A DNA stretch of 64,000 nucleotides from Microthrixaceae bacterium (GTDB lineage Bacteria > Actinomycetota > Acidimicrobiia > Acidimicrobiales > Microtrichaceae). The DNA lies in NCBI GenBank assembly GCA_023957995.1, contig JAMLGK010000003.1, positions 248,001 through 312,000 of the forward strand, written 5' to 3'. The notes beneath the pieces were generated by a model. It did not search any database, was not told the origin of the DNA, and was given only the letters and a program-made list of their open reading frames with translations. Below are positions 1 to 64,000 of the stretch, one piece after another; positions within the stretch are counted from its first letter, which is position 1, and every line of letters begins with the position of its first letter. The position numbers were made by a program, and so were the translations under genes.

Positions 1-1
1 C

Positions 2-1192
2 CTGGTCGGTCCCGAGTGGTACGTGCTCATGTTGCTGTCGGCCTCCGGTGGCGTCGTCATGGCATCGGCGAACGACCTGATCGTGCTGTTCCTCGGACTC
101 GAGATCCTCTCGGTGGCCGTCTACGTGTTGGCCGCCATGCACAGCCGCCGTACCTCCTCCCAGGAGGCAGGACTCAAGTACTTCGTGCTCGGCGCGTTCT
201 CGTCCGCATTCCTGCTCTACGGGATCGCGCTCACCTACGGCGCCACCGGTTCGACCAACCTGGCAGGGATCCAGACCTTCCTCGCCGACAACGTGCTGGT
301 CGACAACGGTCTGTTGCTAGCCGGGCTCGCCTTCATGCTCGTGGGCTTCGGGTTCAAGGTTGCGGCGGTCCCGTTCCACATGTGGGCACCGGACGTGTAC
401 CAGGGAGCGCCCACGCCGGTTTCGGCCTACATGGCCGCCGGCGTCAAGGCGGCTGGTTTCGCAGGGCTGCTGCGGGTGTTCGTGACGACCTTCGGTCCCA
501 CCTACCGTGAGGAGTGGATGCCGATGGTGGCCGCGCTGGCAGTGCTCAGCCTGGTGGTCGGATCGGTGATGGCGATCATCCAGACCAACGTGAAGCGGAT
601 GCTGGCGTACTCCTCGATAAGCCACGCGGGCTTCATCCTGTTGGGAGTGGCGGCGGCGTCCGATGCGGGCACCTCGGCGGCGCTGTTCTACCTGCTCGTG
701 TACACCTTCATGGTGGCGGGAAGCTTCGGTGTGGTCACCCTGATCGGTCGCAAGGGCGACGGCCGTCACTCGCTCGAGGACTACCGCGGGCTGTCGCGCG
801 CGAGGCCTGGCCTGGCGCTGGTGTTCACCGTGTTCCTGCTCGCCCAGTCGGGGATCCCCCTCACCGGCGGTTTCCTGGCGAAGTTCTACGTGATCGGCGC
901 GATCGTCGACGAGGGTCTCTACGCGCTCGCAGCGGTGGCGATGCTGACCGCTGTGATCTCTGCCTTCCTCTACCTGCGGGTGATCGTCGCCATGTACTTC
1001 GCAGGCCCCGCGGGGGCCGAGGAGGGCTCTGAGGAGCCCGCAGAGTTCGCTGGTCCGCCGGTGCGGATCCCGGCCGCAGCGGGGCTCGCCCTGGGCCTGG
1101 CGCTGGTCGGCACCCTGGCTCTGGGTATCGTCCCCGGGCCTGCCACCGAGGTGACCCGCGACGCCACCGCGGAGCTCACCGTAGGCAACTAG
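2..1192 (+). CDS. nuoN: NADH-quinone oxidoreductase subunit N, 5'-truncated (first copy)
   Basis: This is the C-terminal part of an antiporter-like membrane subunit of respiratory complex I, which helps pump protons during quinone reduction. The frame is open from the left edge, so the true start lies outside the window; about 396 residues are visible of a usual 480-500. The segment has about ten hydrophobic helices and the hallmark GFGFKVAAVPFHMWAPD, with the helix lysine and the His used in proton transfer, plus NVKRMLAYSSISHAGF. A second, full-length nuoN lies at 14028-15539, so this copy is the last gene of a separate nuo locus upstream. The family call is firm. Which complex it serves cannot be decided here. 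Confidence 0.93.
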   Translation: MVGPEWYVLMLLSASGGVVMASANDLIVLFLGLEILSVAVYVLAAMHSRRTSSQEAGLKYFVLGAFSSAFLLYGIALTYGATGSTNLAGIQTFLADNVLVDNGLLLAGLAFMLVGFGFKVAAVPFHMWAPDVYQGAPTPVSAYMAAGVKAAGFAGLLRVFVTTFGPTYREEWMPMVAALAVLSLVVGSVMAIIQTNVKRMLAYSSISHAGFILLGVAAASDAGTSAALFYLLVYTFMVAGSFGVVTLIGRKGDGRHSLEDYRGLSRARPGLALVFTVFLLAQSGIPLTGGFLAKFYVIGAIVDEGLYALAAVAMLTAVISAFLYLRVIVAMYFAGPAGAEEGSEEPAEFAGPPVRIPAAAGLALGLALVGTLALGIVPGPATEVTRDATAELTVGN

Positions 1193-1351
1193 CAGGGCCG
1201 AACGACCGCCCGGCGCGCCATGGCGTGCCCGGGTTCGGTGATCGACGGTGGCAGTGCGCGTCGCTTCGGATCCAGGTTCCGAGCCAGCTGTTCAGCGGAT
1301 CGTAAGGGCCGTCGACGCCGATCGTGCGATGTGGTGGGCGACAATGGACGG

Positions 1352-3001
1352 GTGCAGACCACCGATGCGCCATCGACGGGGGACGACCCGGGTGCGCCGA
1401 TGCCGGGCGAACCAGCCGAAGGGCTCCATGGCGGAGCCCCGTGGTGGGTGGGGCCGCTCGTGGGCGTTCTCTCCCTCGGTGCCGGACTGGTTCTGGCGGA
1501 GCTTCTGGCAGCACTGCTGACCACCAACTCGTCGACCGTGGTGGAGGTCGGCAACCGCGTCGTGGATCTGGTCCCCAAGCCCATGCGGGACTGGGCGATC
1601 TCCACGTTCGGCACCAACGACAAGCTGGTGCTGCTGGCCGGGGTCGGTGCGGTTCTTATCGCCCTTGCAGCGGTCGTGGGTGTGATGTCCCTGAGGGGCC
1701 ATCGCAGCGCTGCGGTCGCCCTCGTGGCCGTGGTTTCCATCGTGGGCGCCCTGTCCGCGCTCGGCCGCGGAGGATCGGGATCGACGGCGTTGGTCGCCAC
1801 CGTGGTCGGTGGGCTGGTCACGATCACCATCCTGTTGTGGCTGAGCACGTTGGCAGACCGCGGGTGGCCCCCACCGGGGACTGGTGCCGAGGGGGGCGCA
1901 GGATCAGCCGTCTCCGACGCTCCCGGGGCTCCGGGGCCGTCGCGCCGCAGGTTCTTCACGATGTCCGCAGCGGTCGGAGGTGGTGCGGTCATCGGTGCCG
2001 GGGTGGCCGCCTGGGTGCGCTCCAACGCGGCGGTGGCGGTCGAACGTCTCGGGATCAAGCTGCCCTCAGCCGCAGCGCCGCTGGCACCGGTCCCACAGGG
2101 TGTGTCGGTGGGCCTCGACGGTGTGTCGCCCTTCCTGACCCCCAACGAGGACTTCTACCGGATCGATACAGCCCTCGTGGTGCCACGGGTGACCGCAGAG
2201 GACTGGACGCTCAGGGTGCACGGCATGGTGGACCGGGAGTTGTCGCTCGACTTCGCCGCGTTGTCGGAGCGCCCGATGATCGAGGTGGATGCCACGATCG
2301 CGTGTGTGTCCAACTATGTGGGCGGCGACCTGATCGGCACCGCTCGTTGGCTGGGCTGCCGACTGGACGACCTGCTCGACGAAGCCGGCATCGAAGCGGG
2401 CGCCGACCAGATCGTCGGACGGTCGGTGGACGGCTTCACAGCGGGGTTTCCGACCGGGGTGCTCGACGGTCGCGATGCCATCGTGGCGATCGGAATGAAC
2501 GGGGAGCCCCTTCCGACCGCGCACGGGTATCCGGCGCGGCTCATCGTGCCCGGCCTGTTCGGCTACGTGTCGGCCACGAAGTGGTTGGCGGAGATCGAAC
2601 TGACCCGTTTCGAGGACTTCTCCGGCTACTGGATACCGCGCGGCTGGGACCGTGAGGCCCCGATCACGACGTCCTCGCGCATCGACACTCCTCGTGCCGG
2701 TTCCGATGTGCCCGCTGGTGAACCGCTCGGGGTGGGGGGCGTGGCCTGGGCCATGATCCGTGGGATCGAGGCAGTCGAGGTCAGGGTCGACGACGGTCAG
2801 TGGGAGCAGGCGACCCTGGGCGAGGCGTATTCCGACACCACCTGGCGGCAGTGGCGCCACGAGGTGACCCTCCCTCCCGGGGAGCACGAGATAGCGGTCA
2901 GGGCCACCGACAGCGACGGCGTCACCCAGACCGGCGACCGCACGGAGCCGGGTCCCAACGCATCCACCGGCTGGCACACGATCAGCGTCGTGGCGAGCTG
3001 A
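1352..3001 (+). CDS. membrane-anchored sulfite oxidase-family molybdopterin oxidoreductase
   Basis: This is a predicted molybdenum-cofactor oxidoreductase of the sulfite oxidase/YedY superfamily, acting outside the membrane. The N-terminal third has about four hydrophobic helices, then an internal twin-arginine stretch (SRRRFF) leading into another helix, which would place the catalytic domain outside. The Moco domain follows, with the ligand cysteine in TIACVSNYVGGDLIG and the conserved HGYPARLIVPGLFGY. The last 110 residues look like the Ig-like dimerisation domain. I chose the GTG at 1352 because the longer frame from 1220 adds a low-complexity Arg-rich leader, and a GACAAT box sits 6 bases upstream as in leaderless genes. 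Substrate and electron partner are unknown. Confidence 0.82.
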   Translation: MQTTDAPSTGDDPGAPMPGEPAEGLHGGAPWWVGPLVGVLSLGAGLVLAELLAALLTTNSSTVVEVGNRVVDLVPKPMRDWAISTFGTNDKLVLLAGVGAVLIALAAVVGVMSLRGHRSAAVALVAVVSIVGALSALGRGGSGSTALVATVVGGLVTITILLWLSTLADRGWPPPGTGAEGGAGSAVSDAPGAPGPSRRRFFTMSAAVGGGAVIGAGVAAWVRSNAAVAVERLGIKLPSAAAPLAPVPQGVSVGLDGVSPFLTPNEDFYRIDTALVVPRVTAEDWTLRVHGMVDRELSLDFAALSERPMIEVDATIACVSNYVGGDLIGTARWLGCRLDDLLDEAGIEAGADQIVGRSVDGFTAGFPTGVLDGRDAIVAIGMNGEPLPTAHGYPARLIVPGLFGYVSATKWLAEIELTRFEDFSGYWIPRGWDREAPITTSSRIDTPRAGSDVPAGEPLGVGGVAWAMIRGIEAVEVRVDDGQWEQATLGEAYSDTTWRQWRHEVTLPPGEHEIAVRATDSDGVTQTGDRTEPGPNASTGWHTISVVAS

Positions 3002-3011
3002 GGACGGCCGC

Positions 3012-3512
3012 TCAACTGTGGCGAGGAGCTGAGTCCGGTAGCTGGCAGGCGGTGTCGAGTCCGAACACCCGGTTGATCCGGCCGAAGGTGAGCCACGACC
3101 CGATCGACATCGAGAGCTCCACCAGTTCCCGGTCGGAGTACTCCGCACGCATGCGGCTCCACAGCTCCTCGTCGATGCCGTGGTGGTCGAGTGCGAAACG
3201 TTCGGCGTACTCGGCCGCGAGGAGCGCCCTGGTGCTCAGGCGATCCGACTCGACCCAGTCTGCGACCTCACCGAGGTACCAGTCGGGCACGGTCTCTCCG
3301 TCACGGTCCGTGCGCCAGTCGAGGCAGAACTCACAGCCGTTGATCTGTGCGATCCGCAGGCGGGCCGCCTCGAACTCCTCGAGGCCGAGCGTGGAGTGTT
3401 CGTACACCGCCGACGCGAACCCGGCGGCCGCAGGACCGATGCCGGGCACCATGTGGCCCCACACGTGGGTGATCGGGTCGCAGTCGTCGGGTACTTCCAG
3501 GAACATGTCCAT
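3012..3512 (-). CDS. carboxymuconolactone decarboxylase/AhpD-family protein
   Basis: This is a 166-residue all-helical protein of the AhpD-like superfamily, whose members use a CxxC redox pair or act as decarboxylases. The diagnostic stretch is RLRIAQINGCEFCLDWR, with the CxxC in the expected helix; the downstream His typical of AhpD peroxidase partners is replaced by a charged WRTDRD segment. It lies 24 bases downstream of the reductase-like gene at 3537-4634 on the same strand, so the two may be co-transcribed. A role in peroxide defence or in aromatic breakdown cannot be chosen from sequence. It converges tail to tail with the molybdopterin gene. Confidence 0.78.
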   Translation of the reverse strand: MDMFLEVPDDCDPITHVWGHMVPGIGPAAAGFASAVYEHSTLGLEEFEAARLRIAQINGCEFCLDWRTDRDGETVPDWYLGEVADWVESDRLSTRALLAAEYAERFALDHHGIDEELWSRMRAEYSDRELVELSMSIGSWLTFGRINRVFGLDTACQLPDSAPRHS

Positions 3513-3536
3513 GGCGGGTTGGCCTTTCGGTCGGCT

Positions 3537-4634
3537 CTAGGTCGTCGTGTTGGGCGCTACGAAGCGGCCGCGGCCCGGCTCCAGCGGGACCTGGGTGCCG
3601 TCGTAGAGGTCCGGATCGGCCTCGCACAGCCAGGGGATGGCTCCCACCAGCCGCATGGCGGCCGTGGCGTTCCCACCGGCCGCCCGGTTGCCGCCCTCGG
3701 CCTCTGCCTCGACGGTGATCTCGAGTCGGGGCTCTGCCTCGATGACCACCCGGTGGCTACCGGCCCCACTCGCCGGTTGGGGCCATTCCGGTGCCACCGA
3801 GGGGTGGATGCGGGTGACGTGTTCGACCACGACGGCGGGGATCCCCCCGACGTGTCCGATCACCTCGAAGCGGAGCGCCCCCTGCGTGCCCGCCTCGAAC
3901 AGCCCCATGGCGGTGTGCACGTCGGTGTCGAGGGCAACGCGCTCGAGGCTCTCCTCGATGCCGTCCAGGTGCACCCCCAGACCCTCGGCCACCAGGCGGA
4001 CCTGTCCACCCCAGACCATCGTCGGCACACCCTGGGCCACCATCGGTGGTTCGTAGTCCATCGCCTTGCCCATCCCGACCAGCTCGCGCACCGAGAACTC
4101 CTGGTCGTAGGAGGAGTAGTCGAAGATCTCGAGTGACCGCACCGAGGTGATGTCGTGGCACAGTCCAGTCGCCAACAGCGGGAGGAGATCGTTGCCCCAA
4201 CCCGGGTCCACCCCCGACACGAACAGCGATGACCCGCCGGACCGGCATGCCCGCTCGATCGGCTCGCGCACTTCAACGGGTGCGGACGCGGGGTCATACA
4301 GGGCATAGATCGCCGGGCTCACGACGGTGAGGCCCGCAGCCAGGCATCCCCGAATGTCCTCCAGCGCCTCGTCGGGGCGCACGTCTCCGGACGCCGCGTA
4401 GACGACCGCCGAGCATCCGCGGTCGACCAGATCGGCGGCGTCGTCGCTGTGGGTGATCGTCACGTCGGTGTGCCCGCGGCCACCGTCTCCGGCCAACTCA
4501 GAAGCGGCCCGCCCCGCCTTGGCCGCGGTCGAGGTCAGCACCGCGCGCAACTCCAGTTCGGGGTGCCCCAGCACCGCAGCGACCGATGCGCGGCCCATGT
4601 TTCCGGTTCCCCATACGCCCACTCCGATCGACAC
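3537..4634 (-). CDS. dihydrodipicolinate reductase/diaminopentanoate dehydrogenase-like NAD(P) oxidoreductase
   Basis: This is a 365-residue predicted NAD(P)-dependent dehydrogenase. The N-terminus is a Rossmann fold opening with [13 protein letters not shown]. The rest resembles the C-terminal domain of 2,4-diaminopentanoate dehydrogenase and DapB-like proteins, common as paralogues in mycobacteria and related taxa. Two adjacent starts are possible, TTG at 4637 and GTG at 4634, behind a GGGGGG stretch on the minus strand; I used the GTG. It probably forms a short operon with the AhpD-like gene. It is not the housekeeping dapB on present evidence, and its substrate is unknown. Confidence 0.72.
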
Positions 4635-4704
4635 CAAGCACCCCCCGGTCGGTTGCCAGAGGCCCTCCCAGCTACGGAGAACCGGCGGATCCCGCCGTTG
4701 TGGC

Positions 4705-4722
4705 GGTCCCCTGCGGGGGACC
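4705..4722. other. GC-rich hairpin between divergent genes
   Basis: A perfect 7-bp inverted repeat (GGTCCCC, loop TGCG, GGGGACC) lies in the 175-base gap between the minus-strand reductase gene and nuoA. A second small inverted repeat (CGGCGG ATC CCGCCG) lies just upstream at about 4683-4697. There is no T-tract, so it is not a clear terminator. It could be an operator or transcript structure for either divergent promoter. Confidence 0.35.
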
Positions 4723-4771
4723 CTAACCGAGTGTTCGTGGGCGTCACCGGCGCGGTTGGTCCGTCACAACT

Positions 4772-4801
4772 TTGGCCTCACAAAACGGTGCTGAGTAGTC
4801 T
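4772..4801 (+). promoter_or_regulatory. candidate promoter of the nuo operon
   Basis: TTGGCC at 4772-4777 is followed after 18 bases by TAGTCT at 4796-4801, a good sigma-70-type -35/-10 pair. The nuoA ATG lies only 8 bases after the -10 box and has no Shine-Dalgarno sequence, so the transcript would be leaderless or nearly so. Confidence 0.5.
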
Positions 4802-4809
4802 GCCAGCCG

Positions 4810-5190
4810 ATGGCCGAATCACCTCTGAGCGACTTCCTGCGCTCCTACCTCACGGTCGGTATTTTTGCTTCACTGGGATTCATCCTGGTGGGGCTTCTGG
4901 TGCTGATCGCATGGATGATCCGCCCGGACCGCCGGCAGGCCCAGAAGTACATCTCCTACGAGTCCGGCGTGGACCCCGTGGGGGACCTCTGGTCGCAGAG
5001 CCAGATCCGGTACTACATCTTCGCCCTGCTGTTCGTGATCTTCGACGTCGAGGTCGTGTTCCTCTTCCCCTGGTCCACCCAGCTGGAGGCCTTCGGGGCG
5101 TTCGGGTTGTGGCACATGTTCTTCTTCATCTTCGTGCTGCTGCTCTCGCTCATCTACGCATGGCGCAAGGGGGTCCTGCGATGGGCCTAG
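4810..5190 (+). CDS. nuoA: NADH-quinone oxidoreductase subunit A
   Basis: This small membrane subunit of complex I lies at the junction of the quinone-reducing and proton-pumping arms. It has 126 residues, the usual size, with three predicted membrane helices. It carries the family stretch [14 protein letters not shown] and the acidic second-helix pattern [11 protein letters not shown]. It is the first gene of the nuoABCDHIJKLMN set, starts right behind a TAGTCT box, and its stop codon overlaps the nuoB start by ten bases. Confidence 0.96.
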
Positions 5191-5687
5191 GTCTGGTCGA
5201 GAGCGGCAAGATGCCCAAGCCGCTCACGAAACTCCTCAACACCGCCCGCAGCTACTCGGTGTGGATGTACCAGTGGGGTCTCGCCTGCTGTGCGATCGAG
5301 ATGGCCTCGGCCATGGGTTCACCGCGCTACGACATCATGCGCCTGGGCGTGATCCCGCTTCCCGCCAGCCCCCGGCAGTCCGACCTCCTGGTCGTCTCGG
5401 GCACCGTGACCGACAAGATGGCTCCTGCCATCCGTCGGCTCTGGGAGCAGATGCCCGACCCCAAGTACGTGATCTCGATGGGTTCGTGCGCCAACTGCGG
5501 CGGCCCGTACTGGGACAGCTACTCGGTGACCAAGGGTGTCGACCAGATCATCCCGGTCGACGTCTACGTCCCCGGTTGCCCCCCGAGGCCCGAGGCGCTG
5601 CTCGAGGGAGTGGTACTGCTCCAGGAGCGCATCAAGCACGAGAATCCGGCCGAGCGCTGGACCGGCGAACCAATCGTGGTGCAGTGA
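5181..5687 (+). CDS. nuoB: NADH-quinone oxidoreductase subunit B
   Basis: This peripheral subunit carries the terminal [4Fe-4S] cluster N2, which hands electrons to quinone. The 168-residue protein has all four expected ligands: the tandem pair in GLACCAIEM, one in [10 protein letters not shown] and one in [11 protein letters not shown] chose the ATG at 5181 because it overlaps the nuoA stop and gives the family's usual N-terminus; the open frame extends far upstream but that part is not conserved. The gene ends TGATG with nuoC. Confidence 0.96.
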
Positions 5688-6460
5688 TGGCCGACGACTC
5701 CACAGCAACCACCGACGCGCCCGGCGACGGCTCCTCCGAGGAGATCGTGCCCGCCGAGCCCACCGACGAGCGGCGCGAGGCGATCCTCGCCGACCTCCGG
5801 GCCGGACTCGGCGATGCGGTGCTCGACACCCACATCGACCCCGGTCGCGATGTGTGGGCGCGGGTCAGCGCCGAGTCGTGGGCGGAGACCGCCGAGGTCG
5901 TGAGGCACCGTATGGGCGCCAAGTACTTCGGCTTCCTCTCGGTGATCGACTGGCTGCCCTCTCCCTATGGCCGCTCCATGGACGCCAGTGTGGACACCGT
6001 GCTGGCCGTCGAATCCGGGGACTCCTCCGGTGAGGACGACGAGCCCGAGGAGATGCAGCACGGGGTGGCCGGTGGCGAGAGCCGCTTCCAGGTGTTCGCG
6101 AGGGTCGCCAGCATCGGGGTACCCGGGGAGCACTGGGGGATCACGGTCAAGGCCGATGTCGGAGAGTCGCTGTCGATCGCGACCTGGACCAACACCTTCG
6201 CCGGTGCCGACTGGCACGAACGTGAAGCCTGGGAGATGTACGGAATCGAGTTCGTGGGCCATCCCGGCCTGCGCCACATCTACCTGCCGGGCGACTTCGA
6301 GGGGAATCCGCTGCGCAAGGACTTCCCGCTCATCGCCCGCATGGTGAAGCCCTGGCCCGGAATCGTCGACGTCGAGGCCCTTCCGGAGGTTCCCGAGGAC
6401 GGACCCGCTGGCGAAGCCGACGCCACCGCCGGCGATGCCAGCAGCGAGGATTCGCCATGA
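5687..6460 (+). CDS. nuoC: NADH-quinone oxidoreductase subunit C
   Basis: This is the peripheral 30-kDa-type subunit of complex I, with 257 residues. The signature near the C-terminus is intact: [17 protein letters not shown] followed by [10 protein letters not shown]. It has a disordered acidic N-terminal extension of about 35 residues and an acidic insert around residues 110-125 ([13 protein letters not shown]), both longer than in E. coli. It is fused neither to nuoB nor to nuoD. The last four bases overlap nuoD. Confidence 0.94.
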
Positions 6461-7629
6461 CCGCTGTGACCGACCGCCAGAAGCTGTCCTACATCGCCTC
6501 CCAGGCGGCGGACGCACGGGTGAACGTGGAGCTCGAGACCGAGGGCATGACCCTCAACATCGGACCCCAGCACCCTGCCACCCACGGCACCCTGCGCATC
6601 GTCGCCCAGTTGGACGGCGAGCAGGTGATCCGGGCCGAACCCATGGCCGGATACATGCACCGCGGCTACGAGAAGCTCTCCGAGGTCCGCACCTATCCGC
6701 AGATCACCACCCTGGTGAACCGCATCGACTGGCTGGGCAGCTTCGCCAACGAGGTGCCCTTCATCCTCGCGGCCGAGCACCTGATGGAGGTCGAGGCTCC
6801 GCCCCGCGCCACCTGGATCCGCACGCTGTTGTTCGAGATGAGCCGCGTCGCCCACATGATCCTGTTCCTGGGCGACATGGGCGTGCAGCTCGGAGCGGTC
6901 ACCCCGGTGTTCTTCGCCTTCCGCGACCGGGAATTCGTGCTCGACCAGATCGAGAAGGCCACGGGCGGCCGCTTCCATCCCAACTTCGACCGCATCGGCG
7001 GGCTGAAGGACGATCTGCCGAAGGGTTGGATCGAATCCACCAAGGACTCGATGCAGACGGTGCTGACCTTCTGCGACCAGATCGAGGACCTGCTGTTGGG
7101 TTCGGAGATCTTCCAGAGCCGCACCCGGGGAATCGGTGTGATTCCCAAGGACGTCGCGATGCAGTACGGGCTCTCCGGTGCGAATGCCCGGGGGTCGGGA
7201 ATCGACTGGGATCTTCGGCGCGACAATCCCGTCGGCCTCGCGTATCCCGACCTCGACTGGAAGGTCTGGACCCATCCCGACGGCGACAGCTTCTCCCGCT
7301 TCTGGGTTCGGCTGCAGGAGACCCGTGAAGCGGTCAAGATGATCGAGCAGCTCTGCGACGGCATGCCGAGTGGTCCGATCATGGCCAAGGTGCCCAGGAT
7401 CATCAAGGTTCCCGCCGGCGAGGCCTATGTGGCCACCGAGAACCCCCTCGGGGAGATGGGCTACTACCTGGTTTCCCAGGGAGGCCTCACGCCGTTCCGT
7501 CTCAAGATCCGTTCCGCCAGCTTCAACAACGTGTCGATCGCACCGTGGTTGCTCCGGGGCGTCTACGTGCCGGACATCATCACGATCCTGGGTTCGCTCT
7601 ACTTCATCCTGGGGGACATCGACCGATGA
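6457..7629 (+). CDS. nuoD: NADH-quinone oxidoreductase subunit D
   Basis: This is the 49-kDa-type subunit that forms the quinone-binding cavity with NuoB, with 390 residues. It keeps the quinone-site loop [16 protein letters not shown], including the two His residues, and [14 protein letters not shown]. The Arg in HGTLRIV (residue 47) probably corresponds to the NDUFS2 arginine dimethylated by NDUFAF7 in mitochondria, which is notable because a MidA/NDUFAF7 homologue sits at the end of this operon. It overlaps both neighbours by four bases. Confidence 0.96.
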
Positions 7630-8678
7630 CCCTGTCTTTCATGGATCCACTGCTCGCGCTGGAACTCGCGTACTGGCAGGAGACGAGCCTCAAGGTGCTG
7701 CTCGGTCTCGCTGCCGCGCTGGGACTCACCGGTGCGGTCGTGTACCTCTACCTGTTCAAGTTCGTCTCCTTCATGCAGAGTCGTCTCGGCCCGATGGAAG
7801 CCGGCCCGTACGGATCCCTGCAGCTGCTCGCCGAGGTCGGCAAGTGGCTCCAGAAGGAGGACATCACACCCTCACGCGCCGACAAGCTCGTGTTCGGCAT
7901 CGCCCCGGCCGTGGTGCTCACCTCCACCTTCTTGATCTTCGTGGTGATCCCCGCCGGCCCGAACGCGGTGATAGCCGATCTGGCAACGGGCATCTACTAC
8001 GTACTCGCCGTGTCGAGCCTCTCCGTGATCGGCATCCTGATGGCAGGTTGGGCATCGGCCAACAAGTACGCCCTCATCGGTGGCCTGCGTGCTGCCGGCC
8101 AGCTGATCGCATACGAGCTGCCCATGGTGCTGGCGGTCGTGGGTGTGGTGATCACCGTCGGGAGCCTCAATCTGCAGGACATCGTGGCAGCCCAGGCCTC
8201 CGGGGAGATCTTCGGTTGGGACGGAATCGGCAACCCGTTCGTGATCACCCAGTTCATCGGTTTCATGATCTTCCTGATCGCGGTCCAGGCAGAGCTCACC
8301 CAGACCCCCTTCGACATGCCGATCGCCGAGTCGGAGCTGGTCGCCGGCTACCACGTCGAATACACCGGCATCCGATTCCTCGTCTACTTCATCTCCGAGT
8401 TCGCAACGGCGGTCGCGTTCGCCGCGGTGGCCTCGACACTGTTCCTGGGCGGTTGGGCCGTGCCCGAGAGCTGGGGCATCTCGCGTGACGCGATGCACTG
8501 GGTGGGCCCGGTGGTCATCTCCACCAAGGCCGTCATCCTGGTCGGCGTGGTGTTCTGGGTCAGGTTCACCTTCCCCCGCTTCCGGGAGGACCAACTGCAG
8601 AAACTCGCATGGAAGGGCCTCATCCCGCTGGCTCTCGCGAACATCGCCGTGACTGCGGCACTGAAGGTTGCGTTCTGA
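7626..8678 (+). CDS. nuoH: NADH-quinone oxidoreductase subunit H
   Basis: This membrane subunit, with about eight helices, forms the heel of complex I and the entrance to the quinone chamber. The 350-residue protein carries the conserved loop [20 protein letters not shown] with its cluster of acidic residues. The ATG at 7626 overlaps the nuoD stop as ATGA; a second ATG at 7641 would shorten it by five residues. The stop shares a base with the nuoI start. Confidence 0.96.
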
Positions 8679-9253
8679 TGGCCAATTCACCGCTCAAGGT
8701 AACCAAGGGCCTCTTCGCCGGACTTGGCGTGACGATGCGTACGGCGCTGCGCACCATGTTCCCCAAGCGCGGAGCCAAGACGCTCATCCCGGCTCCCTCG
8801 AAGGGGGCGCACACCGTGCAGTACCCCCACGAGGTGGACGTGCCGGCTCCGCGCGCACGAGGGGTCATCGCGCTGCACACCGAGAACTGCACGGCCTGCA
8901 TGCTCTGTGCCCGTGAGTGCCCCGACTGGTGCATCTACATCGAGGGCCACAAGACCCTGGCGCCACCGCGTCGCGAGGGTGGCAAGCCCCGTTCGGTCAA
9001 CGAACTGGACCGCTTCGACATCGACTACTCGTTGTGCATGTACTGCGGGATCTGCGTCGAGGTCTGCCCGTTCGAAGCGCTCTTCTGGAGCCCCGAGTTC
9101 GAGTACTCCGAGCTCAAGATCGCGGATCTGATCCACGACAAGGGCCGGCTGTCGATGTGGATGGAGACCGTGCCGCCGTTCGAGTCCTATGAGGCGGGGT
9201 CCGAGGCCAAGGTGCTGAAGGTCCCCGATCCGGTGCCGAGGGACAAGCGATGA
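8678..9253 (+). CDS. nuoI: NADH-quinone oxidoreductase subunit I
   Basis: This peripheral ferredoxin-like subunit binds clusters N6a and N6b. It has 191 residues with two complete [4Fe-4S] motifs, [12 protein letters not shown] and [12 protein letters not shown]. In an enzyme lacking NuoEFG this is the natural entry point for electrons from ferredoxin or another donor, as in 11-subunit complexes of other lineages. That functional point is inference. The gene overlaps nuoJ by four bases. Confidence 0.96.
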
Positions 9254-9828
9254 TCGCCGCGCTCGCCCCACTGTCGTTCCTGGCCCAGTCCGCCACGGGC
9301 AACAGCTTCGACGTGCCCGCCAACGTGGTGTTCTACATCGTTGCTGCGTTCATGGTGTTCGCCGCCATCCGGGTGGTGACCACCGACAACATCGTGCACG
9401 CCGCCCTCTGGCTGATCCTCGTGCTGAGCGGAGTCGGGCTCAACTTCCTGCTGCTGCAGGCCGAGTTCGTGGCGATCACGCAGATCCTGGTGTACCTGGG
9501 GGCGATCGTCGTGTTGTTCCTGTTCGGCATCATGTTGACCCGGGCACCTCTCGGGCGCGCCGATGATCTGGACAACAACATGAGACCGATCGGGGTGGCG
9601 GTCGGTCTTCTCCTGACCGCCGTGATCGCATTCGCCCTGATCCGCACCTTCGGGAACGACTCGCTCACCTTCGAGGCGTACGCCGGATCCCAGGCGGTGG
9701 CGGGCAACAACCGCACCACCGCCCTGGCCAACGAGATCTTCGGGCCGCAGCTCATCCCCTTCGAGGTGCTGTCGGTTCTGCTGACCGCCGCTCTCATCGG
9801 AGCGATAGTGCTGGCGAGGAGGGACTGA
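9250..9828 (+). CDS. nuoJ: NADH-quinone oxidoreductase subunit J
   Basis: This five-helix membrane subunit of complex I has 192 residues. It contains the family pattern around [20 protein letters not shown] and the [22 protein letters not shown] helix whose pi-bulge takes part in coupling. It overlaps nuoI by four bases and is followed two bases later by nuoK. Confidence 0.94.
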
Positions 9829-9829
9829 G

Positions 9830-10126
9830 ATGCTGCTGAACCAGTTCCTCCTGCTCGCCGCGATCCTCTTCTCGATCGGTGTCTACGGCGTCATCGTGCG
9901 GCGCAACGGCGTGTTGGTGCTCATGAGCATCGAGTTGATCCTCAACTCGGTGAACATCAACCTGATCGCGTTCAGCACCTACCACGGCCTGGGTGGCCAG
10001 GTGTTCGCACTGTTCGTGATCGCCGTGGCAGCCGCTGAGGTGGGCGTCGGGCTGGCGATCGTGTTGTTGATCTACCGAAACCGTCGCTCTGTCGACATCG
10101 ACGCACTCGACGAGCTGAAGGGCTGA
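9830..10126 (+). CDS. nuoK: NADH-quinone oxidoreductase subunit K
   Basis: This 98-residue, three-helix membrane subunit is related to MrpC. The two conserved membrane glutamates are visible, one in [14 protein letters not shown] and one in [14 protein letters not shown]. Length and position between nuoJ and nuoL are standard. Confidence 0.95.
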
Positions 10127-10137
10127 GGCTGCGCGCT

Positions 10138-12471
10138 ATGTGGTTCCTTACCCATACCTGGATCATGCCGGCGCTCATGGCGTTGTCGTTCCTGGCCATC
10201 CTCGCGGTCGGCAAACGGCTGCCGAAGAAGGGTTCCGAGATCGGCGTGGCCGCGGTCGGCATCTGTTTCGTGCTGGCGCTGCTCACCGCCGGCAGCTGGT
10301 GGCAGCACACCAACGACACCGGTGAGTCCGGCGAGCACGCTTCTGGTGTGCTCGCGGTCGCTCCCGGCGCAGGCGATGCCGAGGAGCACGACCCCGAGGC
10401 CTTCTCCGACGTGGAACAGGGTTGCTCGAGGGTGGTCGACGAGGCCGACCACGAGGGCAACTCCGAGAAGGCCGAAGCAGATCACGAGGGCGACACCGAG
10501 GGCGAGGAACACTCGTCGGGGATCGCACCCGGTGAGTCCGCCTCGGCCGAATCGACCGCCGTCGCCACCGCGGAAGAGGGTGAGGGTCACGCCGCCACGA
10601 AGCCCGTGGTGCGCTGCTTCACCTGGTTCGACAACGGTCCCGCGGACTCCAGCACGATCACCGTCGGAACGATGGTCGACGGCCAGAGCGTGTTCATGCT
10701 CGTCGTCGTGGGCCTGATCTCACTGCTGGTCCACATCTACTCGACCGACTACGTGAACGGCGACCGTCGCTACACCCACTACTTCGCCTTCCTGTCCCTG
10801 TTCACCGCCTCGATGATGTTCTTCGTGCTGGCCCAGAGCACCCTTCAGATGATCGTGGGCTGGGAGTTGGTCGGCGTCTGTTCGTTTGCCCTGATCGGCC
10901 ACTGGTGGGAGGAGAAACCCAACTCCAACGCGGCCCTCAAGGCGTTCCTCACCAACCGCGTGGGCGACATCGGCCTGCTGGTCGGCATGATCATCCTCTA
11001 CTTCGCTGCCGGCCGGTCGTTCTCGATTCTCGACATCAACATCCTGGCGGCCTCCGGCGGGATCTCCCACGGCCTGCTGTTGGTCGCCTCGGTCTGCCTG
11101 CTCGCTGCGGTCATGTCGAAGTCCGGGCAGTTCATCCTCCACACCTGGCTGCCCGACGCCATGGCCGGGCCCACGCCGGTCTCGGCGCTGATCCACGCCG
11201 CGACCATGGTCGTGGCGGGCATCTACCTGGTGGCGAGGCTGTACCCGGTGTTCTTCGAGGGACTGTCGATCGCGGGGTCGTCGGTCAACCTGCTGGCCGT
11301 GGTCGGAGCTGTCACCGCCATGTTCGGAGCGTTGCTCGCCTTCGTGCAGAAGGACGTGAAGAAGGTCCTCGCGTACTCGACGATCTCCCAGCTCGGGTTC
11401 ATGGTCACCGCCCTCGGCGTGGGCGCCTGGACCGCAGCGATGTTCCACCTCTTCACCCACGCCATGTTCAAGGCGTGCCTGTTCCTGGGTGCGGGGTCGA
11501 TGAGCCACGCGGCGCACCACAGCTTCAACATGGTCGATGACTACGGCGGTCTGCGGAAGATCATGCCGCGCACCTTCTGGACGTTCATCATCGCCACCGG
11601 TGCCCTGGCCGGGATCTTCCCGCTGTCGGGCTTCTGGTCGAAGGACGAGATCCTTGCGGGCCACGGCACGTTCTTCAGCGAGGGTGGCAACGGCACCTAC
11701 CACGTGATGCTGGCGATGCTGATCATCGGCGCCTTCTGCACCGCCGCCTACATGACCCGCACGATCTGGTACTGCTTCTACGGCGAGTACCGGGGTGTCG
11801 GCACCCCCCACGAGTCGGGTCCGCGCATCACGGTCCCGTTGATCATCCTCGCCACCCTCGGCGCGGTGGTCGGGTTCCTCAACCTGCCCAAGTCGATCGG
11901 ACCGATCAACTTCCCGGAGTCGCTGCACACCCAGTTCGAGCAGTTCGTCGAACCCGTCGGCGCCTACTTCCCGAGCATCAGCCACGCGGAGTTCAACGTT
12001 CCGCTGGCGCTGTTCTCGCTGGCGGTGGCCGGACTCGGCGTGCTGCTGCCGTACCTCTACTACTTCAAGGGCGGGCTCGCTCCGATCCGCGACCTGTCCG
12101 AGCGCAACGCCCTGGCCCGTTGGGGCAAGAACGTGCTGGTCAACAAGTACTACTTCGACTGGCTCTACACCGATGTGATCACCGGTTTCGTGAAGGGCCC
12201 GCTGGCCCGTGCCGCGAACTGGTTCAACGCCAAGGTGCTCGACGGCATCGTGGACGGTGTCGGAGCCGGGGCGGTCGTCACCGGGCAATGGGTGTACGAG
12301 AACATCGACCAGGAGGTCGTGGACGGTGCGGTCAACGCAGCGGGCACGACCGCAACCGAAACAGGTGGAGTGCTGCGCTACCTGCAATCGGGACGTATCC
12401 AGCAGTACGCGGCACTGTTCTTCGCCGCAGCCGCGCTCCTTGCCGGCGTGTTCGTAGTGGCAACCGGCTGA
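10138..12471 (+). CDS. nuoL: NADH-quinone oxidoreductase subunit L with large acidic loop insert
   Basis: This is the distal antiporter-like subunit with the long lateral helix, 777 residues against a usual 610-660. The core is conserved: NRVGDIGLLVGM, SGQFILHTWLPDAMAGPTPVSALIHAATMV and KKVLAYSTISQLGFM. The extra length is mainly an insert at residues about 57-158, between the first helices and the WFDNGPADSSTITVG strand. It is rich in Glu, Asp, His, Ser and Ala and has one Cys. Topology places it on the outer face. The protein ends with a long C-terminal helix region. Confidence 0.95.
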   Translation: MWFLTHTWIMPALMALSFLAILAVGKRLPKKGSEIGVAAVGICFVLALLTAGSWWQHTNDTGESGEHASGVLAVAPGAGDAEEHDPEAFSDVEQGCSRVVDEADHEGNSEKAEADHEGDTEGEEHSSGIAPGESASAESTAVATAEEGEGHAATKPVVRCFTWFDNGPADSSTITVGTMVDGQSVFMLVVVGLISLLVHIYSTDYVNGDRRYTHYFAFLSLFTASMMFFVLAQSTLQMIVGWELVGVCSFALIGHWWEEKPNSNAALKAFLTNRVGDIGLLVGMIILYFAAGRSFSILDINILAASGGISHGLLLVASVCLLAAVMSKSGQFILHTWLPDAMAGPTPVSALIHAATMVVAGIYLVARLYPVFFEGLSIAGSSVNLLAVVGAVTAMFGALLAFVQKDVKKVLAYSTISQLGFMVTALGVGAWTAAMFHLFTHAMFKACLFLGAGSMSHAAHHSFNMVDDYGGLRKIMPRTFWTFIIATGALAGIFPLSGFWSKDEILAGHGTFFSEGGNGTYHVMLAMLIIGAFCTAAYMTRTIWYCFYGEYRGVGTPHESGPRITVPLIILATLGAVVGFLNLPKSIGPINFPESLHTQFEQFVEPVGAYFPSISHAEFNVPLALFSLAVAGLGVLLPYLYYFKGGLAPIRDLSERNALARWGKNVLVNKYYFDWLYTDVITGFVKGPLARAANWFNAKVLDGIVDGVGAGAVVTGQWVYENIDQEVVDGAVNAAGTTATETGGVLRYLQSGRIQQYAALFFAAAALLAGVFVVATG

Positions 12472-12491
12472 GCCTTCGGGAGACATGACCA

Positions 12492-14021
12492 ATGACTGAT
12501 TTCCTGACCGACTGGGGACTGATCCTCGTCACCTTCCTGCCACTGGCAGGTGCTCTGGTGATGATGGCGGTACCCCGCGAACTGACCGAGAGCCACAAGG
12601 TGATCGCCCTTGTCGCGTCGGGAGCGTCGTTGGTGATGGGCATCCTCCTCATCGCCAACTTCGACTACGACGATGCCGGGGCGCTGCAGTTCCTCGTCGA
12701 CAAGGAATGGATTCCCCTGATCAACAGCGGGTTCATCCTCGGCGTCGACGGGATCTCGCTGCCGCTGATGGCGCTCACGCTGCTGGTGGTGCCCCTGGTC
12801 ATCATCTACAGCTGGAACCACATCCCCTCGCCGGGCAACCCCAAGGCGTTCCTGGCTCTGATCCTGATCCTCGAGACCGGGATGATCGGCACCTTCGCCG
12901 CGCAGGACCTGATCCTGTTCTTCGTCTTCTTCGAGATCGTCCTGCTGCCGATGTACTTCATGATCGGTGTCTGGGGCGGCCCGGAGCGCAAGTACGCCTC
13001 GATCAAGTTCTTCGTCTACACGATGTTCGGCTCCGCCCTGATGCTCGTGTCGTTCCTGGCGCTGTACTTCCTGTCCCGCGAGCAGACCTTCGACATGAGG
13101 ATCCTCACCGAACTGGGTGGGCTCGACATCGCCCGGACGACGCAGATCCTCGTGTTCGGCGGCATGTTCATGGGCTTCGGCATCAAGGTGCCGATGTTCC
13201 CGTTCCACACCTGGCTACCCGACGCTCACACGCAGGCGCCGACACAGGGTTCGGTGATCCTCGCCGCGGTCCTGCTGAAGCTGGGTACCTACGGCTTCGT
13301 GCGCATCGCCCTGCCGTTCCTGCCCGAGGGTGCCCAGTGGTGGGCACCGATCATCGGGGTGCTCGCCGTGATCGGCATCATCTACGGCGCCCTGGGGTGT
13401 CTGGCCCAGACCGACATGAAGCGACTGATCGCCTTCTCCTCGGTGGCCCACATGGGCTTCGTGATGCTCGGAATCGCGACCCTCACCGAGTTCGGCATCA
13501 ACGCCGCGGTGTTCGGCATGGTCGCCCACGGTCTCATCACCGGCATGTTGTTCTTCATCGCCGGTTCGGTGAAGGACCGCTACCACACCCTCGAGATCAA
13601 GCGCCTCGGTGGTCTGCTGATCTCCGCACCGCGATTGGGTTGGATCCTCGGCCTGTGCACCATGGCATCGCTCGGCCTTCCCGGCCTGGCCGGATTCTGG
13701 GGTGAGTTCCCGGCCATCCTGGCCGCCTACGAGCCGGCCCCGATGCTCAACCAGACCCTCTTCCGGGTCCTGATGGTGGTCGCGGCGCTGGGAACCGTCC
13801 TGGCCGCCGGCTACCTGCTCTGGCTGTTCCAGCGCACCGCCTTCGGCACTCCCAGCGAGGAGTTCGTCGACGATCCCGAGATCGTCGACGTGAAGATGAG
13901 CGAATGGATCGCCTGGACGCCGATGATCGTGCTGATCGTCGTACTCGGGTTCCTACCCAGCATCATCTTCGATGTCACCAATCCAGCGGCGACGCTCATC
14001 GCCGTGGCAGCAGGAGCCTGA
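12492..14021 (+). CDS. nuoM: NADH-quinone oxidoreductase subunit M
   Basis: This is the middle antiporter-like pumping subunit of complex I, 509 residues with about 14 helices. Key elements include ETGMIGTFAAQDLILFFVFFE, with the conserved TM5 Glu, GFGIKVPMFPFHTWLPDAHT, with the TM7 Lys and His, and DMKRLIAFSSVAHMGFV. It lies 20 bases after nuoL and 6 before nuoN. Confidence 0.96.
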   Translation: MTDFLTDWGLILVTFLPLAGALVMMAVPRELTESHKVIALVASGASLVMGILLIANFDYDDAGALQFLVDKEWIPLINSGFILGVDGISLPLMALTLLVVPLVIIYSWNHIPSPGNPKAFLALILILETGMIGTFAAQDLILFFVFFEIVLLPMYFMIGVWGGPERKYASIKFFVYTMFGSALMLVSFLALYFLSREQTFDMRILTELGGLDIARTTQILVFGGMFMGFGIKVPMFPFHTWLPDAHTQAPTQGSVILAAVLLKLGTYGFVRIALPFLPEGAQWWAPIIGVLAVIGIIYGALGCLAQTDMKRLIAFSSVAHMGFVMLGIATLTEFGINAAVFGMVAHGLITGMLFFIAGSVKDRYHTLEIKRLGGLLISAPRLGWILGLCTMASLGLPGLAGFWGEFPAILAAYEPAPMLNQTLFRVLMVVAALGTVLAAGYLLWLFQRTAFGTPSEEFVDDPEIVDVKMSEWIAWTPMIVLIVVLGFLPSIIFDVTNPAATLIAVAAGA

Positions 14022-14027
14022 TCCGAG

Positions 14028-15539
14028 GTGCTCGCCCTACTCGCCCAGGCGTCGGACGTCTTCACGAAACCGACCGTCGACTACCACGCGCTCGCGCCCG
14101 AGTTGATCCTCGTGGGCACGATCATCGTGCTGGCGCTGGTCGACTCCTGGAAACTCGAGCGGGCGCGACCCGTGATGTCGGCCATCGCAGGACTCGGTCT
14201 TCTGGCCGCCCTTGTTCCGGTGATCACGCTTGCTGTCGACGGCACCGACCGGGTGCTGCTCGATGGCGGCTACGTGGTCGACTCGATGTCACTGGTGCTC
14301 AAGGCACTGTTCATCGTCTCGGCGTACGTCGTGGTGCTCCTGTCCATCAACTACATGGCCGAGGGCGACTACTGGGAGTCGGAGTACTACACGCTGCTGA
14401 TCTGCTCGGTGCTGGGCATGACCGTGATGGCCTCCAGCCGGGACCTGATCGGCATCTTCATCGCCCTCGAGCTGTTGTCGATACCCGCCTACATGCTCGC
14501 TGCGTGGCGCAAGGGTGACGAGCGGTCCAACGAAGCCGGGATGAAGTACTACCTGATGGGCGTGTTCGCCACGGGAATCCTGCTCTACGGCATGTCGCTG
14601 GCCTACGGCCTGGGTGGGAGCACCAACCTCGAGGCGATCGGGCTGCAGCTGGCGGATCTCGGCAGCGACGGCGTGCCCGTGGTGGCGTTGGCGCTGTTGT
14701 TCACGATCATCGGATTCGGTTTCAAGGTCTCAGCGGTGCCGTTCCACACGTGGGCACCTGACACCTACGAGGGTGCACCCACGCCGGTCACGGCGTTCCT
14801 GGCGGTGGCGTCCAAGGCAGCCGGTTTCGTTGCGCTCATCCAGGTGACCTACTTCTGCTTCATCGTGCGGTCCGATGTCATCGAGCCGATCTTCTTCGTC
14901 CTTTCCATCTCGTCGATGACCGTCGGCAACCTGATCGCGCTGCGCCAGTCCAACGTGATCCGCATGCTGGCCTACTCCGGCATCGCCCAGGCCGGTTTCA
15001 TGCTGGCTCCGTTCGCAGTCGCGAGCTCCGATCCCGCCCTCTCGCTCCAGGCGGTCGTCACCTACCTGGTGATCTACGCCGCCATGAACCTGGGTGCGTT
15101 CGCGGTGATCATCGCGATCGCACGCCGCACCAGGTCCGCAGAACTCGAGGACCTCGGCGGGTTGTTCACCTACATGCCGGGCCTGGCGGTGGCGTTCACC
15201 CTGTTCCTGGCGTCGCTCATCGGGATCCCGCCGCTCGGTGGTTGGTGGGCCAAGTTCGGGGTCTTCGCATCCTTGATCGAGGCCGACAGTGGCCTCGGCT
15301 GGACCCTCGCCATCGTGATGGCGGTCAACACCGCAATCGCGGCGTACTACTACCTGGCCGTCGCCCGGGCCATGTGGTTCGACGACGTGCCCGAGGGAAC
15401 CGACACCTCGCCGGTGCGCACTCCGGCGACACTCGGATTCGCCGTCGTCATCACTCTGATCGCCACCCTGTTGTTCGGCATCCTTCCGCAGGTGGTCAAC
15501 GACGTGACCGACTTCGGTCTCGTCGCACTCGGTGGCTGA
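14028..15539 (+). CDS. nuoN: NADH-quinone oxidoreductase subunit N (second, full-length copy)
   Basis: This antiporter-like subunit is nearest to NuoK in the membrane arm, with 503 residues from a GTG start behind GAGG. It carries GFGFKVSAVPFHTWAPDTY and NVIRMLAYSGIAQAGF. It is clearly paralogous to the truncated copy at the left edge but differs at many positions. It closes the complex I gene set, and its last eight bases overlap the methyltransferase gene, implying translational coupling. Confidence 0.96.
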   Translation: MLALLAQASDVFTKPTVDYHALAPELILVGTIIVLALVDSWKLERARPVMSAIAGLGLLAALVPVITLAVDGTDRVLLDGGYVVDSMSLVLKALFIVSAYVVVLLSINYMAEGDYWESEYYTLLICSVLGMTVMASSRDLIGIFIALELLSIPAYMLAAWRKGDERSNEAGMKYYLMGVFATGILLYGMSLAYGLGGSTNLEAIGLQLADLGSDGVPVVALALLFTIIGFGFKVSAVPFHTWAPDTYEGAPTPVTAFLAVASKAAGFVALIQVTYFCFIVRSDVIEPIFFVLSISSMTVGNLIALRQSNVIRMLAYSGIAQAGFMLAPFAVASSDPALSLQAVVTYLVIYAAMNLGAFAVIIAIARRTRSAELEDLGGLFTYMPGLAVAFTLFLASLIGIPPLGGWWAKFGVFASLIEADSGLGWTLAIVMAVNTAIAAYYYLAVARAMWFDDVPEGTDTSPVRTPATLGFAVVITLIATLLFGILPQVVNDVTDFGLVALGG

Positions 15540-16740
15540 GGACCCTCCGGCGGAGGACCGCGCCCGGTCAGCCGGCGCAGCGCCCGGGGTGTCCCCTGAC
15601 GGCGAGCTTCCCGAAGGGCTGCGCGAGGCCTTCGAACACCTCGGCAGACTTCGCTTCGACCAGTTCATGGAACTGGCCCTCTATGCGCCGGCCACCGGCT
15701 TCTTCGCCGTACACGGTGGTGCGGGGCGCCGGACCGGTGACTTCATGACCAGCCCGGAGGTGGGGCCCACCTTCGGCGCCGTTCTGGCCCGTCACCTCGA
15801 TGAGTTGTGGCGCCGGCTGGACCGTCCGTCACCGTTCACCGTGATCGAGGGCGGAGCCGGACGCGGCGCTCTGGCGATCGCCGTCGCCGCCGCTGCACCC
15901 GAGTGCGCGCCTGCGCTGCACTGGGTGCTGGTGGAACGAAGCGCGGCTCTTCGCGACCGGCAGGGCGAACACCTCGAGCTCACAGGTCTGGTCGGGCTGC
16001 CCGAACCGGGCGGGTTGGGTGCAGGATCCCCAGAGGAAGGTGGCGGACCCTGGTTCACCTCGCTGGCCGCCATGCCGGAACCGAGCGGTGCCTCGATCAC
16101 CGGCGCGGTCGTGGCGAACGAACTGCTCGACAACATCCCGACGCGCCTGCTGGCACGCACGGCGACGACCTGGCAGGAGGTGATGGTGGCGCTCGGCGAT
16201 GACGGACGGTTGCGCGAAGAGCTCTCGGAGGTTCCGCCCGTCGTGGCCGAGGCCTTCGACGAAGTGGCACCAGCTGCAGTGCAGGACGCACGAGCACCCT
16301 GGCAGCCCGGTGCTGCCAAGTGGGTGGTGGATGCGATCGACCTGGTGGAACGGGGCGAGGTGCTCGTGTTCGACTACGCGGACACCACCGCTTCGATGGC
16401 AGCGAGGCCGCAGGACCAGTGGCTGCGCACCTACCGGTCACACCAGCGAGGCTCCTCACCGCTCGAATCGGCCGGTCGCCAGGACATCACGGTGGAGGTG
16501 GCGCTCGATCAGCTGCCGGAGCCCGACGAGGTGTGTTCCCAGGCAGCGTGGCTGGCCGCCAACGGACTCGATGAACTGGTCGCCCGGGCCGCCCGTCGCT
16601 GGGAGGAGCGCGCCGGGGTCGGCGACCTCGCAGCCATGCGTGCGCGCAGTGTGAGCACCGAAGCAGCTGCGCTCACCGATGAGTCCGGGTTGGGTGCGTT
16701 CAAGGTCCTGCGCTGGGCCGTCGGGCCCGCCAGCACCTGA
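15532..16740 (+). CDS. SAM-dependent methyltransferase of the MidA/NDUFAF7 family
   Basis: This 402-residue protein is of the DUF185/MidA family. The N-terminus shows the typical RFDQFMELALYAPATGFF, then TGDFMTSPEVGPTFGAV, then the SAM-binding VIEGGAGRGALAIAVA and VVANELLDNIPTR. Human NDUFAF7 dimethylates an arginine of NDUFS2 (the NuoD homologue) early in complex I assembly. The GTG start at 15532 lies inside nuoN, so this is effectively the last gene of the nuo operon and is a good candidate for a NuoD methylase and assembly factor. Family membership is seen; the substrate is inferred. Confidence 0.88.
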   Translation: MAEDPPAEDRARSAGAAPGVSPDGELPEGLREAFEHLGRLRFDQFMELALYAPATGFFAVHGGAGRRTGDFMTSPEVGPTFGAVLARHLDELWRRLDRPSPFTVIEGGAGRGALAIAVAAAAPECAPALHWVLVERSAALRDRQGEHLELTGLVGLPEPGGLGAGSPEEGGGPWFTSLAAMPEPSGASITGAVVANELLDNIPTRLLARTATTWQEVMVALGDDGRLREELSEVPPVVAEAFDEVAPAAVQDARAPWQPGAAKWVVDAIDLVERGEVLVFDYADTTASMAARPQDQWLRTYRSHQRGSSPLESAGRQDITVEVALDQLPEPDEVCSQAAWLAANGLDELVARAARRWEERAGVGDLAAMRARSVSTEAAALTDESGLGAFKVLRWAVGPAST

Positions 16741-16844
16741 CCAGCAGCGGTTCTACCGGCACCGGCCGCCGGGCGGCGCCCCGGAAGCGCCCCGGAAGCC
16801 GCCCGAGCCGGCTGGCGCCGACGCCGGGCCACGCTCGGGTTCGA

Positions 16845-16850
16845 TACTCT
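16845..16850 (+). promoter_or_regulatory. candidate -10 box upstream of acs
   Basis: TACTCT in the context CGATACTCT lies 81 bases upstream of the acs start and directly abuts the 27-bp tandem repeats. The same CGATACTCT string occurs upstream of rplM, and TACTCT precedes the tRNA-Thr gene. No convincing -35 box is visible at the expected distance. Confidence 0.4.
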
Positions 16851-16904
16851 CCCAACGGCGGACACGCGGTGTCTGCACCCAACGGCGGACACGCGGTGTC
16901 TGCA
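16851..16904 (+). repeat. perfect 27-bp tandem duplication
   Basis: Two identical 27-bp units, each beginning CCCAACGGCGGACACGCGGT and ending GTCTGCA, sit back to back at 16851-16877 and 16878-16904. They lie between the TACTCT box and the acs ribosome binding site, within the likely 5' leader. Each copy also carries an in-frame GTG, but neither has a ribosome binding site. Confidence 0.9.
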
Positions 16905-16931
16905 TCCAGCGACTTCTCCAGGGGGCCACAG

Positions 16932-18947
<2,016 letters not shown>

Positions 18948-19019
18948 CCGGGACCGAGCGGGGGATCCCGGCTCTCCGGGGCGGGCAACGGGCTCTGTCA
19001 TCGGCCCGGCGGTTCGCAC

Positions 19020-20597
19020 GTGATCTGGTGGATCCTCGGCGCCGTACTGCTGGCTCTGGTGGCGTTGGTGATCCACGACCGCCTGCAGACCCGCCGGGCG
19101 ATCCTCCGCAACTTCCCGATCATCGGTCATCTGCGGTACCTGCTCGAGGGGATGGGGCCCGAGCTTCGCCAGTACATCCTCACCTCGAACGACGAGGAGC
19201 GGCCGTTCAGTCGTGACGAACGCCGGTGGATCTACTCGTCGGCCAAGGGTGAGAACAACACCTTCGGCTTCGGTAGTGACAACAACATGGAACACACGGC
19301 GGGCTATCTGGTCGTGAGGCACAGCGCGTTCCCGTTGGATCCGCTGCCGGGTGAACCCCGTGATGCCACACCGGGTTTCTCGGTGCCGTGCGCGAAGGTG
19401 CTGGGTGAGGCGCACGGCCGTTCGCGGGCCTTCCGTCCCCCCTCGATCGTGAACGTCTCCGCGATGAGTTTCGGCGCGCTGTCCGGCAACGCCATCGAGG
19501 CGATCGATCTCGGCGCAGCGGAGGCGCTGAGCCTCCACAACACCGGTGAGGGGGGCGTCTCGCCCCACCATCTCCTCGGGGCCGATCTGGTGATGCAGAT
19601 AGGCACCGCCTACTTCGGTTGTCGTGACGACAGTGGCAGGTTCTCCATGGAGCGCCTCGTGGACGCCGTCGCGGAGGCTCCGGTGCGCGCCCTGGAGGTG
19701 AAGCTCTCCCAGGGAGCCAAGCCCGGCCTCGGTGGGCTGCTCCCGGGAGCCAAGGTGACGTCCGTGGTGGCAGCCGCCCGGGGAATCACACCCGGGGTCG
19801 ACTGCAAGTCGCCGAGCGCACACCGGGAGTTCTCCGATGTGGACTCGCTGATCGAGTTCGTCGAGCGTCTCGCCGAGCGCACGGGACTGCCGGTCGGCAT
19901 CAAGTCCGCGGTCGGAGATCCGGTCTTCTTCACCGATCTGGCCGAGCGGATGCGGGTCACGGGAGGAGGCCCGGACTTCGTCACCGTCGACGGTGGAGAG
20001 GGGGGCACGGGAGCAGCGCCGCTGGTCTTCGCCGATCATGTATCGCTGCCGTTCCTCCGGGGCTTCCCCGAGGTCTACCGGGCCTTCGCCCGGGAGGGGC
20101 TTGCCGACGACATCGTGTTCGTGGGATCGGGCCGCCTGGGGTTGCCCCACCGCGGACTGGCTGCCATGGCCCTCGGATGCGACCTGCTCGCGGTCGCCCG
20201 CGAGACGATGCTCACCGTCGGCTGCATACAGGCACAGCGCTGCCACACCGGCAACTGTCCGACAGGAGTGGCGACGCAGCGACCCAGTCGCGAGCGGGGT
20301 CTGGTCGTCTCGGACAAGGCCCCGAAGGTGGCCCGCTACATCGCCACACTCCGCCAGGACCTGCTGCGGCTGGCGAGGGCGTGCGGGGAGCCACATCCCG
20401 GTTTCGTCCACTCGGGGCAGGTTGCGGTCCTCAGCGACCCCCGCACCACCATCGACCTCACCACCCTCGCCGGCTATGACGCCCCGACCTGGGGAAGGCC
20501 CGGTGAGGACCAGCGCGCCGCTCTCGCGGCGTGCTGGTCCCCGATGGGAGTCCAACCGACGGGGCCCGGTCACGATGCGGGGTCTGACGCTGGCTAA
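19020..20597 (+). CDS. membrane-anchored FMN-binding glutamate synthase-family protein
   Basis: This 525-residue protein of the GltB FMN-domain (YerD-like) family has an N-terminal membrane helix (IWWILGAVLLALVALVI). The barrel shows NVSAMSFGALSGNAIEA, EGGVSPHH, VKLSQGAKPGLGG, VDGGEGGTGAAP and the cysteine cluster CIQAQRCHTGNCPTGVATQ, which in glutamate synthase binds a 3Fe-4S cluster. It lacks the glutaminase domain, so it is not classical GltB; the physiological reaction is not established for this family. It starts at GTG with a GGCGG stretch nearby. Confidence 0.85.
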   Translation: MIWWILGAVLLALVALVIHDRLQTRRAILRNFPIIGHLRYLLEGMGPELRQYILTSNDEERPFSRDERRWIYSSAKGENNTFGFGSDNNMEHTAGYLVVRHSAFPLDPLPGEPRDATPGFSVPCAKVLGEAHGRSRAFRPPSIVNVSAMSFGALSGNAIEAIDLGAAEALSLHNTGEGGVSPHHLLGADLVMQIGTAYFGCRDDSGRFSMERLVDAVAEAPVRALEVKLSQGAKPGLGGLLPGAKVTSVVAAARGITPGVDCKSPSAHREFSDVDSLIEFVERLAERTGLPVGIKSAVGDPVFFTDLAERMRVTGGGPDFVTVDGGEGGTGAAPLVFADHVSLPFLRGFPEVYRAFAREGLADDIVFVGSGRLGLPHRGLAAMALGCDLLAVARETMLTVGCIQAQRCHTGNCPTGVATQRPSRERGLVVSDKAPKVARYIATLRQDLLRLARACGEPHPGFVHSGQVAVLSDPRTTIDLTTLAGYDAPTWGRPGEDQRAALAACWSPMGVQPTGPGHDAGSDAG

Positions 20598-20600
20598 TCT
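20595..20600 (+). promoter_or_regulatory. -10 box of a probable leaderless transcript
   Basis: TAATCT ends six bases before the GTG start of the HAD gene (20607), the spacing expected when transcription starts at the start codon itself. No Shine-Dalgarno sequence is present in the six intervening bases. Confidence 0.45.
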
Positions 20601-20606
20601 GCCCGG

Positions 20607-21119
20607 GTGCCGACCTGGGACCACACCTTCGAGAACTGGATGTGGCGCGGCGAGGTGCTGGAAGCCGATGCCGGCGCCCAGATGCCAACCGTCGTGTTCG
20701 ACATGGACGGTGTCCTGTCCGACGCCAGTCGTCGACAGCACTTCCTCGAATCACCGCGTCGCGACTGGGAAGGGTTCTTCCAGGCCTGTGGTGACGACGC
20801 CCTCATCGAGGAGGTCGCACGCCTGCTCGAGTCGCTCGACCCCGAACTGCGGATCGTCCTGCTCACCGCGCGTCCGATCCGCGTGATGCCCCAGACCCTG
20901 GCCTGGCTCGACCGCTACGGATTGCGCTGGGACCTTCTGATCATGCGCGACTTCGGTGACTACTCGGCCTCGCCGCACTTCAAGCGCCACACGGTGCAGG
21001 AGCTCCGCTCACGGTCCTTCGATCTGCGCCTCGGCTTCGAGGACGATCGCCGGAACGTGGCGATGTTCCACGCCGAGGGTGTGCCGTGCGTCTACATCCA
21101 TTCGGGCTACTACGACTGA
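20607..21119 (+). CDS. HAD-superfamily hydrolase
   Basis: This 170-residue soluble protein shows the HAD motifs: VVFDMDGVLSD, with the nucleophile Asp and acid/base Asp, then VLLTARP, and GFEDDRRNV for the Mg-binding acidic pair. It resembles small phosphatases of the polynucleotide kinase 3'-phosphatase and LNS2 type rather than sugar phosphatases. The GTG start is supported by a TAATCT box six bases upstream. The substrate is unknown. Confidence 0.8.
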   Translation: MPTWDHTFENWMWRGEVLEADAGAQMPTVVFDMDGVLSDASRRQHFLESPRRDWEGFFQACGDDALIEEVARLLESLDPELRIVLLTARPIRVMPQTLAWLDRYGLRWDLLIMRDFGDYSASPHFKRHTVQELRSRSFDLRLGFEDDRRNVAMFHAEGVPCVYIHSGYYD

Positions 21120-21252
21120 CTTGCAACCGACGAGGCTGAGTCGGGGCACAGCCCGGAGGCCGCGCGCGCTCACATCCGGTATCCGGTGTTCCACCATTTG
21201 ATCCGGCTGTGGATCGGTGACTTCCATCGCTCCGCAGGGAGGTGGCAACGAG

Positions 21253-22098
21253 ATGCTCAACAACTTGAAGACTGCGGCTCTGCTCGCAGGATTGGGCGCG
21301 TTGTGCATGTTCGTGGGCTCGTTCTGGGGAACCAACGGGCTGATCATCGGCCTGGCGATCGGTCTGGCGATGACCGCGGGTTCGTACTGGTTCAGCGACC
21401 GCCTCGCCATCCGCTCGGCCGGGGCGGTCGAGGTGGATGAGACCCAGATGCCCCAGTACCACGCCATCGTGGCCGAGCTGGCCCTGCGGGCGTCGGTCCC
21501 CAAACCGAAGCTCTACGTGTCACCCCAACCCCAGCCGAACGCCTTCGCCACCGGCCGCAATCCGGAGCACGCCGCGGTGTGCGTCACCGAGGGGCTCCTG
21601 CGCACCCTGAACTGGGAGGAGATCCAGGGAGTACTCGCCCACGAGCTGAGTCACGTGCGGAGTCGCGACATCCTCATCGGGTCGGTTGCCGCCGCGATCG
21701 CCATGGGGATCACCTTCGTCGCCTCGATGGCCCGCTGGGCATTCATCTTCGGTGGCGGCCAGGGCAACGGGAACAGCCGGGACAATCCGATCGGTGGATT
21801 GCTGATGCTGATCCTGGCACCGGTCGCCGCGGCCCTGATCCAGACGGCGATCAGCCGGAGCCGGGAGTACGAGGCCGACGCGTCCGCCGCACGGATCCTG
21901 GGGACCGGAGAGCCGTTGGCCCGGGCTCTCGAACGGCTCGAGGACGGCGCGGCGCGCATTCCCTCGCCGGTGAACCCGGCCGAGGCATCCAACTACATAG
22001 TCAACCCACTGCGCGGACGTCAGATGACCCAGTGGTTCTCCACCCACCCTCCGGTGCAGGAACGGATCACGCGGCTGCGCAGCGGTGCCTGGGTCTGA
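21253..22098 (+). CDS. htpX: membrane zinc metalloprotease HtpX
   Basis: This M48B protease degrades misfolded membrane proteins, with its active site facing the cytosol. It has 281 residues: two N-terminal helices, the zinc motif VLAHELSHV, a second helix pair (IGSVAAAIAMGITFVASM and a later LLMLILAPVAAALIQ), and the third zinc ligand in REYEADASAA. I chose the ATG at 21253, ten bases after GGGAGG; an upstream in-frame start at 21217 lacks such a site. Confidence 0.92.
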   Translation: MLNNLKTAALLAGLGALCMFVGSFWGTNGLIIGLAIGLAMTAGSYWFSDRLAIRSAGAVEVDETQMPQYHAIVAELALRASVPKPKLYVSPQPQPNAFATGRNPEHAAVCVTEGLLRTLNWEEIQGVLAHELSHVRSRDILIGSVAAAIAMGITFVASMARWAFIFGGGQGNGNSRDNPIGGLLMLILAPVAAALIQTAISRSREYEADASAARILGTGEPLARALERLEDGAARIPSPVNPAEASNYIVNPLRGRQMTQWFSTHPPVQERITRLRSGAWV

Positions 22099-22114
22099 TT
22101 CACCTGGGTCTGGT

Positions 22115-22633
22115 TCAGCGGTCGATCCCGACCACGTGCTCCATCAGCAGCCCGTCCGCGTAGGTGCCATCCGGTCGGCAGCAGTAGTGCCTCATCACCC
22201 CGACCCGTCTGAAGCCCACCTTCTCGTAGGCTCGCACGGCCCGGGTGTTGTCGGGATCGGGGTCGATCGTGATCCGGTGGTGCCCGCGCTCCTCGGTCAG
22301 GAACGCCATGACCGTCCTGAGGGCATCGAGTGCCACTCCGGTGCCGTGCGCTGCGCTCGTGACGGCGATGTCGATCCATGCTGAGCGGTACTCGTCGTCG
22401 TCGTCCTCGCCCGCCTGGATCCAGCCGAGGACGTCGCCTTCCACTTCGATGACCCAGCCGAACTGGTCATCCTGAGCTATCAGCTTCGCGACCTTGGCCC
22501 GATCATGTGCGAACCACCATGTCAGGACCACGGGTTCTGCGAACAGCGCCACGAGCACATCGACATCGGCGGGCGCCGCTGGTCGGAGGCGAACACCGTC
22601 GCCCTCGATCACCGGACTCACGAGAGTGGTCAC
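22115..22633 (-). CDS. GNAT acetyltransferase, AAC(6')-like
   Basis: This 172-residue GNAT-fold acetyltransferase has the acetyl-CoA-binding segment around SAAHGTGVALDALRTVMAFL, and its C-terminal ITIDPDPDNTRAVRAYEKVG recalls aminoglycoside 6'-N-acetyltransferases and related small-molecule acetylases. In an environmental genome this resemblance does not establish resistance. It converges with htpX across 16 bases, and a short gap separates it from yajQ on the same strand. Confidence 0.75.
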   Translation of the reverse strand: MTTLVSPVIEGDGVRLRPAAPADVDVLVALFAEPVVLTWWFAHDRAKVAKLIAQDDQFGWVIEVEGDVLGWIQAGEDDDDEYRSAWIDIAVTSAAHGTGVALDALRTVMAFLTEERGHHRITIDPDPDNTRAVRAYEKVGFRRVGVMRHYCCRPDGTYADGLLMEHVVGIDR

Positions 22634-22652
22634 CGCGTCCTCCCCACAGGTG

Positions 22653-23141
22653 TCAGTCGCGGAAGTTCCCGAACTGCAGGGGAATCCCGAAGTCGTGTTC
22701 CTTGCAGGCCGAGATCACGTCCTGGAGGTGGTCGCGCTTCTTTGCGGTGACGCGGATCTGTTCGCCCTGGGTCTGCGACTGCACCCCCTTGGGGCCCTCG
22801 GCCTTTATGAACTTGTTGATCTCCTTGGCCTTGTCCGAGCCGATGCCCGCGACGAGGGTCGCCACCTGGCGGGCGGTGGCCCCGGAAGCCTCCTCGACGT
22901 TGCCCCAGTCGAGGGCCTTCATCGACACACCGCGCTTGACGAGCCGTTCCTCGAGCACCTGTCGCAGCGCGGTGAGGCGGTCCTCGGTCGAGGAGCGCAA
23001 CGTGATCGTGGTGTCACCCAGTTCGATGCTGGAGTCGGTGCCCTTGAAGTCGAATCGGTTGGCGATCTCACGACCCGCCTGGTCGACAGCGTTGCGGATC
23101 TCCTGCTCGTCGATCTCAGAGGTGATGTCGAAGCTGGCCAT
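22653..23141 (-). CDS. yajQ: YajQ-family nucleotide-binding protein (DUF520)
   Basis: This 162-residue protein has two ferredoxin-like halves. The start FDITSEIDEQEIRNAVDQA and the motif FDFKGTDSSI are diagnostic, as are AEGPKGVQSQTQGEQIRVT and KKRDHLQDVI near the end. YajQ-type proteins bind nucleotides, and some bind cyclic di-GMP; the role here is unknown. I chose the ATG at 23141 because AGGAGG precedes it on the minus strand and it matches the family N-terminus. The open frame extends about 500 bases upstream through tRNA-Tyr and the repeats, and that part is not coding. Confidence 0.92.
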   Translation of the reverse strand: MASFDITSEIDEQEIRNAVDQAGREIANRFDFKGTDSSIELGDTTITLRSSTEDRLTALRQVLEERLVKRGVSMKALDWGNVEEASGATARQVATLVAGIGSDKAKEINKFIKAEGPKGVQSQTQGEQIRVTAKKRDHLQDVISACKEHDFGIPLQFGNFRD

Positions 23142-23333
23142 GGCGGTCCTCCTGTTGGTTCGCGGTCTGTTGCTTCCCGGTCTGGAGTGACCGGGCGGTC
23201 GGTCGGATCTGATTGCCGACGCGGGCTGTCGGAACGCTATCGTGGCCGACTCGGAGTTCTCACCCCGGCAGTTCTGTGGTCTGGAACCGTCGTACCGTGA
23301 ACTCCGCCTCGGATACTCGAATACGAGTCCGAT

Positions 23334-23416
23334 GGGTCGGTGCCCGAGCGGCCAAAGGGAGCAGGCTGTAAACCTGCCGGCGTATGCCTTCGGAGGTTCA
23401 AATCCTCCCCGGCCCA
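23334..23416 (+). tRNA. tRNA-Tyr (GTA)
   Basis: This is a class II tRNA. The 7-bp acceptor stem GGGTCGG/CCGGCCC contains one U-G pair, the anticodon stem is GCAGG/CCTGC with loop CTGTAAA (anticodon GTA at 23368-23370), there is a long variable arm, and the T arm is GGAGG TTCAAAT CCTCC. The discriminator is A at 23416. CCA is not encoded. Confidence 0.93.
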
Positions 23417-23418
23417 CT

Positions 23419-23482
23419 GTGTTTGTGCCCCGACGGGCTCCCGGGTGCTTCGCACCGCGCCCGTCTCCTCCGCCAGGTGGGG
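23419..23482 (+). repeat. 64-bp palindromic element, copy 1
   Basis: This sequence is exactly repeated at 23502-23565 after 20 bases. The core is a two-part hairpin at 23432-23465: GACGGGC pairs with GCCCGTC, and inside it GGTGC pairs with GCACC across a TTC loop. It starts three bases after the tRNA-Tyr gene. It could be a terminator or processing element, or a REP-like mobile palindrome. There is no T-tract. Confidence 0.9.
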
Positions 23483-23501
23483 CCCCTGCCCCACGGCGGC
23501 A

Positions 23502-23565
23502 GTGTTTGTGCCCCGACGGGCTCCCGGGTGCTTCGCACCGCGCCCGTCTCCTCCGCCAGGTGGGG
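23502..23565 (+). repeat. 64-bp palindromic element, copy 2
   Basis: This is an identical copy of the element at 23419-23482, with its hairpin core at 23515-23548. It is followed directly by another short hairpin (GGA-CCGGC TTC GCCGG-TCC). Only two copies are present, so it does not form an array. Confidence 0.9.
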
Positions 23566-23661
23566 GATCCGGCTTCGCCGGTCCGAGCAGCTACAGGTGG
23601 GTGGCCGAAGGCCACACAGCCAGAAAGCTCGACCGGCAACCTCTGGTTGCCGCTCGAAGGG

Positions 23662-24159
23662 TTACAGCAGCTGTTCCATCAGAACCACGTCCAGCCAGCG
23701 GCCGAACTTGCGGCCCACCTCGCGTTCGGTTCCGACCACCTCGAAGCCACACGCGGCGTGCAGGCCGATCGACACCTCGTGTCCACCGACGATCTTGGCC
23801 ATGATGGCGTGGAATCCGTGGTGGCGGGCCAATTCGACCAGGTGTTCGAGAAGCACCCGTCCCACGCCCTTGCCGCGACTGGCCTCGGCGACGTAGACGC
23901 TGTCCTCGACGGTGGTGGCGTATCCGGCTCGCTCCCGGTAGGCCGACAACGCACCGAAACCGGCCACGTGGCCGTCGGGTTCGACCGCCACGATCACCGC
24001 GTGGGCGCCCGTGCGGTCGGTCAGCCAGGCACGTTGTTCCTCGATCGTGCGGGGGACCAGGTCGAACGTCGCCGACGAGGTGAGTACCTGCTGGTTGTAG
24101 ATGTCGAGGATTGCCCCGGAGTCGTCCAGGGTGGCGGGGCGGATCTGCACGACGGACAA
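23662..24159 (-). CDS. GNAT acetyltransferase, phosphinothricin/methionine sulfone N-acetyltransferase-like
   Basis: This 165-residue GNAT protein is of the PAT/MddA type. The start IRPATLDDSGAILDIYNQQV, the DSVYVAEASRGKGVGRVLLE acetyl-CoA loop and the C-terminal HAACGFEVVGTEREVGRKFG fit the family, whose members acetylate phosphinothricin, methionine sulfone or similar amino-acid analogues. It stands alone on the minus strand, with its start 94 bases from the 3' end of the membrane SMC-like gene. Confidence 0.82.
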   Translation of the reverse strand: MSVVQIRPATLDDSGAILDIYNQQVLTSSATFDLVPRTIEEQRAWLTDRTGAHAVIVAVEPDGHVAGFGALSAYRERAGYATTVEDSVYVAEASRGKGVGRVLLEHLVELARHHGFHAIMAKIVGGHEVSIGLHAACGFEVVGTEREVGRKFGRWLDVVLMEQLL

Positions 24160-24253
24160 CCTAGGCCCGGAGCGGTCGATCGGTGGTCCGGGTTGGTGCC
24201 CGGATCGCCACCTCGTCGGGGTCAGCCCCGCCCGGGGGCAGCCGGGTAGGGGT

Positions 24254-25546
24254 TCAGAGCGTGGCGGGAGCGGGCTCGACCACCTCGAGCGCCCCGGTCA
24301 TCGCCTCGAGTCGCGCCCATGCAGCGATGTCGGCGGAGTCGGTGAGCAGCAGGACCTGCTGGTGAGCTGACTGTTCGAGAATCGTCTCGAGCAGGGGAGC
24401 GACAACGTTCGGCTCCAGGTCGGTGAACGGTTCGTCGAGCAGCAGCGGGAAGTTCTCCATCCCCGGGCCGACACAACGAACCGCGGCGAACTGCTGTTGC
24501 AGTGCATGCTTGGCGGCGGTCAGCTCCTCGCCCGCGATCTCGGCATCGTGGGGAGCCAGATCGCGCCCGGTGGCCGACGCTGCGACGATGGCGCCCCGGT
24601 GTTCGATGGCCCAATCCATCGAGACGTTGCCGGCCAGTGCGGTCCAGCGTGCGGTCGCGTCGCGCTGTGCCTCGGCCACCTGCAGGAGGCGTCGGCGCTG
24701 TGCATCGGAGCCGAGCAGGCCGTTGACCCGCTGCAGGTGGAACCCGAGGTACGAATGGGCTCCTGCGGCTTCGAGGGCCTCGGCCTCGGCCCTTCCGGCC
24801 GCCTCGGCGCGGCGCCAGTAGACCATCGACACCATCACGGCTGCCGCGGCGATGATGGCGAGCATGGCGATGCCAGCCAGCCCGAGGATCTGGGCCGCCG
24901 GGATCGAGAACAGAGCGGCGATGCCGGCGACGAGGAAGTTGATCTTCCGTACGCTCTCGGCCTGGGTCACCGCCTCCTCGAACTGTTGGTGGCTCTCCTC
25001 GATGCGGGCGATGGCGTCAGCGTCGTCGGCGCTGGAGCCGAGTGCGTCGGCTTCGCGCTCGAGGTCGCGTTCGGCGGCCTGTAGGCGCTCAGCGGTCGAC
25101 CACAGCTCAGCCTGGTCCACCGACGCCAGTTGCAGGATCAGCTGGTCACCCTCGACGGATTCGGTGAGGCGCTGCGAACCCACGTACATGAGGCGCCGGG
25201 CCTTGTGGGTGTCGAGGCCGGCCTTGGCGAGCAGGTCGATCCGACCGTCCTCACCGGTGAAGCTGGAGGTGACGTCCAACCGGTTGTCGATGTCGACCAC
25301 GCGTGGAGCGGCCCCCTCCGGGCGGAACACCGCGAAGCGGGTGCCCCCATCGGACTGCAGCTCGAGGTGGACCCCGGGTCTGGAGCTCGACAGAGCACCG
25401 ATGACCTCGGTGGCTATGGCATCACGTTCGAACTGGCCGAGACCGGTCAGAACCGTGAGGCGGGGGTGGATGTCGACGGCCAGGGTGTGGTCGCCGGAGT
25501 CGATGACCAATCGTTCGAAGCGCACACCATGGCATCGGTGGATCAC
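24254..25546 (-). CDS. SMC/RecN-like ABC-type ATPase homologue with membrane hairpin and degenerate Walker A
   Basis: This 430-residue protein is unrecognised at the gene level. The N-terminal part resembles SMC/YhaN-type heads (RFERLVIDSGDHTLAVDIHP then RLTVLTGLGQFERDA), but the P-loop lacks the GK[ST] residues, reading GLGQFER at residues 35-41. The middle is charged coiled coil (about 130-200), then a hydrophobic pair at about 203-245, then more coiled coil. A Walker B-like FPLLLDEPF occurs at about 370, with a following H-loop-like LLLTDSAD. The start is GTG at 25546; an alternative GTG at 25525 gives a more family-like N-terminus. Function is unknown. Confidence 0.6.
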   Translation of the reverse strand: MIHRCHGVRFERLVIDSGDHTLAVDIHPRLTVLTGLGQFERDAIATEVIGALSSSRPGVHLELQSDGGTRFAVFRPEGAAPRVVDIDNRLDVTSSFTGEDGRIDLLAKAGLDTHKARRLMYVGSQRLTESVEGDQLILQLASVDQAELWSTAERLQAAERDLEREADALGSSADDADAIARIEESHQQFEEAVTQAESVRKINFLVAGIAALFSIPAAQILGLAGIAMLAIIAAAAVMVSMVYWRRAEAAGRAEAEALEAAGAHSYLGFHLQRVNGLLGSDAQRRRLLQVAEAQRDATARWTALAGNVSMDWAIEHRGAIVAASATGRDLAPHDAEIAGEELTAAKHALQQQFAAVRCVGPGMENFPLLLDEPFTDLEPNVVAPLLETILEQSAHQQVLLLTDSADIAAWARLEAMTGALEVVEPAPATL

Positions 25547-25665
25547 ACCCCCCGACTTGAGTCACTTCGTGACCTTTCGTGTCGGGTTCGCCGCCAGCGT
25601 CCTGCCGGGGCACCGGCGTCGGTGCTCGGGCGACCCGCCGGCGGTGGCCCGGCCTCCGGGCCATG

Positions 25666-25695
25666 TTGTTGGGCGGGGCCCGCGATGGCTACTCT
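25666..25695 (+). promoter_or_regulatory. candidate promoter for tRNA-Thr/tRNA-Met/tuf
   Basis: TTGTTG at 25666-25671 and TACTCT at 25690-25695 are spaced by 18 bases. The tRNA-Thr gene starts 29 bases after the -10 box. No terminator separates the two tRNAs from tuf, so a single transcript through tuf is plausible. Confidence 0.45.
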
Positions 25696-25723
25696 TTCGA
25701 GTCGGTCCAACACCAGTTGGCCT

Positions 25724-25799
25724 GCCTCCTTAGCTCAGTCGGCAGAGCGTTTCCATGGTAAGGAAAAGGTCGTCAGTTCGATTCTGACAGGGGGCTCCA
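25724..25799 (+). tRNA. tRNA-Thr (GGT)
   Basis: The acceptor stem is GCCTCCT/AGGGGGC, the anticodon stem TTTCC/GGAAA with loop ATGGTAA (anticodon GGT at 25757-25759), and the T arm GTCAG TTCGATT CTGAC. The mature body ends at 25796 (discriminator T), and a genomic CCA follows at 25797-25799. tRNA-Thr upstream of tuf recalls the tufB locus of proteobacteria. Confidence 0.94.
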
Positions 25800-25846
25800 C
25801 GGCGCAGCTCAGCTGCGTCGGCCAATCCGGCCCTCGGGTCGGCTGC

Positions 25847-25920
25847 GGCGGCGTAGCTCAGATGGTGAGAGCGCTCGGCTCATAATCGAGAGGTCGTCGG
25901 TTCGAGTCCGACCGCCGCTA
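25847..25920 (+). tRNA. CAT-anticodon tRNA, probably elongator tRNA-Met
   Basis: The acceptor stem is GGCGGCG/CGCCGCT with a G-U first pair, the anticodon stem CTCGG/TCGAG with loop CTCATAA (CAT at 25881-25883), and the T arm GTCGG TTCGAGT CCGAC. The first pair is not the C-A mismatch of initiator tRNA, so elongator Met is likely; a lysidine-modified tRNA-Ile (CAT) cannot be excluded by sequence alone. CCA is not encoded. Confidence 0.88.
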
Positions 25921-25971
25921 CAAATCGCCGGTACCCGCCGGTCCACCAACACCTAACCAGGGAGAAGGCCC

Positions 25972-27159
25972 ATGTCCAAGGAGAAGTTCGAGCGTACGAA
26001 GCCGCATGTGAATGTGGGGACGATGGGTCATATTGACCATGGGAAGACGACGTTGACGGCTGCGATTTCCAAGACGTTGGCTGATCGTGTTGAGGGGAAC
26101 ACGTTTACTGAGTTCGCGAATATTGATAAGGCTCCTGAGGAGCGTGAGCGTGGGATCACGATCAATGTTTCCCATGTGGAGTATGAGACCGAGAATCGGC
26201 ATTACGCGCATGTGGATATGCCGGGGCACGCGGATTACATCAAGAACATGATTACGGGTGCTGCGCAGGTTGACGGCGCGATTTTGGTGGTGGCTGCGAC
26301 TGATGGTCCGATGCCTCAGACGCGTGAGCATGTGGTGTTGGCTCGTCAGGTTGGTGTGCCTGCGATCGTGGTGGCCTTGAACAAGGTTGACATGGTTGAT
26401 GATGACGAGTTGTTGGAGTTGGTGGAGATCGAGGTTCGGGAGCTTCTGAACGAGTACGAGTTCGATGGTGATGATGCTCCGGTGGTGCCGGTTTCTGCGT
26501 TGAAGGCTTTGGAGGGTGATTCGGCTGCGCAGGATCAGGTGATGGAGTTGATGGGGTTTGTGGATTCCTATGTTCCTGAGCCGCAGCGTGATCTGGACAA
26601 GCCGTTCTTGATGCCGATCGAGGATGTGTTTTCGATCACGGGTCGTGGCACGGTTGTGACCGGCAAGGTTGAACAGGGTGTGATCCACACTGGTGATGAG
26701 ATTGAGATCGTCGGGTTGCGTGATACTCAGACGACGACTTGTACTGGTGTTGAGATGTTCCGCAAGTTGCTTGATGAGGGTCAGGCTGGGGACAACATCG
26801 GTGCGCTTCTTCGTGGTATCGACAAGGAAGATGTGCAGCGGGGTCAGGTGTTGGCGAAGCCTGGGTCGATCACGCCTCATACCCGCTTCGAGGCGAATGT
26901 GTATGTGTTGACCAAGGATGAGGGTGGCCGTCACAAGCCGTTCTTCGCGAATTATCGGCCTCAGTTCTATTTCCGTACCACGGATGTGACTGGGACTGTT
27001 GAGTTGCCTGAGGGCACTGAGATGTGCATGCCTGGTGACAACACTGAGATGACTGTGGAGTTGATTGCTCCGATCGCGATGGATGAGGGACTGCGGTTCG
27101 CGATTCGTGAGGGTGGCCGTACCGTTGGTGCTGGCCGTGTGACCAACATCATCGAGTAG
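25972..27159 (+). CDS. tuf: translation elongation factor Tu
   Basis: This GTPase delivers aminoacyl-tRNA to the ribosome. The 395-residue protein has [10 protein letters not shown] (G1), GITIN (G2), DMPGH (G3, with Met where most lineages have Cys or Ala), NKVD (G4) and SALK (G5), then the two beta-barrel domains. GGGAGAAGG lies eight bases before the ATG. It follows two tRNA genes and is not in an rpsL-rpsG-fusA string. Codons end mostly in T or G (GGT, GTG/GTT, CGT, GAT, TTG), unlike the C-ending ribosomal genes nearby. A strong hairpin follows at 27229-27258. Confidence 0.98.
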
Positions 27160-27228
27160 CTGACACCGTCGGGCAGGACACACCCCCCGACAGACCAACG
27201 TCGGTCCTGACGGACCGTGATCGATCGA

Positions 27229-27258
27229 GCGCCCCGACCTTCGAACAGGTCGGGGCGC
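27229..27258 (+). terminator. hairpin terminator after tuf
   Basis: A perfect 11-bp stem (GCGCCCCGACC / GGTCGGGGCGC) with an eight-base loop lies 70 bases downstream of the tuf stop and is followed by TTGCGCG. The T-tract is short, as is common in high-GC actinobacteria. Confidence 0.75.
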
Positions 27259-27372
27259 TTGCGCGTGGGTCGGGGATTCATCCCCATTGATCGTGCGTCG
27301 GCGCGCGGCTGAAGGTTGCGTCACGCGATCGTGGGAGAGGCCTGCGGCTCGGGATCCATCAGGGGGAGACAC

Positions 27373-28647
27373 GTGCAGGAACCGCAGGTGTTCGACGACA
27401 TCCGGCCCACGAACCGGACCGCAGGTTCTCGCGTCCGGGCGCTCGTGGTTCTGGCTGCGGGAGTTGCCGTAGGCATGGCCGCGCCGGGACAGGCGGGTGC
27501 ACAGGGGTCCGACGACGACATCGACGAGGTGGGTCCGGGAATTCTCGGAAGTTCCGCTACCCCGGGCTCATTGTTGGACTCCGGGTCATCGACCACGCAG
27601 CTGCGCGATCCTGCGAGGCGTGCGTCGGTGCTGGAGACACAACTCCGGGCCCACTTCGGAGACCGCTTCGGTGGAACGTTCGACCGGCCGGATGCCGATC
27701 GGTACACCCTGGTCGTAGCGGCTACCGCGTTGACCGAGGAGGACCACTCGGTTGTCGAAGGATTGGGCCGCCCGGTCGAACTCGTGGAGGTGGATCACGC
27801 CATGTCCACGCTCGAGCGCTGGCGCGACGAGATCGACGCCCTGCTCACGGATCAGCCGGCGGACTCGATCTGGGCACTGAACCCGACCCGCAACGTGGTG
27901 GAGGTGTACATCGACGACCTCGACAGGCTGCCGCCGGCATCGGCTGGGCGATTGAGAGAGCTGGCCGAGCTGGAGGGGGTGGTCCTGCGGGAAGGTCTCG
28001 AGATGAGCCCGAGTGCGGGCGACTACCCCGCACCGCACTGGAGTGGGGTCGGCATCGGGGTCGGTTCGGGCTACTGCACCCGTGGATTCACGATCAACAC
28101 CGGCTTCGGTCTCATGGGCACTACGGCCGGACATTGCGGCGCAGTGGGCTCGAAGGTGTGGGAAGCATCCGGCGAAGGTGGAACGCTCGCTGTGTCCGGC
28201 GTCCAGGTGGACGAGATCAGGATGCGCGAGTACGGCGGTGGTCATGACTTCGCCACGTTTCTCGATCCGGCGGGCCAGGGAAGGGTTCGCATCAGCGATT
28301 CCAGTTGGCTCGACGTCAAGGGCACCCAGGATCCGAACTGGCTGGAGCAGGGCTACTGCATGAGAGGAGCCCGACTGGCAGGTGAGACATGTGGCGGAGT
28401 GTCCCTCGTGGGCAACTTCACCTCCAGTGGGCAGACGGTGTCGGGATTCTGTGTGGGCAGCAACGCGACCGGGCCCGGTGACAGCGGGTCCGGTTGGTAC
28501 CGCCGAACAGGCGGGAACGACGTGCTCGCCGTGGGCATCCACTCGGGGAGCGTTCCCAGCCAGGGGTGGTCATGTGCCGACAGGATCACGGACGTACTTG
28601 CGGCCTCCGGGTCGACGATCGCCACCTACACCCCCCCGGCCAAGTGA
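27373..28647 (+). CDS. secreted trypsin-like serine protease with pro-region
   Basis: This is a predicted exported S1-family endopeptidase of the alpha-lytic/streptogrisin kind, 424 residues. It has a signal peptide (hydrophobic RALVVLAAGVAVGMAA, cleavage near QAGAQG), a pro-region of about 180 residues, and a catalytic domain with the His in GTTAGHCG, a likely Asp in GGGHDFATF and the Ser in GPGDSGSGW. Several cysteines could form disulfides. I chose the GTG at 27373 because AGGGGGAG precedes it; the longer frame from 27316 lacks a site. It is the first of four genes linked by overlapping stop/start codons. Confidence 0.86.
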   Translation: MQEPQVFDDIRPTNRTAGSRVRALVVLAAGVAVGMAAPGQAGAQGSDDDIDEVGPGILGSSATPGSLLDSGSSTTQLRDPARRASVLETQLRAHFGDRFGGTFDRPDADRYTLVVAATALTEEDHSVVEGLGRPVELVEVDHAMSTLERWRDEIDALLTDQPADSIWALNPTRNVVEVYIDDLDRLPPASAGRLRELAELEGVVLREGLEMSPSAGDYPAPHWSGVGIGVGSGYCTRGFTINTGFGLMGTTAGHCGAVGSKVWEASGEGGTLAVSGVQVDEIRMREYGGGHDFATFLDPAGQGRVRISDSSWLDVKGTQDPNWLEQGYCMRGARLAGETCGGVSLVGNFTSSGQTVSGFCVGSNATGPGDSGSGWYRRTGGNDVLAVGIHSGSVPSQGWSCADRITDVLAASGSTIATYTPPAK

Positions 28648-29159
28648 GGCCGGGTCTGGTTCTGCTGGTGGCAGCGACGCTCTGTGCGACGGTGACCGGA
28701 TGTGCATCCGACGACCCAGATCCGGTCCCGGCTCCAGATCCAACTGTGAGGTCGCAGGGGGTTGTTGCCCCCGACGGTGAGTCGAGCGTGGAGGTGCTCG
28801 CCGCCTCGTGGTCCGGCGAACAACGGCCACCGCTGGATCCGCTTCCGGTGCTGGTCGATGCGGAAGCGGAGTTGGCCGCCGCCAACGACTCGGCGACCGT
28901 CACAGTGGTCGAGTCCGGCATGGTCGAGGTCACGTTCCTGTCCAACGGCTGCCGCGCCCTGGGTCCCGAGGGGTCGCTGGACTCCACTGCGGAGTTCCCG
29001 ACGGTCCTGCTGCACCTGGGCACCTGGACGGAGTGTGTTCCCGATCCCGATCTGACGATTCCGCAAGGTGAGGCATCGGTTGCCGGCACCTTCAGCGCCA
29101 GCGTGGCTGTCGATGGCTTCGAAGGTGGCGATCCACCGCAGGTTCGATTCATCGAATGA
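28644..29159 (+). CDS. predicted lipoprotein of unknown function
   Basis: This 171-residue protein has a lipoprotein signal: hydrophobic LVLLVAATLCATV followed by lipobox VTGC. After a Pro/Asp-rich linker there is one compact beta-rich domain with two cysteines (SNGCRALG and TWTECVPD) that could pair. The start GTGA shares bases with the protease stop, so the two are translationally coupled and presumably work together, perhaps as inhibitor, foldase or anchor; that is inference. No family was recognised. Confidence 0.72.
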   Translation: MRPGLVLLVAATLCATVTGCASDDPDPVPAPDPTVRSQGVVAPDGESSVEVLAASWSGEQRPPLDPLPVLVDAEAELAAANDSATVTVVESGMVEVTFLSNGCRALGPEGSLDSTAEFPTVLLHLGTWTECVPDPDLTIPQGEASVAGTFSASVAVDGFEGGDPPQVRFIE

Positions 29160-29857
29160 CGAGCCGCAACGTATCCACATCATTGGAGTCGCGGTTGTCC
29201 GAGCATCTCGCAGAGTTGGTGCGGGACCAACCGGCTTGCGGGATGTCGGGTCCGACCTTCGACGTCGACATCGAACTCGACGTCGAAGGGTGCAGAACCG
29301 TCACGACGCAGTCGTACCGCAACGGCACCTTGGTCGATTGGGCCCCCTGTGACCGCCGAGCCGCGGTCGTCGTGCGGTGCCCGGTCGAAGGACTCGCGCA
29401 ACTCACTCCTGGACACAGCACGACGCTCCACACCGGTGTCGATCTCGCGTTGGTCGACCAGTGCTTCCCGGTGGACATACTGAGAAGCCTGGACGGACTG
29501 TCGGATCCAGCCCTGTCGATCGCGAACCTCTCCATCGACATCGAAGTGAACGAGGTTCCGGGGTCGCCGGGCCCGGTTCGACTCGAAGTCGGTGCCGGAC
29601 TCATGCGGGTGGGGCGTTCCGATGGGGTCGATCCGGCCGATGTGTCCATTGGCATTCCGTGGATCACGTTCGAGAGCTGGAGGCGTGGCGCCGCAGCATC
29701 CCTCGAGGTGCTGGGCGACGGGGCCTCGGTGGATGGCCACTGGACCGAACTGCTCTGTTTCCACGGGATCGTGCAGCTGGCTTCGGTGCGGACCCGACTG
29801 GTGCAGGCGGCGTTGGTCGAGGACCGCATCCTGTTGTGGGGATCGGTGATCTCGTGA
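29156..29857 (+). CDS. hypothetical protein, possible tandem SCP2-like domains
   Basis: This 233-residue protein starts with ATGA overlapping the lipoprotein stop. There is no signal peptide or membrane helix. Both halves show a pattern like the SCP2 (sterol carrier-like) fold: FDVDIELDVEGCRTV with DRRAAVVVRCPVEGLAQL, then LSIDIEVNEV with ADVSIGIPWITFESWRRG and LEVLGDGASVDGHW. That resemblance is weak and is my reading only. If correct it would be a cytosolic hydrophobic-ligand binding protein. It is coupled by GTGA to the next gene. Confidence 0.55.
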   Translation: MTSRNVSTSLESRLSEHLAELVRDQPACGMSGPTFDVDIELDVEGCRTVTTQSYRNGTLVDWAPCDRRAAVVVRCPVEGLAQLTPGHSTTLHTGVDLALVDQCFPVDILRSLDGLSDPALSIANLSIDIEVNEVPGSPGPVRLEVGAGLMRVGRSDGVDPADVSIGIPWITFESWRRGAAASLEVLGDGASVDGHWTELLCFHGIVQLASVRTRLVQAALVEDRILLWGSVIS

Positions 29858-30924
29858 TCGGCTCGATCGAACGGTCGCTCGCCGAAGATCTGGGGGAGGT
29901 GCCGATCGGGGTCCAGATCGCCGTGGTGGGTCCCGGAGTTCGTATCCGATCCTCGGCCGGGGTGGATCATCGGCTCCGACCTGTCGCTGATGACACCTTG
30001 TTCACGCCCTACTGCGCAGCGAAACCGGTCCTGGCCCTCGGCGTGATGACAGCGGTCGCCGAGGGACTGCTCGGGCTCGACGATCCGATGGCGGTATTCC
30101 TGGAGGATCTACCCCACTGGGTCGGGGCCGCAAGCGCACGTGACGTCCTGGCCCATCGTGCCGGTCTGCACGTCGTGGACCCGGTTTCGGCTCGGTTGTT
30201 GCCCCAGTCGTTGCGGTTGCCCTGGATGTCGTTGATCGAGGCTCCTGACGGGCTCGAGAGTGGGCGAGTGGAGTACTCCGAGTTCGGTGGCTGGTTCGTT
30301 CTCGGTCTGCTCGTCGAGCGTGCGGTCGGTATGGGTTTCGGGCGCTGGTGTCGGGAGACCGTGCTGGATCCCTATGGTGTGGCTCCGGGTGACCTGATCC
30401 TGCAACCGGTCCCGGCGGACAGAGCAGCCCTGGAGCGCCTGGCCGTCTCGGTCGACCTCACCCGCGGCCGTCCGGTTCCGTTGTTGAGCGAGGCCGCTCC
30501 GGAATCTGCATTCGAGTGGAACCCCGCCTACGGGGCGCTGGCAACCGCCTCAGGACTCGCCGATCTCTACAGCGGGATCCTCGGAGACCTCGACGGAGCT
30601 GCAGTGGTGCTCCGTGAGGAAACTCTCGAGGAGATGGTGCAGCCCGCTGCAGCCGGGTTCGACATGTCGCTGACCCGCCGGGAAGCATTCGGTCTCGGAT
30701 TCATGTGCGATCTGCGGGCGGGAGGTTTCGGTGAATCGGTCGGTCCGCGTTCGTTCGGTCACCACGGAGCCGGGGGTCTCCGTTACGGGGTGGCCGACCC
30801 CGACAGCGGCTCGGTCTGCGTGGTGATCTGCAACGCAATGGTCGAGTGGTCGGTCGCACGGCGACTGCGTGAACGGACGCTGGCCATCTGCGTGTCGGGA
30901 CTGAGGGAGTCGGCAGCTTGTTGA
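29854..30924 (+). CDS. beta-lactamase-fold (class C/DD-peptidase-like) protein with Cys in place of the nucleophile Ser
   Basis: This 356-residue protein resembles the serine hydrolase family of class C beta-lactamases and esterases. The motif equivalent to SxxK reads C54-A-A-K57 (FTPYCAAKPVLALG), the YxN equivalent reads Y141-S-E143 (VEYSEFGGWFVLG), and the KTG/HxG region reads HHGAGGLRYG (from His303). No signal peptide is visible, so it is probably cytosolic. Either a cysteine nucleophile or a non-hydrolytic role is possible. It is the last of the coupled four-gene operon and starts at GTG within GTGA. Confidence 0.72.
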   Translation: MIGSIERSLAEDLGEVPIGVQIAVVGPGVRIRSSAGVDHRLRPVADDTLFTPYCAAKPVLALGVMTAVAEGLLGLDDPMAVFLEDLPHWVGAASARDVLAHRAGLHVVDPVSARLLPQSLRLPWMSLIEAPDGLESGRVEYSEFGGWFVLGLLVERAVGMGFGRWCRETVLDPYGVAPGDLILQPVPADRAALERLAVSVDLTRGRPVPLLSEAAPESAFEWNPAYGALATASGLADLYSGILGDLDGAAVVLREETLEEMVQPAAAGFDMSLTRREAFGLGFMCDLRAGGFGESVGPRSFGHHGAGGLRYGVADPDSGSVCVVICNAMVEWSVARRLRERTLAICVSGLRESAAC

Positions 30925-31000
30925 GAGTCGGGATGTCGTTGAGGTGTGTCGCCGGGATCGAGTTGCCTCCGCAGGCGACCTGGCCGCGCGAGCATTGGTC

Positions 31001-31366
31001 ATGGAAGACACGCGTGTGGACAGGTGGCTCCACGCCGTACGGCTGTGCCGGACGCGCTCAGCGGCGACCGCTGCCTGTCGGGGCGGTCACGTACGGGTGG
31101 GGGGCAAATCGGCGAAGCCGGCCACACCGGTACGTTGTGGCGACAGGGTGGAGTTGACCGTCGGCGGGCGAGTGCGTGTGGTCGAGGTGTCCAGGGTGAT
31201 CGACAAGCGGGTGGGTGCCGCTGTGGCGGTCGAGTGCTACGTGGATCACAGCCCTCCGGTGCCCGAGCGGCAGGCCGCGGCTCCAGCAGGGGTACGGGAC
31301 CCCGGAACCGGGCGCCCGACCAAGCGCGATCGTCGCCAACTCGACCGCCTGCGCGGCCGCCGCTAG
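31001..31366 (+). CDS. S4-domain RNA-binding protein, Hsp15-like
   Basis: This 121-residue basic protein has an S4 domain at its N-terminus: TRVDRWLHAVRLCRTRSAAT, HVRVGGKSAKPATPV and GDRVELTVGG. The C-terminus is Arg/Lys rich (GRPTKRDRRQLDRL). Hsp15 (HslR) rescues stalled 50S subunits carrying peptidyl-tRNA. I chose the ATG at 31001, which begins just before the S4 domain, though the ribosome binding site is weak; the longer frame from 30944 has no support. Confidence 0.8.
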   Translation: MEDTRVDRWLHAVRLCRTRSAATAACRGGHVRVGGKSAKPATPVRCGDRVELTVGGRVRVVEVSRVIDKRVGAAVAVECYVDHSPPVPERQAAAPAGVRDPGTGRPTKRDRRQLDRLRGRR

Positions 31367-31464
31367 CCCCACGCCGTTCGTAGCCTGTTCCTCCCGCGGT
31401 TCCTCCGGCGGGTTGCTGTGGTGGGGAGTTGTCCGGAACCGCCACTGGTCCGGGAGCGTCCGCT

Positions 31465-31495
31465 TGGCGGAACGGGGCAGAGCGCGGGTACAGTT
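31465..31495 (+). promoter_or_regulatory. candidate promoter of rpsJ
   Basis: TTGGCG at 31465-31470 and TACAGT at 31490-31495 are separated by 19 bases, slightly long. This gives an rpsJ leader of about 100 bases. The gap between the S4 gene and rpsJ (31367-31600) holds no other gene. Confidence 0.4.
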
Positions 31496-31600
31496 GCCGA
31501 CCTGCGCCGGAGCACTCCGGCGTCGTTTCTTGACAGTCGATGACCAACGAGGGTGCGGCCGCTGGGGCTGCATCCGACAACGCCCAGAGGACTCCCCCAA

Positions 31601-31921
31601 ATGGCAGCAGCACAGAAGATCCGGATCCGCCTGAAGGCTTATGACCACGAGGTCATCGACCAGTCAACGAAGAAGATCGTCGAGACGGTCACCCGCACCC
31701 AGGCCGTGGTTCGTGGTCCGGTCCCGCTGCCCACCGAGAAGCACCGCTTCACGGTCATCCGCGGACCGTTCAAGGACAAGGACTCCCGCGAGCACTTCGA
31801 GATGCGGATCCACAAGCGTCTCATCGACATCGTCGAGCCCAACCCCAAGACCGTCGACTCCCTCCAGCGCCTCGACCTTCCCGCCGGCGTCGACATCGAG
31901 ATCAAGATCCAGGACGCCTGA
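31601..31921 (+). CDS. rpsJ: 30S ribosomal protein S10
   Basis: S10 is part of the 30S head and also serves in NusB/NusG antitermination. The 106-residue protein has the family start [18 protein letters not shown] and [16 protein letters not shown]. The ATG at 31601 has AGAGGA before it and matches the family N-terminus. Unusually, it is not followed by rplC: a minus-strand gene lies between them and overlaps the last 20 bases of rpsJ. Confidence 0.97.
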
Positions 31922-32960
31922 CCCCTCGATCAGCACCCGGGTGGTCCCCGACGGTCAGATGTTGGCCGAGTTCGGGGAAGACCCTGGACACCTTGGAGAC
32001 CAGGTAGTCGCCGTAGGTCCCCGACAGGTTCCGCAGGTCGGTGCCGTCCCAACGTTGCAGGTCACCCCTGGGGTGCCCGTTCGCACCGATCTCGAGCGGA
32101 AGCTCGACCACCTCCGCGTCCCAGCTCGGATCGAAGAAGAACGGAATGCTCACGCGGTCCTCTTCGGGCACGCACACCCGGTGTGGTGTGGCGCGGTACG
32201 ACCCGCCGGTCATCCGCTCGAGCATGTCGCCGAGGTTGCACACCAGTGATCCCTCCACCGGGTCCACGTCCAGCCACTCGGTTCCGCTGCGGACCTGGAG
32301 TCCACCGGTGTGGTCCTGGTGCAGCAGTGTGAGCAGCCCGTAGTCGGTGTGCTCGGCGACGCCCCAACCCCGTGGGTCGATCACCGCCGGGTACTGGAAC
32401 ACCCTCATCAGCACCACCGGATCGGTGGTCAGGTGGGTGTCGAAGTAGTCCGCCCCCAGGCCCAGTCCGATCCCCATGGCCGCCACCAGACGGTGACCGA
32501 GCCCGGTGAGCTCGTCGATGATCGCCAGGACCAACTCGCCCAACCCCTCGGGTCGTTCCGGGAACAGGTTGGGTCCGTGGAGTGGCGTTCCCGCCAGCAC
32601 CCTGGGGTCGTCCGGACCGATCTCGGCGCCGAAGTAGATGCCTTCCTTGTGATCGGGTACGCCGCTGGTGAGTTCGCCGTCGAGGGGGAACCAGCCCCGC
32701 CACGCCCGACCACCCCTCGACATGGATATGCGTGCCTTCTCGGCCTCGGGCAGGGCGAAGAAGCGTCGGCAGCGCTCCTCGAGCCCTGTGAGGAGCCCGG
32801 GATCGATCCCGTGGCCGACGATCGTGAAGAAACCGACTTCGCGGCACGCCGAGTCGATCTGCCGTGCCACATCGGCGACCGCCGCGGTGGGCGCGTCGGG
32901 GCTCTGCATCGGCCATGGGGCCTCGGAGAGCGCGCTCACGTCGATCACGGGTACGTTCAT
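31902..32960 (-). CDS. 2-oxoglutarate/Fe(II)-dependent oxygenase, isopenicillin N synthase-like
   Basis: This 352-residue oxidase is of the plant-type 2OG-Fe(II) family. The N-terminal domain has [13 protein letters not shown]. The iron triad is the His and Asp of [11 protein letters not shown] plus the His of [10 protein letters not shown], and the co-substrate RxS is in [12 protein letters not shown]. Members include isopenicillin N synthase, ethylene-forming and purine or hormone dioxygenases, so the substrate cannot be named. It converges on rpsJ with a 20-base overlap and sits inside the S10 operon, diverging from rplC. Confidence 0.88.
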
Positions 32961-33032
32961 GACGGCGCGAGCCTATTGGGCACCGCTCACCGCCGGTCGG
33001 GTCGGCCCCGGCGGCATCACCCCGGGTCGGGT

Positions 33033-33061
33033 TTGGTGCGGGGGACATGCACTGGTACTGT
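33033..33061 (+). promoter_or_regulatory. candidate promoter of the rplC operon
   Basis: TTGGTG at 33033-33038, a 17-base spacer and TACTGT at 33056-33061 form a well-spaced sigma-70-type promoter. It would restart transcription of the S10/spc genes downstream of the inserted oxygenase gene. Confidence 0.5.
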
Positions 33062-33241
33062 CGTCCGGTCGCCCCAAGGCTCATGCTGAGGGGAACAGTC
33101 GAAGTTCCACCCCTCGGATGAAACGCCCCGCCGGCTCCGGCAGCGGAGCATGTAGGTCAGGGATGGACCACCGTGCAACCGACGTCCACCGAGGCCTGTG
33201 TGGGTCAGCCCACAGGGAACCGGGTGGCACAACCGAATCGT

Positions 33242-33270
33242 CGCTCCGCCGGGCCTATCCCTGCGGAGCG
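33242..33270 (+). promoter_or_regulatory. attenuator-like hairpin in the rplC leader
   Basis: A perfect 8-bp stem (CGCTCCGC / GCGGAGCG) with a 13-base loop is followed by TTTGCG, about 90 bases before the rplC start. It could be an attenuator, a protein-binding structure or part of a larger fold. Confidence 0.45.
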
Positions 33271-33360
33271 TTTGCGTGAAGTGGCACCAGTCATGCCTCG
33301 CTCCCGAGGGAGCCGGCCGGTGCGACCTCACTTTCAGGGATTGTCACAAAGGACAAGCCG

Positions 33361-34017
33361 ATGGCGAACAAAGCAATAGTTGGAGAGAAGCTGGGGATGA
33401 CCCAGGTCTGGGACGACGACAACAACGTCGTGCCCGTGACCGTGCTTCGCGTCGCCCCGGCGAGGGTGGTTCAGGTACGAACCCCCGAGCGAGATGGCTA
33501 CAGCGCAGTTCAGGTCACCTACGGCCACAAGGACGCGAAGAAGCTCACCAAGGGGCTCGCCGGGCACTATGCCTCCGCAGGCGTCGAGCCGGGCGTGCGC
33601 CTCGTCGAGCTGCGTCTGGATGACACGAGCGAGTTCGCTGTCGGCCAGGAGATCGGCGCAGACACCTTCGAACCGGGCGACTCCATCGACGTCACCGCGG
33701 TCTCGAAGGGCAAGGGTTTCGCAGGCGTCATGAAGCGCCACGGATTCGCCGGCCAGCCCGCATCGCACGGTGCACACCGCGTTCACCGCAAGCCCGGCGC
33801 CATCGGACAGTGCGCCACCCCGTCGCGGGTGTTCAAGGGCGTCAAGATGGCCGGTCGCATGGGGGGCACGAACGTGACCACGCTCAACCTCGAGGTAGTG
33901 CGAAGTGACCCCGACCAGCAGGTCGTCCTGGTGAAGGGCTCTGTGCCCGGACCCAAGGGCGGCGTCGTGTTCGTACGTAACGCCGTCAAGGGCGGCGCGA
34001 CCGAAGGTGCTTCCTGA
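33361..34017 (+). CDS. rplC: 50S ribosomal protein L3
   Basis: L3 is an early assembly protein near the peptidyl transferase centre. The 218-residue protein begins [20 protein letters not shown] and carries the loop [20 protein letters not shown] and [16 protein letters not shown]. It is the first gene of the main ribosomal block, with its own promoter and long leader. TGATG joins it to rplD. Confidence 0.97.
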
Positions 34018-34700
34018 TGCCTACCGTCACCCTGCACGCAGCCTCCGGCAGTTCGGCCGGCACGGTCGACCTCGCCGAGGAGTTCTTCGGCATCGAGCCC
34101 AACGTGGCCGTGATGCACCAGGTCGTCACCGCCCAGTTGGCGGCTCGTCGATCGGGCACACAGTCGACCAAGACCCGCCGCGAGGTGGCCGGTGGTGGTG
34201 CCAAGCCGTTCCGCCAGAAGGGCACCGGCAACGCACGTCAGGGTTCGATCAGCGCCCCTCACTACCGCGGTGGTGGTGTGGCACTGGGCCCCAAGCCACG
34301 CTCGTACGCCCAGCGCACACCCAAGAAGATGAAGACCCTGGCCCTTCGCTCCGCACTGTCGGACCGGGCCGCCGACGACAAGGTGGTCGTGGTCGAGTCC
34401 TACGGTTTCGACACCCCGAGCACGAAGGGTGCGGTGAAGCTGCTCGCAGACCTCGGTGTGCAGGGCAAGGCTCTCGTGGTGGTCCGTCCCGACGACGAGG
34501 CCACGCAGCGGTCGTTCCGCAACCTGCCGGAGGTGCACCTGGTGTCACCCGGCGAACTCAACCCCTACGACGTGCTCGTGAGCGACTTCGTGGTCTTCGC
34601 CCGGGACACGCTGCCGGGCACCCGACCCGAAGAGGTCGAGGCAGCAGCGTCAGACACAGCCGCGTCAGACACACCCGCGTCACAGACAGAGGAAGCCTGA
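34017..34700 (+). CDS. rplD: 50S ribosomal protein L4
   Basis: L4 lines the exit tunnel and in proteobacteria autoregulates the S10 operon. The 227-residue protein keeps the tunnel loop region [20 protein letters not shown] and the following [17 protein letters not shown]. The C-terminus has a short Ala/Ser/Thr-rich tail after the folded domain. Whether it binds the rplC leader here is untested. Confidence 0.97.
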
Positions 34701-34701
34701 G

Positions 34702-34995
34702 ATGAAGGACCCACGCGACGTCATCATCCGGCCCGTGGTGTCGGAGAAGTCCTACGGACTCCTCGACAACAACGTCTACACCTTCGAGGTTGCCCCCGAG
34801 GCCTCCAAGCCCGAGATCCGCGACGCCGTCCACGCCATCTGGCCCGGTGTCAAGGTCCTGAAGGTCAACACCCTCAACCGCAAGGGCAAGCGGATGCGCA
34901 ACCGGCGTTCGTTCACCTACGGCCGCCGGGCCGACACCAAGCGCGCCATCATCACCCTCGCTGATGGCTCCATCGACCTCTTCGAGGGGAACTGA
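34702..34995 (+). CDS. rplW: 50S ribosomal protein L23
   Basis: L23 sits at the tunnel exit and docks trigger factor and SRP. The 97-residue protein has [20 protein letters not shown] and [20 protein letters not shown], with normal length. Confidence 0.97.
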
Positions 34996-34997
34996 TC

Positions 34998-35834
34998 ATG
35001 GGAGTACGCAAGCGCAAACCCACCAGCCCGGGGCGTAGGTTCCAGACGTCGGCGGACTTCGCCGAGGTCACCCGCGACACCCCCGAGAAGTCACTGCTGG
35101 CTCCCAAGAGCCGCACCGGTGGTCGCAACAACTACGGACGCAAGACCAGCCGCCATCGCGGCGGTGGTCACAAGCGCCAGTACCGGGTGATCGACTTCAA
35201 GCGCCGCAAGGATGGCGTGCCGGCCAAGGTCGCCGCCATCGAGTACGACCCGAACCGCACCTGTCGCATCGCTCTGCTGCACTACGCGGACGGCGAGAAG
35301 CGCTACATCATCGCCCCGCGTGGCCTGTCGGTGGGAGACACCGTGCAGTCCGGCCAGGGTGCGGAGGTCCGCACCGGCAACGCCATGCCGCTGCGCTTCA
35401 TCCCCGTGGGTACCATCGTGCACAACGTGGAACTCCAGCCGGGCGCCGGCGCCAAGATGGCCCGCTCCGCAGGGGCCAGCGTGCAGCTGGTCGCCAAGGA
35501 GGGCGATTTCGCCACGGTGCGTCTGCCCTCCACCGAGATGCGTCGGGTCTCGATCGACTGCCGAGCCACTGTTGGTGCGGTCGGCAACTCCGAGCACGAC
35601 CTGGTGAAGATCGGCAAGGCCGGTCGGAACCGTTGGAAGGGCGTGCGCCCCCAGACCCGTGGCGTTGCCATGAACCCCGTCGACCACCCACACGGTGGTG
35701 GTGAGGGCAAGACCTCCGGTGGTCGCCACCCGGTCTCCCCGTGGGGCAAGCCCGAAGGTCGCACACGCGACACCAACAAACCGTCCCAGAAGTTGATCGT
35801 TCGACGCCGCCGCACCCGCGGTTCGCGTCGCTGA
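34998..35834 (+). CDS. rplB: 50S ribosomal protein L2
   Basis: L2 is a core 50S protein required for subunit joining and peptidyl transfer. The 278-residue protein has [11 protein letters not shown] near the start, [20 protein letters not shown], and the conserved [12 protein letters not shown] with the key His. Length and position are standard. Confidence 0.98.
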
Positions 35835-35848
35835 GGTGAGGTGACAGG

Positions 35849-36127
35849 ATGCCACGCAGCCTGAAAAAGGGTCCTTTCGTGGATGAGCATCTGCTCTCCA
35901 AGGTGGACACGCTGAACGAATCCGGCCAGAAGAACGTGATCAAGACCTGGTCGCGTCGTTCCACGATCATCCCCGACATGGTCGGGCACACGATCGCGGT
36001 CCACGACGGTCGCAAGCACGTCCCGGTGTACGTCACCGAGTCGATGGTCGGCCACAAGCTGGGCGAGTTCGCGCCCACCCGTACCTTCAAGTTCCACGCG
36101 GGACAGGAGCGGGGGGCCCGTCGATGA
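35849..36127 (+). CDS. rpsS: 30S ribosomal protein S19
   Basis: S19 is a head protein contacting S13 and the A-site finger. The 92-residue protein opens [15 protein letters not shown] and contains [35 protein letters not shown] precedes the ATG. It overlaps rplV by four bases. Confidence 0.97.
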
Positions 36128-36807
36128 GCACCGGTGTGAACGCCGTGCGCACCAACGAGGTGCCCGGAGTGCGTGCAAAGCTGAGCGACGCCCGCTTCTC
36201 GGCCTACAAGGCCCGTGAGGTGCTCGACCTGGTCCGCGGAGAGCCGGTCGGTGACGCCCGCAACATCCTCGACCTCTGCGAGCGCGATGCGGCTCGCCCC
36301 ATTGCCAAGCTGCTCGATTCAGCTGTGGCCAATGCGGCCAACAACAACGACATCCCACCGGAGGAGCTCTTTGTGGGTGCCTGCTACGCCGATGAGGGTC
36401 CGACCCTCAAGCGTTGGCGCCCCCGTGCTCGTGGTCGTGCCACCCGCATCAACAAGCGAACCTGTCACATCGTGATGATCGTGAGCCGCTACAGCCCCGA
36501 GGAGATGGATGATCGCCGCTCCCGTGACGAGCTGCGCGGTCGCACCACCACCGATGCCCGCACCGAGCGTGCCCGTCGCGTGGCCCGCAGCCGTGCGGCC
36601 GCCGAGGCCGAGGCCGAAGAGGACAACGAGGACATCGAGGAGATTGCCGAGGCAACTGCCGAGGCGGGAACCGACACCGAGGTCGTGGAAGAAGCCGCTG
36701 CCGAGGTCGTCGAAGCAGAGGCTGGAGCCGACGCAGCAGAGGAAGCCGAAGTGGCTGACGATGCCGACGATGCAGCGGCGGACAGCGACACCGAGGAGAA
36801 GAACTGA
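36124..36807 (+). CDS. rplV: 50S ribosomal protein L22 with long acidic C-terminal extension
   Basis: L22 forms part of the peptide exit tunnel. The first 125 or so residues are a normal L22 ([20 protein letters not shown], then [20 protein letters not shown] with the tunnel loop, then CHIVMIVSR). About 100 further residues are not part of the family fold: an Arg-rich segment, then a strongly acidic Glu/Ala/Asp tail to residue 227. The tail stays in frame and in the local base composition, so it looks genuine. It is followed by one overlapping base into rpsC. Confidence 0.95.
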
Positions 36808-37763
36808 TGGGCCAGAAGGTCAACCCCTATGGCTTCCGGCTCGGTGTCACCACCGACTGGAAGTCGCGCTGGTTTGCGGACCGTGACGAATACGTCGACT
36901 ACCTCGTCGAGGATTGGAAGATCCGCGACTACCTGATGGGCAAGCTGCCGAATGCAGCGATCAGCCGCATCGAGGTGGAGCGCACCCGTGACCGTCTGCG
37001 CATCGACGTCCACACAGCCCGTCCCGGCATCGTCATCGGTCGCCGTGGGGCGCAGGCCGACGAGCTGCGCACCGACCTGACCAAGATGACCGGCAATCCC
37101 AAGGTCCAGCTCAACATCCAGGAGATCAAGCAGCCCGAGCTCGACGCTGCACTGATCGCCCAGGGTGTGGCCGACCAGCTCGCCAATCGCATCGCCTTCC
37201 GTCGGGCGATGAAGCGTGCGGTGCAGAACGCACAGAAGGCGGGTGCCCTGGGCATCCGGGTGCAGTGCTCGGGTCGCCTCGGAGGCGCCGAGATGAGCCG
37301 CACCGAGTGGTACCGCGAAGGCCGTGTGCCGCTGCACACCCTGCGTGCCGACATCGACTACGGATTCCGCGAGGCCCGCACGACCGCTGGTCGGATCGGT
37401 GTGAAGGTCTGGATCTACAAGGGCGACATCCTGCCCTACAAGTCGGTCAACGACGACAAGATCTCCAAGGAGGCCGCAATGGCCGTCGGCGAGAGCGCCG
37501 GCGCACCGGAGCGCCCCAAGGTCGTGTCCACCCGCAAGGCTCCGACACCTGCGGCGCCCGCGGCCGACGTACCCGCCGAGACGGCTCCCGCCGAACCCGT
37601 TGCCGAGGCCCCCGAGGCCACCGAGGGTGAAGAAGAGGTCAAGCCGTTGGTTCCCGAGGCGGATCCCGAGTTCGAGCGTCTGCTCGCCGAAGAAGAGGCG
37701 ATCGAGGCATCCACCCGGGAGCACCACGAAACGCCTCACTTCCGACCGGGAGATCCTGACTGA
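36807..37763 (+). CDS. rpsC: 30S ribosomal protein S3 with acidic C-terminal extension
   Basis: S3 lies at the mRNA entry channel and has helicase-like and KH RNA-binding functions. The core, about residues 1-215, has [20 protein letters not shown], the KH GxxG in [13 protein letters not shown], and [20 protein letters not shown]. About 100 more residues are rich in Ala, Pro and Glu, ending in an acidic stretch. Such tails occur in actinobacteria, but this one and that of L22 are both long. TGATG joins it to rplP. Confidence 0.96.
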
Positions 37764-38179
37764 TGTTGATGCCGAAGAAGGTCAAGCACCGCAAACAACA
37801 CCGAGGTCGCACCAGGGGCAACGCCAAGGGCGGCACCACTGTCACCCAGGGCGAGTACGGGATCATGGCCCTCGAGCCGGGTTGGATCACCGCCCGCCAG
37901 ATCGAGGCCGCCCGTATCGCCATGACGCGCCACATCAAGCGCGGCGGCAAGGTCTGGATCAACGTGTTCCCCGACAAGCCCGTCACGCAGAAGCCCGCCG
38001 AGACCCGCATGGGTTCCGGCAAGGGCAACCCGGAGCACTGGGTCGCCGTGGTCAAGCCCGGCCGGATCCTCTTCGAGCTCTCGTACCCAGAGGACGACGT
38101 CGCACGCTCGGCCCTGGACCGTGCGATCCAGAAGCTACCGATCAAGGCCAAGATCATCGAACGCGAGGAGGGTTTCTGA
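37763..38179 (+). CDS. rplP: 50S ribosomal protein L16
   Basis: L16 organises the A-site side of the 50S subunit. The 138-residue protein starts [19 protein letters not shown] and has [20 protein letters not shown] and [20 protein letters not shown]. Length is normal. Confidence 0.98.
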
Positions 38180-38400
38180 TGGCTGTTGAGATCCTCACCG
38201 AGATGGGCGAGGACGAGCTGGTCTCGCGCCTCGCCGACGAGAAGGAGCGGCTCTTCAAGCTCCGCTTCCAGCTGGCCACCGGTCAGCTCGAGAACTCCTC
38301 GGCCATCAAGAAGGCCAAGAAGGACATCGCCCGGCTCCTCACCGAGCTCCGGGCACGAGAGATCGCCGCTGCTGAGGCAGTGGCCGGAGGTGCGTCATGA
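38179..38400 (+). CDS. rpmC: 50S ribosomal protein L29
   Basis: L29 is a two-helix protein near the tunnel exit, with 73 residues. The pattern DEKERLFKLRFQLATGQLEN then KKAKKDIARLLTELRARE is diagnostic. I chose the ATG at 38179, overlapping the rplP stop; the open frame continues upstream without meaning. Confidence 0.95.
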   Translation: MAVEILTEMGEDELVSRLADEKERLFKLRFQLATGQLENSSAIKKAKKDIARLLTELRAREIAAAEAVAGGAS

Positions 38401-38672
38401 GTGAATCCACCGAGACGCCACAACGCAATGCACGCAAGGTACGCGAGGGCCTGGTCACGTCGAACTCGATGGACCGCACCGCCGTGGTCACCGTGACCGA
38501 CCGCAAGCGCCACCCCAAGTACAACAAGACGATGCGTCAGGACTCCAAGCTCTATGTCCACGACGCGGACAACGACCTCAACGTGGGCGACCGGGTGCGG
38601 ATCATGGAGACCCGCCCCCTGTCCAAGACCAAGCGTTGGCGGGTCGTCGAAGTTCTGGAGCGTGCCCGATGA
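38397..38672 (+). CDS. rpsQ: 30S ribosomal protein S17
   Basis: S17 is an OB-fold protein binding 16S helix 11. The 91-residue protein has [39 protein letters not shown] and [20 protein letters not shown]. It overlaps both neighbours by four bases. Confidence 0.97.
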
Positions 38673-39037
38673 TCCAGCAGGAGACCCGCTTGCGGGTCGC
38701 GGACAACTCCGGCGCCCGCGAGGTGCTGGTGATCAAGGTGCTGGGCGGGTCACGCCGCCGCTACGCCACCATCGGCGATGTGGTCGTCGCCACCGTCAAG
38801 GACGCGCTGCCCGGTGCAGCGGTCAAGAAGGGCGAGGTCGTGCGCTGTGTGATCGTGCGCACCCGCAAGGAGAACCGCCGCCCCGATGGCAGCTACATCC
38901 GCTTCGACGAGAACGCAGCGGTGTTGATCAACGATCAGCGCCAGCCGCGTGGCACCCGCATCTTCGGCCCGGTGGGCCGTGAGCTGCGCGACGCCAAGTT
39001 CATGCGCATCGTTTCGCTCGCCCCGGAGGTGATCTGA
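38669..39037 (+). CDS. rplN: 50S ribosomal protein L14
   Basis: L14 lies at the subunit interface and is the docking site of RsfS. It has 122 residues, exactly the usual length, from the ATG at 38669 ([20 protein letters not shown]), with [17 protein letters not shown] and [13 protein letters not shown]. The open frame extends 33 bases further upstream but is not conserved. Confidence 0.98.
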
Positions 39038-39339
39038 TGAAGATCCGCAAGGGAGACAAGGTCGTGGTCCTCAAGGGCAAGGACCGGGGCAAGGAGGGCG
39101 AGGTCATCCACGCCTACCCCAAGTCCGACAAGGTCATCGTCGACGGGGTGAACGTGGCCAAGCGTCACCAGAAGCCCACCCGTGCCGTGCAACAGGGCGG
39201 CATCATCGACAAGCCGATGCCCATCCATGTGTCGAACGTGGCGCTCGTCGAAGACGGCAAGCCCACCCGCACAGGGGTGCGGATCGAGTCCGACGGCACC
39301 CGCACGAGGGTGTCGCGACGCAGTGGAGGTGAGCTGTGA
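39037..39339 (+). CDS. rplX: 50S ribosomal protein L24
   Basis: L24 is an assembly-initiating 50S protein with a KOW motif: [20 protein letters not shown] at the start and [20 protein letters not shown] in the middle. It has 100 residues and its end overlaps rplE by four bases. Confidence 0.97.
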
Positions 39340-39899
39340 CCAGCACGACAATCACGCCACGCCTCAAGGAGCGCTACGACTCCGAGATCCGTGACCAACT
39401 CCGTGAACAGCTGGAGTGCAACGTCATGGAGGTGCCCCGCCTCGAGAAGATCGTGGTGAACGTGGGCGCAGGCGCTGCAGTGGACAACAGGCACCTGATC
39501 GAGAAGATCGTGACCGACATGACCGCCATCTGCGGGCAGAAGCCCGTGGTGACGCGAGCCAAGAAGTCGATCGCGGGATTCAAGCTCCGTGAGGGCAACC
39601 CCATCGGCGTGAAGGTCACCCTTCGGTCCGCCCAGATGTGGGAGTTCTTCGACCGGCTGGTGACGCTGGCGATCCCCAGGGTCCGTGACTTCCGGGGTCT
39701 CAACCCGAAGTCCTTCGACGGCCATGGCAACTACACCTTCGGTGTTACCGAGCAGTTGATCTTCCCGGAGATCGACTACGACAAGATCGATGCAACGCGG
39801 GGGATGGACATCACGATCGTGACCACCGCCCGCACCGACGCCGAGGGCAAGGCTCTGCTCGATGCCTTCGGCTTCCCGTTCCGACGTGAGGGACTCTGA
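39336..39899 (+). CDS. rplE: 50S ribosomal protein L5
   Basis: L5 binds 5S rRNA in the central protuberance. The 187-residue protein has the family features [55 protein letters not shown] and the final [15 protein letters not shown]. Confidence 0.97.
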
Positions 39900-39900
39900 G

Positions 39901-40086
39901 ATGGCAAAGACAGGCCTCAAGAACAAACAACAGCGCAAGCCCAAGTTCAAGGTGCGCGCCTACACCCGTTGCCGCCGCTGTGGACGACCGCGTTCGGTGT
40001 ACCGCAAGTTCGGTCTCTGCCGGGTGTGCCTGCGAGAGCTGGCGCACGCTGGCGAGATTCCAGGTGTCACCAAGGCGAGCTGGTAG
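39901..40086 (+). CDS. rpsN: 30S ribosomal protein S14, zinc-binding type
   Basis: S14 type Z is a short head protein carrying a zinc finger. The 61-residue protein has the ligands [20 protein letters not shown], fitting the C+ form. I chose the ATG at 39901, two bases after rplE, over the longer open frame. Confidence 0.97.
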
Positions 40087-40098
40087 GGAGGTCACGAC

Positions 40099-40503
40099 AT
40101 GGCAATGACAGATCCAATCGCAGACATGCTGACCCGTATCCGCAACGCGAACACCGCGATGCACGACGAAGTGCGTATGCCCTCGTCGAAGCAGAAGGTG
40201 GCGCTTGCCGAGGTGCTCAAGGCAGAGGGCTACATCGTTGACTTCCAGGTCTCCGACGACCCCGCGTCGCCGAGCAACCTGCTCAGCATCGACATGAAGT
40301 ACTCACCCGATCGCCGCCGGGTCATCTCCGGCCTGCGCCGGGTTTCCAAGCCGGGCTTGCGTGTGTATCGCAAGCACAACGACATCGAGCGCGTCCTTGG
40401 CGGTCTCGGTGTGGCTGTCCTGTCCACCTCAAAGGGACTCATGTCCGACCGGGAGGCTCGTCGCCGCCGTGTCGGTGGTGAAGTCCTCTGCCACGTCTGG
40501 TGA
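40099..40503 (+). CDS. rpsH: 30S ribosomal protein S8
   Basis: S8 binds 16S helix 21 and in E. coli represses the spc operon. The 134-residue protein begins [18 protein letters not shown] and ends with the [20 protein letters not shown] signature. GGGAGG lies before the ATG. Confidence 0.98.
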
Positions 40504-40513
40504 GGGGAAACTG

Positions 40514-41053
40514 ATGTCACGCATCGGAAGTGCACCGATACCGGTACCGGGTGGAGTCGATATCTCCATCGATGGCGCCACCGTCAAGGTCAAGGGCCCC
40601 AAGGGTGAGCTCAGCCAGGACGTCCCCGAGCGGGTGACCGTCCGTCAGGACGGCGAGGCACTCCTGGTGGAGCGCGTCGACGACGAGCGCGAGAGCCGTG
40701 CGCTGCACGGCCTGGTCCGCTCGCTCGTCGCCAACATGGTCACCGGTGTCACCGAGGGCTTCGTCAAGAACCTCGAGATCCAGGGCGTGGGCTACCGCGC
40801 CACCGCCAAGGGCGACAAGTCGCTGGAACTGGCGCTGGGTTTCTCCCATCCTGTGAAGGTCGATGCCCCCGAGGGGATCACGTTCAAGGTGCCCCAGCCC
40901 ACCCAGATCGAGGTGCACGGGATCGACAAGCAGCTCGTGGGCCAGGTCGCCGCCAACATCCGCCGCTGGCGCGAACCGGAGCCCTACAAGGGCAAGGGTG
41001 TGCGCTACGAGGGCGAGCACGTCCGGCGTAAAGCCGGCAAAGCCGGTAAGTAG
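40514..41053 (+). CDS. rplF: 50S ribosomal protein L6
   Basis: L6 lies near the sarcin-ricin loop. It has 179 residues from the ATG at 40514 ([20 protein letters not shown]), with two similar halves, [10 protein letters not shown] and the C-terminal [20 protein letters not shown]. The longer frame starting inside rpsH is a shadow. Confidence 0.97.
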
Positions 41054-41061
41054 GAGCGCTG

Positions 41062-41424
41062 ATGAGCGACAAATCCAAGACCAAGCGGGACCACCGCAAG
41101 CGCCGTCATGCACGGGTCCGCAAGAACGTTGCGGGCACCGCTGCTCGGCCGCGCCTCGCTGTGTTCCGCTCGAACCGTCACATCGTGGCTCAGGTGATCG
41201 ACGACGTTGCCGGCTCCACGCTGGCCGCCGCGAGCTCCCTCGAGGCCGACCTGCGTTCAGCGGGCAACGGTCGCGAAACCGCCGCCAAGGTGGGTGCGCT
41301 CGTCGCCGAGCGTGCCCGCACCGCAGGAATCGAATCCGTCGTGTTCGACCGGGGTGGCAACCGCTACCACGGCCGGGTCGCAGCTCTGGCTGACGCCGCA
41401 CGCGACGCAGGACTGGAGTTCTGA
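41062..41424 (+). CDS. rplR: 50S ribosomal protein L18
   Basis: L18 binds 5S rRNA with L5. The 120-residue protein has [39 protein letters not shown] and the C-terminal [20 protein letters not shown]. It overlaps rpsE by one base. Confidence 0.97.
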
Positions 41425-41993
41425 TGGCTTTCAAGACCAGCGATGACCTGTCCCTCCGGGAGTCCCGGGTCATCAACATCAACCGAGTGGCGAAGGTCGT
41501 CAAGGGTGGCCGACGTTTCTCGTTCACCGCCCTGGTGGTCATCGGTGACGGCGCAGGACGCGTCGGACTCGGCTACGGCAAGGCCAAGGAGGTGCCCCTG
41601 GCGATCCAGAAGGGCACCGAGGAGGCCAAGCGCAACCTGTTCAGCGTCGCCATGGCGGGGGGCACGATCGTGCATCCCATCACCGGTGTGTGCGGAGCGG
41701 GTCGCGTCATGCTCAAGCCCGCATCGCCCGGTACCGGAGTGATCGCCGGCGGTGCAGCGCGCGCCATCCTCGAGGAGGCCGGCATCCAGGACGTGCTCTG
41801 CAAGTCGATGGGTTCGGCCAACTACATCAACGTCGCCAAGGCGACGATCAACGGACTGCAGGAACTCCGCCGTCCCGAGGACATCGCAGCCCTGCGCGGC
41901 CTGCCCGAGGACGAGATCATCCCCGGCGGACTGCTGCGTGCCTACAACGAGACCCGCCACGGCGCCAAGCCCGACCGGGATGGTGAGGACTGA
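41424..41993 (+). CDS. rpsE: 30S ribosomal protein S5
   Basis: S5 acts in translational accuracy at the mRNA channel. The 189-residue protein has [20 protein letters not shown], with the spectinomycin loop region, [20 protein letters not shown] and [24 protein letters not shown] joins it to rpmD. Confidence 0.98.
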
Positions 41994-42175
41994 TGACGAA
42001 GCTACGAGTCACCCAGACCCGGTCCGCCATCGGAAGCAAGCCCAAGCAGCGCGGCACACTGCGCGCCCTCGGGCTAGGCAGGATCGGCAAGTCACATGAG
42101 CTCGAGGACACGCCCGAGGCCAGGGGTCAGATCGCCAAGGTCCCCCACCTCGTGAACGTCGAGGAGATCGCGTAA
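41993..42175 (+). CDS. rpmD: 50S ribosomal protein L30
   Basis: This 60-residue L30 has [20 protein letters not shown] and [20 protein letters not shown], the conserved core. It is placed normally between rpsE and rplO and overlaps rplO by one base. Confidence 0.97.
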
Positions 42176-42660
42176 TGAAGATCCATGACCTGAAGCCGGC
42201 CGAGGGTTCGCGCAAGCGTGCCAAGCGTGTCGGACGCGGCATCGGCGGCAAGGGCGGCAAGACCGCCGGCCGCGGCACCAAGGGCCAGCGCGCACGCGGC
42301 ACCGTCCCGGTCGGATTCGAGGGTGGCCAGTTGCCGCTGCACATGCGGGTGCCGAAGCTGCGCGGGTTCAACAACCCGTTCCGCGTCGAGTACCAGGCTG
42401 TCAACCTCGACACGATCGAGGCCTCGGGACTGACCGAGGTCACCCCCGAGACGCTGTTGGCCAAGGGCCTCGTGAGCAAGGGTTCGCTGGTGAAGGTTCT
42501 GGGCCGCGGGGAACTCTCGCGTTCGGTCACCGTGAAGGTGCACGCCTGCTCCGGTTCCGCGGAGTCAGCCATCACCGGTGCCGGTGGTAGCTTCGAGGCG
42601 CTACCGCTTCCCTTCAAGGTCCGCCCGGCCTTCTCGGGAAGTGCTCACACGAACCGCTGA
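42175..42660 (+). CDS. rplO: 50S ribosomal protein L15
   Basis: L15 is a late-assembly 50S protein with a long basic N-terminal extension, [20 protein letters not shown]. The 161-residue protein has [20 protein letters not shown] and the C-terminal [20 protein letters not shown] 79-base gap to secY follows. Confidence 0.97.
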
Positions 42661-42739
42661 GGTACCCCTGCGGGTGTATCCCACAAATGTGACCCGGGTC
42701 GGCGCAGTCCCGACCACCGATGCCTAGGAGCCAGCACAA

Positions 42740-44065
42740 GTGTCCCGAATCGGCAACATCATCAAGGTTCCCGATCTTCGCAACAAGGTGCTGTTCACCT
42801 TGGCGATGCTGCTGGTCTACCGCTTCGGTTCCTTCCTGCCGGTACCCGGTGTGGACCAGAACGCGGTGCGGGCCATCGAGGACCAGGCCCGCGAGGGCGG
42901 CGTGCTCGCCTACCTCCAGCTGTTCTCGGGACGTGCGCTGACGCAGTTCAGCCTCTTCGCGCTCGGGATCATGCCCTACATCACGGCGTCGATCATCATG
43001 CAGATCCTGCAGGTGGTCATCCCGAAGCTCCAGGAATGGCAGCAGCAGGGCGCGGTCGGCCAGCGCAAGATCACCCAGTGGACCCGCTACGTAACCATCG
43101 GCATCTCGGTGCTGCAGGCCACCGGGTTCACCTTCCTGTTCGCCAACGGTGGTGGTGGCCTCACGGGAGGCTCCAACATCTCCCTGGTGTCGGTGTGGAG
43201 TCCGCTGCGCGTGATGCTCATCGTCACCACCCTCACCGCGGGATCCGCGCTGCTGATGTGGATGGGTGAGTTGATCACCAACCGCGGCGTGGGCAACGGC
43301 ATGTCGCTCATCATCTTCGCCTCGGTCGTCTCGGGTATGCCCGCCGCCTTCTCCGCGGTCTACGGCTCGGAGAACGGCACCGCCAAGCTGGCGGTCTTCA
43401 TCGGGTTGTTCGTGGTCATGATCGGCTTCATCGTGTTCGTCGAACAGGGCCAGCGGAGGATCCCGGTCCAGTTCGCGAAGCGCGTCGTCGGTCGCAAGCA
43501 GTACGCAGGACAGTCCACCTACATCCCGCTGAAGGTCAACCAGGCCGGTGTGATCCCGATCATCTTCGCCAGTGCGGTCCTGAACCTGCCGGTGCTGATC
43601 TCCCAGATCCTGCCGGCGGAGGGCTGGGGTGCCACGGTGTCGAGCTGGATCAACGACAACCTGGTCAACACGATCAATCCGATCTACCTGACCTTCCTCG
43701 CACTACTCATCGTCGGTTTCGCGTACTTCTACACCGCGATCTCCTTCGATCCGGTCCAACAGGCCGACAACCTGCGAAAGCAGGGTGGCTTCATTCCCGG
43801 AATCCGACCGGGCCCACAGACCGAGTCCTACCTAACCAAGGTGCTCAACCGGATCACGCTTCCGGGTGCCCTGTTCATCGCGTTGTTGGCAGTTCTGCCG
43901 ACCGTGTTGGTCTCTGCCCTGGTGGGTGGTGGCAACTCCAACGCGGCGTTCGCCTTCGGTGGCACCTCGCTGCTGATCGCAGTGGGTGTGGCCCTCGAGA
44001 CCATGAAACAGGTCGACAGTCAGCTGATGATGCGCAACTACGACGGATTCCTGTCCACGAAGTGA
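42740..44065 (+). CDS. secY: preprotein translocase subunit SecY
   Basis: SecY is the pore of the Sec translocon in the cytoplasmic membrane. The 441-residue protein has ten predicted helices, with VYRFGSFLPVPGVD in the first, FALGIMPYITASIIMQ in the second, GMSLIIFASVVSGMP, and the cytosolic loop RRIPVQFAKRVVGRK. It starts at GTG, with TAGGAG about ten bases upstream. It lies at the usual spc-operon place and is followed by adk after 87 bases. Confidence 0.97.
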   Translation: MSRIGNIIKVPDLRNKVLFTLAMLLVYRFGSFLPVPGVDQNAVRAIEDQAREGGVLAYLQLFSGRALTQFSLFALGIMPYITASIIMQILQVVIPKLQEWQQQGAVGQRKITQWTRYVTIGISVLQATGFTFLFANGGGGLTGGSNISLVSVWSPLRVMLIVTTLTAGSALLMWMGELITNRGVGNGMSLIIFASVVSGMPAAFSAVYGSENGTAKLAVFIGLFVVMIGFIVFVEQGQRRIPVQFAKRVVGRKQYAGQSTYIPLKVNQAGVIPIIFASAVLNLPVLISQILPAEGWGATVSSWINDNLVNTINPIYLTFLALLIVGFAYFYTAISFDPVQQADNLRKQGGFIPGIRPGPQTESYLTKVLNRITLPGALFIALLAVLPTVLVSALVGGGNSNAAFAFGGTSLLIAVGVALETMKQVDSQLMMRNYDGFLSTK

Positions 44066-44152
44066 TCGCGGATTGGCCTTGGTCCACTCCGGCTACCAGC
44101 GCCTACGCTGCACAGCCTGGGATGTGCCCGTGCCGGGCGAACGGGGGAACTG

Positions 44153-44830
44153 ATGGGTGAAACCAACCACGGGCCGGTCCGCCTGATCGTCTTCGGACGG
44201 CAGGGCGCGGGCAAGGGCACCCAGGCAGCCCGCCTGTCCGAACGCTTCGGCATACCCCACATATCCACCGGCGACATGCTGCGGGAGGCGGTTCGAGAGG
44301 GCACCGACTTCGGCAAGCAGGCCAAGGAGTACATGGATGCGGGCCAGCTGTTGCCCGACGACGTGATGCTGGGCCTCGTGTCGGAACGCCTCGCACGGCC
44401 CGACACCGAGCGCGGCTGGCTGCTCGACGGCTTCCCGCGCACCGCTGGGCAGGCAGCAGACCTGCAGCGACTGGTGCCCGAGGGCGGCATCACCGCGGCC
44501 ATCAACCTGGAGGTGCCCGAGGACGTCGTGGTCGAACGGATCTCGTCGCGCCGCGTGTGCACCGAGTGCGGCACGATCTACTCCACCAACGACGAGTCGG
44601 CCCGCAGCGGCACCTGCGAGAAGTGCGGTGGTGAGGTCGTGCAACGCGACGACGACACCGAAGAAGCCGTGCGGGAACGCCTTGCGACCTACAACGAACA
44701 GACCGCACCGCTGCTCGACCACTTCGACGCCCAGGGCCTTCTCGCCACTGTGGACGGCGTGGGCGACCCCGACGACGTGGCCTCGAGAGTCAACGTCGCG
44801 CTGGACCCGTCTTTGCCACACCCGCAGTGA
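44153..44830 (+). CDS. adk: adenylate kinase, zinc-finger LID type
   Basis: This enzyme interconverts AMP, ADP and ATP. The 225-residue protein has the P-loop FGRQGAGKGTQA, the AMP-binding DGFPRTAGQA, and a long LID with four cysteines in two CxxC pairs (RRVCTECGTIY and TCEKCGGEV), a structural zinc site seen in Gram-positive adenylate kinases. GGGGGA precedes the ATG. map, usually next, is absent. A promoter for infA lies in its last bases. Confidence 0.97.
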   Translation: MGETNHGPVRLIVFGRQGAGKGTQAARLSERFGIPHISTGDMLREAVREGTDFGKQAKEYMDAGQLLPDDVMLGLVSERLARPDTERGWLLDGFPRTAGQAADLQRLVPEGGITAAINLEVPEDVVVERISSRRVCTECGTIYSTNDESARSGTCEKCGGEVVQRDDDTEEAVRERLATYNEQTAPLLDHFDAQGLLATVDGVGDPDDVASRVNVALDPSLPHPQ

Positions 44831-44841
44831 GGTCCTAGTAT
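44813..44841 (+). promoter_or_regulatory. promoter of infA
   Basis: TTGCCA at 44813-44818, exactly 17 bases, then TAGTAT at 44836-44841 make one of the best promoter matches in the window. It overlaps the adk stop and gives infA a leader of about 107 bases. Confidence 0.6.
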
Positions 44842-44955
44842 GGTCCGTCGGCTGTGGCAGGCCTGTTTGTCTGCCGCGCCGAGTCGATGTCTCAGGTCTT
44901 CCCGGGGCGTTCGAGAATGGTACACACCCCCAGGGGTCCAACAGGAGGAATAGTT

Positions 44956-45180
44956 CTGCCCAAGTCGAAAGAAGACGCCATCGTTCTCGAGGGAACGGTC
45001 ACCGAGTCGCTGCCGAACGCCAACTTCCGTGTGGAATTGGAGAACGGGCACGAGGTGTTGGCGCACATCTCCGGAAAGATGCGGATGCACTACATCCGGA
45101 TCCTGCCCGGCGACAAGGTGCAGGTGGAGCTCACCCCCTACGACCTCTCCAGAGGTCGCATCACATACCGCTACAAGTAG
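44956..45180 (+). CDS. infA: translation initiation factor IF-1, probable CTG start
   Basis: IF-1 occupies the A site during initiation. The OB-fold protein, [20 protein letters not shown] through [11 protein letters not shown], is complete and gives 74 residues if it starts at CTG 44956. There is no ATG, GTG or TTG near the conserved N-terminus: the codons before the Pro are ATA, GTT and CTG, and AGGAGG at 44943-44948 is ideally placed for the CTG. The nearest in-frame ATG (44917) would add 13 residues and place the Shine-Dalgarno sequence inside the gene. Confidence 0.93.
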
Positions 45181-45241
45181 ATCCCTGCGGATCTACCTGT
45201 CCCGCCCAGAGAACCCCAACCGAGGAACAGGCTGTCTCGCC

Positions 45242-45355
45242 ATGAAGGTCCGAACCAGCGTCAAGAAGATGTGTGACAACTGCAGCATCATCCGCCGCAA
45301 CCGGCGTGTGATGGTGATCTGCGACAACCCACGACACAAGCAGCGTCAGGGCTGA
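45242..45355 (+). CDS. rpmJ: 50S ribosomal protein L36
   Basis: This 37-residue zinc-ribbon protein is too short for many gene finders. It reads [20 protein letters not shown] then [17 protein letters not shown], with the zinc ligands C, C, C and H. The ATG at 45242 follows GAGGAACAGG. Position between infA and rpsM is standard. Confidence 0.97.
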
Positions 45356-45462
45356 GTGGACCCCGTTCGTAACACGGTCCACCCGACGACACCCCTGCTA
45401 CCGAGCAACCGCACCCAGTAAACACCTCCGTTCAGCAAACAACGAGAAGGCACACCGCACAG

Positions 45463-45840
45463 ATGGCACGAATATCCGGCATCGACATCCCCCGCGAGAA
45501 GCGGGTCGTGATCTCGTTGACCTACATCTACGGAATCGGCAACACCACCGCCGCGCATATCTGCGAGGCGGCCAAGGTCGATCCCTCCACCCGGGTGAAG
45601 GATCTCACCGACGCAGAGGTGGCCGAGCTCCGCAGCCAGGTTGAGGACAACCTCAAGGTCGAAGGTGATCTCCGGCGCGAGGTCAACCAGAACATCAAGC
45701 GCAAGATGGAGATCGGCTGCTACCAGGGCCTCCGTCATCGCCGTGGGCTCCCGGTCCGTGGCCAGCGCACACACACCAACGCTCGCACTCGCAAGGGCCC
45801 CAAGAAGACCGTGGCCGGCAAGAAGAAGGTTCGTAAGTGA
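45463..45840 (+). CDS. rpsM: 30S ribosomal protein S13
   Basis: S13 is a head protein that contacts the P-site tRNA and the 50S. The 125-residue protein starts [20 protein letters not shown] and has the C-terminal [20 protein letters not shown] with a basic tail. It begins the alpha-operon part. Confidence 0.98.
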
Positions 45841-45856
45841 AGAAGGTGCACCAGTA

Positions 45857-46255
45857 ATGGCGAATCCAACCCCCGGAGCCCGTCGGCCCCGCAAGAAGGA
45901 ACGCAAGAACGTCACGCACGGCGTGGTTCACATCAAGAGTTCGTTCAACAACACGATCGTGTCGATCGCGGACATGGACGGCAACATCCTCTCCTGGGCC
46001 TCGGCCGGGAACGCCGGGTTCAAGGGCTCCCGCAAGTCCACTCCCTTCGCAGCCCAGCTGGCGGCCGAACAGGCTGCACGAAAGGCGATGGACCACGGTG
46101 TCCGCAAGGTCGATGTGGTCGTCAAGGGCCCGGGTTCGGGCCGCGAGACCGCCATCAGGTCGATCCAGAACGTGGGCATCGAGGTCACCGGGATCAAGGA
46201 CGTAACTCCGGTCCCCCACAACGGTTGCACGCCCCCCAAGCGGCGGAGGATGTAG
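45857..46255 (+). CDS. rpsK: 30S ribosomal protein S11
   Basis: S11 lies on the platform at the mRNA exit. It has 132 residues from the ATG at 45857; conserved parts are [39 protein letters not shown] and [15 protein letters not shown] at the end. The longer frame through rpsM is a shadow. Confidence 0.98.
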
Positions 46256-46258
46256 TAG

Positions 46259-46876
46259 ATGTCTCGATACACAGGCCCCAAGGCGCGGATCTCGCGCCGA
46301 CTCGGAACCAACATCTGGGGTACCGCGGGCGAGAACCGCGCCATGGAGAACCGCCCCTACCCTCCGGGTGAGCACGGACGCACACGTCGCCGCGGCAACG
46401 TCAGCGAGTACCTGTTGCAGCTCCAGGAGAAGCAGAAGGCCCGCTTCACCTACGGACTCGGGGAACGCCAGTTCCGCAACCTCTACGCCGAGGCCAACAA
46501 CCGCCCGGGCGTCACCGGTGAGACACTCCTGGTGTTCTGTGAGCTCCGGCTCGACAACGTGGTGTACCGCGCCGGTTGGGGCGCGACCCGACCCCAGTCA
46601 CGCCAGTTCGTCAATCACGGCCATGTCGAGGTCAACGGACGCCGGGTCAACGTGCCCAGCTACCGCCTCCGCAAGGGCGACGTGGTGCGCCTGCGCGACA
46701 AGTCACGTTCGATGGTGGTGCTCCAGTGGAACGAGGAGCACTACGGCCGCACACCACCTCCATGGCTCGAAGCAGCCGACGGAGGCCGCGAGGTCACCGT
46801 CAGGGAGCTGCCCCTGAGGGAGCACATCGACACTCCCGTCAAGGAATCCCTGATCGTCGAGCTCTACTCCAAGTAG
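46259..46876 (+). CDS. rpsD: 30S ribosomal protein S4
   Basis: S4 nucleates 30S assembly and is an alpha-operon regulator in E. coli. The 205-residue protein has RYTGPKARISRRLGTNIWGT, an S4 RNA-binding domain (ELRLDNVVYRAGWGATRPQS, NHGHVEVNGRRVNVPSYRLR) and a normal end. It lacks the N-terminal zinc cysteines (C- form). Confidence 0.98.
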   Translation: MSRYTGPKARISRRLGTNIWGTAGENRAMENRPYPPGEHGRTRRRGNVSEYLLQLQEKQKARFTYGLGERQFRNLYAEANNRPGVTGETLLVFCELRLDNVVYRAGWGATRPQSRQFVNHGHVEVNGRRVNVPSYRLRKGDVVRLRDKSRSMVVLQWNEEHYGRTPPPWLEAADGGREVTVRELPLREHIDTPVKESLIVELYSK

Positions 46877-46974
46877 TCCCCGAACCGACCAAGACCTCCG
46901 AGACAGACTCGCAGTTCAACCCCGACACAGTCACGACCAGCCCCGAAACGGGCAACCGCCACCCGAGGTACCAA

Positions 46975-47910
46975 ATGCTCGTCATCCAGCGCCCAACCGT
47001 CGAAGCAGTCGACGACGCGATCGGCAACACCCAGCGCTTCTCGATCTCGCCGCTCGAGCCGGGCTTCGGCCACACGCTCGGCAACTCGCTGCGTCGCACG
47101 CTGTTGTCGTCGATCCCCGGCACGGCGATCACCGAGGTGCGTTTCGACGACGCACTCCACGAGTTCGACACGATCACCGGTGTGGTCGAGGACGTCACCG
47201 ACATCATCTTGAACTTCAAGGACGTCGTCCTGCGATCGGATCTGGATGAGCCCCGCACGGTCCGCCTGGACGTCTCCGGAGCCAAGGAAGTCACTGCAGG
47301 TGACATCGAGATGCCGGCCGGCATCGAGGTGCTCAACCCCGAACAGCACATCGCCTCGGTGAACTCCAAGGGCCGGGTCGCTGTCGACCTCACCATCGAC
47401 CGCGGCAAGGGCTACCTGTCCTCGTCGGGTCGTTCCACCTCCACCATCGGTGTGATCCCGATCGATGCCATCTTCGCCCCGGTGCGACGTGTGTCGTTCA
47501 CCGTGGAACCCACCCGCGTGGAGCAGTCCACCGAGTTCGACCGCCTGGTCATCGAGGTCGAGACCGACGGGTCGATCGATCCCCGCGACGCCATGGCATC
47601 GGCTGGTTCCACCCTCCGTTCGCTCGTCGAACTGGTCGAGAACATGACCGAGGAGCCCGAGGGCCTCGCCCTCTCCGAAGCCGTGACCACCGTTTCCACC
47701 TCTCCTGACCTCGAGCTCTCGGTCGAGGATCTGGATCTCTCCGAACGCCCACGCAACTGCCTCAAGCGAGCCCAGGTCAACACCGTGGGTGAACTGCTCG
47801 AGAAGTCCGAGGACGACCTGCTGGCCATCACCAACTTCGGCCAGAAGTCCCTCGACGAGGTGCTCGAGAAGCTGGACGCCCGCGGCCTGTCGCTGCGCGG
47901 CAACGACTGA
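46975..47910 (+). CDS. rpoA: DNA-directed RNA polymerase subunit alpha
   Basis: The alpha subunit dimerises to seed RNA polymerase assembly and contacts UP elements and activators. The 311-residue protein has an N-terminal domain with EPGFGHTLGNSLRRTLLSSI, a linker after about residue 225, and an alpha-CTD with PRNCLKRAQVNTVGELLEKS and AITNFGQKSLDEVLEKL. I chose the ATG at 46975, which matches the family start; an open frame continues upstream over rpsD. Confidence 0.98.
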   Translation: MLVIQRPTVEAVDDAIGNTQRFSISPLEPGFGHTLGNSLRRTLLSSIPGTAITEVRFDDALHEFDTITGVVEDVTDIILNFKDVVLRSDLDEPRTVRLDVSGAKEVTAGDIEMPAGIEVLNPEQHIASVNSKGRVAVDLTIDRGKGYLSSSGRSTSTIGVIPIDAIFAPVRRVSFTVEPTRVEQSTEFDRLVIEVETDGSIDPRDAMASAGSTLRSLVELVENMTEEPEGLALSEAVTTVSTSPDLELSVEDLDLSERPRNCLKRAQVNTVGELLEKSEDDLLAITNFGQKSLDEVLEKLDARGLSLRGND

Positions 47911-47934
47911 CCCGAACGAACCCAGGACCCGATC

Positions 47935-48291
47935 ATGCCTGCAACACCCACCAAGGGCCACCGCTTCGGTGGCAGCCCCAAGCACCAGCGACTGATGATG
48001 GCCAATCTGGTCTCGTCGTTGGTCGCCTCTCCCACCGGTATCGAGACGACCCAGGCCAAGGCCAAGGCGTTGCGTCCGATCGCGGAGAAGCTCATCACCA
48101 AGGCCCGCAAGGGCGGACTCCACAACCACCGCCAGATCCTGGCGTATGTGGGTGACCAGGAGATCGCCGCCATCCTCATGGACGAGGTGGGTCCCCGCTA
48201 CGCGGACCGACCAGGTGGCTACACCCGGATCCTCAAGCTCGGACCGCGCCCCGGTGACAACGCACCGATGGCGCGAATCGAACTGGTCTGA
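47935..48291 (+). CDS. rplQ: 50S ribosomal protein L17
   Basis: L17 lies near the tunnel exit. The 118-residue protein has RFGGSPKHQRLMMANLVSSL, TQAKAKALRPIAEKLITKAR and a C-terminus YTRILKLGPRPGDNAPMARI. It is the last gene of the alpha operon. Normally truA follows, but here a large surface-protein gene lies between. Confidence 0.98.
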   Translation: MPATPTKGHRFGGSPKHQRLMMANLVSSLVASPTGIETTQAKAKALRPIAEKLITKARKGGLHNHRQILAYVGDQEIAAILMDEVGPRYADRPGGYTRILKLGPRPGDNAPMARIELV

Positions 48292-48307
48292 GCTACTCCC
48301 GGCCGTG

Positions 48308-48337
48308 GGGGCCCGGGACGGAAACTGATCGGGCCCC
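48308..48337 (+). terminator. possible terminator of the ribosomal block
   Basis: GGGGCCCG at 48308-48315 pairs perfectly with CGGGCCCC at 48330-48337 across a 14-base loop, 16 bases after the rplQ stop. No T-tract follows, so this is only a candidate. Confidence 0.4.
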
Positions 48338-48545
48338 AGCACCTGGGTGTCGCGTTCGTCTTTCAGCTGGTGAGGTCGGAAGCTGACATCGCCTCCACCC
48401 AACCCCACCTGTGCGTTGATCCCGCCGGCGGTCGGTACTAGGTCTTCTTCGCAGCGCAGGCCCGGCACCCATGGCACCGGGATCCAATCGTCGGATACGT
48501 CCGCGTGCGGTTGTTTTTTCGCGTCGGGAGGCTCCGAGCACGCGG

Positions 48546-48567
48546 TTTGTTGGAGCTTTGTTGGAGC
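48546..48567 (+). repeat. 11-bp perfect tandem repeat in a promoter region
   Basis: TTTGTTGGAGC occurs twice without spacer (48546-48556 and 48557-48567), eight bases before a TATGTT -10-like box. Eleven bases is one helical turn, a spacing typical of activator sites. Confidence 0.75.
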
Positions 48568-48636
48568 CCAATGTTATGTTCCGCCCCGTGGGGCCCAGCG
48601 AACGGAATGGCTGGGAAAGTGGCGAGGAGGAACAAG

Positions 48637-51600
48637 ATGATCGGAAAGATCTCGGCCGTGGCGGCGGTGATGGCGCTGATCGGGTCGGTCCTGGTGACCC
48701 AGGCGGTGATACCCGGGCCTGAACCTGCTGCAGCAGACATCGGAGCGGTGAATCTGCTGTTCACCGCTCCGGGAAGCCCGGCCCGCTACGGAGCGAATCA
48801 GGTGGTCGCACTCGAGGCAGGGAACATCAACTTCGTTCCCAACTGCGAGGACATCCCTGGGGGCACCAGCAAGCGGGCTACTCCCGGCGTGCCCGACAGG
48901 TTCCAGCCCTTCGCAGACATCTACATCGTTCCCGCTGGTGCCAGCTACACCAACAACGCGAGCCTCACAGACGCCGCCGGGGCTCCGAACACCGTCCACG
49001 GGGGGCTCGCAGGTTCGTTCCTGTACGAACCGCTCGCGCAGGCAGGACCGGACGGCAAGGTCAAGTCCGGCACCTACGGCATCGTCGTGGACGAATGCCA
49101 GAACAAGGTCTTCGACGTGGGCGAGGACACCTACATCGACAACGCGTTCCGAGTCGATGTGAACCAGTTCGTGCCCGGCATCGGTACCGAGGTGGCTGCG
49201 TTCAACGCCCTCAAGGATCGTGCCGCAACCGGTGCCACCGCACTCGACAACCTTGAAACCCTCATCAAGCTGCACGAGCTCTTCAAGGCCGCCAAGGCCG
49301 CGTATGAGGTCTCGACCGCGTTCAATCCACAGGGTTTCGCCACCTTCGTCATCAACCAGACCATCGCCGGGATTCAGGAGGCATCCGGGTACACCCAGAT
49401 TCAGGATGACGCGAAGCAACTCGCCCGCGAGACGCTCGCCCAGCACAGGCTGCGCCTCTCGAACCTGGCCGCTGACCCACCTGATCCGAGCTTCTCCCGT
49501 TTCGCGCTCCCCACAGCGGTCGGCGCCCACGCCGAACAGGACACGGATCCCTACTCAGAGACCTGGAGCGAGTACATCGCCCACCTCGACGCTCTCTCAG
49601 CAGTCCAGGGCACGATGCTGGACGCGGTCGAGCGCTACCAGGGCGCCGATATCAACGGCAACGCCCAGTGGGCCCTGCGTCACGCTCGAACCCTGGTCGT
49701 TGCCTCCGAGCTGTACGACTCCTTGCTGGCCGGCTTCTCGGATGTGACCGCCCGACTGTTGGAGCAGGTCGAGACCCAGTTCGACGACCACGGCCTCCAG
49801 CAGTTCATCGGCCGCCTCGACAGCACCGTCGACAGCTTTCCCGCAGCCGACCTGCGTACCGACTACAGGTTCATGAACACCGGCCAGGAACCAGACCTCG
49901 GCACGTTCATAGTGCGATCCCTGGAAGCCGAGCTGGCCGGTCCGGTGTTGAACCAGGAAGCCGAGTGGGATGCGATCATCGAGGCGACCGAGACCTCGAT
50001 GGTCGACTTCGGTGCCGCCCTCGGCGACTTCGATGCAGTGCTTGCCGGGCACATCGCAGAGCTGGAATCAACCGTCGCCGAGGATGACACCGACCCCGAC
50101 CTCTCGGTCACGGTGACCGGTTCGCCCTGTGCCGGTTGTGATGTGACCCTCGAGGCAACAGGGCTGACTTCCGGGGACGTGGCCTGGGACCTCGATGCAG
50201 ACGGTCAGGCCGACGACGCCAACGGCCAGATCACGACCTGGACGGTCCCCGGTGATGCCATCGTCGGGGTGCCGCTGCTCGTGAGCGCGACGGCTTCGGG
50301 GGTGGGTTTCCAGACCTCGGCTTCTGAAGTGGTAGAGGTCGCCGTCGGTGGCAACCGAGCACCCGTTGCGTCGCCGTTCGGCGGACCGGAGCGTTCGATC
50401 GCGCCGGGTGAGAGCGAGACGTTCACAACTGCCGCCACCGACCCCGACGGCGACCCCCTCACGTACCGTTGGCTCGTCGACGGCGAACGTCAGGCCGGTG
50501 CCACCTCAGCCTCGTTCACCCTTGGCACCGACACCGACGACTTCGGTGGCCGCTTCGTCGAGGTGATCGTCTCGGACGGCTCCGCGATGACCCGACAGGT
50601 CGGTTTCGTGGAGATAACCACCGAGGACCTGGACAACGACAAGTACCTTGCTGCACCCGGCCCCGACTGCGCCGAGGAGGACACGCCCACCGGTGTGCAG
50701 GCGAGGTGGATCTATCCCGGTCGCAGCGAGATCCTCGGCAACGGAGCCGATGACGACTGCGATCCCTCCACCGACGACGGAGCTACCTCGCTTCCGTCGA
50801 TCTACGTCTACCAGGACGGCCAGACCCGCATCGGGACGGGCCAGACCGTCTCCCGCAGTCTGGGTTGGAGCCATCCCGAGAAGTTCTCCGGCGACGAGTT
50901 CCGTCTCACCATCGACTGGGATGACGGCAGCGATCCGGAGCTGCACACCCGTTCGGGCACCACGGCAGCTGAGCTCGACTTCGGTGATCTCACACACGAG
51001 TTCCCGCAGCAGGATCTCTCCGTGGCCACGAGGTTCTGCATCCAGCACGCCCCAACCGGTGAGCAGTGGTGCCAGGAGCAGGACCTCTCGGTGGTCAACA
51101 ACCGACCGATCGTCAACGCCGCGGATTTCCGCGACTTCGGTCCCACGGAACTGGGCCTGGACCGACCCGGACGCACCAGTAGCGGAGAGTGGAATCCACT
51201 GGACCCCTACGGTCAACGCATGATGTCCGGGGACAACCCGGGAAACATCGTTGTGAAGCCCTCCGACACGGCTCTGGCCGAGGGCGATGGCTACGGGCGG
51301 GTCAGCTACGACCAGCAGTACCTCTCGAGTGGCGACGACGACTTCGTCGGTCTCGTGCTCGGCTACCAGTCGGGCGAGGCCGACTCCCCCGACGCCGACT
51401 TCGTCACTGTGTGGTGGGGTGCCAACCATGACGTGCACCCGCTCAGAGTGGATGCCTGGTGCAACGACGCCCCGCCCGACATCCGGGTGGAGCCCTCCAG
51501 CTTCCTGCAGGCGTCGCGCCAGCGTGGCGTCTCGATCACCCCCGAATTCTTCGAGACGACCACCTACGACATCCCCTATGACCCCTCCGACGACGTGACC

Positions 51601-54600
51601 GAAGGTGAGGACCCCCAGTGGGAGTCCTGCAGCGACGACGGGGGTGTCGAGCTGCTCGCAGAGGTGGCACCCGGCGAGGCGCTCGTCGGTGGATCCGGGT
51701 GGAAGAGGCGCGCCAGCACCGAAGGGGAGCTCGAGTCCGCCGCCGTCCGCAAGGACTCCTACCTGATCGACATCGACTACCAACCCGATTCCCTCACGGT
51801 GTCCATCGACGGTGAGCAGCAGTTCGTCGCCACCCCTGCCGACCCATCTGATCCGTTCCCGCCGGGCGGGATCGGGTTGTTCATGCAGTCCCATGCGTCC
51901 ATGCAGATGGCCGTGACCGCACCGGAGCAGTCATTCGACTTCGTCCAGGGCCGCGGCGGCGAGTTCAGCGACGACCCGGCCGATGGCATCAGCGTGCCGA
52001 TGCATGACTCACCCGGTGACACCCACACGGTCCGAATCAACTGGGGTGACGGCACCTCCACCACCGAGGGCACTCGTACCGCCGATGCCGCCAAGGGTGC
52101 CGGTTGGTACGACATCACCGGCACGCACGTCTACGAACGCGCCGGCACCTTCCGCGGCGAGGTCTGTGCCACCGACCAGCACGATGTGGGGATGTGTTTC
52201 CCCTTCACCGCGGAAGTGGCGAACGCCGCACCCGTGGTCGACGCCGGCCTCGATCGGCCAGCGGACGCCCAGGTATCCCTCCAGGACATGACCTTTCAGG
52301 ATCCCGGCCGATTCGACACCCACACCGCGACCATCGACTGGGGCGACGGCACCGGAACCCAGCCCGCCACCATCACCAACGTCCTCGGCGGCGGAACCGT
52401 GTCGGGCAGCCACACCTACGACACCTCCGGCGAGAAGACCGTTGAGGTGTGCGTGCAGGACCAGCACGGAGACACCGGCTGCGACACGCGCATCCTGACC
52501 GTGCTCGCCTCCAACGAGGCACCTGTCGCACTCGTCGGGGACGCTCCCGGCGCCACGGAGGGCACCGACACGATCTTCGCGGTCGGCTTCACTGACACCA
52601 ACGTGGATGACACCCACACGATCACGGTCGACTGGGGAGACGGAACCGCGGCCGAGCAGATCGACTTCCAGGAGGGCGGGGACTTCGGTTCCGGCCTACC
52701 CACCCACCGCTACGTGGATGACGGCACCTACGAGGTCACCTTCGAGGTGTGCGACGCCGCCGGCCTGTGTGACAGCGCGTCGGTGTCCGTGAACGCGGTG
52801 AACCTGGCTCCGGAGCTCGAGGCGCCAGCATCCCAGGCCAACGGCACCTCGACCGTCGACGGCACCTTCACCGACGCAGGCGTCGATGACACCCACACCG
52901 CGACGATCGACTGGGGTGACGGAGGCGGCCCCGTCGCGCTGCCACTGGTGCCGGAAGCCGGTGGCGGCTCCTTCACGGCGACCCACGACTACGCGGCCAC
53001 CGGGACCTACACCATCGAGGTGTGCGTGACCGACAACGGCGGCGACACTGGATGCCAGCAGACAGAGGTGGAGGTCACCGAGGTCAACGGATCGATTCCG
53101 ACGGTCACCCTGGATGACCTCGCCGACTCCGCCGAAGGTGACACCGTCGCACTCGCAGCCACGTTCGATGACGCGAACGGGGATGACACCCATACCGCGA
53201 CGATCGACTGGGGTGACGGCACACCTGCCGAGGCCGCAGTGGTCGACCAGGAAGCGGGTTCGATCTCCGGATCGCACGTCTACGCCGATGACACCGGAGT
53301 GGGTGAGGCGACTGTCACGGTCACGGTCTGTGATGACACGGCGCGGTGTGGCGAAGCCAGCGACACGGTGGCGATCGCCAACGTGGCTCCCGCTGTGCAA
53401 GCCGGTTCCGACCGCACAACCGCGCTGGAGATGGTGCTGGATGGCGTCGGCTTCACCGATCCCGGCTCCGACGACACCCACCAGGTGACCGTCGACTGGG
53501 GCGATGGCAGCCCGCTCGAGTCGGCCTTCGTGGTGGCTTCAACTGACGGTTACACAGTGCAGGCAGGTCACACCTACGCAGCGCCGGGCACCTACACGGT
53601 CGAGGTGTGCGTGACCGACGACGATGGTGGGGGCACCTGCGACGACTCCCGGATAACAGCCGAGGCTTCCGCTATCGACGTTGTGGTCGGAGGGCCGTTC
53701 AGCACGGACGAGGGCGGAACCATCCAGGTGCCCTTCACCTTCTCCGATCCAGATGGGGGAACCCACAGTGCGACCATCTTCTGGGGCGATGGGAGCACGC
53801 CGGAGACGGTCGTGCTCACCGACGGCGGCACCACCGGATCGGGCTCGCCTGAGCACCTGTATGCCGAGAACGGGATCCTCGGTCTCACGGTGTCGGTGTG
53901 CGACGGGCATTCCTGCGGCGAACAGGCCGCGGTGGTCGCGGTGAACAACCTGGCTCCGTCGGTCTCTGAACCGACGGGCACGCCGGGGGCCGGGACCCTC
54001 TCGGTCGAAGCGGCCTTCGCCGACCCCGGCTCGCTCGACACGCACACCGCGACCATCGACTGGGGTGACGGGACCTCCAGTGCCGCAACCGTGGCTGGTG
54101 CCGTGGTCTCGGCGGACCACGACTATGCAGCCGGTGGGATCTACACGGTCGAGGTGTGTGTGACCGACGACGACGGTGGAACCGGGTGCGCCGACGCTGC
54201 GCTCACGGTCGACCCGTTGCCCAACGTCGCGCCCGATCTGGAAGTGACCGCACCAACGGGCCTCTTCGAGGGGGTCGCGTTCGACCTGGCAGCGAGCCTC
54301 ACCGACCCCGACAGCGCGAGCTGGACCGTCGACATCGACTGGGGTGACGGTACCGAGACCCTCGGACACACGCTCACGTCATCGGGTGGGTTCTCGTTGC
54401 CGCACACCTATGGCGACAACGGCACCCACACGATCTCGGTGACGGTGGACGACGGCGACGATGCCTCCACGGTCGAGGTGTTCGGTGTCGAGGTGTCCAA
54501 TGCCGCACCCACCCAGACGGTCGACCTGACCGTCGAGGACGACGAGGTCGATCTGTCGGTGACGGCCACCGATCCGGGGGATGACACCCTCTCGGTGGGC

Positions 54601-54993
54601 ATCGACTGGGGTGATGGGAGCGCCGAGGAGGCCGACCCCGTTGGCGGACCAGGCGATGGCGTCTCCCAGGTGTTCACGGGAAGCCACGAGTACTCGGCTC
54701 CGGGCGGGTACCGGATCGAGGTCTGCTCCTCTGACGACGACGGTGGTGAGGTCTGTGAGACCTTCCCGGTGACGATCTCGGTCACAACCACCACGACGAC
54801 CACGACGACCACGACAACCACGACGACCACCACGACGGTTCCGTCGACCACGACCACGACCCAGCCGCCCGACGACGGCGGTTCGTGTCACCGTCACGAT
54901 CGTTGGTGGTGGGGTTGGTGGTGGGGTCACCACTTCCACCACCACCATTGCCACCACCACCACTGGTGGTGGGGTTGGTGGCGTCACCGATGA
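48637..54993 (+). CDS. giant secreted multi-PKD protein with MopE-like motif, Thr-rich stalk and His/Trp tail
   Basis: This 2118-residue protein is predicted to be exported. Layout by residue: signal peptide 1-33 (ISAVAAVMALIGSVLVTQAV); helical region about 200-485 of unknown family; two Ig/PKD-like domains 486-661; an acidic MopE-like metal-binding motif about 664-716 (GNGADDDCDPSTDDG); a PKD repeat near 758; a thrombospondin C-terminal/lectin-like domain about 826-1103; then ten PKD repeats about every 95 residues from 1132 to 1988, each with WGDG or FWGDG; a Thr-rich stretch 2049-2082; and a 36-residue tail with 13 His and 11 Trp. The ATG at 48637 has GAGGAGG six bases upstream. A cell-surface adhesion or metal-binding role is inferred. 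Confidence 0.85.
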   Translation: MIGKISAVAAVMALIGSVLVTQAVIPGPEPAAADIGAVNLLFTAPGSPARYGANQVVALEAGNINFVPNCEDIPGGTSKRATPGVPDRFQPFADIYIVPAGASYTNNASLTDAAGAPNTVHGGLAGSFLYEPLAQAGPDGKVKSGTYGIVVDECQNKVFDVGEDTYIDNAFRVDVNQFVPGIGTEVAAFNALKDRAATGATALDNLETLIKLHELFKAAKAAYEVSTAFNPQGFATFVINQTIAGIQEASGYTQIQDDAKQLARETLAQHRLRLSNLAADPPDPSFSRFALPTAVGAHAEQDTDPYSETWSEYIAHLDALSAVQGTMLDAVERYQGADINGNAQWALRHARTLVVASELYDSLLAGFSDVTARLLEQVETQFDDHGLQQFIGRLDSTVDSFPAADLRTDYRFMNTGQEPDLGTFIVRSLEAELAGPVLNQEAEWDAIIEATETSMVDFGAALGDFDAVLAGHIAELESTVAEDDTDPDLSVTVTGSPCAGCDVTLEATGLTSGDVAWDLDADGQADDANGQITTWTVPGDAIVGVPLLVSATASGVGFQTSASEVVEVAVGGNRAPVASPFGGPERSIAPGESETFTTAATDPDGDPLTYRWLVDGERQAGATSASFTLGTDTDDFGGRFVEVIVSDGSAMTRQVGFVEITTEDLDNDKYLAAPGPDCAEEDTPTGVQARWIYPGRSEILGNGADDDCDPSTDDGATSLPSIYVYQDGQTRIGTGQTVSRSLGWSHPEKFSGDEFRLTIDWDDGSDPELHTRSGTTAAELDFGDLTHEFPQQDLSVATRFCIQHAPTGEQWCQEQDLSVVNNRPIVNAADFRDFGPTELGLDRPGRTSSGEWNPLDPYGQRMMSGDNPGNIVVKPSDTALAEGDGYGRVSYDQQYLSSGDDDFVGLVLGYQSGEADSPDADFVTVWWGANHDVHPLRVDAWCNDAPPDIRVEPSSFLQASRQRGVSITPEFFETTTYDIPYDPSDDVTEGEDPQWESCSDDGGVELLAEVAPGEALVGGSGWKRRASTEGELESAAVRKDSYLIDIDYQPDSLTVSIDGEQQFVATPADPSDPFPPGGIGLFMQSHASMQMAVTAPEQSFDFVQGRGGEFSDDPADGISVPMHDSPGDTHTVRINWGDGTSTTEGTRTADAAKGAGWYDITGTHVYERAGTFRGEVCATDQHDVGMCFPFTAEVANAAPVVDAGLDRPADAQVSLQDMTFQDPGRFDTHTATIDWGDGTGTQPATITNVLGGGTVSGSHTYDTSGEKTVEVCVQDQHGDTGCDTRILTVLASNEAPVALVGDAPGATEGTDTIFAVGFTDTNVDDTHTITVDWGDGTAAEQIDFQEGGDFGSGLPTHRYVDDGTYEVTFEVCDAAGLCDSASVSVNAVNLAPELEAPASQANGTSTVDGTFTDAGVDDTHTATIDWGDGGGPVALPLVPEAGGGSFTATHDYAATGTYTIEVCVTDNGGDTGCQQTEVEVTEVNGSIPTVTLDDLADSAEGDTVALAATFDDANGDDTHTATIDWGDGTPAEAAVVDQEAGSISGSHVYADDTGVGEATVTVTVCDDTARCGEASDTVAIANVAPAVQAGSDRTTALEMVLDGVGFTDPGSDDTHQVTVDWGDGSPLESAFVVASTDGYTVQAGHTYAAPGTYTVEVCVTDDDGGGTCDDSRITAEASAIDVVVGGPFSTDEGGTIQVPFTFSDPDGGTHSATIFWGDGSTPETVVLTDGGTTGSGSPEHLYAENGILGLTVSVCDGHSCGEQAAVVAVNNLAPSVSEPTGTPGAGTLSVEAAFADPGSLDTHTATIDWGDGTSSAATVAGAVVSADHDYAAGGIYTVEVCVTDDDGGTGCADAALTVDPLPNVAPDLEVTAPTGLFEGVAFDLAASLTDPDSASWTVDIDWGDGTETLGHTLTSSGGFSLPHTYGDNGTHTISVTVDDGDDASTVEVFGVEVSNAAPTQTVDLTVEDDEVDLSVTATDPGDDTLSVGIDWGDGSAEEADPVGGPGDGVSQVFTGSHEYSAPGGYRIEVCSSDDDGGEVCETFPVTISVTTTTTTTTTTTTTTTTTTVPSTTTTTQPPDDGGSCHRHDRWWWGWWWGHHFHHHHCHHHHWWWGWWRHR

Positions 54994-55083
54994 ACTGGAT
55001 CTTCCTGCGGCTGCACCATCCGATTGGCTGCCTTGGGGTGGCGAACGTGCCATGGTGTGGAAGTGCACCACGAACCAGGGCCA

Positions 55084-55887
55084 GTGAGAGATCCCGGCCC
55101 TGCATTGGTCGAGGTCGATCCACCGGAGCCCGGTTACCAGCGCCACCGCATGGTCATCTCCTATGACGGGTCCGCCTTCAGGGGATTCGCCCCCAACGAG
55201 GGTGTGCGCACGATCGGAGCCGACCTGCGCTCCGCCCTGGAGCGGATCCTGCGCAGCGAGGTCGAGCTCTCCGTCGCGGGCCGAACCGACGCCGGGGTGC
55301 ACGCACGCGGCCAGGTCGTGTCCTTCGACGCGCAGAGCGGCGCCGTGCGCCCCGATGAGATGCGACGGTCGCTCAACTCCCTGCTCGGCCCGAGCATCGT
55401 CGTGCGCGAGGTGGCCACTGCGCCCGACGATTTCCACGCCCGGTTCTCCGCACGCTGGCGTCGCTACCGCTACAGGCTGTTGACCTCGGAGGTTCCCGAC
55501 CCGTTCCTGTCCTCGACCACCTGGTGGACCCCCGAGGCGCTGGATCACCACCGGATGGCCGACGCAGCCCATGAGCTGGTCGGCACACACGACTTCACCT
55601 CGTTCTGTCGCCGCCCGAAGGGCCGACCCGATGCATCGATGGTGCGCAGGGTCACCGATGCGCGCTGGACCCACGAACCCGGCGAAGGCCGAGTCCTCAC
55701 CTTCGAGATCACCGCCACGGCGTTCTGTCACCAGATGGTGCGCTCCATCGTGGGCACCCTGGTCGACATCGGCAGGGGTCGACGCCCGACCTCCACGGTG
55801 ACGGTTGCCCTCGCCGGAGAGGACCGGTCACTGGCGGGGCAGCTCGCACCACCACACGGGTTGATCCTCTGGGAGGTCGGGTACTGA
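55084..55887 (+). CDS. truA: tRNA pseudouridine synthase A
   Basis: TruA modifies uridines 38-40 in the tRNA anticodon stem. The core runs from MVISYDGSAFRGFAPNEGVR, with the catalytic Asp in AGRTDAGVHARGQV, to FCHQMVRSIVGTLVDIGRGR. The start is uncertain: I give the GTG at 55084 (267 residues), but TTG at 55105 or ATG at 55150 are possible; the last would begin at the conserved strand itself. It continues the usual rplQ-truA-rplM order after the inserted PKD gene. Confidence 0.92.
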   Translation: MRDPGPALVEVDPPEPGYQRHRMVISYDGSAFRGFAPNEGVRTIGADLRSALERILRSEVELSVAGRTDAGVHARGQVVSFDAQSGAVRPDEMRRSLNSLLGPSIVVREVATAPDDFHARFSARWRRYRYRLLTSEVPDPFLSSTTWWTPEALDHHRMADAAHELVGTHDFTSFCRRPKGRPDASMVRRVTDARWTHEPGEGRVLTFEITATAFCHQMVRSIVGTLVDIGRGRRPTSTVTVALAGEDRSLAGQLAPPHGLILWEVGY

Positions 55888-55924
55888 GACCGTGGCAACC
55901 GACGCAGTTCGGGTCGCGCTGGTA

Positions 55925-56878
55925 TCAGGGCAGGGCGCCGGCCTGGGTGAGGACCGCTCGGGCGATGTCCTCGCGGACCGCCGGACTCGGTGTCTGTCCC
56001 GAATCGTCGGGTCCCAGATCCACGTTGAGCGCGAACACCCAGGTGCGATCACCGTTCTCGACCGTGCCGACCAACCACCCGAGTGTGGGTTCCTCTGCCA
56101 GCGCCAGGCCGGTCTTGTGCGACCAGGCCCATCCATCGCCGGTCTCCCGCACGAGAATGTCACGGACCGAGGACACCACCTCATCGGAGAACGGGAGGTC
56201 CCCGGTCACCATCGCCTCCAGGAACCGGAGCTGTTCTGTGGGGCTGATCCGGAGGTCGCCGGTCAGCCAGAACTGATCGATGCCCCCGCCGGTATCACCG
56301 TTTCCGAATCCGGCGCTCGCCACGAGATCCGCCATGCGTTCCTCGCCGACCTCGCGTGCCATTGCCTGGTAGACCCACACCGCCGACACCTCGATCGCGC
56401 TGCGCAGCGTGTGGTCACCGTTCCATGCGGGTACCTCTCGTTCGACGCCGTCCCAGGGAACCAGGGTCTCGGTGTCGGGCAGCACAGCGGTCTCCAGGAT
56501 GATCATGGAGTTGAGGATCTTGAACGTCGACGCGGGTATGCGTCTCACTTCGGCACGGGCACGGTCGAAGACCAGGGTCGTTTCCGAGCCGACCTCGCGG
56601 ATGGCGATCGTTCCGCTCACGCCGTGCTGCTCGAACACCTCGGCCCACTCCGGGCGTTCCTCGTAGACCGGTGCCGGTCCGCTGGTCGACGACGTCGTCG
56701 AATCGGTCGAGGGGGTGGAGGTCGGCGAAGCGGTGCCCCCGGAGTCCTCCACACCGGCCGAGCATGCCGACACCGCGAGCGTGACGGTGGCGACAAGTCC
56801 GATGGCCCGCCGGGCCACGCGGATCCCCCGTCCGCAGTGGTGGCCCCAACTGGCAGTCGTCTCCGACTTCATCTCCAT
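55925..56878 (-). CDS. class D (OXA-type) beta-lactamase homologue, lipoprotein
   Basis: This 317-residue penicilloyl serine transferase is of the class D beta-lactamase family. The nucleophile motif is ASTFK (PASTFKILNSMIILE), followed by DHTLRSAIEVSAVWVYQ with the SxV motif, FGNGD in the YGN position, and SHKTGLA. The N-terminus has a lipobox (LAVSAC) after a hydrophobic stretch, then a Ser/Thr linker, so it would be membrane tethered. I chose the ATG at 56878, five bases after GGGAG on the minus strand. Activity against drugs is not shown. BlaR/MecR-type sensor domains share this fold, but no membrane receptor part is present. Confidence 0.85.
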   Translation of the reverse strand: MEMKSETTASWGHHCGRGIRVARRAIGLVATVTLAVSACSAGVEDSGGTASPTSTPSTDSTTSSTSGPAPVYEERPEWAEVFEQHGVSGTIAIREVGSETTLVFDRARAEVRRIPASTFKILNSMIILETAVLPDTETLVPWDGVEREVPAWNGDHTLRSAIEVSAVWVYQAMAREVGEERMADLVASAGFGNGDTGGGIDQFWLTGDLRISPTEQLRFLEAMVTGDLPFSDEVVSSVRDILVRETGDGWAWSHKTGLALAEEPTLGWLVGTVENGDRTWVFALNVDLGPDDSGQTPSPAVREDIARAVLTQAGALP

Positions 56879-56990
56879 CCGATCTCCCATGAGGAGAAGG
56901 TAACGGAAACCTGAGCGGCGTTCAATCTTTGGATCGTGTCCGGGAGCCGGCAGGCTGGCCACCCTGCAGGGGGGGCGAATGGGGCCGGGC

Positions 56991-57020
56991 TTGCCCCACG
57001 AACAGAGTCGCCGATACTCT
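56991..57020 (+). promoter_or_regulatory. promoter of rplM-rpsI-glmM
   Basis: TTGCCC at 56991-56996, 18 bases, then TACTCT at 57015-57020 in the context CGATACTCT. The transcript would have about 110 bases of leader before rplM, possibly a ribosomal-protein leader. Confidence 0.55.
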
Positions 57021-57135
57021 GAGCAGTCGGCTCATGCGCCTCATGGCGTGTTCGGGCAGGTCCTGAGGGCCTTCCGATTGCTGATCAGATCGTATGGCGA
57101 CCCCTGCGGGCCGCCCCCACACGAAAGCGAATGCG

Positions 57136-57585
57136 GTGCGTACCTACACCCCGAAGGCCTCCGAGATCGAGCGAAGCTGGTACGTCGTGGACGCCGAGGG
57201 CCTGACCCTCGGGCGCATGGCAACCGAGGTGGCGCGCCGTCTCCGCGGCAAGCACAAGCCCACGTTCGCTCCCCACATCGACACCGGCGATCACGTGATC
57301 ATCATCAACGCCGAGAAGGTCGTTCTCACCCCCGGCAAGGCCGAGACCAAGATGATCTGGCGTCACTCGGGCTACCCGGGCGGCATCAGCTCCGAGACCT
57401 ACGCCAACATGCTCGACCGTGCACCGGCCGAAGCAGTGCGCCGCTCGGTCCGGGGCATGATCCCCAAGAACCGGCTCGGCCGCCAGATGCTCACCAAGCT
57501 CAAGGTCTACGCAGGCCCTGAGCATCCCCACGCCGCCCAGAACCCCCAGCCGCTCGAGATTCCCGGCGCACGGGCCCGCACCTGA
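57136..57585 (+). CDS. rplM: 50S ribosomal protein L13
   Basis: L13 is an early 50S assembly protein. The 149-residue protein has [40 protein letters not shown] and [18 protein letters not shown] chose the GTG at 57136 because it fits the family N-terminus; an in-frame ATG at 57094 would add 14 unconserved residues and also lacks a ribosome binding site. It is followed by rpsI as usual. Confidence 0.95.
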
Positions 57586-57652
57586 TCCGACGGCCAGCGC
57601 CGACGGATTCTCAAGCCACCATCCAGTACGAAGTAACCGGAGACACCCCGCA

Positions 57653-58045
57653 ATGACCCTGCCACTCACCCAGACAACAGGCCGACGCAAGCGGGCGGTC
57701 GCCCGGGTGCGTCTGCGTCCCGGCAAGGGGTCGATCACGATCAACGGTCGCGACGTGGAGGCCTTCTTCCCCAACGCCACGCACCGCCAGATCCTCTCCG
57801 AGCCGCTGCGGCTCACCGAGACCGATGAGGTCTACGACGTGGACGTGACCCTCCACGGTGGTGGAATCAGCGGCCAGGCCGGTGCGGTGCGAATGGGCAT
57901 CGCCCGGAGCCTGGTGGAGACCGATCCCGACCTGCGTCCTGCGCTCAAGGCTGCTGGATTCCTCACCCGCGACTCCCGCGAGAAGGAGTCGAAGAAGTAC
58001 GGCCTCAAGAAGGCACGCAAGGCTCCGCAGTACTCCAAGCGCTAG
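57653..58045 (+). CDS. rpsI: 30S ribosomal protein S9
   Basis: S9 reaches the P-site tRNA with its C-terminal tail. The 130-residue protein has [40 protein letters not shown] and the end [13 protein letters not shown] with the usual SKR terminus. CGGAGA precedes the ATG. Confidence 0.98.
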
Positions 58046-58086
58046 TGCGGTCAGCGTTCGAGAACGCGGCCTCGGAGATCTAGGCA

Positions 58087-59460
58087 GTGGCTGGACGATT
58101 CGGCACCGACGGTGTGCGCGGTGTCGCGAACTCGGCGGTCACCGCGGAGTTGGCGCTCGCCCTGGGCAGGGCGGTCGTGACCGTTCTGGGTGTGGACCGC
58201 GTCGTCACCTCGCGGGACACCCGCCTGTCGGGGCCGATGCTCGAATCAGCCGTGCTCGCGGGTGCGGCATCGCAGGGAGCACACGCGGTTTCGATGGGAG
58301 TGGCTCCCACCCCCGCGGTGGCGCAGTTCTGCGCCGGCGAGGACACCACGGCGGGCGTGGTCGTGTCCGCGTCGCACAACCCCTTCGGTGACAACGGCCT
58401 GAAGGTGTTCGCCCCCGGCGGCCGCAAGCTGACCGACGACCAGCAGCACACGATCGAGCTCGTGCTCGAAGACCTCCTGGGCTCCGGCACCGACACCGAC
58501 CGGGTTGCGGCGGCACCACGGCCCACCGGTGCATCGGTGGGGACCACCGGGTTGCTGGAATCACCGTTGGAGGCCTACGAAGCCTCACTGGTCTCGCTGC
58601 TCGAGGGCCGCAACCTCACAGGTCTGTCGGTGGTTCTCGACTGCGCCAACGGCGCCAATTCCTCGATCGCCCCGCGCCTGTTGCGTTCGCTCGGCGTTTC
58701 CCTCGAAGTGATCGCGGACCACCCCGACGGCGTCAACATCAACGACGGGTGCGGGTCGAACCACCCCGAGGGGCTGGCCGCCTCGGTGGCGGGTCGTTCC
58801 GCCGATCTGGGCATCGCGTTCGACGGCGATGCTGATCGGATCGCGGCGGTCGACCACACCGGGCGAATCGTGGATGGCGATCACCTGATGGCCATGTGCG
58901 CCATCGACCTGCACGAGCGCGGTCAGCTGACCAACGACACCGTCGTGGTGACGGTGATGACCAATCTCGGGTTCCGTCGCAGCATGGAACGACACGGGAT
59001 CTCGGTGGTGGAGACACCCGTCGGGGACCGTCATGTGCTCGAGGCCCTGCACTCCGGGGGTCACAGCCTGGGCGGCGAGCAGTCCGGCCACATCGTGTTC
59101 GCACGGCACAGCACCACCGGCGACGGTCTGCTCAGCGCACTGGTGGTGCTCGACCTGGTGCGTCGCAGCGGGCGGTCGCTGGGTGAACTCGCCGATGCGG
59201 CCATGACCCGGCTTCCCCAGGTGCTCATCAACGTTCCGGTCGACGAACCGATGCCCGACGTGGCCGAGCGTCTGGCGGACCAGGTGGCGGCCGCAGAGTC
59301 AGAACTTGATGGAGCCGGCCGTGTGGTGCTGCGCCCGTCGGGGACCGAGCCCGTGGTCCGCGTGATGGTCGAGGCGGAGAGTGAACAGCGTGCCGAGGAG
59401 GTCGCCCGGGCCCTGGCAGCTGCCGTGGCGGATGCCCCGGGCGGACCGCCGGGGGTCTAG
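58087..59460 (+). CDS. glmM: phosphoglucosamine mutase
   Basis: This enzyme converts glucosamine-6-phosphate to glucosamine-1-phosphate for UDP-GlcNAc and cell-wall synthesis. The 457-residue protein begins MAGRFGTDGVRGVANSAVTA and has the phosphoserine loop VVSASHNPFGDNGLKVF, the metal site FDGDADRIAAVD, GGEQSGHIV and the phosphate-binding RPSGTEPVVRVMVEA. GTG start. It sits directly before the GlmS-like gene, so two successive pathway steps are adjacent. Confidence 0.96.
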   Translation: MAGRFGTDGVRGVANSAVTAELALALGRAVVTVLGVDRVVTSRDTRLSGPMLESAVLAGAASQGAHAVSMGVAPTPAVAQFCAGEDTTAGVVVSASHNPFGDNGLKVFAPGGRKLTDDQQHTIELVLEDLLGSGTDTDRVAAAPRPTGASVGTTGLLESPLEAYEASLVSLLEGRNLTGLSVVLDCANGANSSIAPRLLRSLGVSLEVIADHPDGVNINDGCGSNHPEGLAASVAGRSADLGIAFDGDADRIAAVDHTGRIVDGDHLMAMCAIDLHERGQLTNDTVVVTVMTNLGFRRSMERHGISVVETPVGDRHVLEALHSGGHSLGGEQSGHIVFARHSTTGDGLLSALVVLDLVRRSGRSLGELADAAMTRLPQVLINVPVDEPMPDVAERLADQVAAAESELDGAGRVVLRPSGTEPVVRVMVEAESEQRAEEVARALAAAVADAPGGPPGV

Positions 59461-59474
59461 AACCCGCTGACGCC

Positions 59475-59480
59475 TACAAT
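59475..59480 (+). promoter_or_regulatory. -10 box of a probable leaderless GlmS-like transcript
   Basis: TACAAT, a perfect-quality -10 element, ends seven bases before the ATG at 59488. It overlaps the alternative upstream ATG at 59479, which argues against that start. The -35 region is not recognisable. Confidence 0.5.
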
Positions 59481-59487
59481 GCGGACG

Positions 59488-62400
59488 ATGTGCGGCATCA
59501 TCGCCATAGTTCGTGGAGCGCAGGACCGGGCCTCCAGCAACGTAGAGGAGTTGGCCGCCACGCTCGAGGCTCTCCCCGGGCAGTTGCGGATCGACCCCGC
59601 GGTGTGGCCAGAGGCCATCAGCTCGTCGGCCGATGCGCTCGAGGGGGTGAACCGGGAGCTGCGAGGCACCGCCGGAGTGCGGGGTCTGCTGGCTGATCCC
59701 GATGCCACCCAGCGGGTGGACATGGCGTGTGACCGGCTCGACGCGCTCGTCGTTGCAGCGGAGGAGTACCTCGATGATCCGGCTCACGGGCTGGCCGCGG
59801 ATCTTCTCGAACCGACCAACTCGGCACTGCTGCGCTGCAAGGACGCGTTGTGGGCGATCAGCCGCGACCGGTTGCGGGCCGCGGACGGGATCAGGAAGCT
59901 CACCACCCAGGTACCGGGTGCCGCGGGTATCGCGGTGCTCCTGAGCCTGCACCAGGCCCTCTCGGCGATCGATCGCCTGGAGGTGCGCGGGCGCGACAGC
60001 GCCGGAATCGAGGTGCAACTCACCGGTCATGGTCTCGACGCGTCCGACCCTGCGGTGGCCGAGGCGCTGGCCTCGCGCAGCGATTCGACCTTCACCAACG
60101 CATCGGTGCGTCTCGTGGACGGTGTTCTCGTGATCGTGCACAAGGCTGCCGCGGAGATAGGGGAGCTGGGCGACAACACCGCCGCCCTGCGTGATTCGAT
60201 CAGGGGCGACGAACTGCTGCGCGCAGCGTTGAGCGCCGATGATGTGCAGGGAGTGGTGATCGGCCACACCCGGTGGGCCTCGATAGGGATCGTGAGCGAG
60301 CCCAACGCCCACCCACAGTCCTCCGACGAGCTGGGCACCTCCGGAGACGGTGGTGGACCGCTGGCCACAGCTGTGCTGAACGGCGACGTCGACAACTACG
60401 CCGAGCTGAGCGAGGCGGAGGCTCTGGTGCTTCCCCCGGAGGTGACCTGCGACGCGAAGGTGATCCCCACCCTCTGGCGCCGTGCCATGACCGGTTCCTC
60501 GACCGACCCCGCAGGTGCGTTCCGCGAGACGGTGGCGCGCATGGAGGGTTCGGTGGCGATAGCTGCAACCACCACCGAGGCCCCCGGCGAGGTGGAACTG
60601 GCACTGCGCGGGTCGGGCCAGGCCCTCTACGTGGGGATCGCCGACGACGCGTTCATCGTCGCGAGCGAGCCCTACGGGGTGGTCGAGGAGACCTCCACCT
60701 ATCTGCGACTCGACGGCGAGACGCCCTCGGATCCCGACAATCCCACCGCGACCCGGGGCCAGGTGGTCTCGATCCGCAGCGATTCGGTGGGATCGGCGGA
60801 GTCGATCGCGAGGTACTCCTATGACGGCACGGAGTTGCCGGTGGGCGAGGACGACCTCACGGTGGCCGAGATAACCACCCGCGACATCGACCGCGGTGAC
60901 TTCCCGCACTTCCTGCTCAAGGAGGTGACCGACGCTCCCCACTCGTTCCGCACCACGCTGCGGGGCCGGTTGATCGAACAGGACGGCACCTGGAACGTGA
61001 CCATCCCCGAGGCGTCGCTGCCCGCAGCGATCGTCGGGCGCCTGGCCGACGGTTCGATCCAGCGGGTGCTGGTCATCGGTCAGGGCACTGCAGCGGTCGC
61101 AGGGCAGAGCCTCGCGGGCTTCCTCACCGAGCTGTTGGTCGACACCGACGTCCGGGTGAGCGCGCTGCCTGCAACCGAGCTCTCGGGATTCTCGATGCGA
61201 GCCGACATGTCCGACGCCTTGGTGGTGGCGATCAGCCAGTCGGGCACGACGACCGACACCAATCGCACGGTCGACCTGGTTCGCTCACGTGGAGCTGCTG
61301 TGATCGCGATCGTCAATCGCCGCGGGAGCGATCTGACCGACAAGGCCGACGGCGTCCTCTACACAGCAGATGGCCGCGACGTCGAGATGAGCGTGGCCTC
61401 CACCAAGGCCTTCTACTCCCAGGTCGCTGCAGGAATGCTGCTCGCCTACGGCATCGCGGCGCAGATACCCGGCGCGCGTTCGGCCCAGGCTCCCACCGAA
61501 CAGAAGGTGTTGGCGGCGATCGCAGACCTTCCCTCGCTGATGGAAGAGGTGCTGTCCACCCGATCCGCGATCGCCGAGGCCGCAGCGGCCCATGCCCCGT
61601 CGCGGCGCTACTGGGCGCTGGTGGGCAACGGTGTGAACCAGATCGCCGCGAGGGAACTGCGGATCAAGCTCTCGGAGCTCTGCTACAAGTCGATCGCGTG
61701 TGATGCGACCGAGGACAAGAAGCACATCGACCTGTCGGCCGAACCGATGATCCTCGTTTGTGCCGCCGGGCTCACCGGCTCGACCGCGGACGACGTGGCC
61801 AAGGAGGTGGCGATCTTCGCTGCGCACAAGGCGGCTCCGATCGTCATAGCGTCGCGCAGCGCGCGGGCCTTCGACGCCGGCCTCGCAGTGCTCGAGGTGC
61901 CCGATACCCATGCGCGGCTCGGGTTCGTCCTGGCCACCATGGTGGGTCACCTCTTCGGCTACGAGGCGGCGCTGGCAATAGATGCCCAGGCAGCTCCGCT
62001 GCGCCGGGCGCGGGCAGCGATCGACGAGTCGGTGGCGGAGGTCGACCTCACCTCGGAGGGTGAACCCGTCGACGGAGCCGACATCCTCGAGCGACTCCAG
62101 CCGCTATTGAGCGAGTGCATGTCCGACTGGTCCCGACGTCTGGCAGCGGGGTCCTACAACGGTCAGCTGGAGGCGGCCACGGCGGTCGAGCTGTCCAGCC
62201 TCTTCCGCTATGCCATCGGGTTCGCACCCTTGGACGGCTACGAGATCGAGATGGGCCGCGCCGGCACCCCGGGGCGGGTCCTGGATGACCTCACCGAGGC
62301 ACTCGGACACGCGATCGACGAGCTGACGCGTCCGGTCGACGCCATCAAGCACCAGGCCAAGACGGTCACGGTCGGGATCAGTCGCAGCGACGAGTCGCTG

Positions 62401-62955
62401 CTGACGGTCGCTCTCGTGGATGCCGCGATCCGCACCGGCGCTGGTCGTGAACTGCTGCCCTATGCGACCCTGCGCACACTCGCCGAACTCGACCCGGCGG
62501 TCGTGTCGGTGATCGGACACACCCGCTACCGCCTCGACGGCGGTGAGGATCTCTCCACCGCCACCCTCGAGGTGGTCGGTCGGGGAGGCGTGGGAGCAGA
62601 ACTCCGGTCGCGTACCGAGACCGATCCCCGCCTGAGGGGCACCAAGGCACTGGTCGCCCGCGAACGCGAACTCATGGTGGCGGCCGGACGCAGCGACGGA
62701 CGCCATGTGGTGATCATTCCCGAGGTGCAGAACCGGATCCCTGTCGGTCTGGTGTTGCTGCACGTCGAACTCGCCGACCACCTGCCTGCCGCCACGGCCC
62801 GTTCGGTCCTGCAGGGCTACCGACGTCGATACCAGGCGTTGCGTGACGCGGTCACCGAGACCGAGGACGAACTCGACGACGCCATTCTCGAGGCCCAACC
62901 GATGCTGGACCTGCTGACGGTGCCGATCCTCGATCTCGCCGATCGCTGGAGATGA
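59488..62955 (+). CDS. oversized GlmS-like protein (glutaminase plus SIS domains)
   Basis: This is probably glutamine:fructose-6-phosphate aminotransferase activity, supplying glucosamine-6-phosphate to GlmM. It has 1155 residues against about 610 for GlmS. MCGIIAIV puts Cys at position 2, the N-terminal nucleophile. A helical insert of about 140 residues follows before VRGRDSAGIEV. The glutaminase domain continues with GHTRWASIGIVSEPNAHP and LNGDVDNYAEL; the linker FPHFLLKEVTDAPHSFRTTL and ISQSGTTTDTNRTVD with ASTKAFYSQ form the first SIS domain; the second has ARELRIKLSELCYKS. About 280 extra C-terminal residues have no recognised family, and the usual GlmS C-terminus is absent. Confidence 0.8.
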   Translation: MCGIIAIVRGAQDRASSNVEELAATLEALPGQLRIDPAVWPEAISSSADALEGVNRELRGTAGVRGLLADPDATQRVDMACDRLDALVVAAEEYLDDPAHGLAADLLEPTNSALLRCKDALWAISRDRLRAADGIRKLTTQVPGAAGIAVLLSLHQALSAIDRLEVRGRDSAGIEVQLTGHGLDASDPAVAEALASRSDSTFTNASVRLVDGVLVIVHKAAAEIGELGDNTAALRDSIRGDELLRAALSADDVQGVVIGHTRWASIGIVSEPNAHPQSSDELGTSGDGGGPLATAVLNGDVDNYAELSEAEALVLPPEVTCDAKVIPTLWRRAMTGSSTDPAGAFRETVARMEGSVAIAATTTEAPGEVELALRGSGQALYVGIADDAFIVASEPYGVVEETSTYLRLDGETPSDPDNPTATRGQVVSIRSDSVGSAESIARYSYDGTELPVGEDDLTVAEITTRDIDRGDFPHFLLKEVTDAPHSFRTTLRGRLIEQDGTWNVTIPEASLPAAIVGRLADGSIQRVLVIGQGTAAVAGQSLAGFLTELLVDTDVRVSALPATELSGFSMRADMSDALVVAISQSGTTTDTNRTVDLVRSRGAAVIAIVNRRGSDLTDKADGVLYTADGRDVEMSVASTKAFYSQVAAGMLLAYGIAAQIPGARSAQAPTEQKVLAAIADLPSLMEEVLSTRSAIAEAAAAHAPSRRYWALVGNGVNQIAARELRIKLSELCYKSIACDATEDKKHIDLSAEPMILVCAAGLTGSTADDVAKEVAIFAAHKAAPIVIASRSARAFDAGLAVLEVPDTHARLGFVLATMVGHLFGYEAALAIDAQAAPLRRARAAIDESVAEVDLTSEGEPVDGADILERLQPLLSECMSDWSRRLAAGSYNGQLEAATAVELSSLFRYAIGFAPLDGYEIEMGRAGTPGRVLDDLTEALGHAIDELTRPVDAIKHQAKTVTVGISRSDESLLTVALVDAAIRTGAGRELLPYATLRTLAELDPAVVSVIGHTRYRLDGGEDLSTATLEVVGRGGVGAELRSRTETDPRLRGTKALVARERELMVAAGRSDGRHVVIIPEVQNRIPVGLVLLHVELADHLPAATARSVLQGYRRRYQALRDAVTETEDELDDAILEAQPMLDLLTVPILDLADRWR

Positions 62956-63371
62956 GCGCTCCGGTGCCGTCCCGGGGTCGGGCAACTGGCACCGGGATCA
63001 TCGGGGTCGGAATCGACCTCTGTTCGGTCGAGCGGATGGCGGCTGCCATGCAGCGGACGCCGGGTCTCGCGCCACGGGTGTTCACCGGTGCCGAGATGGC
63101 CGCGCTGGACCTGCTCGATGATGGGGACCTGGCACGCGCCGCCGCGGAGCTGTTCGCGATCAAGGAAGCGGTGATGAAGGCGCTCGGGCGCGGGTTCGGC
63201 TCGATCCCCTTCGACGGCATCGAGGTCGAACGGGACGGCGTGACGGTACGGCTCCTCGGCGCTGCGCTGCAGCGGGCGGAATCCCTCGGGGTCCGATCCC
63301 TGTCGGTCGAGTCGGAACTGCTTGCCGGAACCGCTGCTCCGACCGTGCTCGCAAGCGTCGTTGCCTCGTGA
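62952..63371 (+). CDS. acpS: holo-[acyl-carrier-protein] synthase
   Basis: AcpS transfers phosphopantetheine from CoA to acyl carrier protein. The 139-residue protein has GVGIDLCSVERMAAAMQ, with the Mg-binding Asp, and ELFAIKEAVMKALGRGFG. It overlaps the GlmS-like gene by four bases and the next gene by four (GTGA). Confidence 0.94.
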   Translation: MSAPVPSRGRATGTGIIGVGIDLCSVERMAAAMQRTPGLAPRVFTGAEMAALDLLDDGDLARAAAELFAIKEAVMKALGRGFGSIPFDGIEVERDGVTVRLLGAALQRAESLGVRSLSVESELLAGTAAPTVLASVVAS

Positions 63372-64000
63372 GCCCGACCGGAGCGCCGGTGGAGGGATCC
63401 CGGGTTCCTCCCGGTCGTGTGCTGGTTGCCGGTGCGACCGGCTATGTCGGTCGCCGTCTGGTGCCCGAGCTGCTCGCCGCGGGCCACCAGGTGCGCTGCA
63501 TGGCGCGCACCCCCGCCAACCTCCGTGACGAGCAATGGGCGGATCGCGTCGAGGTGGTGCAGGCCGACGTCACCGACAGGGACTCACTCGATGCCGCCTT
63601 CGAGGGCATCGGAGCTGCCTACTACCTGGTGCACTCCATCGGATCCGGCGACGACTGGCGGGCCAAGGACAGGCGTGCTGCGGCGAACTTCCGCGACGCC
63701 GCAGCAGGGGTCGGCTGCGGGCAGCTGATCTACCTCGGTGGACTGGGAGAGGACGCCGATGACCTGTCGCCGCATCTGGCCAGCCGCCACGAGGTCGGCA
63801 CCGAACTCGCTGCCGGAACCGTGCCGGTCACCGAGCTCCGGGCCGCCGTGGTCATCGGATCGGGCTCGGCCAGCTTCGAGATGCTCCGGAACCTGACCGA
63901 GGTGTTGCCGGTGATGGTCTGCCCCAGGTGGGTGGACACCAAGTGCCAACCGATCGGCATCCGTGACCTGCTGGTGTACCTGGTGGGCGTGCTGGGAGTA
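63368..64000 (+). CDS. NAD(P)-binding SDR/NmrA-like protein, 3'-truncated
   Basis: The frame is open to the right edge, with 211 residues visible. The N-terminus after a short leader is a Rossmann motif, VLVAGATGYVGRRLVPELL, then VEVVQADVTDRDSLDAAFEG, AYYLVHSIGSGDDW and LIYLGGLGEDADDLSPHLAS. This fits atypical SDR proteins of the YbjT/DUF2867-containing type found in actinobacteria. It starts at GTG inside the acpS stop. Function is unknown and the C-terminal domain is not seen. Confidence 0.82.
   Translation, partial: MSPTGAPVEGSRVPPGRVLVAGATGYVGRRLVPELLAAGHQVRCMARTPANLRDEQWADRVEVVQADVTDRDSLDAAFEGIGAAYYLVHSIGSGDDWRAKDRRAAANFRDAAAGVGCGQLIYLGGLGEDADDLSPHLASRHEVGTELAAGTVPVTELRAAVVIGSGSASFEMLRNLTEVLPVMVCPRWVDTKCQPIGIRDLLVYLVGVLGV

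Follow-up and report, generated by a model that had tools for sequence, protein, structure and literature searches.

We place at a little under one half (about 0.47) the probability of our leading reading, in which the His/Trp-rich end of a giant, predicted secreted PKD-repeat protein is a genuine, in-frame but orphan low-complexity ending, a recent product of slippage and duplication in GC-rich triplet repeats that, if active, would serve as a sticky tip and that is no sorting signal of a known type. The gene and its parts are listed below in coordinates of the window, that is, the whole 64-kb stretch of DNA that was analysed.

48637-54993, + strand: gene of a predicted secreted PKD-repeat protein, 2118 aa (open frame, PKD_4, AGGAGG, hydrophobic N-terminus)
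48637-48735, + strand: signal-peptide-like N-terminus MIGKISAVAAVMALIGSVLVTQAVIPGPEPAAA (sequence, hydropathy)
48736-50082, + strand: N-terminal domain without known fold, common to one homologue (about 41% identity)
50623-50790, + strand: degenerate MopE-type "putative metal-binding" motif region (DLDNDKYLAAPGPDC...GNGADDDCDPSTDDG; the homologue's equivalent matches PF11617)
52228-54780, + strand: about nine PKD-like repeats
54784-54882, + strand: Thr-rich stalk, T18-VPS-T5-QPPDDGG (sequence; similar Thr runs on many open reading frames of the genome)
54883-54990, + strand: His/Trp-rich C-terminal tail of 36 residues (sequence, composition)

The tail reads SCHRHDRWWWGWWWGHHFHHHHCHHHHWWWGWWRHR and is followed by TGA at 54991-54993, and an unbroken reading frame joins it to the PKD repeats and to the N-terminus that resembles a signal peptide. 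Its composition (13 His, 11 Trp, 2 Cys, 4 Arg and 3 Gly among 36 residues) bears out the initial annotation, whose counts for the first three of these residues, behind a Thr-rich linker, are matched in frame. Under a binomial null based on the protein's own composition, which takes no account of low-complexity triplet-repeat DNA, at least 13 His in 36 residues would be expected with a chance of about 5e-14 and at least 11 Trp with a chance of about 1e-12. The residues are laid out in blocks, WWWGWWWG / HHFHHHHCHHHH / WWWGWW, encoded by a TGG block, a CAC block and a second TGG block, so the TGG and CAC triplets described earlier are present while their supposed alternation is not. A DNA pattern for WWxWW..HHH occurs once in the window and in none of 100 shuffles.

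The body of the protein is that of a probable exported giant. The longest open reading frame listed opens at GTG 48505; since AGGAGG lies just 5' of ATG 48637 and a hydrophobic, signal-like segment follows directly, the latter start, giving 2118 residues, is preferred. The best Kyte-Doolittle window of the entire protein is its N-terminus, where signal peptidase would be expected to cut, and a profile search placed PKD_4 on seven stretches (E 3.6e-63); with tandem PKD domains and predicted export, the protein belongs with the PKD-repeat surface proteins. The N-terminal domain gave no Pfam match, and its predicted structure is of low confidence (pLDDT 43). The region 51103-51960, which separates the MopE-type motif from the first PKD repeat, is present also in the homologue and gave no Pfam match; by eye it looks like thrombospondin C-terminal/lectin-like modules. 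No frame break occurs anywhere in the 2118 codons.

Among the genomes searched, the tail is a lineage-specific, orphan ending. Used as a protein query against its own genome and 33 family, 395 class and 396 phylum genomes (overlapping samples), it found only itself; the remaining matches of the tail-only query had E values of at least 0.06, and the better matches of a query containing the stalk were to the Thr run or to scattered residues. The WWxWW...HHH DNA pattern was also run over the whole collection, where, among the 80 matches listed, one alone had the pattern in its longest open frame and none was the His/Trp-rich end of a long protein, which marks these matches as chance. A DNA search with the 3' end of the gene gave nothing beyond short low-complexity matches in the family and no match in plasmids, and the phrase "histidine- and tryptophan-rich" was not found in the literature searched. 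The earlier remark that no named signal has such a form agrees with the genomes and literature searched, and the recurrence on unrelated exported proteins that it had proposed to look for did not appear in the own, family, class or phylum genomes searched.

The stalk, by contrast, has company. Thr runs of at least seven residues are found on many open reading frames of the genome (L197-L205; contigs C5, C7, C9, C11, C12, C14, C21, C23), most of them serving as linkers in the interior of exported proteins, and one precedes a LASTG-type sortase signal. These linkers share the composition of the stalk, but none continues into a His/Trp tail.

One homologue of the N-terminal part was found in overlapping samples of 198 class and 397 order genomes. 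It is encoded at L024 1821-7697, beside unrelated genes, and is 39% identical to the PKD protein over 1509 columns; its C-terminus carries a fibronectin-type domain and three repeats of about 120 residues in place of the PKD repeats, with neither Thr stalk nor His/Trp tail. The two proteins thus have a common front and swapped C-terminal modules. The initial annotation had named an unrelated tail in close relatives as evidence against it; the C-terminus of the homologue is indeed unrelated, but the homologue is distant rather than close. Its three repeats are nearly identical to one another (LTPARLMETRVG...DVTGYV).

The locus is equally particular, as seen from the two genes that flank it.

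47935-48291, + strand: rplQ, left neighbour of the insertion (sequence; beside truA in 28 relatives)
55086-55887, + strand: truA, right neighbour of the insertion (putative GTG start; PseudoU_synth_1, E 1e-39)

All 28 family loci in which both neighbours could be read have a spacing of only about 40-260 bases between rplQ and truA. As none of these relatives has the gene there, the 6.4-kb PKD gene is an insertion peculiar to the source genome among those searched; no convincing target-site duplication flanks it. In two congeners (L208, L210) the rplQ-truA spacer holds large, near-perfect palindromes with common ends CGAACTG...CAGTTCG, possibly a repeated palindromic element.

The DNA of the tail points to how such an ending may have arisen. 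ACC repeats are read as Thr in one frame and as His in another, and GGT repeats as Gly or Trp. The His-block DNA (54926-54963) matches the repeat unit of the Thr stalk at 66%, though in a different frame, and the two Trp blocks are direct copies of a 27-nt unit (54895-54921 / 54955-54981, 85%); together these suggest that GC-rich triplet DNA underwent slippage and duplication. Stalk-like DNA, (ACC)n and (GGT)n, would have come to be read in the His/Trp frame, with recent slippage and duplication of GC-rich triplets building up the tail, although the order of Trp, His and Trp blocks and the two Cys could stem from selection rather than slippage. The tail is probably translated, as judged from its open frame and codons: of the three frames, the His/Trp one scores highest for synonymous codons (+3.9, against +0.8 and -4.6). 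The coding evidence is nevertheless weak in view of the low GC at third positions, with 15 of 25 codons outside Trp/Met ending in G or C against 82% in reference genes, and departures from a perfect (ACC)n/(GGT)n pattern, sorted by their place in the codon, are not numerous enough to single out one frame.

The same DNA lends itself to a second explanation, less likely but a serious competitor, namely that a Thr/Gly-rich linker (VTVTIVGGGVGGGVTTSTTTIATTTTGGGVGGVTDELD...) was put out of frame by an upstream indel, real or a sequencing or assembly error, and that its His/Trp reading is functionless. The adjacent frame is an ordinary Thr/Gly linker with a GVTT resembling the SVTT of the stalk, the match of the His-block DNA to the stalk DNA falls in this Thr/Gly frame, and Thr-rich linkers are common in the genome; the frame runs on to a TGA that overlaps the putative GTG start of truA, and a typical linker extending up to that stop is what keeps the explanation alive. 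It requires an extra event, however, in a gene whose remainder has no frame break, and the last 30 codons of the Thr/Gly frame, which extend beyond the stop codon of the tail, are not coding-like (GC3 15/26, score -0.3), its Gly and Val codons including many GGT and GTT, which are less used in reference genes. Were the tail a frameshift or slippage product, it would illustrate how complementary low-complexity DNA (ACC/GGT) can seem outlandish in one frame and commonplace in the adjoining one. Were it both translated and of use, it would clearly exemplify a working protein terminus drawn from out-of-frame triplet repeats, of a composition unmatched among the several hundred phylum genomes scanned.

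The repeats also have consequences for the transcript.

54895-54981, + strand: tail repeat DNA with predicted RNA hairpin (direct repeat, inverted arms, fold)

The inverted arms lie at 54895-54924 and 54939-54968, and the tail with its flanks is predicted to fold at -65.6 kcal/mol (z -2.6), in line with the hairpin suggested earlier for the 3' end. It would be very improbable, in our estimate, that the DNA or RNA is what matters here, with a 3'-end hairpin insulating or terminating transcription before truA and the His/Trp codons as its by-product. The strength of the predicted fold speaks for it, as do palindromes seen by eye between rplQ and truA in several relatives. Against it, 904 of 1000 synonymous recodings of the tail with local codon usage folded at least as stably, whereas 993 of 1000 codon-order shuffles gave a less stable fold, so that the hairpin is a by-product of how the Trp and His blocks are arranged; RNA-level selection on the codon choice of the tail has no support, and the hairpin proposal stands as a fold without a sign of selection for it. 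Further, neither a U-run nor a terminator-like site was present at 54700-55300, so the features of a Rho-independent terminator are missing there; the hairpin region had no Rfam match, and a separate GC palindrome, seen by eye, already lies 3' of rplQ.

Returning to an orphan ending built from triplet repeats, its conjectural function can be approached from its chemistry. In a single-sequence model of the last PKD domain and the tail, the latter has no secondary structure (pLDDT 51, low confidence), and it would accordingly be disordered if translated, with the Thr stalk keeping it at a distance from the PKD rod, and, if active, would act as a non-specific, flexible, sticky tip. The cluster of His and Cys would bind transition metals, and binding of metal or haem is chemically plausible from the residues present; the blocks with their 11 Trp would tend to settle at the interface of a membrane or polymer. 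The calculated interface transfer energy is -15.1 kcal/mol with neutral His and -4.9 kcal/mol with charged His, a shift from which we infer that interface binding would weaken in acid. Known peptides resemble the tail in part. His runs, often at the protein end, also mark HypB, SlyD and Hpn, which are metal-handling proteins with His-rich tails that are cytoplasmic, Trp-poor and conserved, unlike the Trp-rich, orphan tail on a predicted secreted protein. Tritrpticin and indolicidin, Trp-rich, membrane-active, free short peptides, likewise combine dense Trp with cationic residues and seek interfaces, whereas the tail closes a 2100-residue protein and is dominated by His rather than Arg.

A more specific proposal is a selected functional module, in which the tail is a tip dedicated to binding haem or a metal (Zn, Ni, Cu) and may form a pair with the MopE-type motif region; we consider it unlikely. 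It gains from the 13 His and 2 Cys within 36 residues and from the motif itself, which matches PF11617 in the homologue at E 9e-7 and has a degenerate form in the PKD protein whose match falls short of the 0.001 E-value threshold. In MopE, a secreted protein of Methylococcus capsulatus, copper is coordinated by two His and an oxidised Trp (PMC3423442). The PKD protein is like it in its predicted secretion and in the degenerate motif region in its body, and MopE uses His and Trp as ligands, but these are particular residues in a folded site, whereas the PKD protein offers a repeat tail of His and Trp and no MopE site. The module loses from the homologue, which keeps the MopE-type motif and yet has no tail, and from the lack of recurrence or conservation in the genomes searched. 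A decidedly long shot is a new non-covalent tip for surface attachment or metal capture, that is, a block peptide of His, Trp and Cys on a Thr stalk with pH-switchable binding of metal or membrane, originating from triplet repeats in a single lineage.

The resemblance to tripartite sorting signals that the initial annotation had noted did not hold up, since membrane helix, recurrence on other proteins and a dedicated enzyme next door were all missing. Sorting systems of the tripartite kind mark a number of proteins or else turn up again in other species. MYXO-CTERM, LPXTG and PEP-CTERM signals (PMC11980579) are, like the tail, short and C-terminal behind a linker, with Cys first and basic residues last, but the tail lacks their transmembrane helix, signature motif and paired enzyme and is known from one instance. 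That it is nonetheless a new signal of Cys, aromatic stretch and basic end with its own processing enzyme is barely credible; its position behind a stalk, with a Cys near its start and Arg/His at its end, fits, but no 19-residue window within the last 120 residues exceeds a Kyte-Doolittle mean of 0.5, which leaves no hydrophobic membrane helix, and the genomes searched hold a single instance. No LPXTG-like motif was found in the C-terminus, where the Cys have no conserved context. The one sortase match in the genome, class F-like and on another contig, has a normal candidate substrate of the LAxTG type in another Thr-stalk protein (L198), which ends with an ordinary LASTG-helix-RRRR signal. 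Absence of helix and motif, and of recurrence in the genomes searched, rules out a known kind of sorting or anchoring signal, and under either account of its origin the tail is not to be listed as a new one. Lack of an anchor is normal for giant PKD proteins in the family: in those sampled, the chain stops directly behind a PKD domain or closes with Gly-rich sequence or a different domain, with no anchor.

The dedicated transpeptidase that had been suggested as a partner was not found alongside, the sole neighbour with a transpeptidase fold being a class D beta-lactamase homologue with a lipoprotein-like signal (55925-56962, - strand), which lies between truA and rplM. It matches NCBIfam bla_class_D_main at E 1e-68, below the equivalog cut-off, and its relatives in the PDB include OXA-48 and YbxI. 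In relatives, truA and rplM lie close together with no class D beta-lactamase gene nearby; as the PKD gene is likewise missing there, the ribosomal cluster carries two lineage-specific insertions around truA.
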